Below are positions 1 to 47,533 of a stretch of DNA of 47,533 bases, one piece after another. This DNA comes from an uncultured Saprospiraceae bacterium (GTDB lineage: Bacteria; Bacteroidota; Bacteroidia; Chitinophagales; Saprospiraceae): positions 1 through 47,533 of the forward strand of contig CALLXF010000078.1 in the NCBI GenBank assembly GCA_938015805.1, written 5' to 3'. Positions within the stretch are counted from its first letter, which is position 1. Every line of letters begins with the position of its first letter. The position numbers were made by a program, and so were the translations under genes. The notes beneath the pieces were generated by a model. That model saw only the letters and a program-made list of their open reading frames with translations. It made no database searches and was not told where the DNA came from.

Positions 1-1116
1 ATGTCCTGTAGAAGAGATGAGTATTGTTGGTTTTCTTCCTGTTAGCGTACTTACAGATTCCTCTATGTCATAGGAATGACAAGTATGGTCATAGAGATCA
101 CTTTTAGTAAGTACAATAATTGCTTTGTCTTGATCCTCTGCCTTTAAGGTTTTAAAATCAGATACGATCGATTCGTAATCATCTTTTATTTCTGCTAGAA
201 ATAATATTATTTGAGCTTTAGAAATTTGAGTCTGAGTTCTGGCGATTCCCATTTTTTCTACCTCGTCATCCGTTTGGCGTAAGCCTGCGGTATCTATAAA
301 TCGGTATAGTATACCATCTAGTGTAATGGTGTCCTCTATAACGTCTCTAGTGGTTCCAGCTATTGCACTTACGATGGCTTTGTCTTCGTTTAATAATACA
401 TTTAGCAGGGTAGATTTTCCGGCATTTGGGTGACCGACGATGGCTACAGGAATCCCATCTTTTAGAGCATTTCCATAATTAAATGAGCCTTTGAGTTCTG
501 TAATAGTTTCAAGGATATTTGTTACCAAAGACTTTAGATTTTCTCGATCTGCAAATTCGACATCCTCTTCTCCAAAATCATTTTCTAGTTCTATGAGGCT
601 AGCAAACTTGATTAATTTCTTTCTAATTTCCTGAAGAAGGGTAGAGAAACCGCCTCGCAATTGGTTCATTGCGATACTATGCTGGGCTTTGGATTTTGCT
701 GCGATTAGATCTGCTACAGCTTCTGCTTGAGTAAGATCCATTTGTCCATTTAGGTAAGACCTCATGGTGTATTCTCCTGGTTCTGCGAGTCTTACATTAC
801 TGGTCAAAAATAGTTTGATAACTTCACTTAATATGTAGTCTGATCCATGACAAGAAAACTCCACTACATCTTCTTTTGTATAAGACCTGGGAGCTCTAAA
901 AACAGTAGCCACGCATTCATCTAAAATTACATCTTGGGCATTTTTAATTTTTCCATAGTGTACTGTATTGCCTTCCGCTTTGGTTAGATTTTTTCCGTAA
1001 AAAAAAGAGTCCGCAATAGAAATGGCTTGAGGACCAGATAATCTGATGACACCTATAGCTCCTGCTCCGGGAGGAGTGGAAATAGCAATAATCGTCTCTG
1101 AGTGATTTGATTTCAT
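1..1116 (-). CDS. mnmE: tRNA uridine-5-carboxymethylaminomethyl(34) synthesis GTPase MnmE, C-terminus cut by window edge
   Basis: MnmE works with MnmG to build the (carboxymethyl)aminomethyl group on wobble uridine 34 of certain tRNAs, in the cytoplasm. The frame is open from the ATG at 1116 to base 1, giving 372 residues. The N-terminal folate-binding domain begins MKSNHSETIIAISTPPGAGA. The G domain shows the P-loop GHPNAGKST, the switch motif GTTRD, DTAGL (G3) and TKSD (G4). The last part of the G domain and the C-terminal helical domain, with the family's CxGK-type end, lie outside the window. The gene is divergent from the membrane-protein gene at 1200. A TAATTTTG hexamer-like box sits only 7 bases upstream of the ATG. 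Assignment is very secure from the ordered GTPase motifs. Confidence 0.96.
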   Translation of the reverse strand, partial: MKSNHSETIIAISTPPGAGAIGVIRLSGPQAISIADSFFYGKNLTKAEGNTVHYGKIKNAQDVILDECVATVFRAPRSYTKEDVVEFSCHGSDYILSEVIKLFLTSNVRLAEPGEYTMRSYLNGQMDLTQAEAVADLIAAKSKAQHSIAMNQLRGGFSTLLQEIRKKLIKFASLIELENDFGEEDVEFADRENLKSLVTNILETITELKGSFNYGNALKDGIPVAIVGHPNAGKSTLLNVLLNEDKAIVSAIAGTTRDVIEDTITLDGILYRFIDTAGLRQTDDEVEKMGIARTQTQISKAQIILFLAEIKDDYESIVSDFKTLKAEDQDKAIIVLTKSDLYDHTCHSYDIEESVSTLTGRKPTILISSTGH

Positions 1117-1123
1117 ACGAGTC

Positions 1124-1131
1124 CAAAATTA
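1124..1131 (-). promoter_or_regulatory. Candidate -7 box (TAATTTTG) next to the mnmE start
   Basis: The minus strand reads TAATTTTG, an exact match to the Bacteroidota TAnnTTTG -7 element. It ends 7 bases before the mnmE ATG. No good TTTG -33 partner is seen at the usual distance. If it is used, the mRNA would be leaderless or nearly so. A chance match in AT-rich DNA is possible. Confidence 0.35.
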
Positions 1132-1199
1132 AGATTCTGAAATTTAATCATTAACTTAATGTCGGGACAATATTTTAAAACATTGAAAAACCAAAACTT

Positions 1200-1736
1200 A
1201 TGAAAAAATTACTAATCGGTGGGATCGTGGGAGGTCTCATCTTATTTATCTGGCAATTCCTTTCCTGGAGCATGCTTAACGTACATGCGGCAAATTTTAC
1301 ATACACTCCTAATCAGCAACAAGTGATCGATTGCCTTTCGGCGAATTTAACTGATGGGGAATATTTTATTCCAGGAGTGCCTCCCGATGCAAGTTCTGAG
1401 GAGTATGCTGAGTATCAAAAAAACGCGGTGGGGAAACCATGGGCCAAAGTCAATTATCGATCATCATTTAATGTAAATATGGGAATGAATATGATCCGTG
1501 GTTTTGCTATGGATTTTCTTGCAGCACTTATGCTTTGCTGGATTTTACTAAAAATCCCTAATGTATCTTTTGTTGATGTGTTAATGTCTTCTCTTGCTGT
1601 CGGATTGATTGGATACTTTACTGGTCCTTATATTAATAATGTTTGGTTTGAGACTAGTAGTATTGGAGATCTGATTGATGCTTTAGTTTCGTGGGGACTC
1701 ACAGGTGCTTTTCTAGGATGGTGGTTGCGTAGATAG
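1200..1736 (+). CDS. Small four-helix membrane protein, function unknown
   Basis: I do not recognise a named family for this 178-residue protein. It has a hydrophobic N-terminal segment (about residues 4-26) that looks like an uncleaved anchor. A polar stretch of about 70 residues follows, with motifs such as FIPGVPPDASSEE. Three more hydrophobic segments lie at about 100-120, 124-146 and 157-176, and the protein ends in WWLRR. A short first helix, a periplasmic loop and a three-helix bundle are the likely layout (inference). The ATG is preceded by an A-rich leader (aaaaaccaaaactt), typical of Bacteroidota starts. The gene is transcribed away from mnmE and is followed by 114 bases before the next gene, so it may be monocistronic. 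Confidence 0.8.
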   Translation: MKKLLIGGIVGGLILFIWQFLSWSMLNVHAANFTYTPNQQQVIDCLSANLTDGEYFIPGVPPDASSEEYAEYQKNAVGKPWAKVNYRSSFNVNMGMNMIRGFAMDFLAALMLCWILLKIPNVSFVDVLMSSLAVGLIGYFTGPYINNVWFETSSIGDLIDALVSWGLTGAFLGWWLRR

Positions 1737-1850
1737 GCATAGATTTGTTTTGCAAAAAAGTATTGTTGATATTTTAGGTTTATTGAATTAGAAAACGATT
1801 ATTTTACCATCTCCATCTAAATACAAAGAGATTTATTAAATAAGCTCCCT

Positions 1851-2660
1851 ATGAAAATACTTTTGATTTTGTTTTTTTCTTGTTGTATTGCAACTGTTGT
1901 TTTTGCTCAAGAAGTTCAAGAACCGCGAAAGTATAGAGCTATTATTTTAGATTTTGGTTTGGACTATCAGAATTTAAAGGAGGATCGATTTTCATCCATA
2001 GATCGATATTCTTGGGGTTATCCTGTAAATATAGGATATGAGTGGGATAGAAGGAATAGGAATATAATCGAGCTGAGAGTGAGTAAAAATTTTTTACCTA
2101 CTAGTGGTCGGGTAAACTTTCATAGTTTAAAGGCTCAGTTAAATTACACTTACCTTTTTAAGTATGGTCGTAATTCAAATTTTAGTTTAGGGGCTTATGC
2201 AGATCTAGGTTCTGTTTTCGTTTTTCCTGTTGGTGGTTGGAGTGGAAATAATACAATATCCTATGCTAATTGGAATTCTTATGGATTTTCGGGAATGTAT
2301 CACAAGAAATTAAATTGGATAAATAATTCCGTAGTTTTTAGTTCTCAACTATCATTTCCTCTTTTTGCTTATCTCATCAGACCTGCTTACGGAATTCCGT
2401 ACACAGAAAATTATTTAGAAGATGGCACTTTTGATTTTCAGAGAGAGGGTTTTACTAAAGCGGTGATTTTAGGCGGGGAATTCAAAACTATTAACACGTT
2501 TCAGAATATTCATTTTAATATAAATCTATCTAAAGCATTTGGAAAAAAAGATTCCTCCATTGGAATAGAATATACTATAGATTTTTTCCAATCAACGGAT
2601 AGTAAAAACGTAAGATTATTTTCTAATAGTGTGATGGTCACTTCTGAAATTAAGTTATGA
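1851..2660 (+). CDS. Secreted beta-barrel-like outer-membrane protein, unknown
   Basis: This 269-residue protein starts with a clear signal peptide (MKILLILFFSCCIATVVFAQ, cleaved after FAQ). The mature part has repeated short strands with alternating hydrophobic and polar residues and aromatic ends, for example NIIELRVSKNF and SFGLGAY-like stretches such as FSLGAYADLG. It ends in a hydrophobic strand (VMVTSEIKL). This pattern fits a small outer-membrane barrel, although no named family is recognised. Its stop codon overlaps the start of the following lipoprotein protease gene by four bases (ATGA at 2657-2660), so the two are very probably co-transcribed and translationally coupled. The start is supported by position-1 placement of the signal peptide. 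Confidence 0.75.
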   Translation: MKILLILFFSCCIATVVFAQEVQEPRKYRAIILDFGLDYQNLKEDRFSSIDRYSWGYPVNIGYEWDRRNRNIIELRVSKNFLPTSGRVNFHSLKAQLNYTYLFKYGRNSNFSLGAYADLGSVFVFPVGGWSGNNTISYANWNSYGFSGMYHKKLNWINNSVVFSSQLSFPLFAYLIRPAYGIPYTENYLEDGTFDFQREGFTKAVILGGEFKTINTFQNIHFNINLSKAFGKKDSSIGIEYTIDFFQSTDSKNVRLFSNSVMVTSEIKL

Positions 2661-3637
2661 GATATTGGAAAGGTATAATCTTTGTTTTAGTTTTTGTTTC
2701 ATGTCAGAGAGAGGATTATAATAGCGTTTCTCACCTGCAAGTATTCCAGGAGATGTGGACTTTTGTGGATGAGCATTATGTTTACTTTGATTATAAAAAT
2801 GTAGACTGGAATGCAGTAAAGCTAGATTATCAATCTAAAATAACCGACGATCTTTCTGATGAGGAATTTTTTGCGATATGTTTAGAGATGCTTAACGAAT
2901 TACGAGATGGACATAATAGATTAGCAGGTCCATATGATTTTAGAGAGAATTATAATTATCAGGAGGGATATGATATTTATTTTAATGATACACTGATTAG
3001 AGAAAAATATTTGGATGATGATTTTGACGTGGCAGGAAATTATACTTTTGGGTTATTAGATGATAATATTGGGTATGTACATTTTAGTAAATTTCGAGGA
3101 GTTGGAAATATCTCTAAGGTAATGGAGTTTATGAATGATAAAAGTATAGAAGGGTTAGTGTTTGATGTCAGAGATAATAGTGGTGGTTCTGGACAAAACG
3201 TAGTAGAAATCGTCGGGCATTTTATAGAAACAGAAACTACGGTAGGATATATATACGAAAAAATAGGACCTGCTCATGATGATTTTTCTGAGGCATTATC
3301 CATCAAAGCAAAACCTAAAACACCATTTTTTGATATTCCAGTTATGCTACTTACTAATCGTAATAGTTATAGTGCCACATCTTACCTAGCAGGACAAATG
3401 AGTACCTTGGATAATATCACACATATAGGGCAGATTACTGGCGGAGGTGGAGGAGGTAATACGACTTATGAGTTACCTAACGGATGGTTAGTCACGGTAT
3501 CTACTAATAAATTTCAGGATGCCAATTTTAGAGAAATCGAGGATGGCGTAATTCCGGATATTGTTATTGAGAACGATCAAAATATTTTATTAAATGGTGT
3601 AGACCAGATGCTAGAACGTGCTCTAGACGAGTTTTAA
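2657..3637 (+). CDS. S41-family (C-terminal-processing type) peptidase lipoprotein
   Basis: The protein has 326 residues. The N-terminus MRYWKGIIFVLVFVSCQRED is a lipoprotein signal with the lipobox cysteine at residue 16, so it should be lipid-anchored. The tail-specific protease domain is visible from about residue 120. It contains IGYVHFSKF, GLVFDVRDNSGGSG, a strand with VMLLTNRNSYSATSYLAG that carries the expected nucleophile serine region, and GQITGGGGGGNTTYELPNGW followed by DGVIPDI, the usual end of the fold. No PDZ domain is evident between the N-terminal helical part and the catalytic core. In S41 enzymes a Ser/Lys pair cleaves substrates, often near a C-terminus. The substrate here is unknown. 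The ATGA overlap with the upstream barrel gene argues for a shared role. Family call secure, specificity not. Confidence 0.85.
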   Translation: MRYWKGIIFVLVFVSCQREDYNSVSHLQVFQEMWTFVDEHYVYFDYKNVDWNAVKLDYQSKITDDLSDEEFFAICLEMLNELRDGHNRLAGPYDFRENYNYQEGYDIYFNDTLIREKYLDDDFDVAGNYTFGLLDDNIGYVHFSKFRGVGNISKVMEFMNDKSIEGLVFDVRDNSGGSGQNVVEIVGHFIETETTVGYIYEKIGPAHDDFSEALSIKAKPKTPFFDIPVMLLTNRNSYSATSYLAGQMSTLDNITHIGQITGGGGGGNTTYELPNGWLVTVSTNKFQDANFREIEDGVIPDIVIENDQNILLNGVDQMLERALDEF

Positions 3638-3661
3638 GATTAGCACTTGTATAATACCGTT

Positions 3662-5056
3662 ATGCTTAATAAGAGACAATTGAAAATATTCGCATCAATA
3701 CAATTAATGCTTTTTAGTTCTATACTAATGGGGCAAACATGGGATAATGTAATTCAAAATATAGATACAACAGCAACTATCAATTTAGTCGGCTCGAGCT
3801 GGAATAACACCTTAATTAAAAACTGTACTATTCACAATACAGGAAATGGAAATGATGGAATTTTTCTTAGGGATGTTCAAAATGTTCGAATAGAAAATTG
3901 TGTGATATACGACATTGATGGACAAGGTGGTATAAGATTAAGTATCTCTGGTAATGGAACAGATAATATTACCATTACTGGGAATACCCTGTACAATCTC
4001 CAAGAAAATGGAATAAATGCACCGCAAAGATCTCAAAATTCAACTCCTTTAAACCAAGACAACCTTGTAATAGAGGGAAATATTATCTATAACACAGGAT
4101 TAGGGAGTAGTAATGGGCTTAGTCATGCGATTTATTGTCAAGCTGCAGATTTTAAAATACAAAATAATACCGTTTTTGGAATCAGGGACGGAAATGGAAT
4201 TTCAGTCCGCAGTTCAGGTAAAATAAGCGGAAACATAGTAAGTGGTGAATCTAAAGCAAATAAACCTGCCATCCGTTATTTCAGTGATCATTTTACTGGA
4301 GTCACAGATTCATTGATCATTGAAAATAATATTATTTATAATGACAGTTCTTCTGCACATACTTTGGACATCTTTGATTTCACTAGTCTCTACCAGAACT
4401 CTATTTCAGATAACCATATTGTCAAAAATTTCAATATTAGATTTAATACAATTATCTCTTTGCAATCAAATAAATATGGAGTACGAATTAGTAATGATTA
4501 CGACCAAGCAGGATACTCAACCATTTTAGAAGGGAATATTATAATCAATACAAACTCTCTCTCTCAATGTGTGTCTGCGCCATTTAATACAATTTAATTA
4601 TATAATTTGTTCCAAGATAATTTATCAAACTTCTTATCAAATTCACAACCTTTTGATTTTCATATTTCAAATAGTCATTCGGCGATTGATTATGTTGGTA
4701 GTAACAGCTCAAACTATCCAGTTTATGACATAGATGGTGATATACGTTCAGGAGATATAGATGTAGGGGCTGACGAATACACAGCTACAACTGGAATCAA
4801 TTTGTTAGACAACAATTCAGAATTCAGAATATTCCCCAACCCGATTTCTTTTGAAAGATCGATTCAGATTGAAGGAAATCAAAATATTACCAGCATAATC
4901 ATCTTCAATAGTAATGGACAACAAATATTCAATAAGGAACTAAATACTGAGTCAAATATTGTAACCTTAGATTTACCTATAAGTAAAAGTGGATTATACT
5001 TCCTACAAATAAATAATTCCACTAGTATCCCGTTTATTATCAATCAGGAAAACTAA
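3662..5056 (+). pseudogene. Secreted right-handed beta-helix protein with T9SS sorting domain, interrupted by an in-frame TAA at 4595-4597
   Basis: The reading frame from ATG 3662 starts with a signal peptide (MLNKRQLKIFASIQLMLFSS, then ILMGQ). It continues as parallel beta-helix coils rich in NNTV, GNII and NGIS steps, typical of polysaccharide-active or surface-binding helices. It stops at TAA 4595-4597. The same frame, with no shift, goes on to 5056 and encodes the expected rest: a choice-of-anchor-Q-like end (DIDGDIRSGDIDVGADEY), then a type A T9SS sorting domain starting FRIFPNPI and ending at the stop. A single nonsense substitution therefore separates the domain needed for export from the body. 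An earlier TTG at 3647 is in frame, but ATG 3662 places the signal peptide correctly. The second half has its own possible TTG start at 4607 but no signal peptide. Either a recent pseudogene, a sequence error or read-through. Confidence 0.8.
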
Positions 5057-5079
5057 GCATAACAAGGTATATGAAATCA

Positions 5080-5099
5080 TAGCACCCTTCAGGATGCTA
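5080..5099. other. Hairpin between two convergent genes
   Basis: TAGCACCCT and AGGATGCTA form an inverted repeat of nine pairs with one C/A mismatch, which is a G-U pair in the minus-strand RNA, around a two-base centre. It lies between the beta-helix pseudogene and the convergent DUF2461 gene. There is no clear T-tract on either side, so a terminator role is only a guess. Confidence 0.35.
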
Positions 5100-5148
5100 C
5101 GATTAATGCTAACCGTTATGATATACTCAGACGAGAGATAGGTGTTTT

Positions 5149-5817
5149 TTATTTGATCAGCGGAATACCATTAAGATCATGAGTCAGTATATCTGACATG
5201 TAATCAAAATAAGGTCGTATGCCATTGTAAGTTCTTATAATTTCTTTTGTAAAATCTTTAGACGTAACTATAGTATCGCTTATTTTACGGCTTACATACA
5301 TCTGTTTATATCTAAGCAAATCTATAGCAGGGTCCTCTTTACTAAATCCTTTAGGAGCTGTTTTTACTTGCTCTCCCTGTAATTCGCCAAAAAGGTCTTT
5401 AAATCTTTTAGCATTCAGAATTTTTCTTAGTGGTTTAGGGTCCTGTGCAATCTGACCTCGTATAAGTTTTAAGTCTGTCGGCTCTGGTCCCCAAAACCCA
5501 CAAGCCACAAAGGTTTCTCCAGGAGCGATTCTTAAATAGTATCCACCTCTACGATGAGCTCCTTCTCTCGTAAATGATAATCTAAAATCTGGATTGTAAG
5601 GCGTCTTATCTTTAGAAAATCTAACATCTCTGTGGATGCGGAACATTTTAGACTTTTCAATACTATCTATTTTTTGCATTTCTGCTAATAGTGTTTCTTG
5701 AAATGATTTTACATTGGCTTTAGCCTCATCATACTCCTCTTTGTTTTCTTGAAACCAAGGTCTATTATTATTTTTAGAGAGCTTTTTACAATACGCTAGA
5801 GTCTTTTTTGAAATCAT
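5149..5817 (-). CDS. DUF2461 family protein
   Basis: The 222-residue product matches the DUF2461 family at about its usual length. Near the N-terminus are LSKNNNRPWFQENKEEYD and the RIHRDVRFSKDKTPYNPDF block. Then come GGYYLRIAPGETFVACGFWGPEP and, towards the end, YKQMYVSRKISD. No catalytic residues or reaction are established for the family, so no function is given. The protein has no signal peptide or membrane segment and should be cytoplasmic. It lies 53 bases downstream of the DUF5723-like gene on the same strand, but an exact TAnnTTTG box within that gap suggests it has its own promoter. It converges with the beta-helix gene. Confidence 0.88.
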   Translation of the reverse strand: MISKKTLAYCKKLSKNNNRPWFQENKEEYDEAKANVKSFQETLLAEMQKIDSIEKSKMFRIHRDVRFSKDKTPYNPDFRLSFTREGAHRRGGYYLRIAPGETFVACGFWGPEPTDLKLIRGQIAQDPKPLRKILNAKRFKDLFGELQGEQVKTAPKGFSKEDPAIDLLRYKQMYVSRKISDTIVTSKDFTKEIIRTYNGIRPYFDYMSDILTHDLNGIPLIK

Positions 5818-5841
5818 TTGTTGGGTTCTTTAAATGTATGA

Positions 5842-5849
5842 CAAAGTTA
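5842..5849 (-). promoter_or_regulatory. Candidate -7 promoter box (TAACTTTG) for the DUF2461 gene
   Basis: The minus strand reads TAACTTTG, an exact TAnnTTTG match, 24 bases before the ATG at 5817. That spacing fits a short leader. The -33 TTTG element is not well matched. The stop of the upstream gene lies close by at 5871, so this promoter would allow separate expression of the second gene. Confidence 0.4.
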
Positions 5850-5870
5850 AAAAATAGGATTGCGAGACCA

Positions 5871-7322
5871 TTAAAATTCATAACACTTTACTTTAGAAGA
5901 ACCTTGTTTTGACTTAGGACTATTGTAGTAAGATTTTCTTTTTAGGAAGGAAAACATATCAGAATTAACTCTTAGAGCAATAAAACCATTAAAAGCCCTT
6001 AAATGCGTAGGTAGAATCATAGGTATCAGATTATCTGTTCCGATAATTAATGGGCCTATCCTAGCTGTCGCTCCTACTCTTAAATACTGATGGTTGTACA
6101 AGCTTAAGGGAAAAGATGCACCGATCCATTTGCGATCATAATATGCCGTTGCCATTATAAGAGCATTTCTTTCTATCGGGCTGTAAAATGGAATACTTTC
6201 TTGTATGGCTACGGAAACATTCCAGTTTTTTTGTAGGGGAAACTGATAGAAAGCTTGCAAGATGGCTGGGGTGTTGACGGATCGATTTTGCGTATTATCG
6301 ATATAATTTTTGTCATCTATTTCTATTTCTTTTTGTAATTCCGTTATAAAATTTTCGTCAAGGAATTTATTTTTCACGATATACCCATCTTGTAATGTGA
6401 TGTGTTGATAATGTCCATTACTATTATAATTAATAGAACCGATATCCGAGACGGACACACCTATTTTGTGATTTCTATCAGAATATTGGCTTTCTCTCCA
6501 TTGGTAAATAAAACCTAGATCTATTGCAATCCCACCTCCACGAACCTGGTGATCATAGCTATAAGAACTTATCTCCTCGTCATAACCTACACCAGAGAAT
6601 AATGCGTATTCAAAATTTCCATTTTCTATGTAAATGCTATCTCTCAGTTTAGTCGCTCGAGTATCCTGATTACTTCGTGCATAAAACAGATTGTAGGAGT
6701 CTAGTTTTTTTAAAGTCCCCCCTAGGTGGATCGTACTATAATCATCGATCGTTATGCTTGTACTCAGCGATAGACCGATCTCTCGCCAGTCCATGTAAGA
6801 AAAATTGGCTTTGGGGAAGGTAAAATCATCTTGTGAATTTAGATCAGCGATATATTTGGCTTGAGAAAAATTGGGAATATCATTTACATGAGCAAATGCT
6901 CTAACCTTAGAATATAAGCCGATGCTGATCTTATCTGTCTGTATCATTATGCCGGGACCTAAAATTTCTAAATCTAAGTGCGATCGAGTATTTTGATGAT
7001 TTAAAAACCTCAACCCAAATTGCGATTCTATTTCATTGATATCTTCCACTCCCATTTGTAGTTGGTTTTGTATTTCCGAAGAATGACCTGATAAGAATGA
7101 GATAAAACTAGTACTTGGAAATTCTAATAAATTATTAGATATATCCAGACCTGCTCCGATAATGCTTAAGTCCCACTTATAGACAGAGGTACGGACGGCT
7201 GCAGGATTTGTATGGATAGAGTATATACCTCCATAATCACCAACTTTTAGTCCAGAATACTGTTGTGCATGTAGATAAATAAAAGAGAAGCTTAGAAGTA
7301 AAATTAAAAGGTGTCTTTTCAA
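5871..7322 (-). CDS. DUF5723-like outer-membrane beta-barrel protein
   Basis: The product has 483 residues with a signal peptide (MKRHLLILLLSFSFIYLHAQ). Right after cleavage comes a segment ending in YGGIYSIHTNPAAVRTSVY, a glycine-rich start followed by an HTNPA motif, as in long-chain-fatty-acid-transporter-like and DUF5723 barrels. The rest consists of amphipathic strands such as ISIGLYSKVRAFA and WNVSVAIQESIPF, ending near IGTDNLIPMI and GFIALRVN. The C-terminal tail after the last strand is short and basic (KRKSYYNSPKSKQGSSK), which is unusual for a barrel normally ending in an aromatic residue. I place it in the outer membrane with no known substrate. DUF5723 membership is by resemblance only. 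Confidence 0.72.
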   Translation of the reverse strand: MKRHLLILLLSFSFIYLHAQQYSGLKVGDYGGIYSIHTNPAAVRTSVYKWDLSIIGAGLDISNNLLEFPSTSFISFLSGHSSEIQNQLQMGVEDINEIESQFGLRFLNHQNTRSHLDLEILGPGIMIQTDKISIGLYSKVRAFAHVNDIPNFSQAKYIADLNSQDDFTFPKANFSYMDWREIGLSLSTSITIDDYSTIHLGGTLKKLDSYNLFYARSNQDTRATKLRDSIYIENGNFEYALFSGVGYDEEISSYSYDHQVRGGGIAIDLGFIYQWRESQYSDRNHKIGVSVSDIGSINYNSNGHYQHITLQDGYIVKNKFLDENFITELQKEIEIDDKNYIDNTQNRSVNTPAILQAFYQFPLQKNWNVSVAIQESIPFYSPIERNALIMATAYYDRKWIGASFPLSLYNHQYLRVGATARIGPLIIGTDNLIPMILPTHLRAFNGFIALRVNSDMFSFLKRKSYYNSPKSKQGSSKVKCYEF

Positions 7323-7488
7323 TACGGGTTTCTGGAATTTTAAAACAGAGCAAAGTTCAATAAATATGCTGAGCTTCTAGTGGATAAAAATAATACTTGC
7401 AAAGTAGCAGACATCATTGGTCTTTATGTAACGATGTTTTTTATGTTTTAATTATTCTTTGATAAGATAGTTATCATAGTGCGATTCT

Positions 7489-7496
7489 TAATTTTG
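7489..7496 (+). promoter_or_regulatory. Candidate -7 box (TAATTTTG) next to the phosphoesterase start
   Basis: TAATTTTG matches TAnnTTTG and ends 8 bases before ATG 7505. A TTTG at 7458-7461 is 27 bases further upstream, longer than the usual spacer. The position resembles the boxes before mnmE and before the barrel gene at 33993. Confidence 0.3.
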
Positions 7497-7504
7497 TGGT
7501 TTCG

Positions 7505-8746
7505 ATGAAAAAATTCATTTCTATGTTCACTGTAGTTTTTATACTTTATTTGATTGCAGATATCTACACTTTTTTTGGACTGAGTTCTTTAATAAATGGA
7601 GCTAGTAATCGGACGTTATTTACGGTGGTTTATTTTTTAAGTTCAGTTTTTGTTTTTTACTGTTTTTATAAAATATGGTTTATCGCTTCTTCTTATAAAA
7701 TGTTTAGTGGAACCCAGGTAAATTTTTATTTAGGTATGTTTTTGACTGCCTTTGCGGCGAAAATTACTTTTGCTTTTTTTATGATCATACAGGATCTACC
7801 GAGAATTTTTGCTGGTATATATAATTTCTTTATACATAGAGATAGAGGGTCATATTTTCCCTCCAGACGTAAGGCATTAACCACTATTGCTACAGGTATA
7901 GCAGCTATTCCTTTTTTTGGGATGTTGTACGGAGTGACTAAGGGAAAATATAAGTATACCGTAAATAGTTTATCGATTAATTATAAAAATTTACCTAAAT
8001 CATTTGATGGATATAAGATCGTCCAGATTTCTGACATTCATGCTGGGAGTTTTGATAGTAAAGAAAAAGTGATGCGTGGAATCGATATGATTAATGCCTT
8101 AGAAGCAGATGCTGTTTTTTTTACTGGTGATTTGGTTAACTCTAGTAAGGAGGAGATCGATCCTTATATCGATGTATTTGCTCAGATAAAAGCAAAAGAT
8201 GGGATTTTTGCTGTTTTAGGAAATCATGATTATTACGGATTGTACGAGGTAGAAGAGTCAGATAAAGATTCGTATTGGGATGATTTCTTTGATAAATATA
8301 AGCGGATGGGTTTTGATCTGCTAAATAATGAGAGTCGTACGATAAAACGTAATGGAGATTTATTACGTATTGTAGGAGTGGAAAACTGGGGAGCAGGAAG
8401 ATGGTTTCCAAAAGAAGGAGATTTAGATAAAGCATTAGCTGATGTGGATGCAGATGATTTTTGCGTTTTACTTTCTCATGATCCGACACATTGGGAAGAA
8501 AAAGTCTTACCTCACAAAAAGAAAATTGATCTCACACTCAGTGGACATACGCATGGATTCCAGTTTGGGATAAATATTCCGGGTTTTAAATGGAGCCCAG
8601 CTCAGTATCGATATAAAAGATGGATCGGTTTACATGAGGAACATGATCAGAAACTATATATCAATAAAGGTTTTGGCTTTCTTGCGTTTCCGGGTAGAGT
8701 AGGGATGTGGCCTGAGATCACTGAGATCCAACTCAAAGCTGTATAG
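7505..8746 (+). CDS. Membrane-anchored calcineurin-like metallophosphoesterase
   Basis: From ATG 7505 the protein has 413 residues. Four hydrophobic segments lie in roughly the first 150 residues: one near the N-terminus, one around VVYFLSSVFVFYCFYKIWF, one around LGMFLTAFAAKITFAFFMI and one around ALTTIATGIAAIPFFGML. The phosphoesterase domain follows with its metal motifs in order: ISDIHAGS (DxH), FFTGDLVN (GD), AVLGNHDYYG (GNHD), LLSHDP and LSGHTHGFQ (GHxH). This is the YkuE/YaeI-like type, whose members act at the membrane surface on phosphate esters. The substrate here is not known. A GTG at 7496 is in frame, but the ATG is the more usual start. The gene is monocistronic, with a TAATTTTG box just upstream. 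Confidence 0.9.
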   Translation: MKKFISMFTVVFILYLIADIYTFFGLSSLINGASNRTLFTVVYFLSSVFVFYCFYKIWFIASSYKMFSGTQVNFYLGMFLTAFAAKITFAFFMIIQDLPRIFAGIYNFFIHRDRGSYFPSRRKALTTIATGIAAIPFFGMLYGVTKGKYKYTVNSLSINYKNLPKSFDGYKIVQISDIHAGSFDSKEKVMRGIDMINALEADAVFFTGDLVNSSKEEIDPYIDVFAQIKAKDGIFAVLGNHDYYGLYEVEESDKDSYWDDFFDKYKRMGFDLLNNESRTIKRNGDLLRIVGVENWGAGRWFPKEGDLDKALADVDADDFCVLLSHDPTHWEEKVLPHKKKIDLTLSGHTHGFQFGINIPGFKWSPAQYRYKRWIGLHEEHDQKLYINKGFGFLAFPGRVGMWPEITEIQLKAV

Positions 8747-8921
8747 TATTTACTATTTGATCCCTTTTAAAAAGTAGAGTACCGCACTTTTACGTTTTCT
8801 TTACGTTTTAAGATCCTCCATAAATTATAAGATATGTAGGTACACTAATCACAGAAGGTGAGAAAGTGCAGATATAACTTCATTTATAAAACGAAGTGGT
8901 AAGTAGTTTATTAGTAAAAGA
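8747..8921. other. Non-coding stretch after the phosphoesterase gene
   Basis: I see no gene here. A direct repeat TTTACGTTTT occurs twice near 8789-8815. A weak inverted repeat ACTTC / GAAGT around a TTTATAAA core lies near 8877-8897. Neither has the T-tract needed for a confident terminator call. Confidence 0.3.
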
Positions 8922-9077
8922 CTAAGCTCTTATTTCTAAATAACGTGTGATACCTGAAGCAATAGAGAATATTATAAAAGCAATAGCCAATATTAATTGA
9001 AATCCTCCAAGAAAATTAAATACTAAAACGATCAAAAGTATCGCTGCGATAAGTAAAAGAAAGTGTGATGTTTTCAT
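8922..9077 (-). CDS. 51-residue two-helix membrane protein
   Basis: This is a short open frame from ATG 9077 to TAG 8922. It encodes MKTSHFLLLIAAILLIVLVF and continues through a Gly-Gly hinge (NFLGGFQ) into a second hydrophobic segment (LILAIAFIIFSIASGI), then a charged end (TRYLEIRA). Two membrane helices with a tight turn are expected. The pattern is too regular to be chance: a basic or polar start, two helices of about 18 residues and a polar tail. The leader before the ATG is A-rich (aataaagatcataact). It stands alone between the phosphoesterase gene (convergent) and the giant HYR-like gene (divergent). No family or function is recognised. Small proteins like this are often missed by gene callers. 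Confidence 0.6.
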   Translation of the reverse strand: MKTSHFLLLIAAILLIVLVFNFLGGFQLILAIAFIIFSIASGITRYLEIRA

Positions 9078-9239
9078 AGTTATGATCTTTATTACTCTTC
9101 TGACGTAGAAATATCCAAAAGGATTCTAATTTTTATTTTTTTATGCAAAATAAATATTCGCCGTAAGGCTAATAAAATTAATAGTTATGGATAAAAAATT
9201 AATATAAAAAATAAAAATGTATTAATTACCTGTATACTA

Positions 9240-9273
9240 TTTGACAATTGCGGGATTATAGAATCTATATTTG
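9240..9273 (+). promoter_or_regulatory. Bacteroidota-type promoter for the HYR-like giant gene
   Basis: TTTG at 9240-9243 and TATATTTG at 9266-9273 match the -33 (TTTG) and -7 (TAnnTTTG) elements with a 22-base spacer. This is the clearest full promoter I found in the window. It would start transcription near 9280 and leave a leader of about 115 bases before the ATG at 9397. Confidence 0.65.
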
Positions 9274-9297
9274 TGCCATCCATAATAATCTATTTAT

Positions 9298-9323
9298 AAT
9301 CTTAATTCCCCCTAAGATTTTTT
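9298..9323 (+). promoter_or_regulatory. Weak hairpin with T-tract inside the 5' leader
   Basis: AATCTTA (9298-9304) and TAAGATT (9313-9319) pair perfectly around the loop ATTCCCCC, and the stem runs into six T residues (9318-9323). It lies downstream of the predicted transcription start and upstream of the ATG, where an attenuator would sit. The stem is only 7 pairs and mostly A-T, so termination strength would be low. Confidence 0.3.
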
Positions 9324-9396
9324 CCCCTTTTCTAATCTGACACAAGACGATCCTCGTAAGAGGTAAACAACTCATTTATTAACCAAAACTAAAGTT

Positions 9397-12300
9397 ATGT
9401 GTAAAAATTTACGCATTGACAGAGGCTATAAGTCTGTGTCTGCAATCCTTTTAACTTTTTGTTTCCAGTTTTTCTTGGTTAGTAATCTATCGTCCCAGTC
9501 ATTGACTTGTAACAATAGTGTACAGGTTTCTTTGGACGAGAACTGTGAAGCAGAGATTACACCAGACGACATTCTGGAAGGTACCTATCCTGGTACTGAT
9601 GCCGATTACACAATCACCATAGGTGGTGTAGTTGGAAATATTGTTTCAGATAAGGGAACTTATTCTGTTACTGTTACTTACAACCCGACCGGTAATAATT
9701 GCTGGAGTACGATGGTTGTGGAGGATAAATTACCTCCTCGAATTACAGGTGTTACCTGTTCGACTAATCTTTCAGGAACCGTAGATGGTAGTAACATGCT
9801 TACTGGAGATGACTCCGGAACTTGTGCTATGGCAGCGGCTTCTGATCCTGCTATTGCTGCAGCTATCGCTGCAGCAGGTGGAATTAACAATGTAGGCTAC
9901 ATGCTAGAGCCATTTTCTGTAGGAGTACAGGATGACTTTGAGTTCGTGGCAGAAGACCCAGGAGCTGCTTGTTATGTTTTATTTTACGTTTACCGTGCTG
10001 GTGAATTTGATCCTAACGATCCATGTAATGGATTTATAGCAGGAACAGATGGTTACTTTGGTGGAGGCTTTAGCCAAAACGGAGCAGCTAATCTTCCCGC
10101 AGGAGATTACGAACTAGTAATCTGTGAGTTTCCAGCGGATGGATCTTGTGGATATAGCGTAAATCTTTTAGCAGCTAACTGTGAATTAAATTGCACAGAT
10201 CTAGCTGGTCTTCAAGACGGATCTTTAGTTCCTACTACTCCAGTGGTAGTAGAGAATTGTAGTGATTACGATTGTCAGTTTTCTGACTTTGTTGCTCCTG
10301 ACCAATGTGGAACAACTACAGTAACACGTACATGGATTTGTACTGATGATTGCGGTAACGCATCTCTTCCATTTACGGAAGTATTTAATTTAGACCCGGT
10401 AGATTTAGCTGATATTACTGCACCAGACGCAGAAGTAGAACTTTCTTGTGGAGAAGACACTGCACCAGAATCAATCTATGATTATTTAATAGAGAATGGA
10501 TCCTCTCCTGCGGCTGCTAATATGGCTGCATACCCTACCTTAAACGGTAGTCCACTTTTAGGTGCTATCTGTAACTTAGCGATAACGTATACAGATGTAT
10601 CAGTGCCTTTATGTGATGCTGGTTGCAGTGGTAATGTAAAAGTTATCAGAACATGGCAGGTGTATGACTGGTGTGATGGGACGACTACTCCATTAACATT
10701 TGTCCAGATCATTAAGGCTTCAGATAATGAAGTTCCTACTATAACTTTTAACACACCTTCTTTAACCGTCTCTGTTGACCCATGGGGTTGTATCGCGAGT
10801 CTAACGTTACCTGTTCCAGATATCTTACATGATAACTGTGATGATAACTTAGAATATTACGTAACAGATGCTACAGGTAAAGTTATGACTGATGGTTCAG
10901 GTCTTCCTTTAGGAACGCACACCTTGACATACTTTGCAGAAGATTGTTGTGGAAATATAGGAAGTGCTACTATTACAGTTACTGTAGTAGATCAGACTCC
11001 TCCAGTTGCAGTAGCTACACAAAATGTTGTGGTTAGCTTAACATCTGGTGGTGGTACAGGATTAGCTAAACTATATACTAATAGTATCGATAATAATTCT
11101 CATGATGGATGTGGACCTGTTACTTTAGAAGTAAGAAGAGACTCTGATAATTGTGGACTTACTGGAAATGATACATTTAACGATGACGGTCATCCAAATG
11201 ATGGAAGCTCTAATCCTAACAGCCCACTTTATGATACGGACGAAGGTCAGTTTGTAAAATTCTGTTGTGAAGATGTATACGGAGAAAATGGTGTAGATGT
11301 AGATGGTGATGGTGTAAACGATTACGGTATTGTAAAAGTATGGTTGAGAGTTTTTGATAATAACGGAAACTACAGCGATACTTGGGCAAATGTAAGAGTA
11401 GAGGATAAACTACAGCCTGCTATAGTATGTCCTCCAGATGTTACTATCGATTGTGATGTAGCTATAAGTGATACAGGTGTTACTGGTGTCGCTACGGCTT
11501 ACAGTGCTTGTGGAAATGCACAGGTAGACTATACAGATCTTAATGATGTAAGCTCTTGTAACACGGGTACCGTAAATAGAAGATGGTTCATCGTAGGTAA
11601 CCCTGCCGTTAGATGTGTACAGAAAATTACTAAAACTCCAGGTGACCTTTTTGATGGCGATGATATTAATTGGCCAGCAGATATGGATACGGACTGTGCA
11701 GATTTAGGATTTACTGGAATTCCTACTTACTCTACCGGAGCATGTGATCAGGTGGCTTATAGTATGGAGTCAGACACTTTCCTTTTTGAAAGCGGAGCTT
11801 GTCTTAAAATATTAAACAAATTTACCGTAATCGACTGGTGTCAGTATGATGCTAATGCTTCTTTCTCAGATGGGATCTGGATGCATACGCAGATTATTAA
11901 AGTTAATGATAGCGAAGCTCCAACTTTAGAATCATGTGATGATTTAATGCTTGCAGTAAATGACCATAACGATGATGATAATGATGGTAACATATGTGAG
12001 GGAGTAGGTCTTATGTTGACTAACTCTGCAGTAGATAACGGTGAGTGCTCTAGTGACTGGTTAAAGTGGGAAGTAAGAATAGATGTATGGGGTAACGGTA
12101 TATTTGAGTATACTTACTCTTCTAATCTACCTTCTAACAGTCCGTTTTTCTTAGCACCTACTTCTAATGGAGGCGAAGTAAAAGTAAATCTACCAGATAT
12201 CGATGGAAGCATGGCAAACCATAAAGCACACTGGAGTGTGTCTGATGGTTGCGGAAATGTAACCTCTTGTGTGGTAACATTTATGGTCGTAGATAAAAAA

Positions 12301-13869
12301 GACCCGACACCTTATTGTGTTAATTTGAGTACAGCATTAATGGAAAATGGTACAGTAGACTTATGGGCTATTGATTTTGACCTAGGTGCATCTGATAATT
12401 GTACATCTCAAGATGATCTGAGATTTACCTTTAGTAATGTCCCTCCGCAAGATGATCCTAACTACATACCATCATTAAGCAGTTCTTCTCAAACTTTTAC
12501 TTGTGACGACTTACCAGCTAATCCTACAACACCTCTTCCACTTAACGTTTACGTTTGGGATGAGAAGGATAACTTTGAGTTCTGCACAGTTTTCTTAACA
12601 CTAATAGACAACCAAAACGCATGTAACGATGGTGCTTTAACAGCTCCAATCCAGGGTAGAGTAGCAACAGAAAACGGTGAAAACATCGAATCTGTAGAAA
12701 TGCAATTATCTACTGATATCCAAGGATTTCCATATACTCAGATGACTAACAGTAACGGTAATTATGCATTCCATAATAACCCGATGTATTTTGATTATGG
12801 AATCGAAGGAAGTAAAGAAGATGACTATATGAATGGTGTAAGTACTTTAGATTTAGTTTTAATCCAAAAGCACATTTTAGGAGTTCAGTTCCTAAATTCA
12901 CCTTACAAAGTAATCGCTGCAGATATTAATAATGATGCAAATGTTTCTGCATTGGATTTAATCCAATTAAGAAAATTAATCTTAGGTATCTATGACGAAT
13001 TACCATCTAACTTAAGTTGGAGATTTATCGATGAAAGTCAGACGTTTAGTAATGCCATGAATCCTTTCCCTTTTAATGAGGAAATAGATGTAATGGATTT
13101 ATCTTCAGCGATGATAGCTGAGAACTTTGTCGGAGTAAAAATAGGAGATGTAAATAATACTGCAACTGCAAACTTTGACTCAGGTATAGTAGATAATAGA
13201 TCTGGTAAAACAGTACAGTTTGTAATAGATGATGCTGATGTTACTGCAGGACAGTCTGTAGAAGTAGCAGTTACAGCAAATGACTTTACGCAAGTATTAG
13301 GATACCAGTTTACTTTAGAAACAGCAATGGAATTAGTTAATGTAACTAGTGGTGCTATTGACGTAAGTCAAACCAACTTTGCAACAGTAAATAACGCAAT
13401 AACTACTTCATGGAATAAAACAGATGCGATATCTGTAAACAACGATGAGGTATTATTTACCATGACATTAGTTCCTGCTACAACAGGTAAACTAAGTCAG
13501 ATGTTAGATCTATCAGATAGAGTTACTGTTTCTGAGGCTTACGCCAATGATTACAGTACTTCTAAAGTAGAGCTAGGAATTAGAACTGACGGAAACGATC
13601 TTTCTGATGGTTACCAGTTGTTCCAAAACGAACCAAATCCATTTAATGGTCAGACAGTTATAGGATTTAACTTAGCCTCTGCATCTAAAGCGACGATTAC
13701 TGTTTTTGATGTAACAGGAAAAGTGATTACAACTATATCTAATGATTACGAAAAAGGATATAATGAAGCTGTGATTTCCTCTAGTGATTTAGGAATGACA
13801 GGTGTAGTATATTATCAATTAGATAGTGGTGATTTTACAGCTACTAAGAAAATGATAGTAATTGAGTAA
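9397..13869 (+). CDS. Giant secreted HYR-like protein with dockerin-like, cohesin-like and T9SS sorting domains
   Basis: The protein has 1490 residues. An N-terminal signal segment (ILLTFCFQFFLVSNLSSQ) is followed by immunoglobulin-like modules of HYR type. These recur as DxCGN followed by VxDxxxP, for example ITVTVVDQTPPVAVA and ADVTVDCD-type strands (PPDVTIDCDVA). They are rich in cysteine. Acidic loops such as DVDGDGVND (residue 634 on) look able to bind calcium. Near 1090 a carboxypeptidase-regulatory-like module begins. A dockerin type I-like pair follows at about 1141-1205 (GVSTLDLVLIQKHILG, then DINNDANVSALDLIQLRKLI). A cohesin-like beta-sandwich spans about 1270-1395 and a type A T9SS sorting domain about 1405-1490 (YQLFQNEPNPFNG to the end). 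It is predicted to be exported through T9SS and displayed or released at the surface. It has its own promoter and terminators. Its ligand is unknown. Confidence 0.88.
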   Translation: MCKNLRIDRGYKSVSAILLTFCFQFFLVSNLSSQSLTCNNSVQVSLDENCEAEITPDDILEGTYPGTDADYTITIGGVVGNIVSDKGTYSVTVTYNPTGNNCWSTMVVEDKLPPRITGVTCSTNLSGTVDGSNMLTGDDSGTCAMAAASDPAIAAAIAAAGGINNVGYMLEPFSVGVQDDFEFVAEDPGAACYVLFYVYRAGEFDPNDPCNGFIAGTDGYFGGGFSQNGAANLPAGDYELVICEFPADGSCGYSVNLLAANCELNCTDLAGLQDGSLVPTTPVVVENCSDYDCQFSDFVAPDQCGTTTVTRTWICTDDCGNASLPFTEVFNLDPVDLADITAPDAEVELSCGEDTAPESIYDYLIENGSSPAAANMAAYPTLNGSPLLGAICNLAITYTDVSVPLCDAGCSGNVKVIRTWQVYDWCDGTTTPLTFVQIIKASDNEVPTITFNTPSLTVSVDPWGCIASLTLPVPDILHDNCDDNLEYYVTDATGKVMTDGSGLPLGTHTLTYFAEDCCGNIGSATITVTVVDQTPPVAVATQNVVVSLTSGGGTGLAKLYTNSIDNNSHDGCGPVTLEVRRDSDNCGLTGNDTFNDDGHPNDGSSNPNSPLYDTDEGQFVKFCCEDVYGENGVDVDGDGVNDYGIVKVWLRVFDNNGNYSDTWANVRVEDKLQPAIVCPPDVTIDCDVAISDTGVTGVATAYSACGNAQVDYTDLNDVSSCNTGTVNRRWFIVGNPAVRCVQKITKTPGDLFDGDDINWPADMDTDCADLGFTGIPTYSTGACDQVAYSMESDTFLFESGACLKILNKFTVIDWCQYDANASFSDGIWMHTQIIKVNDSEAPTLESCDDLMLAVNDHNDDDNDGNICEGVGLMLTNSAVDNGECSSDWLKWEVRIDVWGNGIFEYTYSSNLPSNSPFFLAPTSNGGEVKVNLPDIDGSMANHKAHWSVSDGCGNVTSCVVTFMVVDKKDPTPYCVNLSTALMENGTVDLWAIDFDLGASDNCTSQDDLRFTFSNVPPQDDPNYIPSLSSSSQTFTCDDLPANPTTPLPLNVYVWDEKDNFEFCTVFLTLIDNQNACNDGALTAPIQGRVATENGENIESVEMQLSTDIQGFPYTQMTNSNGNYAFHNNPMYFDYGIEGSKEDDYMNGVSTLDLVLIQKHILGVQFLNSPYKVIAADINNDANVSALDLIQLRKLILGIYDELPSNLSWRFIDESQTFSNAMNPFPFNEEIDVMDLSSAMIAENFVGVKIGDVNNTATANFDSGIVDNRSGKTVQFVIDDADVTAGQSVEVAVTANDFTQVLGYQFTLETAMELVNVTSGAIDVSQTNFATVNNAITTSWNKTDAISVNNDEVLFTMTLVPATTGKLSQMLDLSDRVTVSEAYANDYSTSKVELGIRTDGNDLSDGYQLFQNEPNPFNGQTVIGFNLASASKATITVFDVTGKVITTISNDYEKGYNEAVISSSDLGMTGVVYYQLDSGDFTATKKMIVIE

Positions 13870-13880
13870 ATCGGAATTTT

Positions 13881-13907
13881 CTCGACTCTAAGTTGAGATA
13901 ATATTTT
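13881..13907 (+). terminator. First terminator-like hairpin after the HYR-like gene
   Basis: CTCGACT (13881-13887) pairs with AGTTGAG (13891-13897), with one G-T wobble, around a CTA loop. It is followed by an A/T-rich run ending in four Ts. It lies 11 bases after the stop codon. It is weaker than the next hairpin. Confidence 0.45.
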
Positions 13908-13910
13908 AAA

Positions 13911-13951
13911 CAAAGGGAATGTCATTAATTTGATGTTCCCTTTGCTATTTT
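13911..13951 (+). terminator. Rho-independent terminator of the HYR-like gene
   Basis: CAAAGGGAA (13911-13919) pairs perfectly with TTCCCTTTG (13936-13944), and part of the loop can pair further. It is followed by CTATTTT. It lies 41 bases after the stop codon and is a solid candidate for the main stop of this transcript. Confidence 0.7.
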
Positions 13952-14039
13952 AAGCACTACATATTACTAAAATTCTATATGGCATAGAACTTGTTCTTTA
14001 AACAATGTTTAAGATTGAGTAAGGTTATTAAACAAAGTA

Positions 14040-14080
14040 ATCGGTCATTGTTTCGTCGACAATGATCGATGTTTTTTTTT
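14040..14080 (+). terminator. Strong rho-independent terminator with no gene directly before it
   Basis: ATCGGTCATTGT (14040-14051) pairs with ACAATGATCGAT (14059-14070) as a 12-pair stem with one G-U. The loop is TTCGTCG, and a G plus nine Ts (14072-14080) follows. This is the strongest terminator of the three in this gap, yet it lies about 90 bases past the previous one. It may back up the first two or end a small RNA. Confidence 0.75.
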
Positions 14081-14329
14081 AGATAACTGATGTCTACAAT
14101 TCCAGACATATATTATATTTCCCCATAGCTGTGACTTTCGACAGCATATCATGGTCTTAATTAAACAGAATCTAGAGTGATTTTTTTTGTAATGTAAACG
14201 TCATTAATCTTATTGATTTTTTCCAATAATTTTTTTAGCTCTACATTGCCTAAAGGACACCTCTCCAGTTTGATCAGTATTTTCAATTTACAATGAGATT
14301 CCACTTTGGGACCAACTAAACTTACATTA
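14081..14329. other. Leader region of the first SprB-repeat gene
   Basis: This 249-base AT-rich stretch must hold the promoter of the gene at 14330, but no clean TTTG / TAnnTTTG pair stands out. On the minus strand an open frame crosses it and runs into the start of the next gene. See the finding on that frame. Nothing else is evident. Confidence 0.35.
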
Positions 14330-17300
14330 ATGAGACATTTTTTTAGTGTGCTATTGCTATTATTATCCTTTAGTAGTTTTAGCCAAAACTGTGTTCCGGA
14401 TACCATTTCTTCGGTATGCTTCACAATGGATGCTTGTACAGCATTTTTTAATAGTAATTCGCCAGCAGATTATTCCGAATTTACGGGTGATATTAATAAT
14501 GGCCCTAATGGTCCGACTTATTCTGTAGTCGGAGGAAATATTTATAGGCCTAACCCCCAGGTAAATACACACTCATGTACACCAGGTGTAAATAATTCAG
14601 CAATCTGTGTGAGTTCACAAGATGATTGTACACATACGAGTGGTAGTGATAAAGCTATACAGTTTGATATACAAGTTGTTCCAGGATCTAATGGAACAGG
14701 GGCAATATCTTGTCTTAGTTTTTACGAAGCAGCTCCTCAGGTATTTAATTGGAACAGTGGTTCTTCTGGTATAAATAATTATCCGACTAAATATGGAGTT
14801 AGAGTAACTGTAAATGGTGTTGAAGTTTATAAGCAAATCGATATTGCTACATCCAATGACTGGACTTTGGAAAATTTTAATTTTAGTAATGTTCCAGCTT
14901 TTACGGTAACGCAAACGACTACTTTTCATTTTGAACTATTGGGATATTGCACCATAGGTAATGGAGGCTTAGTAAATGCATGGGACATAGACGAGCTAAA
15001 AGTTGTATATAAAGAAGGAGGAGACCCAGATGGTGGAGTCCTTACGACAAGTACAGGTGATAATGCCGTGACCTTATGTGATGGTGATCTTCTAAATACA
15101 AATTTGCAAAACGCATCAGGTGATAATTTTGCCTATGTAGTAACTAACGCAGGAGGAAATATATTAAGTCTTCCATCTGGAAGTCCTTTTAGCTTTACAG
15201 CAAATAATACAACTTGCTTTCTTTGGCATTTATCTTACGAAGACGGTTTATTAGGTTTAGCAGTAGGGCAAAACGCAGCTAATTTACAAGGTTGTTATGA
15301 TTTTTCAGAACCTATAGTTGTAACTAAAAACACAAATCCAGAAATCGTAAATATCAATAGTTCTAATACAACTTGCGGTAATGATAACGGAACAGTTTCG
15401 GCTGTCGTATCTAACGGTACAGGAAGTTATAACTATGACTGGTCTAATGGTGGTACGACTTCTTCGATGTCTAATTTATCTGCAGGAGTTTACACATTAA
15501 CTGTAACTGATTCTGCAGGATGTTCTGATACTCAGAGTGTGACCATCGATGGGAGTACAAATCCTATAGCCACTATCATAAAAACAAATACTTCATGTGG
15601 TGAAAATAATGGCTCTGCAACAGTAAGTGGTTCGAGTGGAACAGGGGGATATATGTATACTTGGAGCAATGGAGGATCAGGATCTATGATTTTTAATCTA
15701 TCAGCAGGTACTTATACCGTTACATTAACAGATAGTGCCGGATGTGTGGATACGGAAAGTGTAACTATCGGATCGAGTACAAATCCAGTAGCCAATGCTA
15801 GTAAAACGAATACGACATGTGGAGAAAATAATGGGACAGCATCAGTTAATGCTTCTGCTGGAACAGGAGGATATAGTTATGCATGGAGCAACGGAGCAAA
15901 TACTCCATCATTAAATAATCTTTCGGCAGGAGTATATACCGTTACAGTGAGTGACAGTGCAGGATGTACGGCTACGACTACAGTAACTGTGGGAGCCTCC
16001 GTAGGAGTTACATTAAGTATGTCATCAGATGCAACGACTTGTGGAGAAAATAATGGTTCTGCCTCAGTATCAGTACTAACAGGAAATGGCGGTTATAGTT
16101 ACAATTGGAATAATGGGTCTACTGCGTCTAATTTTTCAGGAGCAAATTCAGGAGTATATACAGTAACAGTAACAGATTCTAATGGATGTACACAGATAGG
16201 AAGTGTAAATATCGGTTCGAGTGTAAATCCTAACAATGGAGGATCGATCAGTTGTGTAGATGGAAGTAATATAAAGAATATATGCGAAGGAGCAGAAGAT
16301 CAGATATTTATGCAAGTGCTAAATAATATAGGAGCAAACTCGGCATGGATAGTAGTAGATCAAAACGGAAATATAATTAGTATATCTTCTAATCCAATTG
16401 ATATTAGCGGATTGGCTATAGGGAATTATGAGATATATCACATTAGTTATGATGATAGTTGTGGAGTGATGAGTATAAATACTTCTGAAAATGTAGTTAG
16501 TAGTAATGTGGTAAATCTTGATTTAGAAAATCCGGATTGTGCAGGGTTGGCATCATTTTTTATAGATCCAGTACCTCCTACAGGGACTTTTGACTTACCG
16601 ATCAAAGAATATACAATCAGTATAACACAGGCAGGGTACTATAATTTCACCCCAGCTGCGTCATGTGATTATATCTTTAATCTTTACCCAGAAAATGAAT
16701 TTGATATAACTAACAGTTGTAGCACGGATAATTTATTGGCGTTTGGTGGATACTCAGAAACAAATAGTGGGCTTACTCAGATCGGTGGGGCTTATCTAGA
16801 ACCAGGAGATTATCAGTTGATTGTTTGTTCGATCTTATTTGACTGTACTGATAATATTATTGGAGGTGCTATTACAATGAGTTGTACTGAATTAGAAACA
16901 GGAATGGTGGTTACGGACTTAGATATTTGTCATGACTTATCTAATGCGGTTCCTTTAAATATCAATCCAGTACCAGTAATAGCGATTGATCAAGTGGTAG
17001 ACACTACATGTGGAGAAGATAACGGAAGTGCGACAGCGAGTGCAACTGGTGGAAGTGGTTCTTATATTTACCAATGGAGTAATGGAGTTACCACAGCTAC
17101 TGCAAGTGATTTAGCGGCTGGGACCTATTCCGTAACGGTAACAGATATAGAAGGATGTACGGATGTGGAAAGTGTTACAATAGAAGGTAGTACTAGTCCA
17201 ATAGTTAGTACATCTGGAGTAGATACAAGTTGTGGAGCATCTAACGGATCCGCAACGGGAAGTGCAACTAGTGGTACGGGAAGTTACATATACACTTGGA

Positions 17301-20300
17301 GTAATGGATCTACTGGAAAGACGATATCTAATCTTTCAGCTGGAACGTATACCGTAACAGTAACGGACAGCTCAGGTTGTACAGATACAGAGACCGTAAC
17401 AATCGGATCGAGTACAAGTCCAGTGGCGAGTATAAATAAAACGGATACAAGTTGTGGAGGATCAAATGGTTCAGCAACAGCAAGTGCAACAAGTGGAACA
17501 GGTGGTTACACTTACTCATGGAGTAATGGAAGTACTGGAGCAACGATATCAAATCTATCAGCAGGAAGTTATACAGTAACAGTGACAGATACTGCAGGTT
17601 GTACAGATACAGAAACTGTAACAATCGGAACGAGTACAAGTCCAGTGGCAAGTATAAATAAAACGGATACAAGTTGCGGAGGGTCAAATGGTTCAGCAAC
17701 AGCAAGTGCAACAAGTGGAACAGGTGGTTATACTTACTCATGGAGTAATGGAAGTACTGGAGCAACGATATCAAATCTATCAGCAGGAAGTTATACAGTA
17801 ACAGTAACAGATACTGCAGGTTGTACAGATACAGAAACTGTAACAATCGGAACGAGTACAAGTCCAGTAGTGAGTATAAATAAAACGGATACAAGTTGCG
17901 GAGGATCAAATGGTTCAGCAACAGCAAGTGCGACAAGTGGAACAGGTGGTTACACTTACTCATGGAGTAATGGATCTATGGGAGCAACGATATCAAATCT
18001 ATTAGCAGGAAGTTATACACTAACAGTAACGGACAGCTCAGGTTGTACAGATACAGAAACTGTAACAATCGGATCGAGTACAAGTCCAATAGTGAGTATA
18101 AATAAAACGGATACAAGTTGCGGAGGATCAAATGGTTCAGCAACAGCAAGTGCAACAAGTGGAACAGGTGGTTACACATACTCATGGAGTAATGGATCTA
18201 TGGGATCAACGATATCAAATCTATCAGCAGGAAGTTATACAGTAACAGTAACAGATACTGCAGGTTGTACGGACATAGAATCTACGAATATTCAGAATTC
18301 AGAAATGATATCTGCAACGATAAATTCTACAGGAACTACTTGTTCTGATAGTAATGGTAGCTTAACAGTTATTGCATCATCAGGATCAATGCCTTATACT
18401 TATTTATGGAGTAATGGAGCAACGACTATGACTGTAGATAATTTGGTAGCAGGAAATTATACAGTAACTGTAACAGGTGCCATAGGATGTGTAACGACAG
18501 CTTCTGCTGAGGTTTCTTCGTCTAATTCGCCATTACTTACGGTAAATGCTTTTGATACCACATGTGGTGAAAATAATGGATCTGCAAATACAGTTATTGA
18601 GTTTGGTACTGGTAATATAACTTATCTGTGGAGTACTGGAAGTAATACGGCATTTGTAAATGGATTGCAAGCAGGAGATTACTCCGTGACGATTACAGAT
18701 GTTAATGGATGTACAGATTCAGCTCAGTTTACGATAGCACCATCTACTTTCCCAGTGGCAACTATAGTAGGTTCGGATACGACTTGTGGAGAAGATAATG
18801 GTTCAGCTACAGCTACGGCATCTAGTGGATCGGGAAGTTATATTTACGCTTGGAGTACAGGTGCAACGACATCTTCTATTTCAGGTCTTGAGGCCGATGT
18901 CTATAGCTTAACTTTGACAGATTCTGAAGGTTGTACTGATGTAAAATTAGTACAGATTGGAGACTCATCTAGCCCAGAAATAGCTTTATCTGTAAGCTCT
19001 ACAACTTGTGGTGAAAATAACGGAGCTATAACTTCTATAGTTACAATGGGTACCGCGGGATACACATATGCGTGGAGTAATGGGGCAACTGGAGCATCGA
19101 TAAATAATCTTACGGCAGGGACGTATACACTTACCGTTACTGATGCGGTGGGCTGTGTTACTGTAAGTAATCCAGTAAGTGTAGGAGCATCTACTAGTCC
19201 GGTGGCTACAGTATCGGCGACAGCTACTACATGTGGAGCATCTAATGGATCCTTATCTGTTGCTGGCTCTTCTGGTACTGGATCATATTCTTACTTATGG
19301 AATACAGGTGCAACCTCAGCTACTATCAGTAATTTAAGTGCAGGAAACTATTCTGTTACACTTACAGATAGTGCGGGATGTACAGATGTTTCTACTGTGC
19401 AGCTTAACAGTTCTAATAGTCCAGTACTAACCACCTCGGTTACTAATACGACTTGTGGAGAATTAAATGGCTCAGCAACAGCAAGTGCAACAAGCGGAGC
19501 AGGTGGTTATACTTACTTATGGAGTAATGGATCTATGGGAGCTACGATTTCAAATCTAGCGGCAGGAAGTTATACTGTAACCGTAACAGATACCGCAGGT
19601 TGTAGTGATATGGAAACGGTAACTATTGGAGGATCTGCTAATCCGCAGATTAGTTTAAATGCATCGAATACCACTTGTGGAGAAAATAATGGATCTATTA
19701 TGCTTAATGTAATAGTTACCGGTGTCGCACCGCTGTCCTATAATTGGGATAATGGAGCTACTACAGCTAGTTTAAATAATTTACCCGCAGGAACATATGC
19801 GGTAACGGTTACTGATGCAACTGGATGTACAGTATCGGCTAGTACAACAGTTCTAGGGTCATCTAATCCTGTTATCACATTGGCCACTTCTAATACGACA
19901 TGTGGAGATAGTAATGGTACAGCTACAGCTAATGTTACAGGTGGGTCTGGAAGTTATACTTACTCATGGAGTAATGGAGCAGTAGGCAGTACAGTATCTA
20001 ACTTAGTAAGTGGTAATTATACACTAACGGTAACTGATACTGCAGGTTGTACTTCGGAGACTGCATTTAGTATATCTAGTTCGGATAGTCCGATAATAAA
20101 TTTGTCATCGGTAAATACGACATGTGGTGATAATAATGGAGTAGCTACAGCCAATGTTTCTGGAGGTACAGGAACATACACCTACTCATGGTCTAATGGA
20201 GCTGCTACTAGTTCGATTACAAATTTATCGTCAGGAACTTATACGGTAACGGTAACAGATACCGCTGGGTGTCAGGCCGTAAGTACAGTGAGTATAAACA

Positions 20301-22495
20301 GTTCTTCTAGCCCGCAAATAACAGAAAATATTACAAACGAGATTTGCTCTAATGGAACAGGAACAATAGGACTTACCGTGAATGGGGGTACAGGAGCATA
20401 TTCTTATAACTGGTCTAATGGTGCTACGTCTAGTATCATCACTAATTTAATGGCTGGATTATACACTGTAACTGTAACAGATGGTGCAGGATGTACCGTA
20501 AACCAAACTTTTACAATAACTAACGAGACGGATTTAGAAATAGAAGTAGTAGGAACTAATACTTGTTGCGGAGAAGATAATGGAAGTGCAACTGTAACCA
20601 TGGAGTGTGGAATAGAGCCATATATGATTACATGGAGCAACGGAGGTGTTACGAGCACTATTGATAATCTTGCTCCAGGTACATACTCGGTAACTGTTGT
20701 AGATGCAGTCGGTGACACTGAAATTGGTTCAGTAACTATAGGTGATTCTACATCTCCTAATGTTACAATAAACGGTACAAACACATTCTGTGGTGAAAAT
20801 AACGGAAGTGCGAGTATTAATGTTTCTTCAGGATTGCCGCCTTACACTATCTCTTGGAGTAATGGAGTAATGGATGAGTTGCTGATTTCAGACTTAGCAC
20901 CAGGTTCGTATTCCGTAACAGTCACAGATACTAAAGGATGTACTACAGTAGAGACGATATTTATCAATCCGAGTATTTTACCTAATGCAGGTAATCTAAA
21001 CGGTGGTCCTTTCCTATTTTGTATTGACGGAAGTCCGGACTTTGTAGGAGGAATAAACTTGACTAATGTTGTAGGTACAAATACTATGTTTATTGTAACC
21101 GATGTGGATGGAAACATTCTAGCAACTCCTGATACGATGACTGATCTCGAGAATTATAACTTCGAGACTGGACAAGCGGGATTCTGCTACATATATCATC
21201 TAAGTTATGAGGGTAATATTTTTGGACTAGGTATCGGTTTAAATGTAGATGATATAAATGGATGTTTTGATCTTGTAGGAGCTATAGAGGTTGAGAAAAA
21301 TGGGTCAGAGTTAGATTATTCTACAGTATTGTTTGATCTTAATGCTTGTTCTGCAGGAGTTGATTTTGATGAATTTACAGCTGATATTGATAATTATAAC
21401 GGATGTACAGAATTTGAGGTAATTGGAGATAATCTAAATGCTGGATTTTCTCACTCATGTACTCCTGGTGTAAATAACTCTTTAGGTATGTGTTTCTCTG
21501 CTGAGAAATCTTGTACCTACGATCCGACGACAGATAAGAAATTAGTAATTAATTTAAGAGTCAGTCCAGGGTCGTTTGGGACTGGAGGCATTACTGGGTT
21601 GTCATTTTACGAGCAAGCTCCTGATATGTTTTTATGGACAGATGGAACTACAGGTGATAATAATTATCCTACATTATTTGCGATTAGAATACTTAAAAAT
21701 AATATAGTCATTTTTGAAGATGACGATTTGGCAACAAGTCAGGCTTGGTCTTTATCACAGTTTGATTTTAGTACTAACCCTGATTTTATGGTTACTAGTA
21801 CGGCGACCTTTACAATAGAGTTAATTCCTTATTGTGCTGTAGGTAATAACTTGACAGACATATCTATATGGGACGTCGATGAGATAAATATCTTCTCAGA
21901 ATGTAATAATCCATTGTCTGGAGGAACATTAGAAGGAGGACCTTATGATATTTGTTTAGATGAGTTATCTGATAATATCACAGATCTTTCTATTACAAGT
22001 AACGCTGGAGATCAGTCTATATTAGTAGTTGCAGATGACCAAGGAAATATTTTACATTTAGCAAATAGTTTAGATGCTTTTGCCCAGATCGACTTTAATG
22101 AAGGAGAAGAAGGGATCTGCTACATCTGGCATATCTCTGCAGAAAATGGATTTAGTGGAGCGGTAGTAGGGAATAATATCAACTCTGATTTAGATGGATG
22201 TTATAACTTATCTAATTCGATAGCTGTAGTTAAAACAAACTGTGGTCAAAGATTCCAGATATATCCTAATCCAGCAATAGATGGAATTACAGTAAAACTT
22301 CAAACTCCTGATTATCATACTTATTCTTATGAAATTGTTGATCATTTAGGACGTACAGCAATTACCAAAAGATTTATGGAGAATAATCTACGAGAGGTAT
22401 ATGTAGATCTGTCTACATTAGCTGCAGGTAGATATTATTTAAAAGTAGTTTCTGATAGCTATCGTACCATTAAGCCTATTTTAGTAGTGAGATAG
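14330..22495 (+). CDS. Giant SprB-repeat surface protein A (T9SS cargo, 22 repeats)
   Basis: From ATG 14330 the protein has 2721 residues with signal peptide MRHFFSVLLLLLSFSSFSQ. In order: an N-terminal module (about 20-222); a first GG-type module (to 340); SprB-type repeats 1-4; a second GG-type module (about 637-727); an inserted module ending in GGAYLEPGDYQLIVC; repeats 5-22 (about 886-2215); a third GG-type module; a C-terminal module related to the N-terminal one (about 2331-2525); a fourth GG-type module; and a type A T9SS sorting domain (FQIYPNPA to the end). Each repeat is 74 residues: TxCGxxNG, a YxYxWSNG strand, LxAGxYTVTVTD and GC. That is two cysteines per repeat, probably a disulfide. 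SprB in Flavobacterium is the gliding adhesin, so adhesion or motility is plausible but not shown. A TTG at 14306 is in frame, but ATG 14330 fits the signal peptide. Confidence 0.9.
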   Translation: MRHFFSVLLLLLSFSSFSQNCVPDTISSVCFTMDACTAFFNSNSPADYSEFTGDINNGPNGPTYSVVGGNIYRPNPQVNTHSCTPGVNNSAICVSSQDDCTHTSGSDKAIQFDIQVVPGSNGTGAISCLSFYEAAPQVFNWNSGSSGINNYPTKYGVRVTVNGVEVYKQIDIATSNDWTLENFNFSNVPAFTVTQTTTFHFELLGYCTIGNGGLVNAWDIDELKVVYKEGGDPDGGVLTTSTGDNAVTLCDGDLLNTNLQNASGDNFAYVVTNAGGNILSLPSGSPFSFTANNTTCFLWHLSYEDGLLGLAVGQNAANLQGCYDFSEPIVVTKNTNPEIVNINSSNTTCGNDNGTVSAVVSNGTGSYNYDWSNGGTTSSMSNLSAGVYTLTVTDSAGCSDTQSVTIDGSTNPIATIIKTNTSCGENNGSATVSGSSGTGGYMYTWSNGGSGSMIFNLSAGTYTVTLTDSAGCVDTESVTIGSSTNPVANASKTNTTCGENNGTASVNASAGTGGYSYAWSNGANTPSLNNLSAGVYTVTVSDSAGCTATTTVTVGASVGVTLSMSSDATTCGENNGSASVSVLTGNGGYSYNWNNGSTASNFSGANSGVYTVTVTDSNGCTQIGSVNIGSSVNPNNGGSISCVDGSNIKNICEGAEDQIFMQVLNNIGANSAWIVVDQNGNIISISSNPIDISGLAIGNYEIYHISYDDSCGVMSINTSENVVSSNVVNLDLENPDCAGLASFFIDPVPPTGTFDLPIKEYTISITQAGYYNFTPAASCDYIFNLYPENEFDITNSCSTDNLLAFGGYSETNSGLTQIGGAYLEPGDYQLIVCSILFDCTDNIIGGAITMSCTELETGMVVTDLDICHDLSNAVPLNINPVPVIAIDQVVDTTCGEDNGSATASATGGSGSYIYQWSNGVTTATASDLAAGTYSVTVTDIEGCTDVESVTIEGSTSPIVSTSGVDTSCGASNGSATGSATSGTGSYIYTWSNGSTGKTISNLSAGTYTVTVTDSSGCTDTETVTIGSSTSPVASINKTDTSCGGSNGSATASATSGTGGYTYSWSNGSTGATISNLSAGSYTVTVTDTAGCTDTETVTIGTSTSPVASINKTDTSCGGSNGSATASATSGTGGYTYSWSNGSTGATISNLSAGSYTVTVTDTAGCTDTETVTIGTSTSPVVSINKTDTSCGGSNGSATASATSGTGGYTYSWSNGSMGATISNLLAGSYTLTVTDSSGCTDTETVTIGSSTSPIVSINKTDTSCGGSNGSATASATSGTGGYTYSWSNGSMGSTISNLSAGSYTVTVTDTAGCTDIESTNIQNSEMISATINSTGTTCSDSNGSLTVIASSGSMPYTYLWSNGATTMTVDNLVAGNYTVTVTGAIGCVTTASAEVSSSNSPLLTVNAFDTTCGENNGSANTVIEFGTGNITYLWSTGSNTAFVNGLQAGDYSVTITDVNGCTDSAQFTIAPSTFPVATIVGSDTTCGEDNGSATATASSGSGSYIYAWSTGATTSSISGLEADVYSLTLTDSEGCTDVKLVQIGDSSSPEIALSVSSTTCGENNGAITSIVTMGTAGYTYAWSNGATGASINNLTAGTYTLTVTDAVGCVTVSNPVSVGASTSPVATVSATATTCGASNGSLSVAGSSGTGSYSYLWNTGATSATISNLSAGNYSVTLTDSAGCTDVSTVQLNSSNSPVLTTSVTNTTCGELNGSATASATSGAGGYTYLWSNGSMGATISNLAAGSYTVTVTDTAGCSDMETVTIGGSANPQISLNASNTTCGENNGSIMLNVIVTGVAPLSYNWDNGATTASLNNLPAGTYAVTVTDATGCTVSASTTVLGSSNPVITLATSNTTCGDSNGTATANVTGGSGSYTYSWSNGAVGSTVSNLVSGNYTLTVTDTAGCTSETAFSISSSDSPIINLSSVNTTCGDNNGVATANVSGGTGTYTYSWSNGAATSSITNLSSGTYTVTVTDTAGCQAVSTVSINSSSSPQITENITNEICSNGTGTIGLTVNGGTGAYSYNWSNGATSSIITNLMAGLYTVTVTDGAGCTVNQTFTITNETDLEIEVVGTNTCCGEDNGSATVTMECGIEPYMITWSNGGVTSTIDNLAPGTYSVTVVDAVGDTEIGSVTIGDSTSPNVTINGTNTFCGENNGSASINVSSGLPPYTISWSNGVMDELLISDLAPGSYSVTVTDTKGCTTVETIFINPSILPNAGNLNGGPFLFCIDGSPDFVGGINLTNVVGTNTMFIVTDVDGNILATPDTMTDLENYNFETGQAGFCYIYHLSYEGNIFGLGIGLNVDDINGCFDLVGAIEVEKNGSELDYSTVLFDLNACSAGVDFDEFTADIDNYNGCTEFEVIGDNLNAGFSHSCTPGVNNSLGMCFSAEKSCTYDPTTDKKLVINLRVSPGSFGTGGITGLSFYEQAPDMFLWTDGTTGDNNYPTLFAIRILKNNIVIFEDDDLATSQAWSLSQFDFSTNPDFMVTSTATFTIELIPYCAVGNNLTDISIWDVDEINIFSECNNPLSGGTLEGGPYDICLDELSDNITDLSITSNAGDQSILVVADDQGNILHLANSLDAFAQIDFNEGEEGICYIWHISAENGFSGAVVGNNINSDLDGCYNLSNSIAVVKTNCGQRFQIYPNPAIDGITVKLQTPDYHTYSYEIVDHLGRTAITKRFMENNLREVYVDLSTLAAGRYYLKVVSDSYRTIKPILVVR
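15355..16240 (+). repeat. SprB-type repeats 1-4 of protein A
   Basis: Four consecutive units of about 222 bases encode the TxCGxxNG ... WSNG ... VTVTD ... GC repeat. They are diverged from each other at DNA level and end where the second GG-type module begins. Confidence 0.85.
16985..20980 (+). repeat. SprB-type repeats 5-22 of protein A
   Basis: Eighteen units at a 222-base (74-residue) period, 3996 bases in all. Repeats 7-10 are nearly identical at DNA level and repeats 20-22 are divergent. The last three match the last three of protein B by position, including the unusual starts NEICSN and NTCCGE. Confidence 0.88.
17431..18318 (+). repeat. Four near-identical 222-bp tandem units inside gene A
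   Basis: Units begin with TATAAATAAAACGGATACAA at 17431, 17653, 17875 and 18097, exactly 222 bases apart. They differ by only a few bases, for example STG versus SMG codons and LSAG versus LLAG. The near identity points to recent expansion or gene conversion and makes this block a site for length change and for assembly collapse. Confidence 0.93.
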
Positions 22496-22517
22496 TAAAG
22501 ATTAATTTTTGATAATT

Positions 22518-22552
22518 AAAAGAGCTCGTATAATTGCGAGCTCTTTTTTTTT
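22518..22552 (+). terminator. Rho-independent terminator of SprB-repeat gene A
   Basis: AAAAGAGCTCG and CGAGCTCTTTT form a perfect 11-pair stem around TATAATTG, followed by a continuous T run to 22552. It starts 22 bases after the stop codon. It separates this gene from its paralog, so the two SprB-repeat genes are probably not one transcript. Confidence 0.85.
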
Positions 22553-22852
22553 GGTGTTGACTATAATATTGACTTTTTATTAAAGTATTATGATTTAGCC
22601 TATGATGAATCTAATTATGAAAAGCTGTTTGTAATAGCCTTTTTTCAAGTATTAATCTTCTATTCTGTTATTTTTATATATTACATTATTTAGTCATTTA
22701 TTTCTTTAAGCATTACGATTATTCGTAATATTGAAGGTGGTTTGAGAGTCATATTTGACGAGCTTTTCATCATTAAGTTAATTGAGGGCTTTTACAATTT
22801 TTAGAATTACTTTTCAGGCCCATGTTATTCAATTTAATCCAAAACACTTACG
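22553..22852. other. Non-coding leader before SprB-repeat gene B
   Basis: This 300-base AT-rich gap contains no gene. A degenerate -7-like box CATATTTG lies at 22750-22757, with only a TTG (22731-22733) as a possible -33. A small inverted repeat ATTACG / CGTAAT lies at 22712-22729 just upstream, where an operator could sit. Neither is strong. The A-rich stretch aatccaaaacacttacg precedes the ATG. Confidence 0.35.
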
Positions 22853-25800
22853 ATGAGAATATTGTATATTTTCTTATGTCTTTTAATGTCTTCCATTGGC
22901 TTTAGCCAAATTTGTACTCCTGATACCATATCATCTGTTTGTTTTACAATGGATGCCTGCAATGCAAATTTTTCCGACACATCTCTAGCAGATTATTCAG
23001 AATTTACTGGAAATATAATTAACGGAGTGGGTGGTCCTGAGTACACGGTAATAGGTGATAATATTTACCGTCCTGATCCAGAGATCAATACCCATTCATG
23101 TACTCCGGGTCAGAATAATGCCGCAATCTGTGTAAGTTCGCAAGACGATTGTATGTATACTCCTGGGTCAGATAAGGCATTGCAATTTGATATTTTAGTA
23201 ACTCCGGGACAAGACGGAAAAGGAAGTATTTCTTGTTTAAGTTTTTATGAGGCTTCTCCGGAATGGTTTAGCTGGATAGGTGGATCCTCTGGGTTAAATA
23301 ATTATCCGCAAAATTTTGGTGTAAGAGTAACAGTAGATGGAGTCGAGGTATTTAAGCAAATAGATATAGCCACTACTCCTGATTGGAGTTTTAATAATTT
23401 TTCTTTTGAAAACATTCCTGCATTTACAGTAATGGAACCGACTGTTTTCCATTTCGAATTATTAGGATATTGTACAGTAGGAAATGGAGGCGTTGTAAAT
23501 GCATGGGATGTAGATGAGATTAAAGTTTTATACAAAGAAGATGGTGTTCCTGACGGAGGAGATCTTACCACTGAATCAGGTACAAATAGTATAGAGCTAT
23601 GTGAAGGAGAAAATATAACTCCTAATTTAGAAAACGAAAATGGTGAAAACTATAATTATATTATTACGGATGAGACAGGTGTTATCTTAGGTTTACCTAC
23701 CACAACACCGATCTCTTTACCTTTTAGTAATGGAACTTGCTTTTTATGGCACTTAGCGTATGATACTGGCTTAATTGGACTGAATATCGGCCAAAATGTT
23801 GCTGATTTTCAAGGATGCTATAATTTCTCTAACTCCATAGAAATCATAAAACATCCTAATCCAGAGATTGTATCCTTTAATTTTACCGATACTTCTTGTG
23901 GAGAAAATAATGGAAATGCAGCCGTGGTAGTAAATGGTGGTTCAGGGATTTACTCATATTCTTGGAGTAACGGTGCAACGACAGCTAGTATTTCTAATTT
24001 AGTTGCTGGAACCTATGGCATTACAGTGACTGATAGTAATGGTTGCGATGATCAAGGTGTAGTGTTTATTGGAGCAAGTACAAATCCTCAAGTATCTGTA
24101 AATAAAACGGATACTAGCTGCGGAGAAAATAATGGTGCGGCAAGTGCGACGACGATAGCGGGAACTGGAGGATATACTTATGAGTGGAATACAGGAGCGA
24201 CTACTTCATCAGTGAGTAGTTTATCAGCGGGTACATATACCGTTACGGTGTCAGATACTGCAGGCTGTACAGATACAGAGACTGTAATCATTAATAATAG
24301 CTCTAACCCGGTCGTAGTTTTAGATAAAACCGATACGAGTTGTGGAGAGAATAACGGGTCCGCTTCCGCTATGACTACAAGTGGAACTGGAGGATATACA
24401 TATGAGTGGAATACCGGAGCGACTACGTCATCGCTTAATAACTTGTCAGCAGGTACTTATACTGTTACCGTGTCGGATAGTTCGGGATGTACAGATGTAA
24501 CCAGTGTAGTTGTAAATGATAGTACAAGTCCTTTGGTTACTGTAAACGTGATAAGTACCAGCTGTGGAGAAGATAACGGGTCAGCAAGTGCGACTTCTAC
24601 AGCAGGGACAGGTGGTTATACTTATGTCTGGAGTACGGGTGTAACGACATCATCACTTAATAATTTGGGAGGAGGTACCTATAGTGTGACCGTAACAGAT
24701 AGTGCAGGGTGTACAGATGTTATGAGCGTTACGATAAGCAGCAGTACAAATCCAATAGTTTCTGTAAGTGGAGTTAACACAAGTTGTGGAGAAAATAACG
24801 GAGCTGCTTCTGCAATTAGTATGGCAGGGACAGGAGGCTATTCCTATTTATGGAATACAGGAGCGGTTACATCATCTATTAATAGTCTATCAGCGGGTAC
24901 ATATACAGTTACAGTAACTGATACTGCAGGATGTACGGATACAGGTAGTGTAACGATAAATGATAGCACAAATCCTATAGTCGTCGTAGATAAAACAGAT
25001 ACAAGTTGTGGAGAAGATAACGGTTCTGCATCTGCAATGGCCACAAGCGGAACAGGAGGATATACATACTTATGGAATACGGGGCAGACTACATCATCGA
25101 TAGATAATTTATCCTCAGGAGCATATAGTGTGACTGTGACCGATAGTGCAGGTTGTACAGCAGGGTTTAATATAACAGTAAATGATAGCACAAATCCGGT
25201 AGTAACTGTAAATGGCGAGAATACGAGCTGTGGTGAAAATAATGGATCAGCAAGTGCGACGACCACAGCAGGTACAGGTGGTTATATGTATGAGTGGAGT
25301 ACGGGAGCAGCTACATCATCGATAGATAACCTATCTGCAGGAAACTATAGTGTTACTGTTACAGATACAGCTGGTTGTTCAGATATATCTTCTGTGACTA
25401 TAGATGACAGTTCAAATCCAGAGATCAATATCTCTAAAACTGATACATCTTGTGGGGAAAATAGTGGTGAGGCCACTGCCAATGTAACAGGAGGTACAGG
25501 CGGTTATATTTATGAATGGAGTAATGGATCATCTACAGCGACGATAAATAATTTATCCGCAGGTACATATACCGTTACGGTAACTGATACAGCAGGTTGT
25601 GATGATGTTTCTAGCGTTGTAATTGACGGCAGTTCAAATCCGATTGTAAGTATTACAACAACAGATACGAGTTGTGGACTAAATAATGGATCAGCATTGG
25701 CAGACACAAGTAATGGAACTGGGACGTATTCTTATTTATGGAGTAATGGTTCTACATCAGCATCGATAACTGGTTTATCAGCAGGAACATACAGTATAAC

Positions 25801-28800
25801 GGTTACTGATTCCCAAGGTTGCCAAGATGTCGGATCAGTATCCATTGGAGCTAGTTCGGAGCCATTAGTTAATTTAGATAAAACAGATACAAGTTGTGGA
25901 GAAAACAATGGATCTGCAGCGGCTAATGCAACAAGCGGAACAGGAGGATATACTTATCTCTGGAGCAATGGAGCTACTACATCATCTTTATCTAATTTAA
26001 CTGCAGGTACATATACCGTTACGGTAACTGATACTGCAGGCTGTACGGATACAGATAGTGTAACGATAAATGATAGCACAAATCCTATAGTCGTCGTAGA
26101 TAAAACAGATACAAGTTGTGGAGAGGATAACGGTTCTGCATCTGCAATGGCAACAAGCGGAACAGGAGGATATACGTACTTATGGAATACGGGTGCGACT
26201 ACATCATCGATAGATAATTTATCATCAGGAGCATATAGTGTGACGGTGACCGATAGTGCAGGTTGTACAGCAGGGTTTAATATAACAGTAAATGATAGCA
26301 CAAATCCGGTAGTAACTGTAAATGGCGAGAATACGAGCTGCGGTGAAAATAATGGATCAGCAAGTGCAACGACTGTAGGTGGAACAGGTGGTTATACATA
26401 CTTATGGAGTACGGGAGCTACTACATCATTGATAGATAATTTATCTGCAGGTACTTATATTGTGACCGTATCAGATACTGATGGTTGTTCAGATACATCA
26501 TCTGTAACGATAGAAGATAGCACTAATCCAGAAGTTAGTATTTCTAAAACTGATACATCTTGTGGGGAAAATAATGGTGAGGCTATAGCCAATGTAACAG
26601 GAGGTACTGGCGGTTACGTTTACTTGTGGAGTAACGGAGCATCTACTGTATCGATAGATAATTTATCATCAGGTACATATACCGTTACAGTAACTGATAC
26701 TGCAGGTTGTGAAGATATATCTACTGTGACTATCGATAGTAGTACAAACCCGATGGTAAGTATTAATTTGACTAATACGAGTTGCGGTTTGGATAATGGA
26801 TCAGCTATAGCCGTTGCTAGTAATGGTTCAGGATCTTATTCTTATCTATGGAGTAATGGTGTTACCTCGTCATCTATTTCTGATTTGTCTTCGGGATCAT
26901 ATACAGTGACACTTACTGATTCTGAAGGCTGTCAAGACGTGGCTACAGTATCGATAGAAGAAAGCACAAATCCAGTAGCAAGTGCTATAGGAATGGATAC
27001 GAGTTGTGGAATGGAAGATGGTACGGCTACAGGAAATGCAACAAGTGGATCCGGTGGTTACTTATATAGCTGGAGTAATGGATCTACAGGAAAAACAATA
27101 TCTAACCTAGCTGCTGGAAATTACACCGTTACAGTAACAGACAGTTCTGGTTGTACTGATACGGCTGCTGTAGTTATAGGTACAAGTACAAGTCCAATGG
27201 CTGCAATATCAGCAACAGATACGACTTGTGGAGAAGATAACGGTTCCGCAACTGCAAGTGCGACAAGTGGCTCAGGTGGATATAGCTATGCATGGAGCAA
27301 TGGAGAAAATATGGCTACTATTTCTAATCTTTCTCCTGGTACTTACACTGTAACGATTACGGATTCGGAATCCTGTACAGATGTAGAGACGATAGATATT
27401 CTAGATAGTCCAGAGTTAGTTGTTGCTATATCTGTTACTAATACTTCTTGTGGAGAAAATAATGGATTCATCCAGCTAGAGGCAGTAAATGGATCAGGAG
27501 GGTATACATACGCTTGGAGTAATGGAGTAACCACAGCTCTTAATGATAATTTAGCAGCAGGAAACTATGGTTATACCGTAACGGATAATGCAGATTGCTT
27601 AGTTATTGGAACTTTAGATATCTTAGGATCGTCTAGTCCTTTACTTGCTGTAACGACGACTGATACTACCTGTGGTGAAAACGATGGAACAGCGGAAGCA
27701 TCAGTCACAGGAGGAGTAAGTCCATATACTTATGAGTGGAGTAATGGATTTTCTAGTTCTTCGATAGATAATTTAATCGCAGGAAATTACGGAGTGACAG
27801 TTACTGATCTTTTAGGTTGTACCGATGAATTTAATTTTACAATTTCTAGTTCAGATAGTCCAGTAGTAAGTATTGCTGGAACTGATACTAGCTGTGGAGA
27901 AAATAACGGATCTGCGGTGACTAACGTTACTGGAGGAACAGGTACATATACGTATATGTGGTCTACAGGTGATACTACACCTTCTTTATTGGATATCACA
28001 GGTGGCTTTTATTCTGTTACAGTTACAGATATACAAGGATGCCAAAGCGTAGATAATGTGACTATAGGATCTTCTTCTAATCCAGAAATATCAGCAGCTG
28101 TGTCAGATGAAATTTGTTCTAATAATGCTGGTACAGTATCACTAACCGTAACTGGAGGATCTGGAGATTATACATATAACTGGTCTAATGGAGCAACCAC
28201 GGCTATTCTGACAAATTTAATTGCTGGAACGTACACAGTAACAGTAACAGATTCTGAGGGATGTATATCAGTCGGAGCATATACTATAATAAACCAAACA
28301 GATTTAGAAATAGTAGTAGAAGGTACAGATACTTGCTGTGGCGAAAATAACGGAACAGCTAGTGTTACGATGGACTGTGGAATTGCTCCTTACAGTATTA
28401 CTTGGAGTAATGGAGATACAGAAGCTTCTTTGATTAATCTTCCGCCTGGCACTTATACCGTTACTGTAGTAGATGCAATAGGGGATACAGAGACAGGTAC
28501 TGTGGTTGTAAATGATTCTACCTCACCGGTAGTTACTATAGATGGAGAAAATACCACCTGTGGTGAAAATAATGGATCTGCTAGTATAAATATAACAAAT
28601 GGAACAGCACCATATTCTATCGTTTGGTCTAATGGAGAAGTGGATGTAACTGATCTTAGTGATTTAGCATCAGGTAGCTATACAGTTACAGTAACTGATG
28701 CAAAAGGGTGTACAGACACGACAACGATTGTAATTAATCCTAGTATTTTACCAGATGCTGGAGATCTAACAGGAGGGCCGTTTTTATTCTGTATCGATAA

Positions 28801-30262
28801 TACACCAGATTACGTTTCTGGAGTTATGTTAAATAACGTAAACGGAACAAATACTACTTTTATCATTACTGATGCTACTGGGACGATTATAGCGTCACCT
28901 AATACATTAGCTGATTTAGAAAATTATGATTTTGATGCAGATCAGCCTGGTTTCTGCTATATATATCATTTAAGTTATGAGGATATTTCTGGATTGACAA
29001 CAGGGTCTAATGTGCAAAATTTAGGTGGTTGTTATGATTTAGAGGGATCTATAGAAGTAGAAAAAATAGGAACAGGAAGTGATTCTTCTTCTGTTCTATT
29101 TGATATGGATGCCTGTTCTGCAGGTGTGGACTTTGATGAGTTTACTGCAGATATTGATAATTATAATGGCTGTACTCAGTTTGACATTATAGGAGATAAT
29201 CTTACGGCAGGATTTTCTCACTCTTGTACACCTGGGATAAATGGATCAGTGGGTATGTGTTTTACAGCAGAAAAGTCATGTACTTATAGTGAGAATACTA
29301 ATAGAAAACTTGTAGTAGACTTAGAGGTAACTCCTGGCTCTTTTGGAACAGGTTCAATATCTGGTATTTCTTTTTACGAGCAAGCACCTGCTACTTTTGT
29401 GTGGACAGATGGTACGACTGGAGTCAATAATTTCCCGACCCTTTATGCTTTACGGATCTTAAAAAATGGAGTAGAGATTTTTGAGAATCCAAGTTTACAA
29501 ACAAGTTCTTCTTGGTCTCTTGCACAGTTTGATTTTTCTACTATGCCTGAATTTACAGTAACGACCACTACAACATTTACGATAGAGCTGATTCCGTATT
29601 GTGCTGGAGGAAATAGTTCTACGGATATTTCTATATGGGATGTGGATGAGTTGCTTATCTATTCTGATTGTGATAATCCTCTTGCCGGAGGTAATCTATC
29701 TGGAGGACCGTATGATATTTGTTTAGATGGTTTAGAAGATAACATTACAGATCTATCACTAAGTAATTTCTCTGGTGATCTTTCTTTCCTTTTAGTAACA
29801 GACGAGAATGGTAATATCCTAAATGTGGCTAATAGTTTTTCTGCTTTTGAGCAAATCAATTTTGATGAAGGAGAAGAGGGAACTTGTCTAATATGGCATC
29901 TAAGTGCAGACCAAGGATTTACTGGAGCTGAAGTGGGTAATAATGTAAACACAGATTTTTACGGATGCTTTAATTTATCTAATGCAGTAACGGTTACAAA
30001 GGAGAACTGTGGAAATAAGATTTCTATATTCCCTAATCCTACAATGAATACGGTTACGATTGATGTCTCTAGTTTTAGGTACACTAATATGAGATATGAA
30101 CTAGTTGATAATCTGGGAAGAGTCATTATGCAAAACAGTAAATATGATAATCTAGAAAGTATGATTCATGTAGATTTATCTAATCTTACGGAAGGGAGAT
30201 ACTATATAAAAACGGTTATCGATGGAATAGTAAAAGTGACACCGATAATTCTCGTGAAATAA
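22853..30262 (+). CDS. Giant SprB-repeat surface protein B (T9SS cargo, 22 repeats), paralog of A
   Basis: The protein has 2469 residues with signal peptide MRILYIFLCLLMSSIGFSQ. It has the same order of parts as protein A but without the internal interruption: N-terminal module (CTPDTISSVCFTMDAC on), GG-type module, 22 uninterrupted 74-residue repeats (23870-28753), GG-type module (LTGGPFLFCID), C-terminal module homologous to the N-terminal one (DMDACSAGVDFDEFTADI), GG-type module (GGPYDICLDGL), and a type A T9SS sorting domain (ISIFPNPTMNTVTIDV to the end). Repeats mostly read DTSCGENNGSA, with the WNTGA variant in many. The similar modules at both ends match protein A, so the pair arose by whole-gene duplication. 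Probable role: surface adhesin or filament (inference from SprB family). A strong bidirectional terminator follows. Confidence 0.9.
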   Translation: MRILYIFLCLLMSSIGFSQICTPDTISSVCFTMDACNANFSDTSLADYSEFTGNIINGVGGPEYTVIGDNIYRPDPEINTHSCTPGQNNAAICVSSQDDCMYTPGSDKALQFDILVTPGQDGKGSISCLSFYEASPEWFSWIGGSSGLNNYPQNFGVRVTVDGVEVFKQIDIATTPDWSFNNFSFENIPAFTVMEPTVFHFELLGYCTVGNGGVVNAWDVDEIKVLYKEDGVPDGGDLTTESGTNSIELCEGENITPNLENENGENYNYIITDETGVILGLPTTTPISLPFSNGTCFLWHLAYDTGLIGLNIGQNVADFQGCYNFSNSIEIIKHPNPEIVSFNFTDTSCGENNGNAAVVVNGGSGIYSYSWSNGATTASISNLVAGTYGITVTDSNGCDDQGVVFIGASTNPQVSVNKTDTSCGENNGAASATTIAGTGGYTYEWNTGATTSSVSSLSAGTYTVTVSDTAGCTDTETVIINNSSNPVVVLDKTDTSCGENNGSASAMTTSGTGGYTYEWNTGATTSSLNNLSAGTYTVTVSDSSGCTDVTSVVVNDSTSPLVTVNVISTSCGEDNGSASATSTAGTGGYTYVWSTGVTTSSLNNLGGGTYSVTVTDSAGCTDVMSVTISSSTNPIVSVSGVNTSCGENNGAASAISMAGTGGYSYLWNTGAVTSSINSLSAGTYTVTVTDTAGCTDTGSVTINDSTNPIVVVDKTDTSCGEDNGSASAMATSGTGGYTYLWNTGQTTSSIDNLSSGAYSVTVTDSAGCTAGFNITVNDSTNPVVTVNGENTSCGENNGSASATTTAGTGGYMYEWSTGAATSSIDNLSAGNYSVTVTDTAGCSDISSVTIDDSSNPEINISKTDTSCGENSGEATANVTGGTGGYIYEWSNGSSTATINNLSAGTYTVTVTDTAGCDDVSSVVIDGSSNPIVSITTTDTSCGLNNGSALADTSNGTGTYSYLWSNGSTSASITGLSAGTYSITVTDSQGCQDVGSVSIGASSEPLVNLDKTDTSCGENNGSAAANATSGTGGYTYLWSNGATTSSLSNLTAGTYTVTVTDTAGCTDTDSVTINDSTNPIVVVDKTDTSCGEDNGSASAMATSGTGGYTYLWNTGATTSSIDNLSSGAYSVTVTDSAGCTAGFNITVNDSTNPVVTVNGENTSCGENNGSASATTVGGTGGYTYLWSTGATTSLIDNLSAGTYIVTVSDTDGCSDTSSVTIEDSTNPEVSISKTDTSCGENNGEAIANVTGGTGGYVYLWSNGASTVSIDNLSSGTYTVTVTDTAGCEDISTVTIDSSTNPMVSINLTNTSCGLDNGSAIAVASNGSGSYSYLWSNGVTSSSISDLSSGSYTVTLTDSEGCQDVATVSIEESTNPVASAIGMDTSCGMEDGTATGNATSGSGGYLYSWSNGSTGKTISNLAAGNYTVTVTDSSGCTDTAAVVIGTSTSPMAAISATDTTCGEDNGSATASATSGSGGYSYAWSNGENMATISNLSPGTYTVTITDSESCTDVETIDILDSPELVVAISVTNTSCGENNGFIQLEAVNGSGGYTYAWSNGVTTALNDNLAAGNYGYTVTDNADCLVIGTLDILGSSSPLLAVTTTDTTCGENDGTAEASVTGGVSPYTYEWSNGFSSSSIDNLIAGNYGVTVTDLLGCTDEFNFTISSSDSPVVSIAGTDTSCGENNGSAVTNVTGGTGTYTYMWSTGDTTPSLLDITGGFYSVTVTDIQGCQSVDNVTIGSSSNPEISAAVSDEICSNNAGTVSLTVTGGSGDYTYNWSNGATTAILTNLIAGTYTVTVTDSEGCISVGAYTIINQTDLEIVVEGTDTCCGENNGTASVTMDCGIAPYSITWSNGDTEASLINLPPGTYTVTVVDAIGDTETGTVVVNDSTSPVVTIDGENTTCGENNGSASINITNGTAPYSIVWSNGEVDVTDLSDLASGSYTVTVTDAKGCTDTTTIVINPSILPDAGDLTGGPFLFCIDNTPDYVSGVMLNNVNGTNTTFIITDATGTIIASPNTLADLENYDFDADQPGFCYIYHLSYEDISGLTTGSNVQNLGGCYDLEGSIEVEKIGTGSDSSSVLFDMDACSAGVDFDEFTADIDNYNGCTQFDIIGDNLTAGFSHSCTPGINGSVGMCFTAEKSCTYSENTNRKLVVDLEVTPGSFGTGSISGISFYEQAPATFVWTDGTTGVNNFPTLYALRILKNGVEIFENPSLQTSSSWSLAQFDFSTMPEFTVTTTTTFTIELIPYCAGGNSSTDISIWDVDELLIYSDCDNPLAGGNLSGGPYDICLDGLEDNITDLSLSNFSGDLSFLLVTDENGNILNVANSFSAFEQINFDEGEEGTCLIWHLSADQGFTGAEVGNNVNTDFYGCFNLSNAVTVTKENCGNKISIFPNPTMNTVTIDVSSFRYTNMRYELVDNLGRVIMQNSKYDNLESMIHVDLSNLTEGRYYIKTVIDGIVKVTPIILVK
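23870..28753 (+). repeat. SprB-type repeats 1-22 of protein B
   Basis: Twenty-two units at a strict 222-base period (4884 bases) with no interruption. Each carries TxCG and GC cysteines. Variant strands such as WNTGA and WSNGA alternate, and units 20-22 are the divergent, position-conserved ones. Confidence 0.9.
24921..27140 (+). repeat. Higher-order duplication of five repeats (1110 bp) in gene B
   Basis: The stretch from 24921 recurs from 26031, an offset of exactly 1110 bases (five 222-base units). Similarity is highest over 24921-25260 versus 26031-26370, where I count roughly ten differences. It persists at protein level through all five units, including the distinctive CTAGFNITVNDSTNP and CGLNNGSA / CGLDNGSA units in the same order. 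Confidence 0.85.
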
Positions 30263-30285
30263 AATATTATAAGTTCGTAAAAACT

Positions 30286-30317
30286 AATAGGAGCCCGATT
30301 CTTCGGGCTCCTATTTT
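30286..30317. terminator. Bidirectional rho-independent terminator
   Basis: AATAGGAGCCCGA (30286-30298) and TCGGGCTCCTATT (30303-30315) form a perfect 13-pair stem around TTCT. Ts follow on the plus strand. On the minus strand the stem is followed by AG and five Ts. It therefore serves both SprB-repeat gene B and the convergent porin-like gene. Confidence 0.88.
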
Positions 30318-30394
30318 TGTATTTGAGAAAACATAGCTGCCTTTCTAAATGCCATGTTAAAAAGGACTACAATTTATTCTTGTTTTTTAACAGC

Positions 30395-30970
30395 TTAAAA
30401 AATATAACCTATACTTAAACCTAGGGTAGATATGGATTGCTTATCCATTAGTATTCCATTACTTCCATTATATTTAAAAACAGGAGCAAAAGATAGAAGA
30501 TTTCCAGAAATGTAGACTTTGCTTATTTTATATTCTACTCGTAAATCAAAACCAAATGCATTTGCCCTTGCAGATTCTAGTATACCTGAACTATTAGCTC
30601 TAATGGCAGGCGAAGTGCCATTAGCAAAAACGAGCATGCCCTTTAAATTTATTTGATCATTAACCTGATAAAGAACACCAGTCTCTATACCAAAGTATGA
30701 CCAGGAACCAGAGCTAATAGTTATTCCTTCAACATTATATTTATTACGCCCAAAAATGGCTCCCAAAGCGATCCCCATGTTGTTATTATTTAAGATTTTA
30801 TCCCATCCACCACGAATATTATATCCTATAGCAGCAGATGCCTCACTCCCTGCATAATCGCCTACAGGTATGGATAATCCAGATTCGAGAGTTTTCTGTG
30901 CACAAGTATTTTTAGCTGCGGCAAAAATTAAAAACAAGACTACAATATGGATTACATTTTTATTGATCAT
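30395..30970 (-). CDS. Small porin-like outer-membrane beta-barrel protein
   Basis: The product has 191 residues with a signal peptide (HIVVLFLIFAAAKNTCAQ). The mature part runs as eight or so amphipathic strands, such as SGLSIPVGDYAG, GIALGAIFGRNKYNV, YFGIETGVLYQV, GFDLRVEYKISKVYISG and a final STLGLSIGYIF ending in phenylalanine. A terminal aromatic is usual for barrels assembled by the BAM machinery. The protein is of the size of the OmpA/OmpX-like or 'outer membrane beta-barrel' domain proteins common in Bacteroidota. No ligand can be inferred. It is transcribed towards the SprB-repeat gene and separated from the next upstream gene by 98 bases, so it may be an independent unit. Confidence 0.78.
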   Translation of the reverse strand: MINKNVIHIVVLFLIFAAAKNTCAQKTLESGLSIPVGDYAGSEASAAIGYNIRGGWDKILNNNNMGIALGAIFGRNKYNVEGITISSGSWSYFGIETGVLYQVNDQINLKGMLVFANGTSPAIRANSSGILESARANAFGFDLRVEYKISKVYISGNLLSFAPVFKYNGSNGILMDKQSISTLGLSIGYIF

Positions 30971-31068
30971 GATTTTATTTAAAGTGATTTAATTGTGGTT
31001 TATAAAAGACACCGATGGAATTAATAAGCTTTTTTATAAAAAAATTATTAGATAAAAACTCAGCTCAT

Positions 31069-31431
31069 TTAATCCACATAATCCTGTTTAGTTACTAGAG
31101 CATAATAATTATTATCTAAGGCAAGGAAGCCTTGATCATAGCAAAAGTAATAGGTCACTCCTTTCTGAGTGATGTATTGATTAGTAAAATAATTAAATCT
31201 AAATCCTTTATCCTGTAATTTTTGGATATGTATTTTGGTTTTACCTTTTGGATTTAGAGAGGCTAGTATTTTTCTGTTTTTTCTGAGGACTTTATTAACC
31301 TTAAGCATATAACTATTAGTAAGGCTGTTTTCTTTATTGTTAAAAGTAGATCTACAATAATCAGAGCAGAATTTTTTATCTGCTCTACCAAATATTTCTC
31401 TATTACAATTAGAACAAGTTTTATCAGCCAT
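31069..31431 (-). CDS. Small zinc-ribbon protein of unknown function
   Basis: From ATG 31431 the product has 120 residues. The N-terminus MADKTCSNCNREIFGRADKK leads into FCSDYCRSTFNN. The four cysteines are arranged CxxC...CxxxC, as in treble-clef or zinc-ribbon tags found on many small bacterial proteins. The rest is basic, with a helix (LKVNKVLRKNRKILASL) and a stretch ending YYFCYDQGFLAL. The latter suggests a small beta domain, perhaps nucleic-acid binding (inference). An in-frame TTG at 31446 would add five residues, but the ATG is preferred. It lies 15 bases after the stop of the large barrel gene on the same strand and is probably co-transcribed with it, an unexpected pairing of a cytoplasmic and an outer-membrane protein. 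Confidence 0.72.
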   Translation of the reverse strand: MADKTCSNCNREIFGRADKKFCSDYCRSTFNNKENSLTNSYMLKVNKVLRKNRKILASLNPKGKTKIHIQKLQDKGFRFNYFTNQYITQKGVTYYFCYDQGFLALDNNYYALVTKQDYVD

Positions 31432-31446
31432 TTTTTTTAGTTGCAA

Positions 31447-33993
31447 TTAAAAATCTCCTCCTGATTCTCCTCCTCTTCTATTTCCACCACGTTTCTTTTT
31501 TTGATTAATTCTATAGCTTGCAGCAAGACTAAAAAATCTCGATCTCCATCTGAAACTTGATTTTTCAAAATAGTTTTCAAAGTCAGTAGTTCCGATTCTT
31601 CTACGACTATTAAAAATATCTCTTACACTTAAAGTTAAGGTTAATTTTTTTGCCCATACATCTTTACTCCATCCAGCATCCATACTTCCTACAGCATCCC
31701 AGGTTCCTTGAGCTGATACTCGTGGTCCTCGGTAGTTTCCTCTTAGTTGTAAGTCAGAATTCCAAAATGTAAATTTGGCAGTAAGTCTACCATTATACGT
31801 AATCCTATTATCATTACTAAATGCAAAATTAAACTCATTCTCAAAACTTTCCTGACTCTCTGTATACTCTCTTACGATCAGATAATAGTTATAAACAGCA
31901 TTACTGACTTGATCCTGATTTATAGTCAGCTGATTTCTAAAAATACTAAAATTGCCATCTAGACGTAACCATGATAATCCACTATAAGACATTGTAGCAT
32001 CGATCCCTATATCATCGATATTACCGATATTTAAGGGTACTCGCAATGTAGTTCCCTCATCTAGTTTAGCGACTTGTATTCTTTGTATAGAGGCAGAAGT
32101 TTTACGATAAAAGATACTTGTAGAAATATTAAAACTTTCCCAGTATTTTATGTTTGATATCTCATAGCTGTCTGTGTATTCAGGATTTATGATAGGATTA
32201 CCACTAAAAAAATTACGACTATCTGTAAAAGAGAAAAATGGATTTAAATCCCAAAATCTCGGTCTACGAACTCGACGGCTATAACTAATCTGATAGGAAT
32301 TCGTTTCATCTCGATTATAATTAAAATGCCCACTTGGAAAAAAATTAAGATAGTCATTTTTATTAACGCCATCGTTTCCCGCAGAAGGTAATTCTGTCCT
32401 GATCAGAGAGTACTCTGCTCTACCTCCTAACTGATACGAAAATTTGCCAAAACCATTTCCATAGATAAAATAGCCTGCATGTATGTCCTCATTATAAAAG
32501 AAGTCATTTACTAAGCCAGGGATTCCTATCGTATCTATTCCATCTATATTACCTACAAAAAAATCATTACGTACATCTCTGAGCGAACTCCTAATTCCTG
32601 TTTCCCATTTATGATTTTTACTGATTGGATGTATATAATCTACCTGAAATAAATAAGTCTCGTAGCCTTCGTCATTATTAGAGTACTGGTTTAGAAGAGG
32701 AGATGGAGATTCTCCGGAGATATTAAAAAATTCTGCCAGCTCTGATGATTCTACTTCTGATCGCTCGTTATACTGTGCTTGAATATTTAAAGTGTGTTTT
32801 CGGCTAGAGAATTCTTTTCTATAATTAAGACTGTACTCTGCGTTTAGTTCGTCCTCTCTCTCGTCATCTGTCCTGATCGTCCTACTGAGATATCCTGCAG
32901 TGTTAAAAGTATTTAAATAGTCGTCATAAATGATATTTGCTACATTATTTTCGTCACCTACTCGGTATACAAACGCCGCTGTGATTTGTTCTTTAGGATT
33001 TAGGAAATAGTCTAACCCAAAACGAAAGCTATTACTTAATCCTGTTCTAACTTGGGTTCTTTCCTGATCTAGAATAAAAACATCACTGTCTATTGTTCTT
33101 TCTTGATAAGTGGATCCTCCTCCTGGATTTTGGTTGTAATTAATACCATAGTTAAAAAACCAGTTGAGATTTCCTTTACGATAATTTAAATTAGCTCCAG
33201 CTCCATAACGGGTAGGGTACCCGACACTTAGGTCTACTACGCCATTAAATCCTGATCCTTTATCCTTTTTTAAAATTATATTTATTATTCCAGCCATTCC
33301 CTCAGCTTCATATCTAGCAGAAGGATTAGTGATCACCTCTACTTTTTCTATCATATTTGCTGGGATACTTCTAAGTCCATTAGCATTACCTATTCCTGCA
33401 AGAGAAGAGGGTTTTCCATCTACTAATATTCTGACCCCTTCGCTTCCTCTTAAACTTACACCACCTTCTATATCGACCGTTACTGAAGGTACATTATCTA
33501 AGATATCCTCCGCAGTTCCGCCGCGATTAGCTAGATCTTTTCCTACATTAAAAGTTTTTCGATCCAGAGAAAATTGGGTTTCTGATTTTTCTGCTCTGAT
33601 TTCTATTCCATCTAATTCTATACCCTGCGGACTCAGATTTATTGTTCCTAATGATGCTGTAGGCTTTCCTTTTTCTATAAGTATGGGATCGATAGTTTGT
33701 GACTGATAGGATATATACTCTATTGTTGCATAAAGATTTTTTCCACTAGCTTCTATAGTAAAACTACCATCGGGTTCTGTTACTCCTCCACCTACAAGTT
33801 GGTCTCCTTCTTTTTTGTAAATGGATATAGTTGCAAACTCTAAAGGGGTATTCGTCCCATTATCTATAACGTTTCCTATGATTTTTATACTAGGGGACTG
33901 ATCTATTTTTTCTTTTCGGATTTCTTTATTTTGGGAATATAAACCATTCGCGAAAAGCGAGAAAAAAATAAAATTCAAAATTATTCTACGCAT
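31447..33993 (-). CDS. TonB-dependent-receptor-like outer-membrane protein with carboxypeptidase-regulatory domain
   Basis: The protein has 848 residues. It has a signal peptide (MRRIILNFIFFSLFANGLYS), then a carboxypeptidase-regulatory-like beta-sandwich (IIGNVIDNGTNTPLEFATIS, to about residue 125). A plug-like region follows (GGTAEDILDNVPSVTVDIEG, VRILVDGKPSSLAG, MIEKVEVITNPSARYEAEG, IINIILKK), then a large barrel. This is the layout of the Bacteroidota 'outer membrane beta-barrel family' (PF14905-like) receptors, which resemble TonB-dependent transporters but often lack a typical TonB box. None is obvious here. The C-terminal tail after the barrel is glycine- and arginine-rich (KKKRGGNRRGGESGGDF), as in several family members. 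The gene is divergent from the phosphatase gene, with only 59 bases between starts. Confidence 0.9.
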   Translation of the reverse strand: MRRIILNFIFFSLFANGLYSQNKEIRKEKIDQSPSIKIIGNVIDNGTNTPLEFATISIYKKEGDQLVGGGVTEPDGSFTIEASGKNLYATIEYISYQSQTIDPILIEKGKPTASLGTINLSPQGIELDGIEIRAEKSETQFSLDRKTFNVGKDLANRGGTAEDILDNVPSVTVDIEGGVSLRGSEGVRILVDGKPSSLAGIGNANGLRSIPANMIEKVEVITNPSARYEAEGMAGIINIILKKDKGSGFNGVVDLSVGYPTRYGAGANLNYRKGNLNWFFNYGINYNQNPGGGSTYQERTIDSDVFILDQERTQVRTGLSNSFRFGLDYFLNPKEQITAAFVYRVGDENNVANIIYDDYLNTFNTAGYLSRTIRTDDEREDELNAEYSLNYRKEFSSRKHTLNIQAQYNERSEVESSELAEFFNISGESPSPLLNQYSNNDEGYETYLFQVDYIHPISKNHKWETGIRSSLRDVRNDFFVGNIDGIDTIGIPGLVNDFFYNEDIHAGYFIYGNGFGKFSYQLGGRAEYSLIRTELPSAGNDGVNKNDYLNFFPSGHFNYNRDETNSYQISYSRRVRRPRFWDLNPFFSFTDSRNFFSGNPIINPEYTDSYEISNIKYWESFNISTSIFYRKTSASIQRIQVAKLDEGTTLRVPLNIGNIDDIGIDATMSYSGLSWLRLDGNFSIFRNQLTINQDQVSNAVYNYYLIVREYTESQESFENEFNFAFSNDNRITYNGRLTAKFTFWNSDLQLRGNYRGPRVSAQGTWDAVGSMDAGWSKDVWAKKLTLTLSVRDIFNSRRRIGTTDFENYFEKSSFRWRSRFFSLAASYRINQKKKRGGNRRGGESGGDF

Positions 33994-33998
33994 AGGCT

Positions 33999-34006
33999 CA
34001 AAATTA
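33999..34006 (-). promoter_or_regulatory. Candidate -7 box (TAATTTTG) for the barrel gene
   Basis: The minus strand reads TAATTTTG, a TAnnTTTG match, ending 5 bases before the ATG at 33993. A TTTG lies 24 bases upstream of it (34031-34034), close to the usual -33 spacing. This is the best supported of the three start-adjacent boxes. The implied leader is very short or absent. Confidence 0.45.
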
Positions 34007-34052
34007 TATGTTTAGACGTTATAGCAGTAACAAAGTTTAAGAAATTACACTG

Positions 34053-34517
34053 ATGAAGTTGTTAATGATATGTTTAGGGAATATTTGTAGGTCGCCCCTC
34101 GCTCATGGGATTATGCAAAATATGATTGATGAGCAACAACTGGGTTGGACTGTAGATTCTTGTGGAACCTCGGGTTTTCATAATGGCGAGCCACCAGACA
34201 CTCGATCTGTAGAAGTTGCCCAGAGACATGGGATAAATATTTTATCACAAAAATCTAGAAAGCTTGTACCTAGGGATCTTGAAGAGTTTGATTTACTAAT
34301 TGCTATGGATTCTAGTAATTTTCAGAATATTAAGAATATGGCTTCTCCAGATCATTATCATAAAATAAAACTCCTTCTAAATTATTCTTATCCTGATATT
34401 AATAAGGCAGTTCCAGATCCTTATTATGAAGGTGGTTTTGATGCTGTTTATGATATGATTTACCAAGCATGTTTAGATTTGATCAGAGTAGAGAAAGAAA
34501 ATATTTCTTTGGCTTAA
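34053..34517 (+). CDS. Low-molecular-weight protein-tyrosine phosphatase
   Basis: This 154-residue protein has the full signature of the family. The phosphate loop is CLGNICRS (nucleophile Cys7, Arg13, followed by Ser14). The general-acid motif is DPYY with Asp122. Length is as usual for the family. Such enzymes dephosphorylate tyrosine residues on cytoplasmic proteins and in many bacteria counteract a tyrosine kinase of capsule or exopolysaccharide export. No such kinase is in the window, so its substrate is open. It is followed after 43 bases by a CAP-domain gene on the same strand, possibly co-transcribed. Assignment is secure. Confidence 0.95.
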   Translation: MKLLMICLGNICRSPLAHGIMQNMIDEQQLGWTVDSCGTSGFHNGEPPDTRSVEVAQRHGINILSQKSRKLVPRDLEEFDLLIAMDSSNFQNIKNMASPDHYHKIKLLLNYSYPDINKAVPDPYYEGGFDAVYDMIYQACLDLIRVEKENISLA

Positions 34518-34560
34518 AGCCAATAAATACTTTACCTTCATTTTAAAGCGTTTTATACAG

Positions 34561-35019
34561 ATGATGGTTATCCTAATGATACTGAGTTTGTTTATGCCTA
34601 TACAGCATGACGATGATTTTAAAGCCTATACGCTTAAAAGAGTAAATGCTTTGCGGGCAGAGGGATGTAACTGTGGTGGAAAGTGGATGCCGCCGACTGG
34701 TAAACTTACCTGGAATAATCGCTTGTTTGATTCCGCACTTATTCATGCCAAAGACATGCATGTACATCGATACTTTGGTCATTATAATAAGAGGGGAGAA
34801 GATATCGGAAGACGTATAGAGAAGACAGGTTATGACTGGGCCGTCGTAGGTGAAAATCTAGGAGAAGGTCAAAAATCCTTTGATCAGGTATTTAGGGATT
34901 GGATAAAGAGTTCTTCGCATTGTCGGATGCTTATGAATCCTAAAGTAAATGAAATGGCTGTTGCTAAATATCGTAAGTACTGGGTTCAGCATTTTGGGAG
35001 AGAGCATAGTAGATCATGA
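34561..35019 (+). CDS. CAP (SCP/PR1-like) domain secreted protein
   Basis: The product has 152 residues. A short hydrophobic N-terminus (MMVILMILSLFMPIQ) is followed by the CAP fold: LKRVNALRAEGCNCGG, LTWNNRLFDSALIHAKDMHV, RYFGHYNKRGEDIGRRIEKT, VVGENLGEG and SSSHCRMLMNPKVNEMAVAK. The conserved His and Glu of the CAP cavity are visible in HYN and GEN. The protein ends FGREHSR, near where the family's final strand stops. Bacterial CAP proteins are secreted, and their substrates are mostly unknown. The ATG at 34561 or the next one at 34564 could be used. The region downstream contains a small inverted repeat, TTAGGT / ACCTAA at 35025-35043, before the convergent dipeptidase gene. Confidence 0.88.
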   Translation: MMVILMILSLFMPIQHDDDFKAYTLKRVNALRAEGCNCGGKWMPPTGKLTWNNRLFDSALIHAKDMHVHRYFGHYNKRGEDIGRRIEKTGYDWAVVGENLGEGQKSFDQVFRDWIKSSSHCRMLMNPKVNEMAVAKYRKYWVQHFGREHSRS

Positions 35020-35024
35020 TCATC

Positions 35025-35043
35025 TTAGGTACATGGAACCTAA
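35025..35043. other. Short inverted repeat between convergent genes
   Basis: TTAGGT and ACCTAA pair around ACATGGA, 6 bases after the CAP gene's stop. It has no T-tract and six pairs only, so a terminator role is uncertain. Confidence 0.25.
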
Positions 35044-35095
35044 ATACCGATCTATCAAAATTCTTTATCTATAAGCTTTCAGATACGGAGATCTC

Positions 35096-36271
35096 CTACA
35101 ATAGATTTTCTAATAAAAATCGTTTTACATTTCCGCCCATGATGGCGGTTATCTCATCTATAATAAGCTGTTGTTTAAGCATCTCATCCACCAGTAACGG
35201 GTATCCTGTTGCATCAAAAGGCACCGTAACGCTTCCGTCAAAATCAGAGCCTAGTGCTACATGTTCTACTCCTATTAAATTTTTAGTATAAATCATGGCT
35301 TTTACAATATCAGGAATTCCTCCGTCTCCTATTGCTCCAGGAAAAAATGCTATTCCGATCAGGCCTCCCTTTTCTGCAATTTTTATTAAATGATTATCTG
35401 ATAAATTTCTGGACGAATTATAAGTTCCCTTTACTCCTGTATGCGAGCTAACTATGGGTCCATTATAAAATCTAAGAATATCATCTATGATTTTTTCTGA
35501 CGAGTGGGCTACATCGATGATCATTTTCTTATCTCCCATTTTTGATATTACTTGCATCCCAAATTCTGACAGTCCTGCTCCAGAAATACCATGTGCAGAT
35601 CCTCCCATCTCATTATCAAAAAAATGAGTAGGACCGAGCATCCTTACTCCAGCTTTATAAATCTTATCTAGATTTTTAATATCCCCTTCTAAACAATGGC
35701 CTCCCTCTACACCGAGCATTCCTCCTATAACGCTTTTGTCTAATTCTCTTCTTTCTAAAAGTTTTAGCAAATCTGATTTAGATTTTACGACTATAAATTT
35801 ATCATGATATTTATCAGCAAAGTGATGTAGTTTATTGCATTGGTAAAGGGCTCGATTTACTAAATTAAACCAAGTGCTAAGTGGCTGTCCTTGCCCAATA
35901 CTTAAAGCCGTTATCATATCAAAACTATCTCCAGAGTTACGATTAAAATTTTGGCCTTTTGGAGATTTTGTAACGATCGTAAAATTTTGTAGGGCTACAT
36001 TTCCAGTTTGTAATCTCGGAAAATCTACATGGCCATAGTCTTTACGTTTTGTAAGATTGCGATTCCAGAGTAATGCATCACAATGAAGATCCGCTACAAA
36101 ATCTAAGTTGTTAAATAATGCCGTTGCTCTATCCGAGGCTTGATAGGGTGGGGCAAGATGTACTTTGTTTTTACTTTTTTCTACTAGAGGAGGAGCTATT
36201 AAAATAAATAGAAAGTAGATCACAAGTATTGGAATTAGAAAGAAGTAAAACATCTTTTTTAAGATTTTCAT
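35096..36271 (-). CDS. Membrane dipeptidase (peptidase family M19)
   Basis: The product has 391 residues. It begins with a single hydrophobic segment (about residues 6-27) that should anchor it, facing the periplasm. The metal-binding signature follows: ADLHCDALLW (HxD), GVEGGHCLEG (bridging Glu), IDVAHSS and SSHTG (His ligands), then GSDFDGSVTVPF near the end. M19 enzymes are zinc dipeptidases that accept dipeptides including some with D-residues. The natural substrate here could be a peptidoglycan or dietary dipeptide (inference). The gene lies 40 bases after the VTC gene in the same direction and so is probably the last gene of the DUF4956-CotH-VTC operon, although it lacks the 4-bp overlap shown by the others. 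Confidence 0.92.
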   Translation of the reverse strand: MKILKKMFYFFLIPILVIYFLFILIAPPLVEKSKNKVHLAPPYQASDRATALFNNLDFVADLHCDALLWNRNLTKRKDYGHVDFPRLQTGNVALQNFTIVTKSPKGQNFNRNSGDSFDMITALSIGQGQPLSTWFNLVNRALYQCNKLHHFADKYHDKFIVVKSKSDLLKLLERRELDKSVIGGMLGVEGGHCLEGDIKNLDKIYKAGVRMLGPTHFFDNEMGGSAHGISGAGLSEFGMQVISKMGDKKMIIDVAHSSEKIIDDILRFYNGPIVSSHTGVKGTYNSSRNLSDNHLIKIAEKGGLIGIAFFPGAIGDGGIPDIVKAMIYTKNLIGVEHVALGSDFDGSVTVPFDATGYPLLVDEMLKQQLIIDEITAIMGGNVKRFLLENLL

Positions 36272-36311
36272 TGAGGACTTTGTTTTAGTGATCGATGATT
36301 TGCAAAAATTA

Positions 36312-36926
36312 TTACTGCAGTAATTTAGTTACTCCCGTGGCATATTTAGAATACTTAGTTTGCTTAAAAGGAAAGAACTTTGCGATATCATTAAATGGTA
36401 AAATCTGATCTTGATCAAATTTTATTTCTACTATGATCATTTCTTCTTTTGCAGACTTAGGTGTAGAGTTATAGTCGCCATATTCTAAATCTTGATCTAT
36501 TGTAATCCTAAATTTATTGTCCATGGATAGATAATAAGAGCGTGTGTAGCTATTCCATAACGTAGCTTTTAAAGCTGCAGGTAGACCACCTTCTTTTAAA
36601 TCTCTGACATGAGCAAATGCATCCGTCCCTATAGGGACCTCTAAATACTCTTTCCAGCCAAGCTGATATTCTTTTCTTTTTAATTCTATATGACCGGTTG
36701 TGATTTTAGATTTATCACCATACCATCTATATCTTACTTTGGTGCGGATCGGGTCACCATTAATGTTTTGGTAGTAAGACTGTAAATCAGGTGAGTCAAA
36801 ATAAATATTATTTATCACACGATCTGGAAATGCGGTATCGAAAGAGGAAGGATGAGAAAGGATGGCTTGCTGAACCATAGAAATATTTACCATCGGAACA
36901 GCAAATTTTATCTCGTACCTTTTCAT
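36312..36926 (-). CDS. VTC domain (polyphosphate polymerase-type) protein
   Basis: The product has 204 residues, a single VTC domain of the triphosphate-tunnel fold. The charged tunnel residues are all visible: YEIKFAV (ExK), TKVRYRWYGD (RxR), HIELKRKEYQ, a basic WKEYLEV strand, FRITIDQDLEYGD, VEIKFD (late ExK) and SKYATGV. In yeast the Vtc4 version makes polyphosphate from ATP. Bacterial copies are annotated as polyphosphate polymerase domain proteins. There is no membrane segment, so activity would be cytoplasmic and handed to the adjacent membrane proteins. Its start overlaps the CotH-like gene's stop by 4 bases (36923-36926). Retention of the tunnel residues argues for an active enzyme, but the product is inferred. 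Confidence 0.88.
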   Translation of the reverse strand: MKRYEIKFAVPMVNISMVQQAILSHPSSFDTAFPDRVINNIYFDSPDLQSYYQNINGDPIRTKVRYRWYGDKSKITTGHIELKRKEYQLGWKEYLEVPIGTDAFAHVRDLKEGGLPAALKATLWNSYTRSYYLSMDNKFRITIDQDLEYGDYNSTPKSAKEEMIIVEIKFDQDQILPFNDIAKFFPFKQTKYSKYATGVTKLLQ

Positions 36927-39847
36927 TGTACTGGGGTGTTTAGAAAATCGATTACAGAGTCGTTTTCTTTAAGCTCTAAAAATTTATTGTTTGTAGCGGA
37001 GTAGTTTTTTATAGTAATCTTGGCAGGTCCGTATTCTGGTTTTTTCTGATAGGCAGCAAAAGCTTTAATGCAGTTTTGAACACTAATATTTTCTATCGTT
37101 ACATGGGATAGATCTTTAGAAGCGACTCCGATATCTGCACCGTCTATAGTACTAGATACTATTTCTATTGTGGCTTCTTCTCCAGCACTTACTCCTTTAT
37201 CGCCTATGTTTTTAAATACGCAGTTTTCTATAGTGATAGTACTACCCGAAAAATCAAATGCATCGTTTCCAGTATCTAAACTATAGGAGTTGCGTACGGT
37301 ACCCGAGCAAAAATCTGCATCAAAACCATCAGCGTAAGTATTAGATAAATGCATTTTATCGATTATAAAATCTGTTCGTATCAGATTTAGAGCATCTTCA
37401 CAATGGTTATTTGCAAAATTACAATGATAAAGTTCTACTGTAGACTCATAGAAAGTAACAGCTCCTGTCATAAAGTATGTACCCTCATCGAGATTATCTA
37501 AATGATCAAATTGTACATATTTTAATACAGATTTATCAGGTGCTTTTAGGACGAGTAAGCCCTGTCCAGTATGATCAGATGAGAAAATTTTTATCGGTAG
37601 ATCTGCTGTCCCGTCTAGGAGTAATTTAGAAGAAGAATAGATATATGCTTTGTTAGTTAGATCTATTTCTGTTCCAGCTTCTATATATAAAGTTTTATCC
37701 CTTGGGATAATCATCGGTGTAGATAAAGAATACTTTCCCGTTTTAATACGGATTGTACTATCGCTGATCTCATAATCATTCTTATTTAAAGGTAAGACTA
37801 AAGTGTTTTTTAATTTATCAGTTCTGGCCATGTCATTTCCAGATGGCCATTTTTTTACTCTTGAGTAATGGATGTCTGATAGTCCTAGTACTTTATAATA
37901 AAGAACAGTGTGGTCAATAGGAATATTATAGTCTACATACTCCGGTGCCATTTTTGGATGGTTACTCCATACTGTTTTTTCTAAAGGTTTTATGGTATTA
38001 GGATTATTACTTAGTTCTGTCCCACTACCGATTACCAGTAACGGTAAGTGATGATAGTTACTTATAGATAACTGTTTCTCAGAATTAGATGAGTTGTTAG
38101 TATAAGCCTTTAGACTTACATTGTCATAGGCTGGAATGGAGGCATGTATTTCTTTAGCTTTTGCATGGATCGCTTTCCGATCTAATTTGTAATCCGGATA
38201 ATCGTATTGAAGTAATTTTTCCCTTTGATCTAATTTGTCCTTGATTAGATCAAAATAATTTTTAATGTAATCGGGCTCTGAGAAATAATTAATATAGTAC
38301 GCATACTTTTCGGCGAAAGCCTTATTCCTAAAAAGCACGTTGTAGAATTTACCCCAGGCATCATTCATATGCTTATTAGACTTGTAATACCCAAAACAAG
38401 TGTAAAAGGATATATTATATTCGTTCTCTTCTATAAAACCATCATATCCGATCGGCTCTAGTAATCGGGTTACTGGGTTATAATAAAATCGCTGATTATG
38501 CCATACGAGACTGTGGTATGCATTTAGGACTTCTAGTATGGCATAATACTTTGCCATACGATCAATATCGAAAATTTCTTCTACAGGTTTTAAGTGATGC
38601 TTGTAAGCATACATTAATTCTTGAGCTTCGATAAATTGTTTTGTTAGTGCGGAATCTCCTTCTATTTTAGAAGCAGCAAATGGCTCTATGTCTGAATGAT
38701 ATTTTGCAGTGACCATTTCAGTGTTATGATGACCGAGGGCTTTTTTTGATCTGATTCTTTGAGCCCAGGCTACATCCTCTGTATATTTTACAATGACGCC
38801 TTCTCTTCTTTTATTAGACTCAGGTAAATGCTTTATAAAATGTTCCTCATAAGCATAAACCATAGGTCTAGTATCATTTAATTTAAGCCAGAAAAAATCA
38901 TACCTCGTAGTTAAAATATCTTCGTGTAATAGTAAATCATGATAGAGCCATTCCTTTAAGAAAAATCTTCTTTCTGGGCTTTGGAAAGAAAATACCTGCA
39001 TTCTATTCCATGCAGATTCTTTATCTGTCTTAATTCTATAGGACCACTTTTTACCTTCCAGATGATCTGTCCAGTCCCCTTTGAGCCTGAGTTTTACATT
39101 TTGGGAGAGTCCATTTTCTTTTAATTTTGCTTTTGCGTAGGTACCGTCGTTTACAAGTATTCCGTAACGCAGAGCCTGGTCACGAGTGTCTTCTATTTTT
39201 TTAAAACCTTTCCGATCTATATATAAATCTACTTTTTTTACATCGAGTGTAGAGACTAAGTTAGATAAGCTATCCGCTTTAATAATATCTATTTTGAAAT
39301 CATCAAAGTAAGCTTGGTCTTTATCCGATAGAGAGTAAGGAAATATTTTAATACTACTAAGTGCATCATTACGAGGAACGTCTATACAAAAGCTGATCAA
39401 GTCCCAGCCTTCTGGATCAGTCTCATCAGCAATGTTAGCCTGGTAAGAAAATCCAGAACCCTCATTACCTTGAGCGGCAAGATATCCAGTATCGGCACCA
39501 GTCATCCATCTCCATATAGAAGTACATATTTTATCACCCTGTTCCACATTTTCTATAGTGTAACTCGGACCATATTTTTGATTTTTATTGATCAGGCAGG
39601 AATGCTTGCCGGAACGTGATTTTTGAGAAGTTTGGGTATGAGCGTTTGTAAAGCTATAAGCACCTTCTATAAACAACGCATCTTTTCGATGCTCCATAGA
39701 TGTGGATATGGCATACTTATTTGATTGCTTTTTTGAAAATAGTTTTAGTGCTGCAAATACTACAGCTGTTCCTAAAACCGCAAGCAGTAAAAGTTTAGAG
39801 AAATGTCTGATGATCCAGGACTTCTTATGATCGTCCTTTATAATCAT
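36923..39847 (-). CDS. Membrane-anchored CotH-like protein fused to a C-terminal beta-helix
   Basis: The product has 974 residues. A membrane segment at about 17-35 (KLLLLAVLGTAVVFAALKLF) comes first, then a carbohydrate-binding-like part. A CotH-like domain at about 200-480 is recognisable by LKLRLKGDWTDH-type strands (VKLRLKGDWTDHLEG), the KWSYRIK block, FFLKEWLYHDLLL, and YYAILEVLNAYHSLVWHNQ followed by LLEPIGYDGF. From about residue 680 to the end a right-handed beta-helix follows (DKSVLKYVQFDHL, IENCVFKNIGDKG, VTIENISVQNCIK). CotH proteins of Bacillus spores are atypical kinases that phosphorylate coat proteins. The extracellular placement and the different acidic motif here leave kinase activity unproven. 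Four-base overlaps couple it to the DUF4956 and VTC genes. The beta-helix fusion is a notable addition. Confidence 0.85.
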   Translation of the reverse strand: MIIKDDHKKSWIIRHFSKLLLLAVLGTAVVFAALKLFSKKQSNKYAISTSMEHRKDALFIEGAYSFTNAHTQTSQKSRSGKHSCLINKNQKYGPSYTIENVEQGDKICTSIWRWMTGADTGYLAAQGNEGSGFSYQANIADETDPEGWDLISFCIDVPRNDALSSIKIFPYSLSDKDQAYFDDFKIDIIKADSLSNLVSTLDVKKVDLYIDRKGFKKIEDTRDQALRYGILVNDGTYAKAKLKENGLSQNVKLRLKGDWTDHLEGKKWSYRIKTDKESAWNRMQVFSFQSPERRFFLKEWLYHDLLLHEDILTTRYDFFWLKLNDTRPMVYAYEEHFIKHLPESNKRREGVIVKYTEDVAWAQRIRSKKALGHHNTEMVTAKYHSDIEPFAASKIEGDSALTKQFIEAQELMYAYKHHLKPVEEIFDIDRMAKYYAILEVLNAYHSLVWHNQRFYYNPVTRLLEPIGYDGFIEENEYNISFYTCFGYYKSNKHMNDAWGKFYNVLFRNKAFAEKYAYYINYFSEPDYIKNYFDLIKDKLDQREKLLQYDYPDYKLDRKAIHAKAKEIHASIPAYDNVSLKAYTNNSSNSEKQLSISNYHHLPLLVIGSGTELSNNPNTIKPLEKTVWSNHPKMAPEYVDYNIPIDHTVLYYKVLGLSDIHYSRVKKWPSGNDMARTDKLKNTLVLPLNKNDYEISDSTIRIKTGKYSLSTPMIIPRDKTLYIEAGTEIDLTNKAYIYSSSKLLLDGTADLPIKIFSSDHTGQGLLVLKAPDKSVLKYVQFDHLDNLDEGTYFMTGAVTFYESTVELYHCNFANNHCEDALNLIRTDFIIDKMHLSNTYADGFDADFCSGTVRNSYSLDTGNDAFDFSGSTITIENCVFKNIGDKGVSAGEEATIEIVSSTIDGADIGVASKDLSHVTIENISVQNCIKAFAAYQKKPEYGPAKITIKNYSATNNKFLELKENDSVIDFLNTPVQ

Positions 39848-40518
39848 AGGATAATATCTGGCTGATCAATGATAGAGATATCTGCTTGACCATCTAGATT
39901 TAAGATAGCTGATTTTAGTCCTTGAATATCTGATAGTGATTTTAGTTTTCCTACAAGGCTATAAAAATGTCTTTCTCCTTTAGAGTCGGCACGCTTTAGT
40001 TCGAGGTAAGAAACATGCGGGCTTAAAGCATCGATAAGGGACTGTACGTTACTGTGGCTCGTTCTAATATTAAGATGTGATTTTCCAGATAACGATTTTT
40101 CTTTTCCGATAATCCTGCTGTGTAAAAATAAAATAGGCAAGATTAAAGCAAAGCTCAAAATAGCCAACAAAGGTTTGTTTGCACCTCCGACTATACCTAA
40201 TCCGATAACCAGAAAAAGGTAAGTAAGCTCTTCTGGATCTTTAATAGCGGCTCTAAAACGTACAATGGATAAAGCACCTACAAGTCCTAACGATAAAGCG
40301 ATGGATGATTTTATTACTGTGATGATGAGTAATGTGGCTAAAGCCAATGGTAAGAAGATGCCAGCAAATTTACGACGATCTGATAAAGCCCTTCCGTAGC
40401 GAACATAAAATTGCTGTACTAAAAATGCAAGGATAGCTACGACAAAAAAATTGACCAGAAAATCTTGTATATCTATGGTCGAATTAAAGTCACTTAGGTA
40501 TTTCTCAAAATTCAGCAT
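39844..40518 (-). CDS. DUF4956 membrane protein
   Basis: The product has 224 residues and shows the DUF4956 signature: SLGLVGALSIVRFRAAIKDPEELTYLFLVI. The membrane segments lie around 22-37, 50-70, 75-90, 100-130. The C-terminal part from about 150 is soluble and ferredoxin-like in its strand order (LNIRTSHSNVQSLI, HFYSLVGKL). No enzymatic role is known. The gene is first in a run DUF4956, CotH-like, VTC, dipeptidase, with its stop overlapping the CotH-like start by 4 bases (39844-39847). DUF4956 genes are frequently found next to VTC-domain genes in other bacteria, which suggests a membrane complex for polyphosphate or a phosphorylated product (inference). Confidence 0.9.
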   Translation of the reverse strand: MLNFEKYLSDFNSTIDIQDFLVNFFVVAILAFLVQQFYVRYGRALSDRRKFAGIFLPLALATLLIITVIKSSIALSLGLVGALSIVRFRAAIKDPEELTYLFLVIGLGIVGGANKPLLAILSFALILPILFLHSRIIGKEKSLSGKSHLNIRTSHSNVQSLIDALSPHVSYLELKRADSKGERHFYSLVGKLKSLSDIQGLKSAILNLDGQADISIIDQPDIIL

Positions 40519-40713
40519 CGGCTCATTGTTATTCCGCCGCTAAAATAGGTATTTACTAATAGGATTTTGGATTTTCCTTGTAGGGAATCATGAGAAAATA
40601 AAGAGAGTTTATCTTAGCGTCAAGAGCCATCTATAAATTCTATGGATCCTGTTTACTGAGAATAGAACATCTTAACGATAAGACTAAATAATTGGTGCTA
40701 TTTTACTGCTACA
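40519..40713. other. Non-coding gap between DUF4956 and aquaporin genes
   Basis: About 195 bases without a gene. It must carry the promoter of the DUF4956 operon. A near-match TATTTTAG (minus) lies about 25-30 bases before that ATG, one base off TAnnTTTG. Nothing firmer is seen. Confidence 0.25.
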
Positions 40714-41376
40714 CTAATTTGTTTCCTTGTTTTTTACAAAATTCCATGTGGTCAGAGCTAAAATTGTTCCTACAGTAGGTCCCACTAGATAAATCCATAT
40801 TGCCGTCATATTTTGGGAAATAAGGGCAGGTCCGATACTTCTTGCGGGATTAAAAGATCCACCAGATATAGGACCTCCTACTAAGATCAATCCTACTAAG
40901 ACCAGGCCTATCACTAGTCCTCCTATAGTTGAATATTTTTTTTTAGATGATATTTCTAAGATGGTAAGCATCAGAAAATAAGTTAGAATGATCTCTAAAA
41001 TTAAAGACTGCGATATAGAACCAGAGGGGAGCGTCGTTCCTAAATTAATATTTTCCGGAAATAGAAATTTTAATAAAGAACTAGCTAAAATAGCTCCGAT
41101 CAGTTGAGCTATAATATAGAAAGCAGCTTCTTTTTTAGGAATTAACTTTCCGATCAGAAAAGCTATAGTGACAGAAGGATTTAAATGAGCTCCAGAAATA
41201 TTTCCAAAAACATAAATCATAGCTGTAATAATCATCCCAAAAGCAAAAGCGATTCCTAAAATTCCCAAGCTTCCCTGATTTTGTTCGTTTATGATAATAG
41301 AACCTGTACCACATAGTACTAAAGCAAATGTGCCGATAAATTCTGCTATGTATTTTTTAATTTGGTACGATTTCAT
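40714..41376 (-). CDS. Aquaporin (MIP family), NIP-like
   Basis: From ATG 41376 the channel has 220 residues with six membrane segments and two half-helices. The first pore motif is NPS (SGAHLNPSVTIAF) instead of NPA. The second is a normal NPA followed by Arg (GGSFNPARSIGPAL). The start AEFIGTFALVLCGTGSIIIN and the GPISGGSFNPARS block resemble the plant-type NIP channels more than AqpZ. The position of AqpZ's selectivity-filter histidine, 12 residues before the second NPA, is isoleucine. NIPs pass glycerol, small metalloids or water. Which applies here is open. An in-frame TTG at 41382 would add two residues. It is the only gene between the dGTPase and the DUF4956 operon, all on the minus strand. 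Confidence 0.9.
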   Translation of the reverse strand: MKSYQIKKYIAEFIGTFALVLCGTGSIIINEQNQGSLGILGIAFAFGMIITAMIYVFGNISGAHLNPSVTIAFLIGKLIPKKEAAFYIIAQLIGAILASSLLKFLFPENINLGTTLPSGSISQSLILEIILTYFLMLTILEISSKKKYSTIGGLVIGLVLVGLILVGGPISGGSFNPARSIGPALISQNMTAIWIYLVGPTVGTILALTTWNFVKNKETN

Positions 41377-41482
41377 TTGCAATAGAAAAAATAGAGATAG
41401 GTTTCTGTATCTTTTTAAGACCTTGAAATAATATTAGTTTTTCTTATTTCATACTTAAGAAAACCATTTAAATTTTTTTCAA

Positions 41483-42850
41483 TCATATTCGCATGCCTAC
41501 TTCGATACCTTTAATTCTTTTATAAAGTTCCGTGGCGTAATTATCAGTCATGCCTGATATATAATCTATGATCCCAAGAGTTTTTTCGTAGTCTGTTCCG
41601 TTTTCGTAAGTAAATTGATCTGGAATTAATCGCAATGCTTTTTTATCAAACTTGCGATACTCAGATGCCGATTTTAAAACTGACGGGACAAAGTGTAAAA
41701 GTAATTCGTAAATAACATTATATCCTGCATTTTCGATTTCCACTACATTTCTGTTATTGTAAATTTTCTCGACGGAGAATGAGATAATTTGCTTAAGTGC
41801 GGTACTGTTATCTGCTATGATATCAAAAATTCCATTGGACAAAGATCCAGATAATATGGACTCAAAATTTTCTTTGTATAGTTCTAAAGATAGACTGGTT
41901 AATGCACCGATGGCTTTAGATCTGAGATAAGAGATCTTGTTATTTTTATTCTTTATCTTATCGAGTTGTGAATCTACTCTAGCCTTATCTTCTATTTTAA
42001 GATCTAGGATTAAGGCATACATCACCTCTAGGCACTCATGATGACTGATGATCCCGAGTCTATGAGCATCTTCTATGTCTATGATCGTATAGCAGATATC
42101 ATCTGCGGCTTCTACCATCCATACAAAAGGATGACGTTTATAGATGGTCGGTTCTTTACTATCGATCAGCATTCCTGTTTCCTGAGCGATCTCTTGGAAT
42201 GTAGATTTTTGAGATTGGAAAAACCCAAATTTTTTACGATGTAAAAACTGCTTGTCTCTAGCGATTGCCTCACATGGATATTTTGCAATACTGGATAGGG
42301 TGGAGTAAGTCAACTGGATGCCTCCTTCTGATTTTCCATTTTGCTGATGCGTAAGTACTCTGATGGCATTAGCGTTCCCCTCAAAATGGATTAAATCATA
42401 CCATTCCTTATCGGAGTATTTACTTTTTAAATTGCTTTCATTTTGGATAAAAAATGCTGCAATGGCATCTTCTCCAGAATGTCCATAAGCCGGATTACCT
42501 ATATCATGACATAGACAGGCAGAGGCGATAACATTATTTAAATCATGAGCATAAAAATGTTTAGAATCCTCTGTGAGATCAGAATCATATTCCGATGCGA
42601 TAAAATTTCCGATTAGACTTCCTAAGGATCTTCCTACGGAGGAGACCTCTAAAGAGTGGGTAAGTCTGTTATGTACAAAGACACTTCCCGGAAGCGGAAA
42701 TACTTGTGTTTTATTTTGTAATCTTCTAAATGCGGACGAAAAGATGATCCGGTCAAAATCTCTTTGAAACTCAGATCGAGGATCGTTAGATTTTTTAACG
42801 CTTTGGATACCCGTACGTTTAGAAGAATATAGTTTGTTTAAGTCCGTCAT
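41483..42850 (-). CDS. dgt: Deoxyguanosinetriphosphate triphosphohydrolase (dGTPase), HD family
   Basis: The product has 455 residues. The N-terminal SAFRRLQNKTQVFPLP block is typical of bacterial dGTPases. The metal HD motifs follow: NRLTHSLEVSSVGRSLG, ACLCHDIGNPAYGHSGEDAI (His-Asp) and MVEAADDICYTIIDIEDAHR (Asp). The enzyme splits dGTP (or other dNTPs) into the nucleoside and triphosphate, which keeps the nucleotide pool in balance and can act against phage DNA replication. Length and motif order fit the Dgt family. The ATG at 42850 gives MTDLNKLYSSKRTGIQSV. It is the upstream member of a minus-strand pair with the aquaporin gene, 106 bases apart, and is divergent from the two-component genes. 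Confidence 0.94.
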   Translation of the reverse strand: MTDLNKLYSSKRTGIQSVKKSNDPRSEFQRDFDRIIFSSAFRRLQNKTQVFPLPGSVFVHNRLTHSLEVSSVGRSLGSLIGNFIASEYDSDLTEDSKHFYAHDLNNVIASACLCHDIGNPAYGHSGEDAIAAFFIQNESNLKSKYSDKEWYDLIHFEGNANAIRVLTHQQNGKSEGGIQLTYSTLSSIAKYPCEAIARDKQFLHRKKFGFFQSQKSTFQEIAQETGMLIDSKEPTIYKRHPFVWMVEAADDICYTIIDIEDAHRLGIISHHECLEVMYALILDLKIEDKARVDSQLDKIKNKNNKISYLRSKAIGALTSLSLELYKENFESILSGSLSNGIFDIIADNSTALKQIISFSVEKIYNNRNVVEIENAGYNVIYELLLHFVPSVLKSASEYRKFDKKALRLIPDQFTYENGTDYEKTLGIIDYISGMTDNYATELYKRIKGIEVGMRI

Positions 42851-43142
42851 AAAATTCGCTGTAAAGCTATGATTAGATATTTAGAACTTAGACTTTAAAG
42901 ACATTAGAATTTAATATTTGGAGAATTTTCAGAATATTCAGCTGATATACACTAATTCTAGTCCCGTTCGTCAGAAAACACTGGTTTATATCTTTTAAAG
43001 TCTGCTACTTGCATCGGTAATTAGACTGAGGATATGTATAAAGAAAACATAACCTAACTACAGAAATCAATCAATGATTATGCATTAGGAATTGCCATAG
43101 CATAATCCGTAAAAGTTACTAAACCCTGTTAATTTTAAAGTA
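42851..43142. other. Divergent promoter region between dgt and the histidine-kinase gene
   Basis: This 292-base AT-rich gap contains no gene I can support. On the plus strand TAATTTTA (43130-43137), one base off TAnnTTTG, ends 5 bases before the kinase ATG, and TAGCTTTA lies upstream of dgt on the minus strand. No LytTR-type direct repeat is clear. Confidence 0.3.
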
Positions 43143-44705
43143 ATGAACAAAGCAGCTATTTATCTTTCGTTTTTATTTGTAATCATTTTTGGTGTTGTCT
43201 TTTATCAAATGTTACCTAAAAAAACACCTCAATATAGCACAGAAGGAGTTGTGTATTATGATAATTTAAGTAAAGAGGATTTAATATCTAACGTTACTAC
43301 TAAAAATGTTTTTATCATTCCTAATAAAAATAAAACTGTAGCTCATCTTTATCGAGTTGGAGATTACCAAGGAGACGGTAAATATAGGTTGTATAAAACT
43401 GAGGTTCCATGGAACAAGGATAAATATTGGGTTGATATAGCTAATGCGGTTAAAGAAGAAATAATCTACAGTGATACCTTAAAAGCTATAGGGTCAAATG
43501 AGATTAGAGAAATTATTTATCAGGCAGACAAAGTGGAAGGAGCCAGAATTTCTGAGCCAGAAGATTATCAAGGTGCTTTTGATTTTATCGATAATACTGT
43601 TTTTATCTTTTTTGCAATTGCCTTATTGTGGTTTTTAGGATTATTGCTTCTTGAATTAATTATCTTCTTAGGTCAATGGATTTTTAAGAAGGATTTTACT
43701 AATATAATTTATGCCATATGTCTTTTAGTAGGTATTAGATTTATACAAATAGGCGTAGCACCGATGACATACCCCGAGGTAGAATGGCAAGTTTTATTAT
43801 GGCCGGTGATTTTGCTACTACCGATTTATCTGATTTACCAGTATTTCTTTAGATGGAGAAAATTAGAGCTAGAAAAGGCAGATTTAGAAGCACTAAAGTT
43901 TATTTCTTTAATTGTAGGTATTATTGTTTTTAATTTGTTGGGATTACATTTAATGAAATGGGTTTTCAGGAATGATGATGTTGTAACTTTTAGTTTTGGT
44001 TTTAATATGTCGATGGGAATGGCATGTGCCTTTGCATTAGGAAATTTATTATTTAATGGTTCTAAACATCTTTGGTCTATGCGAGGAGCTGGTAAGAAGC
44101 TAGTGATCGCTTCCGCGAATGAGAAAGAATCTAAAGCCGCATTAAATACGTTGCAATCAAGTGTGAATCCTCATTTTTTATACAATGCCCTTAATTCAAT
44201 TGCGGCATTAGCTAAAGTAGATCCTGAACGAACAGAAAAAATGACACTAGCACTTTCGGAATTTTACAAGTACAATACCAATAGAGAGGGGAATGAAATG
44301 AGTACGGTCCATGAAGAAATGGAAATGCTCCGCACTTATTTGAAAATAGAAAAAATTAGATTTAAGGATCGATTGTTATTTGAATTTAGAATTCCCGAAA
44401 ATGTAAAGGATGTACAAATTCCACATTTCTTATTACAACCGATTGTGGAGAATGCTATCAAATATGGATATGATAAAAGTACGGATACCATAACTGTTAG
44501 AACAGAAGTTGATAGACTAGATAACGGCTTGGAGATAAAGATTTATGATGATGGTATTCCATTTTCTGATGAGATGCAAAAGGGTTTTGGACTTAAGAGT
44601 GTTACAAATAAACTGCAGCTTTTTTATCCAGCTGCTCATGAGGTATTTTTTGTAAACTTACCCAAAAAACATGTCAGTATATTGCTCAAGGAAATAGAGA
44701 AATGA
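43143..44705 (+). CDS. LytS/YehU-type sensor histidine kinase
   Basis: The protein has 520 residues. One membrane segment (about 5-21) is followed by an extracytoplasmic region of roughly 130 residues. Further segments begin near 153 (FFAIALLWFLGLLLLELIIF) and continue to about 300. The His_kinase domain shows LQSSVNPHFLYNALNSIA with the phospho-accepting His344, then IPHFLLQPIVENAIKYGY, the N box of the ATP-binding domain. It continues with YDDGIPFS and GFGLKSV, the later ATP-binding motifs. The extracytoplasmic part has no sensor family I recognise. Its stop overlaps the start of the LytTR regulator by 4 bases (44702-44705), so the two form one operon and presumably one signalling pair. Confidence 0.93.
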   Translation: MNKAAIYLSFLFVIIFGVVFYQMLPKKTPQYSTEGVVYYDNLSKEDLISNVTTKNVFIIPNKNKTVAHLYRVGDYQGDGKYRLYKTEVPWNKDKYWVDIANAVKEEIIYSDTLKAIGSNEIREIIYQADKVEGARISEPEDYQGAFDFIDNTVFIFFAIALLWFLGLLLLELIIFLGQWIFKKDFTNIIYAICLLVGIRFIQIGVAPMTYPEVEWQVLLWPVILLLPIYLIYQYFFRWRKLELEKADLEALKFISLIVGIIVFNLLGLHLMKWVFRNDDVVTFSFGFNMSMGMACAFALGNLLFNGSKHLWSMRGAGKKLVIASANEKESKAALNTLQSSVNPHFLYNALNSIAALAKVDPERTEKMTLALSEFYKYNTNREGNEMSTVHEEMEMLRTYLKIEKIRFKDRLLFEFRIPENVKDVQIPHFLLQPIVENAIKYGYDKSTDTITVRTEVDRLDNGLEIKIYDDGIPFSDEMQKGFGLKSVTNKLQLFYPAAHEVFFVNLPKKHVSILLKEIEK

Positions 44706-45454
44706 TAAAAGCAGTAATTATAGATGACGAAAGATTAGCTCGGGATCGGATGAGAGCCTTATTACAACCTCATCGTTATCAGGTACATATTATCGGAGAG
44801 GCAGATAATGGAGATAAGGCCATAGCGCTGATAGAAAGTGAGAAGCCAGAATTGATATTTTTGGATATCCATTTACCAGATATGTCGGGCTTTGATATTC
44901 TAGAGAATCTGTCATACGAACCGATTATTATTTTTACTACGGCATATGAAAAATATGCAGTAGATGCTTTTACCAGGTATTCCGTAGACTATTTAGTAAA
45001 ACCAATAACGCAGACTAGATTTAATCTATCTATGGAGAAGTTGTCAAAACTAAATTGGATAAACCCTAATCAAGAAATTGAACGATTAGTAGCACTACTT
45101 AAAAAACCTAAAACAGCGAAGTCTAGTTCCATCGCTATTAAAAAAGGAGACAAAATTATTTTAGTAGATTATGAGGATATCGCATTTTTTAAATCCGAGG
45201 ATAAATATGTAAATCTAAATATGTCTAACGGTGATATGCATTTGACCGATAAAACTTTGACGCAATTGTCGGAGATTGTTCCAGATAATTTTATTCGTGT
45301 GCATCGATCATATTTAGTTAACCGGAATTGCATTTTTGAAATAGAAAAGTATTTTAAAGGAACGTTGATTCTTAGGCTAAATGATAAAAACTATAGCTCC
45401 ATAAAAACAGGTGAGAAATATTCTAAAGAGGTAAAGGCAGTATTGGGCATTTAA
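44702..45454 (+). CDS. LytTR-family response regulator
   Basis: The product has 250 residues. The receiver domain has the acidic pocket (IIDDERLARDR), phospho-accepting Asp55 (LIFLDIHLPDMSG), the Thr switch (IFTTAYEKYAVDAF) and the Lys (YLVKPI). A LytTR DNA-binding domain spans about 145-250: IAIKKGDKIILV, IAFFKSEDKYVNL, FIRVHRSYLVN and NYSSIKTGEKYS. These regulators bind short direct repeats in promoters. Paired with the LytS-type kinase by a 4-bp overlap. Its target genes are not visible, but the gene that follows it, for a secreted protein, is a natural first candidate. Assignment secure. Confidence 0.94.
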   Translation: MIKAVIIDDERLARDRMRALLQPHRYQVHIIGEADNGDKAIALIESEKPELIFLDIHLPDMSGFDILENLSYEPIIIFTTAYEKYAVDAFTRYSVDYLVKPITQTRFNLSMEKLSKLNWINPNQEIERLVALLKKPKTAKSSSIAIKKGDKIILVDYEDIAFFKSEDKYVNLNMSNGDMHLTDKTLTQLSEIVPDNFIRVHRSYLVNRNCIFEIEKYFKGTLILRLNDKNYSSIKTGEKYSKEVKAVLGI

Positions 45455-45483
45455 AAAAATCTAAAACAAATGCATCTATTGCA

Positions 45484-45504
45484 AGTCCATGACATTCTTG
45501 GACT
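45484..45504. other. Inverted repeat between the regulator gene and the next gene
   Basis: AGTCCA (45484-45489) and TGGACT (45499-45504) are a perfect six-pair repeat around a nine-base loop. It lies 30 bases after the regulator's stop and 36 before the next ATG, without a T-tract. It could be a weak terminator or a protein-binding site. Confidence 0.25.
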
Positions 45505-45539
45505 AGATAATTACTAATTTGTAAAAAACTAATTAAAGG

Positions 45540-46328
45540 ATGAGGAGTTGTTTGTTTTTAGCATTGATAGTTTTTTTTACTTTAAAACTAAATGCACAAT
45601 CTGTTTTTGATAAGTTTGAGTCAAAATTAAATGATAAGTTAACTGTTTCTCTAGGTGGTCAATTTACTTATTATAAGAATAGTCATATTCAATTTTTCCA
45701 AGAGGAGTATGATAGAGACATTACAATTTATAATGCTCAAGGAAGTGGAAGAGGTAGATTAGATGAATTTGTAAGAGGAGAGATAGGATGTACGCAATAT
45801 CGAGTAGATGTAAAATATGCATTGAGTGAGAAGTATTCATTGCAATTAGAAGCTGTCCATTTGGACTATTTAGTGGACTTGGGTAAGTCTTATTATATGA
45901 GCGGAATTTGGGATGGAATGCGGATTAATAATGATGGTATACTTTATGGGAAGTTTTTAGTTTTGGAACATTCTAATGGTATTAATATTTGGAAACTAGG
46001 AATTACACGAAAATGGAAGAGGCAGAATAACTGGAAGCCATATTTGTTAATTTCACCTCAAATAGGAGTAGTTTTCTCCGCAACACAGGCCGAGATACTT
46101 TCGCAATACAATGATTATGAAAAGTATGATCCAGGTAATACTTTGGTTGGTCTAAATTATTCCCTAAGCACTGAATTCGGAATGAGAATTTTTAAAAATA
46201 TAGACTTGTTTTTAAATGTTACTTATTTTCAAATGAATTTGGAAAAGGCAAAAGTAAGCGATACTTCTCATGTAACACAAGGCCTACGAGGCAGTAACTA
46301 TGGATTGAATATTGCATTTTCTTTTTGA
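45540..46328 (+). CDS. Secreted outer-membrane-like protein, unknown
   Basis: The product has 262 residues. A signal peptide (MRSCLFLALIVFFTLKLNAQ) is followed by short amphipathic strands with aromatic ends, such as LTVSLGGQFTYYKNS, YSLQLEAVHLDYLVDL, PYLLISPQIGVVFSA, DLFLNVTYFQMNL and a last strand YGLNIAFSF ending in phenylalanine, as in outer-membrane barrels. No named family is recognised. It lies 85 bases after the LytTR regulator gene on the same strand, with a possible weak box (ctaatttg) between, so it could be co-transcribed with or controlled by the two-component pair (inference). Convergent with homogentisate dioxygenase. Confidence 0.72.
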   Translation: MRSCLFLALIVFFTLKLNAQSVFDKFESKLNDKLTVSLGGQFTYYKNSHIQFFQEEYDRDITIYNAQGSGRGRLDEFVRGEIGCTQYRVDVKYALSEKYSLQLEAVHLDYLVDLGKSYYMSGIWDGMRINNDGILYGKFLVLEHSNGINIWKLGITRKWKRQNNWKPYLLISPQIGVVFSATQAEILSQYNDYEKYDPGNTLVGLNYSLSTEFGMRIFKNIDLFLNVTYFQMNLEKAKVSDTSHVTQGLRGSNYGLNIAFSF

Positions 46329-46342
46329 CATTTAATGTGTAA

Positions 46343-46383
46343 ACTGACTTTACAATTCTATTCTCGTATAGTGGTAAATCAGT
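46343..46383. terminator. Possible terminator hairpin between convergent genes
   Basis: ACTGA-C-TTTAC (46343-46353) pairs with GTAAATCAGT (46374-46383) as two five-pair blocks with one bulged C, and CTAT / ATAG can pair inside the loop. It lies between the secreted protein gene and hmgA. T-tracts are short on both sides, so it is only a candidate. Confidence 0.3.
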
Positions 46384-46459
46384 CTTTCAGATGTCTTCAC
46401 TCTTTTCTAATTCCAATAGTTAAAATCTTAAATCCTAAATTCTAAACTGCGACGTCATC

Positions 46460-47533
46460 CTAATGGACATTCCCAAAATTCTGCCCCTTACCATGATCTC
46501 CTAGCCAGCTCAGATAATAATCTGGGTCCTCTATCTTAACAGCATCTTCTGTCATAACTAGTGGTTTAAAAGTATCCACCATCACGGCTAGTTCGCCAGT
46601 GGATTTTTTGCCTATGGATTTTTCTACTGTTCCTGGATGAGGCCCGTGAGGAATACCGCCTGGATGTAAGGTGATCATTCCTTTCTCCACATGAGAGCGA
46701 CTCATAAAATCCCCATCGACATAATATAGTAATTCATCACTATCGATATTACTATGATTGTAAGGTGCAGGAATGGACTGCGGATGGTAGTCATACATTC
46801 TCGGCACAAAAGAACAAATCACAAAACCCTTGGTCGCAAAGGTCTGATGCACTGGAGGCGGTTGATGTACACGTCCTGTAATCGGTTCAAAATTATGAAT
46901 AGAGAAAGCATATGGATATAAGTACCCATCCCATCCTACCACATCAAAGGGATGAGATAGATAGTAATAAGGATATAGCTGATCTTGTTTTTTAATCTTC
47001 AATAAGAATTCTCCTTTCTCATCGTGTGTTTCTAATTCTGATGGTTTGCGGATATCTCTCTCACAAAAAGGAGAGTGTTCCATGAGTTGCCCAAAAGAAT
47101 TACGATATCGATTAGGAGTTACGATCGGACTGGTAGATTCTACAACTAGAAGTCTATTGTCCTCAGTATCAAAATGTAATTGGAAAATAGTTCCTCTAGG
47201 AATAACAAGATAATCTCCATATTCAAATCGGAGATTCCCATACATGGTTTTAAGTGTGCCAGATCCTACATGGACAAAAATACACTCGTCTGCGTCTGCA
47301 TTTTTATAGAAATAATCCGTAATAGATTTACGAGGAGCCGCAAGCGTTACTTTGCAATCGCTATTCATAAGCACCGTTTTGCGACTATCTAGAAAATCAT
47401 CTTTTGGATTGATCTGGAATCCTTTGAGGCTTCTGTGTTTTAATTGCTTATCATGGATCGGCTTAGGAGCGACATCTATCGGATCACCTACTTGTACGAT
47501 TTGGGTAGGTGGATTGCAATGATAGAGTAGGGA
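46460..47533 (-). CDS. hmgA: Homogentisate 1,2-dioxygenase, N-terminus cut by window edge
   Basis: The frame is open to base 47533, so the start lies outside and 357 residues are seen (from SLLYHCNPPTQIV). The enzyme opens the ring of homogentisate to maleylacetoacetate in tyrosine and phenylalanine breakdown, using Fe(II). The C-terminal cupin holds the metal ligands: APYNHSNIDSDELLYY carries a His and a Glu, and LHPGGIPHGPHPG carries the other His. VHQPPPVHQTFATKGFVICS and FVPRMYDYHP are also characteristic, and the N-terminal cupin shows ECIFVHVGSGTL and YGDYLVIPRGT. An internal GTG at 47374 is in frame but is not a start, because conserved sequence continues upstream of it. No other pathway genes are in the window. 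Confidence 0.95.
   Translation of the reverse strand, partial: SLLYHCNPPTQIVQVGDPIDVAPKPIHDKQLKHRSLKGFQINPKDDFLDSRKTVLMNSDCKVTLAAPRKSITDYFYKNADADECIFVHVGSGTLKTMYGNLRFEYGDYLVIPRGTIFQLHFDTEDNRLLVVESTSPIVTPNRYRNSFGQLMEHSPFCERDIRKPSELETHDEKGEFLLKIKKQDQLYPYYYLSHPFDVVGWDGYLYPYAFSIHNFEPITGRVHQPPPVHQTFATKGFVICSFVPRMYDYHPQSIPAPYNHSNIDSDELLYYVDGDFMSRSHVEKGMITLHPGGIPHGPHPGTVEKSIGKKSTGELAVMVDTFKPLVMTEDAVKIEDPDYYLSWLGDHGKGQNFGNVH

Follow-up and report, generated by a model that had tools for sequence, protein, structure and literature searches.

A DUF4956, CotH-Fold, and VTC Gene Trio in the Saprospiraceae: A Candidate Envelope Module Coupling a Phosphate Polymer to a Surface Glycan

Described here is a set of three genes from an uncultured Saprospiraceae bacterium encoding a membrane protein of the DUF4956 family, a large membrane-anchored protein that combines a CotH fold with a right-handed β-helix, and a VTC-domain protein. 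The trio is a conserved unit. It has already been published as an accessory gene set accompanying the Pel loci of Gram-positive bacteria. Judged from its sequence, the large protein is a CotH-fold relative and is not classed as a CotH kinase. We tentatively propose that the trio forms an envelope module coupling a phosphate polymer to a surface glycan, a reading that we consider quite possible while stopping short of calling it probable. The window, as referred to throughout, is the whole stretch of DNA analyzed, namely the 47,533 nucleotides of contig CALLXF010000078.1 (assembly GCA_938015805.1). The genome is a 118-contig draft that is 98.8% complete.

Gene Organization

All three open reading frames are carried by the minus strand in the order DUF4956, large protein, VTC. 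The genes and their junctions are as follows, with the overlaps counted among the 79 named loci described below.

39844..40518, minus strand: DUF4956 protein (224 aa; Pfam PF16316, E 5e-15)
36923..39847, minus strand: large membrane-anchored protein, CotH-beta (974 aa open reading frame)
36312..36926, minus strand: VTC-domain protein (204 aa; Pfam PF09359, E 5.4e-29)
39844..39847, minus strand: ATGA overlap of the DUF4956 and large-protein genes (-4 overlap in 37 of 79 named loci)
36923..36926, minus strand: ATGA overlap of the large-protein and VTC genes (-4 overlap at 10 of the 79 named loci)

An earlier note on this DNA had described the three genes as coupled through 4-base ATGA overlaps, and both are indeed present in the sequence. 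The note also placed an M19 dipeptidase gene 40 bases downstream and suggested that it may belong to the same unit. The 40-base gap is correct, but of the stretches compared only that of one genus-mate (L041) keeps the M19 gene beside the set, another genus-mate (L040) does not, and the dipeptidase is thus placed outside the conserved unit. The aquaporin gene upstream of the set has no counterpart in the relatives' stretches compared. Neither promoter-like sites (21 versus 28.0 in shuffles) nor terminator-like sites (4 versus 3.5) are enriched. A search of NCBIfam at E 0.1 returned no model for any of the three proteins, and no HlyD-, TolC-, or CYTH-type gene adjoins the trio in this window.

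A PPK gene is present in the same genome, as it is in 33 of the 36 genomes searched (this one included). Given this separate PPK, the trio is unlikely to serve plain polyphosphate storage.

Structure of the Large Protein

The AlphaFold2 model of the large protein, calculated from 73 sequences, has a pLDDT of 90.7. The polypeptide chain runs from a membrane helix through a CBM-like jelly roll, a CotH fold, and a β-rich linker to a right-handed β-helix. Its features are listed below.

39734..39814, minus strand: N-terminal membrane helix, residues 12-38 (predicted model)
39281..39715, minus strand: CBM-like jelly roll, residues 45-189 (Foldseek, CBM22 4xuo, E 6.8e-4)
38132..39247, minus strand: CotH-fold domain, residues 201-572 (VIA-align, 5jd9, Z 26.3, rmsd 3.5, 322 aligned)
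38513..38515, minus strand: H445, at the position of catalytic aspartate D228 in B. subtilis CotH (profile and hhalign alignments)
38441..38443, minus strand: D469, in the place of D251 of B. subtilis CotH (Asp in 73 of 73)
36926..37798, minus strand: right-handed β-helix, residues 684-974 (VIA-align, AlgG 4ozz, Z 28.1, rmsd 2.5, 272 aligned)
37262..37330, minus strand: acidic cluster of the β-helix, D840, D843, D845, and D862 (each invariant in 73 of 73)

The basic N-terminus suggests an orientation in which the protein beyond the helix would be extracytoplasmic. The jelly roll gave, in addition to the Foldseek hit, a weak profile match to the xylanase CBM 1k42/3jxs (E 0.02).

The earlier note had described a CotH-like protein with a C-terminal β-helix. 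Both parts of that description hold, the first by fold and the second by Pfam, but the CotH part lies below the detection level of the Pfam model. Indeed, PF08757 has no match in the large protein at E 0.1, and a six-frame search of the genome with that model located CotH at eight other places (nine matches, two of them in one frame) without the large protein among them. A profile built from 24 relatives of the large protein, by contrast, matched CotH 5jd9 in the PDB at residues 236-572 (E 1.9e-5). When the large-protein family was compared by hhalign with eight canonical CotHs together (seven encoded in the same genome, the eighth taken from a different genome of the same family), the result was 97% with E 1.5e-11; the comparison with the last of these by itself was not significant (1.7%, E 0.03). 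Matches to interferon-gamma (Pfam E 0.033, PDB E 0.17) were dismissed as chance.

According to PMC7821199, B. subtilis CotH is inactivated by either the D228Q or the D251A substitution. The correspondence of these residues to positions 445 and 469 was set by their 23-residue spacing together with the profile alignments. Position 445 is a histidine in all 73 members and in the 11 further, divergent members that have a residue there; the twelfth has a gap. D469 is replaced by glutamate in three of 11 divergent members. Lys 256, Glu 299, Glu 334, Asn 451, and Arg 453 of the CotH-fold domain are invariant in the 73 members. Because an invariant histidine replaces the catalytic aspartate, the term "kinase" is unproven for this protein: the kinship to CotH kinases claimed earlier survives as one of fold, and the catalytic part of the claim is weakened.

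The β-helix is AlgG/GH87-like and highly conserved, and Pfam Beta_helix (PF13229) matches it at residues 827-955 with E 1.9e-7. Its acidic cluster is kept less strictly in the divergent members, where each aspartate is retained in seven to nine of 12; Lys 935 is likewise invariant in 73 of 73 and less strict in the divergent members. The cluster is a possible active or metal site. Taken together, the CBM-like domain and the AlgG-like β-helix point to a polysaccharide target.

The VTC-Domain and DUF4956 Proteins

The VTC protein is a single-domain polypeptide with no SPX and no membrane domain. Its match spans the full PF09359 domain and scores 101.8 bits against a cut-off of 23. Invariant in 38 sequences are Arg 3, Glu 5, Lys 7, Arg 61, Lys 63, Arg 65, Arg 67, Glu 81, Lys 83, and Arg 129, and likewise Arg 140, Asp 144, Glu 167, Lys 169, Lys 191, Ser 193, and Lys 194. 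The VTC profile could be aligned to yeast Vtc4 (3g3q) along the Arg/Lys strands of the N-terminal and middle parts; the alignment took in these two parts, and the C-terminal Glu and Lys residues are known to be invariant within the family alone. The tunnel residues of Vtc4 are numbered Arg 264, Arg 266, and Glu 426 in PMC9911596. The claim that the charged tunnel residues are intact, for which loss upon alignment had been named as the telling result, is thus upheld by the invariance and by the alignment of the Arg/Lys residues to Vtc4. The same paper describes how yeast Vtc4, placed at the mouth of a basic channel in the membrane, couples polyphosphate synthesis to passage. Biochemical evidence of polyphosphate synthesis by a bacterial VTC protein of this type was not found in the papers searched.

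The DUF4956 protein matches PF16316 with 56.1 bits (cut-off 30.6). Its AlphaFold2 model (pLDDT 79.4, pTM 0.54) contains approximately five membrane helices followed by a C-terminal ferredoxin-like domain that is ACT/PII-like. Residues 143-224 match ferredoxin-like folds with Z values up to 9.8 (Foldseek and VIA-align). The membrane part, for which the model is only moderate, matched no known fold with either program, and a profile search of the PDB returned nothing at E 1. A weak Pfam match to MgtC (E 0.015) falls below the cut-off. The best-conserved segment is as follows.

40225..40305, minus strand: residues 72-98 of the DUF4956 protein (alignment)

Within this segment, the basic residues Arg 87, Arg 89, and Lys 93 are invariant in 51 of 51 aligned sequences. 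By the positive-inside rule, they would be located at the cytosolic mouth of the protein.

Recurrence of the Large Protein and Its Partners

A search of 60 genomes, the present one among them, located the large protein in 25; in one of these (G017) the N-terminal domain alone was matched. A scan of the genome-contig collection gave 495 related stretches, the best of which constitute 79 loci. Fifty-one of the 79 are titled Saprospiraceae, and the remainder include Aureispira, Phaeodactylibacter, Crocinitomicaceae, and Flavobacteriales. Gene labels were assigned with profiles built in this analysis, and the starts are the first possible ones. A metallophosphoesterase-type gene, its family defined from one member, is seen in 16 of the 79 loci, although neither its distance nor its strand is constant.

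Fifty-six of the loci have at least 900 bases on either side of the large-protein gene and are informative; the other 23 were dropped. With neighbors counted within 1.5 kb on the same strand, DUF4956 is present in 44 of the 56, VTC in 27, and both in 24. At least one of the two adjoins the large protein in 47 loci, and neither lies within 1.5 kb in nine. The recurring neighborhood expected by the earlier note is therefore borne out. Partial sets are of three kinds: DUF4956 accompanied by a gene of glucose/sorbosone-dehydrogenase type but not by an adjacent VTC (12 loci), DUF4956 alone (eight), and VTC alone (three). In three Aureispira loci (L112, L122, and L135) the order is DUF4956, VTC, large protein. 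The upstream VTC gene also seen in L103 is a case of tandem copies and not the Aureispira order. The order in the window is repeated in L226, a locus from outside the class to which the window's genome belongs.

VTC, DUF4956, and CotH across the Phylum

In a survey of 198 genomes of the phylum, again including the present one, DUF4956 was found in 59 and VTC in 37 (42 matches). In 41 of the 42 cases a DUF4956 gene lies within 3.2 kb on the same strand, and these pairs are spread over 17 families; the remaining match is a fragment with no partner on its contig. The VTC gene directly precedes DUF4956 on the same strand in 38 cases and follows it at 2.7-3.2 kb in three, namely the window, L225, and L226. 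The statement that the two genes often occur together can accordingly be made stronger: they form a near-obligate pair. CotH (PF08757) is present in 81 of the 198 genomes, that is, in 37 of the 37 with VTC and in 44 of the 161 without it (Fisher p 8e-18, uncorrected for relatedness).

Thirty-five of the 41 pairs were fetched with their flanks (L209-L243). CotH lies inside 14 of these stretches, 13 by profile and one by coordinates, where the local profile was counted at E 1e-40 or better; matches at E 1e-4 to 2e-13 were to secreted, apparently unrelated proteins and were left out. Thirteen canonical CotHs beside VTC-DUF4956 pairs were inspected by pattern, and 10 display the Asp motif, with those of L213, L214, and L218 being the exceptions. 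A fused VTC protein of 778 aa in L222 was discounted, being read as a spurious reading-frame extension in GC-rich DNA.

An HlyD-like adaptor is located beside VTC in 15 of the 35 stretches. Directly before VTC in 14 of them is a protein of ∼356 aa (twelve served as profile seeds, and one is in two pieces). Two of these adaptors were tested; their best matches to HlyD/RND families, at E 2.9e-9 for one and 2e-6 for the other, fall short of the curated cut-offs, and the adaptor of L216 gave no Pfam match. The order in L225 is CotH, DUF4956, HlyD, TolC (OEP), VTC, CotH. A profile comparison of the VTC-side adaptor with the HlyD protein of L225 was weak (54%, E 1.3e-4), and that between the two adaptor families was negative (0.5%). 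Considering all 23 DUF4956 loci that lack VTC, an HlyD-like protein adjoins in 16, of which 15 come from one family (f41), and a TolC-like protein adjoins in 16, most of these labels resting on weak evidence. The 412 aa protein that follows HlyD at such loci is TolC-like by hhalign to the L225 protein (88.5%, E 2.7e-6); it has no Pfam, NCBIfam, or PDB match, and its comparison with the L247 protein was negative. In one of the 23 VTC-less loci, L254, a CotH gene lies two genes on. DUF2490 follows DUF4956 in two of three genes tested (L229 and L236), and the third (L232) is DUF480.

At six loci, CYTH-type proteins are encoded within the set or next to it. Three were confirmed with Pfam (L054, L056, and L059), and those of L063, L077, and L130 were assigned by cluster or local profile. 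The translations of the three confirmed proteins, read by eye, begin with a signal-like stretch and close with a membrane helix, suggesting that a polyphosphate-like ligand is present outside. The HlyD-like and, at some loci, TolC-like or CYTH companions of DUF4956 in other genomes point to export, and they strengthen the membrane or export role that had been suggested for DUF4956.

Comparison with Known Systems

According to PMC7112168, streptococci and clostridia have genes for CotH, a polyphosphate polymerase, DUF4956, and DUF4832 beside pelDEADAFG, and a variant exists in bifidobacteria. The S. intermedius genes are SIR_1592-1594. By our reading of that source, SIR_1592 is the DUF4956 member of the set; PMC12345266 describes it as MgtC plus ACT. 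The latter paper further reports that deletion of SIR_1592 raised Pel and deletion of the CotH gene SIR_1594 lowered it, that either deletion more than halved aggregation in one medium, and that deletion of the polyphosphate-polymerase gene brought no change in aggregation. Its authors state that their search for the three genes together away from the Pel locus was unsuccessful.

The present trio shares with this Gram-positive accessory set the clustering of the same three domain families, for which an exopolysaccharide link was proposed, the CotH member here being a fold relative only. It differs in its order of DUF4956, large protein, VTC, and in a CotH-fold protein that lacks the catalytic aspartate and carries CBM-like and AlgG-like β-helix domains. 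The Pel genes themselves differ as well: PelG was found in none of 60 genomes, this one included, and PF11997, which we take to mark PelF, was not found in the 118-contig draft. No description of the set in Bacteroidota was found in the open-access papers searched.

Outside the phylum, a Planococcus maritimus plasmid carries VTC-DUF4956-CotH, after which come genes for a hypothetical protein, a protein with HEAT repeats, and a GT2 enzyme. On a Pseudobutyrivibrio plasmid the order is CotH-VTC-DUF4956, and the surrounding genes encode glycosyltransferases, acyltransferases, and pyruvyltransferases. The stretches fetched from these plasmids have no annotated pel gene, and the glycosyltransferases tested (one of L249 and two of L250) are without PelF or PelG domains. 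A Methanosarcina plasmid hit in unannotated DNA and a Nonomuraea record without annotation at the match were left out. According to PMC2879425, the NELoc-2 genes CP4_0460-0468 of C. perfringens encode a VTC protein, a membrane protein of 222-226 aa, CotH, a 685 aa protein, a HEAT protein, and a glycosyltransferase. From its size and place, the membrane protein is probably DUF4956. By that description, the NELoc-2 order is that of the Planococcus plasmid; unlike the large protein of the window, its CotH is named as such and is without fused domains.

With the eukaryotic VTC complex (Vtc4), the trio shares the tunnel domain and its aligned Arg/Lys residues, and a coupling of synthesis to passage is proposed here as well. 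The VTC protein described here is a single domain without SPX or membrane part, however, and DUF4956 would be its membrane partner. The Bacillus CotH kinase (5jd9 and 5jda) and the large protein have in common the fold and the aspartate equivalent to D251, whereas the latter has histidine at the D228 position, lies below Pfam detection, and is fused to glycan-type domains. With AlgG alginate epimerase and related β-helix enzymes it shares the β-helix fold, and it is itself predicted to be extracytoplasmic; it differs from AlgG in its fusion to a CotH-fold domain and in an identity of ∼12%.

Proposed Function and Alternatives

In the envelope module that we tentatively propose, the VTC protein would polymerize phosphate from ATP in the cytosol, as its fold and residues suggest. 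The chain would then be fed through DUF4956, acting in the inner membrane as a stand-in for the membrane channel of yeast VTC. Outside, the tethered large protein may grip a nascent polysaccharide through its CBM-like domain and β-helix and act on the glycan: the CotH fold could handle a phosphorylated ligand or a phosphoryl transfer, and the β-helix could process or hold the chain. That the product is polyphosphate and that DUF4956 forms the channel are both inferred, as are the acceptor and the chemistry of the CotH fold. The near-obligate VTC-DUF4956 pair, the co-occurrence of CotH, the export-type companions elsewhere, and the polysaccharide-type domains all speak for the module, as do the Pel and aggregation phenotypes reported for S. 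intermedius, the coupling in yeast VTC, and the separate PPK. Against it stand the unchanged aggregation upon polymerase deletion in the S. intermedius account, the moderate DUF4956 model, the missing CotH aspartate, the loci that lack VTC or any partner, the sub-threshold adaptor matches, the origin of most VTC-less HlyD loci in one family, and the absence of export-type companions beside the trio here.

The altered CotH site suggests a different arrangement in which the large protein is a pseudokinase scaffold, its CotH fold serving as a nucleotide or phosphate switch and its β-helix as the working enzyme (a hydrolase, lyase, or epimerase acting on an exported polysaccharide), with VTC and DUF4956 merely signaling. 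A histidine in place of the catalytic aspartate wherever an aligned member has a residue at that position, the AlgG/GH87-like β-helix with its four aspartates invariant in 73 of 73, and the Asp motif in 10 of the 13 canonical CotHs beside VTC-DUF4956 elsewhere are all consistent with it. The pocket residues Lys 256, Glu 299, Glu 334, Asn 451, and Asp 469, however, are likewise invariant in 73 of 73, which is unusual for a dead domain, and the enzymatic activity of the modeled β-helix is putative; on balance we find this arrangement doubtful. If VTC and DUF4956 form a bacterial polyphosphate-exporting polymerase, the exported chain might be the phosphoryl donor of CotH-type enzymes outside the cell, where ATP is scarce, with the histidine variant adapted to polyphosphate and phosphorylating a polysaccharide. 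Such a donor would explain the presence of CotH in 37 of 37 VTC genomes; a paper search for exported polyphosphate as a donor for secreted kinases gave no result, and we rate the idea as decidedly unlikely.

Doubts can also be directed at the other two proteins. DUF4956 might be an MgtC-like sensor or regulator with a ferredoxin-like domain that would sense a ligand and control either a polysaccharide synthase or the uptake of phosphate. The ACT/PII-like C-terminal fold and the sub-threshold MgtC match at E 0.015 agree with this, as do the MgtC plus ACT description and raised Pel of the S. intermedius counterpart in the source quoted above. Near-obligate adjacency to a polymerase and repeated adjacency to HlyD- and TolC-like genes nevertheless fit transport better, and a sensor is unlikely. 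Equally unlikely, in our estimation, is a VTC protein that does not make polyphosphate but rather, like other triphosphate-tunnel proteins, acts by hydrolysis or transfer on another tri- or polyphosphate ligand, the exported product then being different. The TTM/CYTH superfamily is diverse, according to PMC8233210, PPK is already present for ordinary polyphosphate, and the protein lacks SPX and membrane domains; yet the full-domain VTC match lies far above the cut-off, and the Arg/Lys residues align with those of Vtc4. Finally, the genes could be ordinary operon neighbors without a shared function, as the relatives missing one or two partners might suggest. The set recurs in several families, however, is rearranged in the three Aureispira loci, and is found with canonical CotH in two Bacillota plasmids, which renders mere neighborhood very improbable.

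Implications

The present analysis moves the trio from a Pel setting to that of a wider envelope module. DUF4956, a family without an assigned function, gains a candidate role, that of partnering bacterial VTC proteins in the membrane. The combination of a sugar-binding-like domain, a CotH fold, and an AlgG-like β-helix points to a glycan target, and the question is raised as to what serves as the phosphoryl donor of secreted CotH-like enzymes.

Surroundings and relatives of the large protein

Near the set, on the opposite strand, the window encodes a low-molecular-weight phosphatase and a CAP-domain protein (34053-35019), a pair of genes that also occurs together in both genus-mates. Canonical CotH matches occur at eight places in the organism's own genome, on contigs C40, C45, C52, C58, C59, C68, C72 and C88, and none of these places falls inside the window. 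The large CotH-fold protein itself is present as three tandem copies at locus L046, the contig of which equals that of L103 in length, and one genome of the sample (G023) carries 13 matches to it, pieces among them. At loci where VTC is missing (L086, L093, L100, L108, L114 and others), it is followed by a glucose/sorbosone-dehydrogenase-type gene, the product of which displays a PKD and a sorting tail at L055, the member tested.

DUF4956 loci and a possible non-Pel setting of the trio

In the VTC-less loci L246 and L256-L270, most of which come from the single family f41, DUF4956 is followed by an HlyD-like adaptor and then, in L246 and L257-L270 though not L256, by a protein labeled TolC-like on weak evidence. 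At L244 and L248, the genes after DUF4956 encode a protein of 341 aa and a metallophosphoesterase resembling purple acid phosphatases, the latter assigned by a Pfam match in L244. The Bacteroides thetaiotaomicron pair BT3498-99 (DUF4956 and DUF2490) appears in an iron-experiment table with the entry -7.6 and 0.175 in the second column, as tabulated in PMC10434189.

The complete trio is also observed on a Planococcus maritimus plasmid (L249):

NZ_CP059541.1, 5389-12824: VTC, DUF4956, CotH, hypothetical protein, HEAT protein, glycosyltransferase

The gene order given for Clostridium perfringens NELoc-2 in PMC2879425 is, as listed there, the same. The shared order suggests that the trio may have a second, non-Pel polysaccharide setting.
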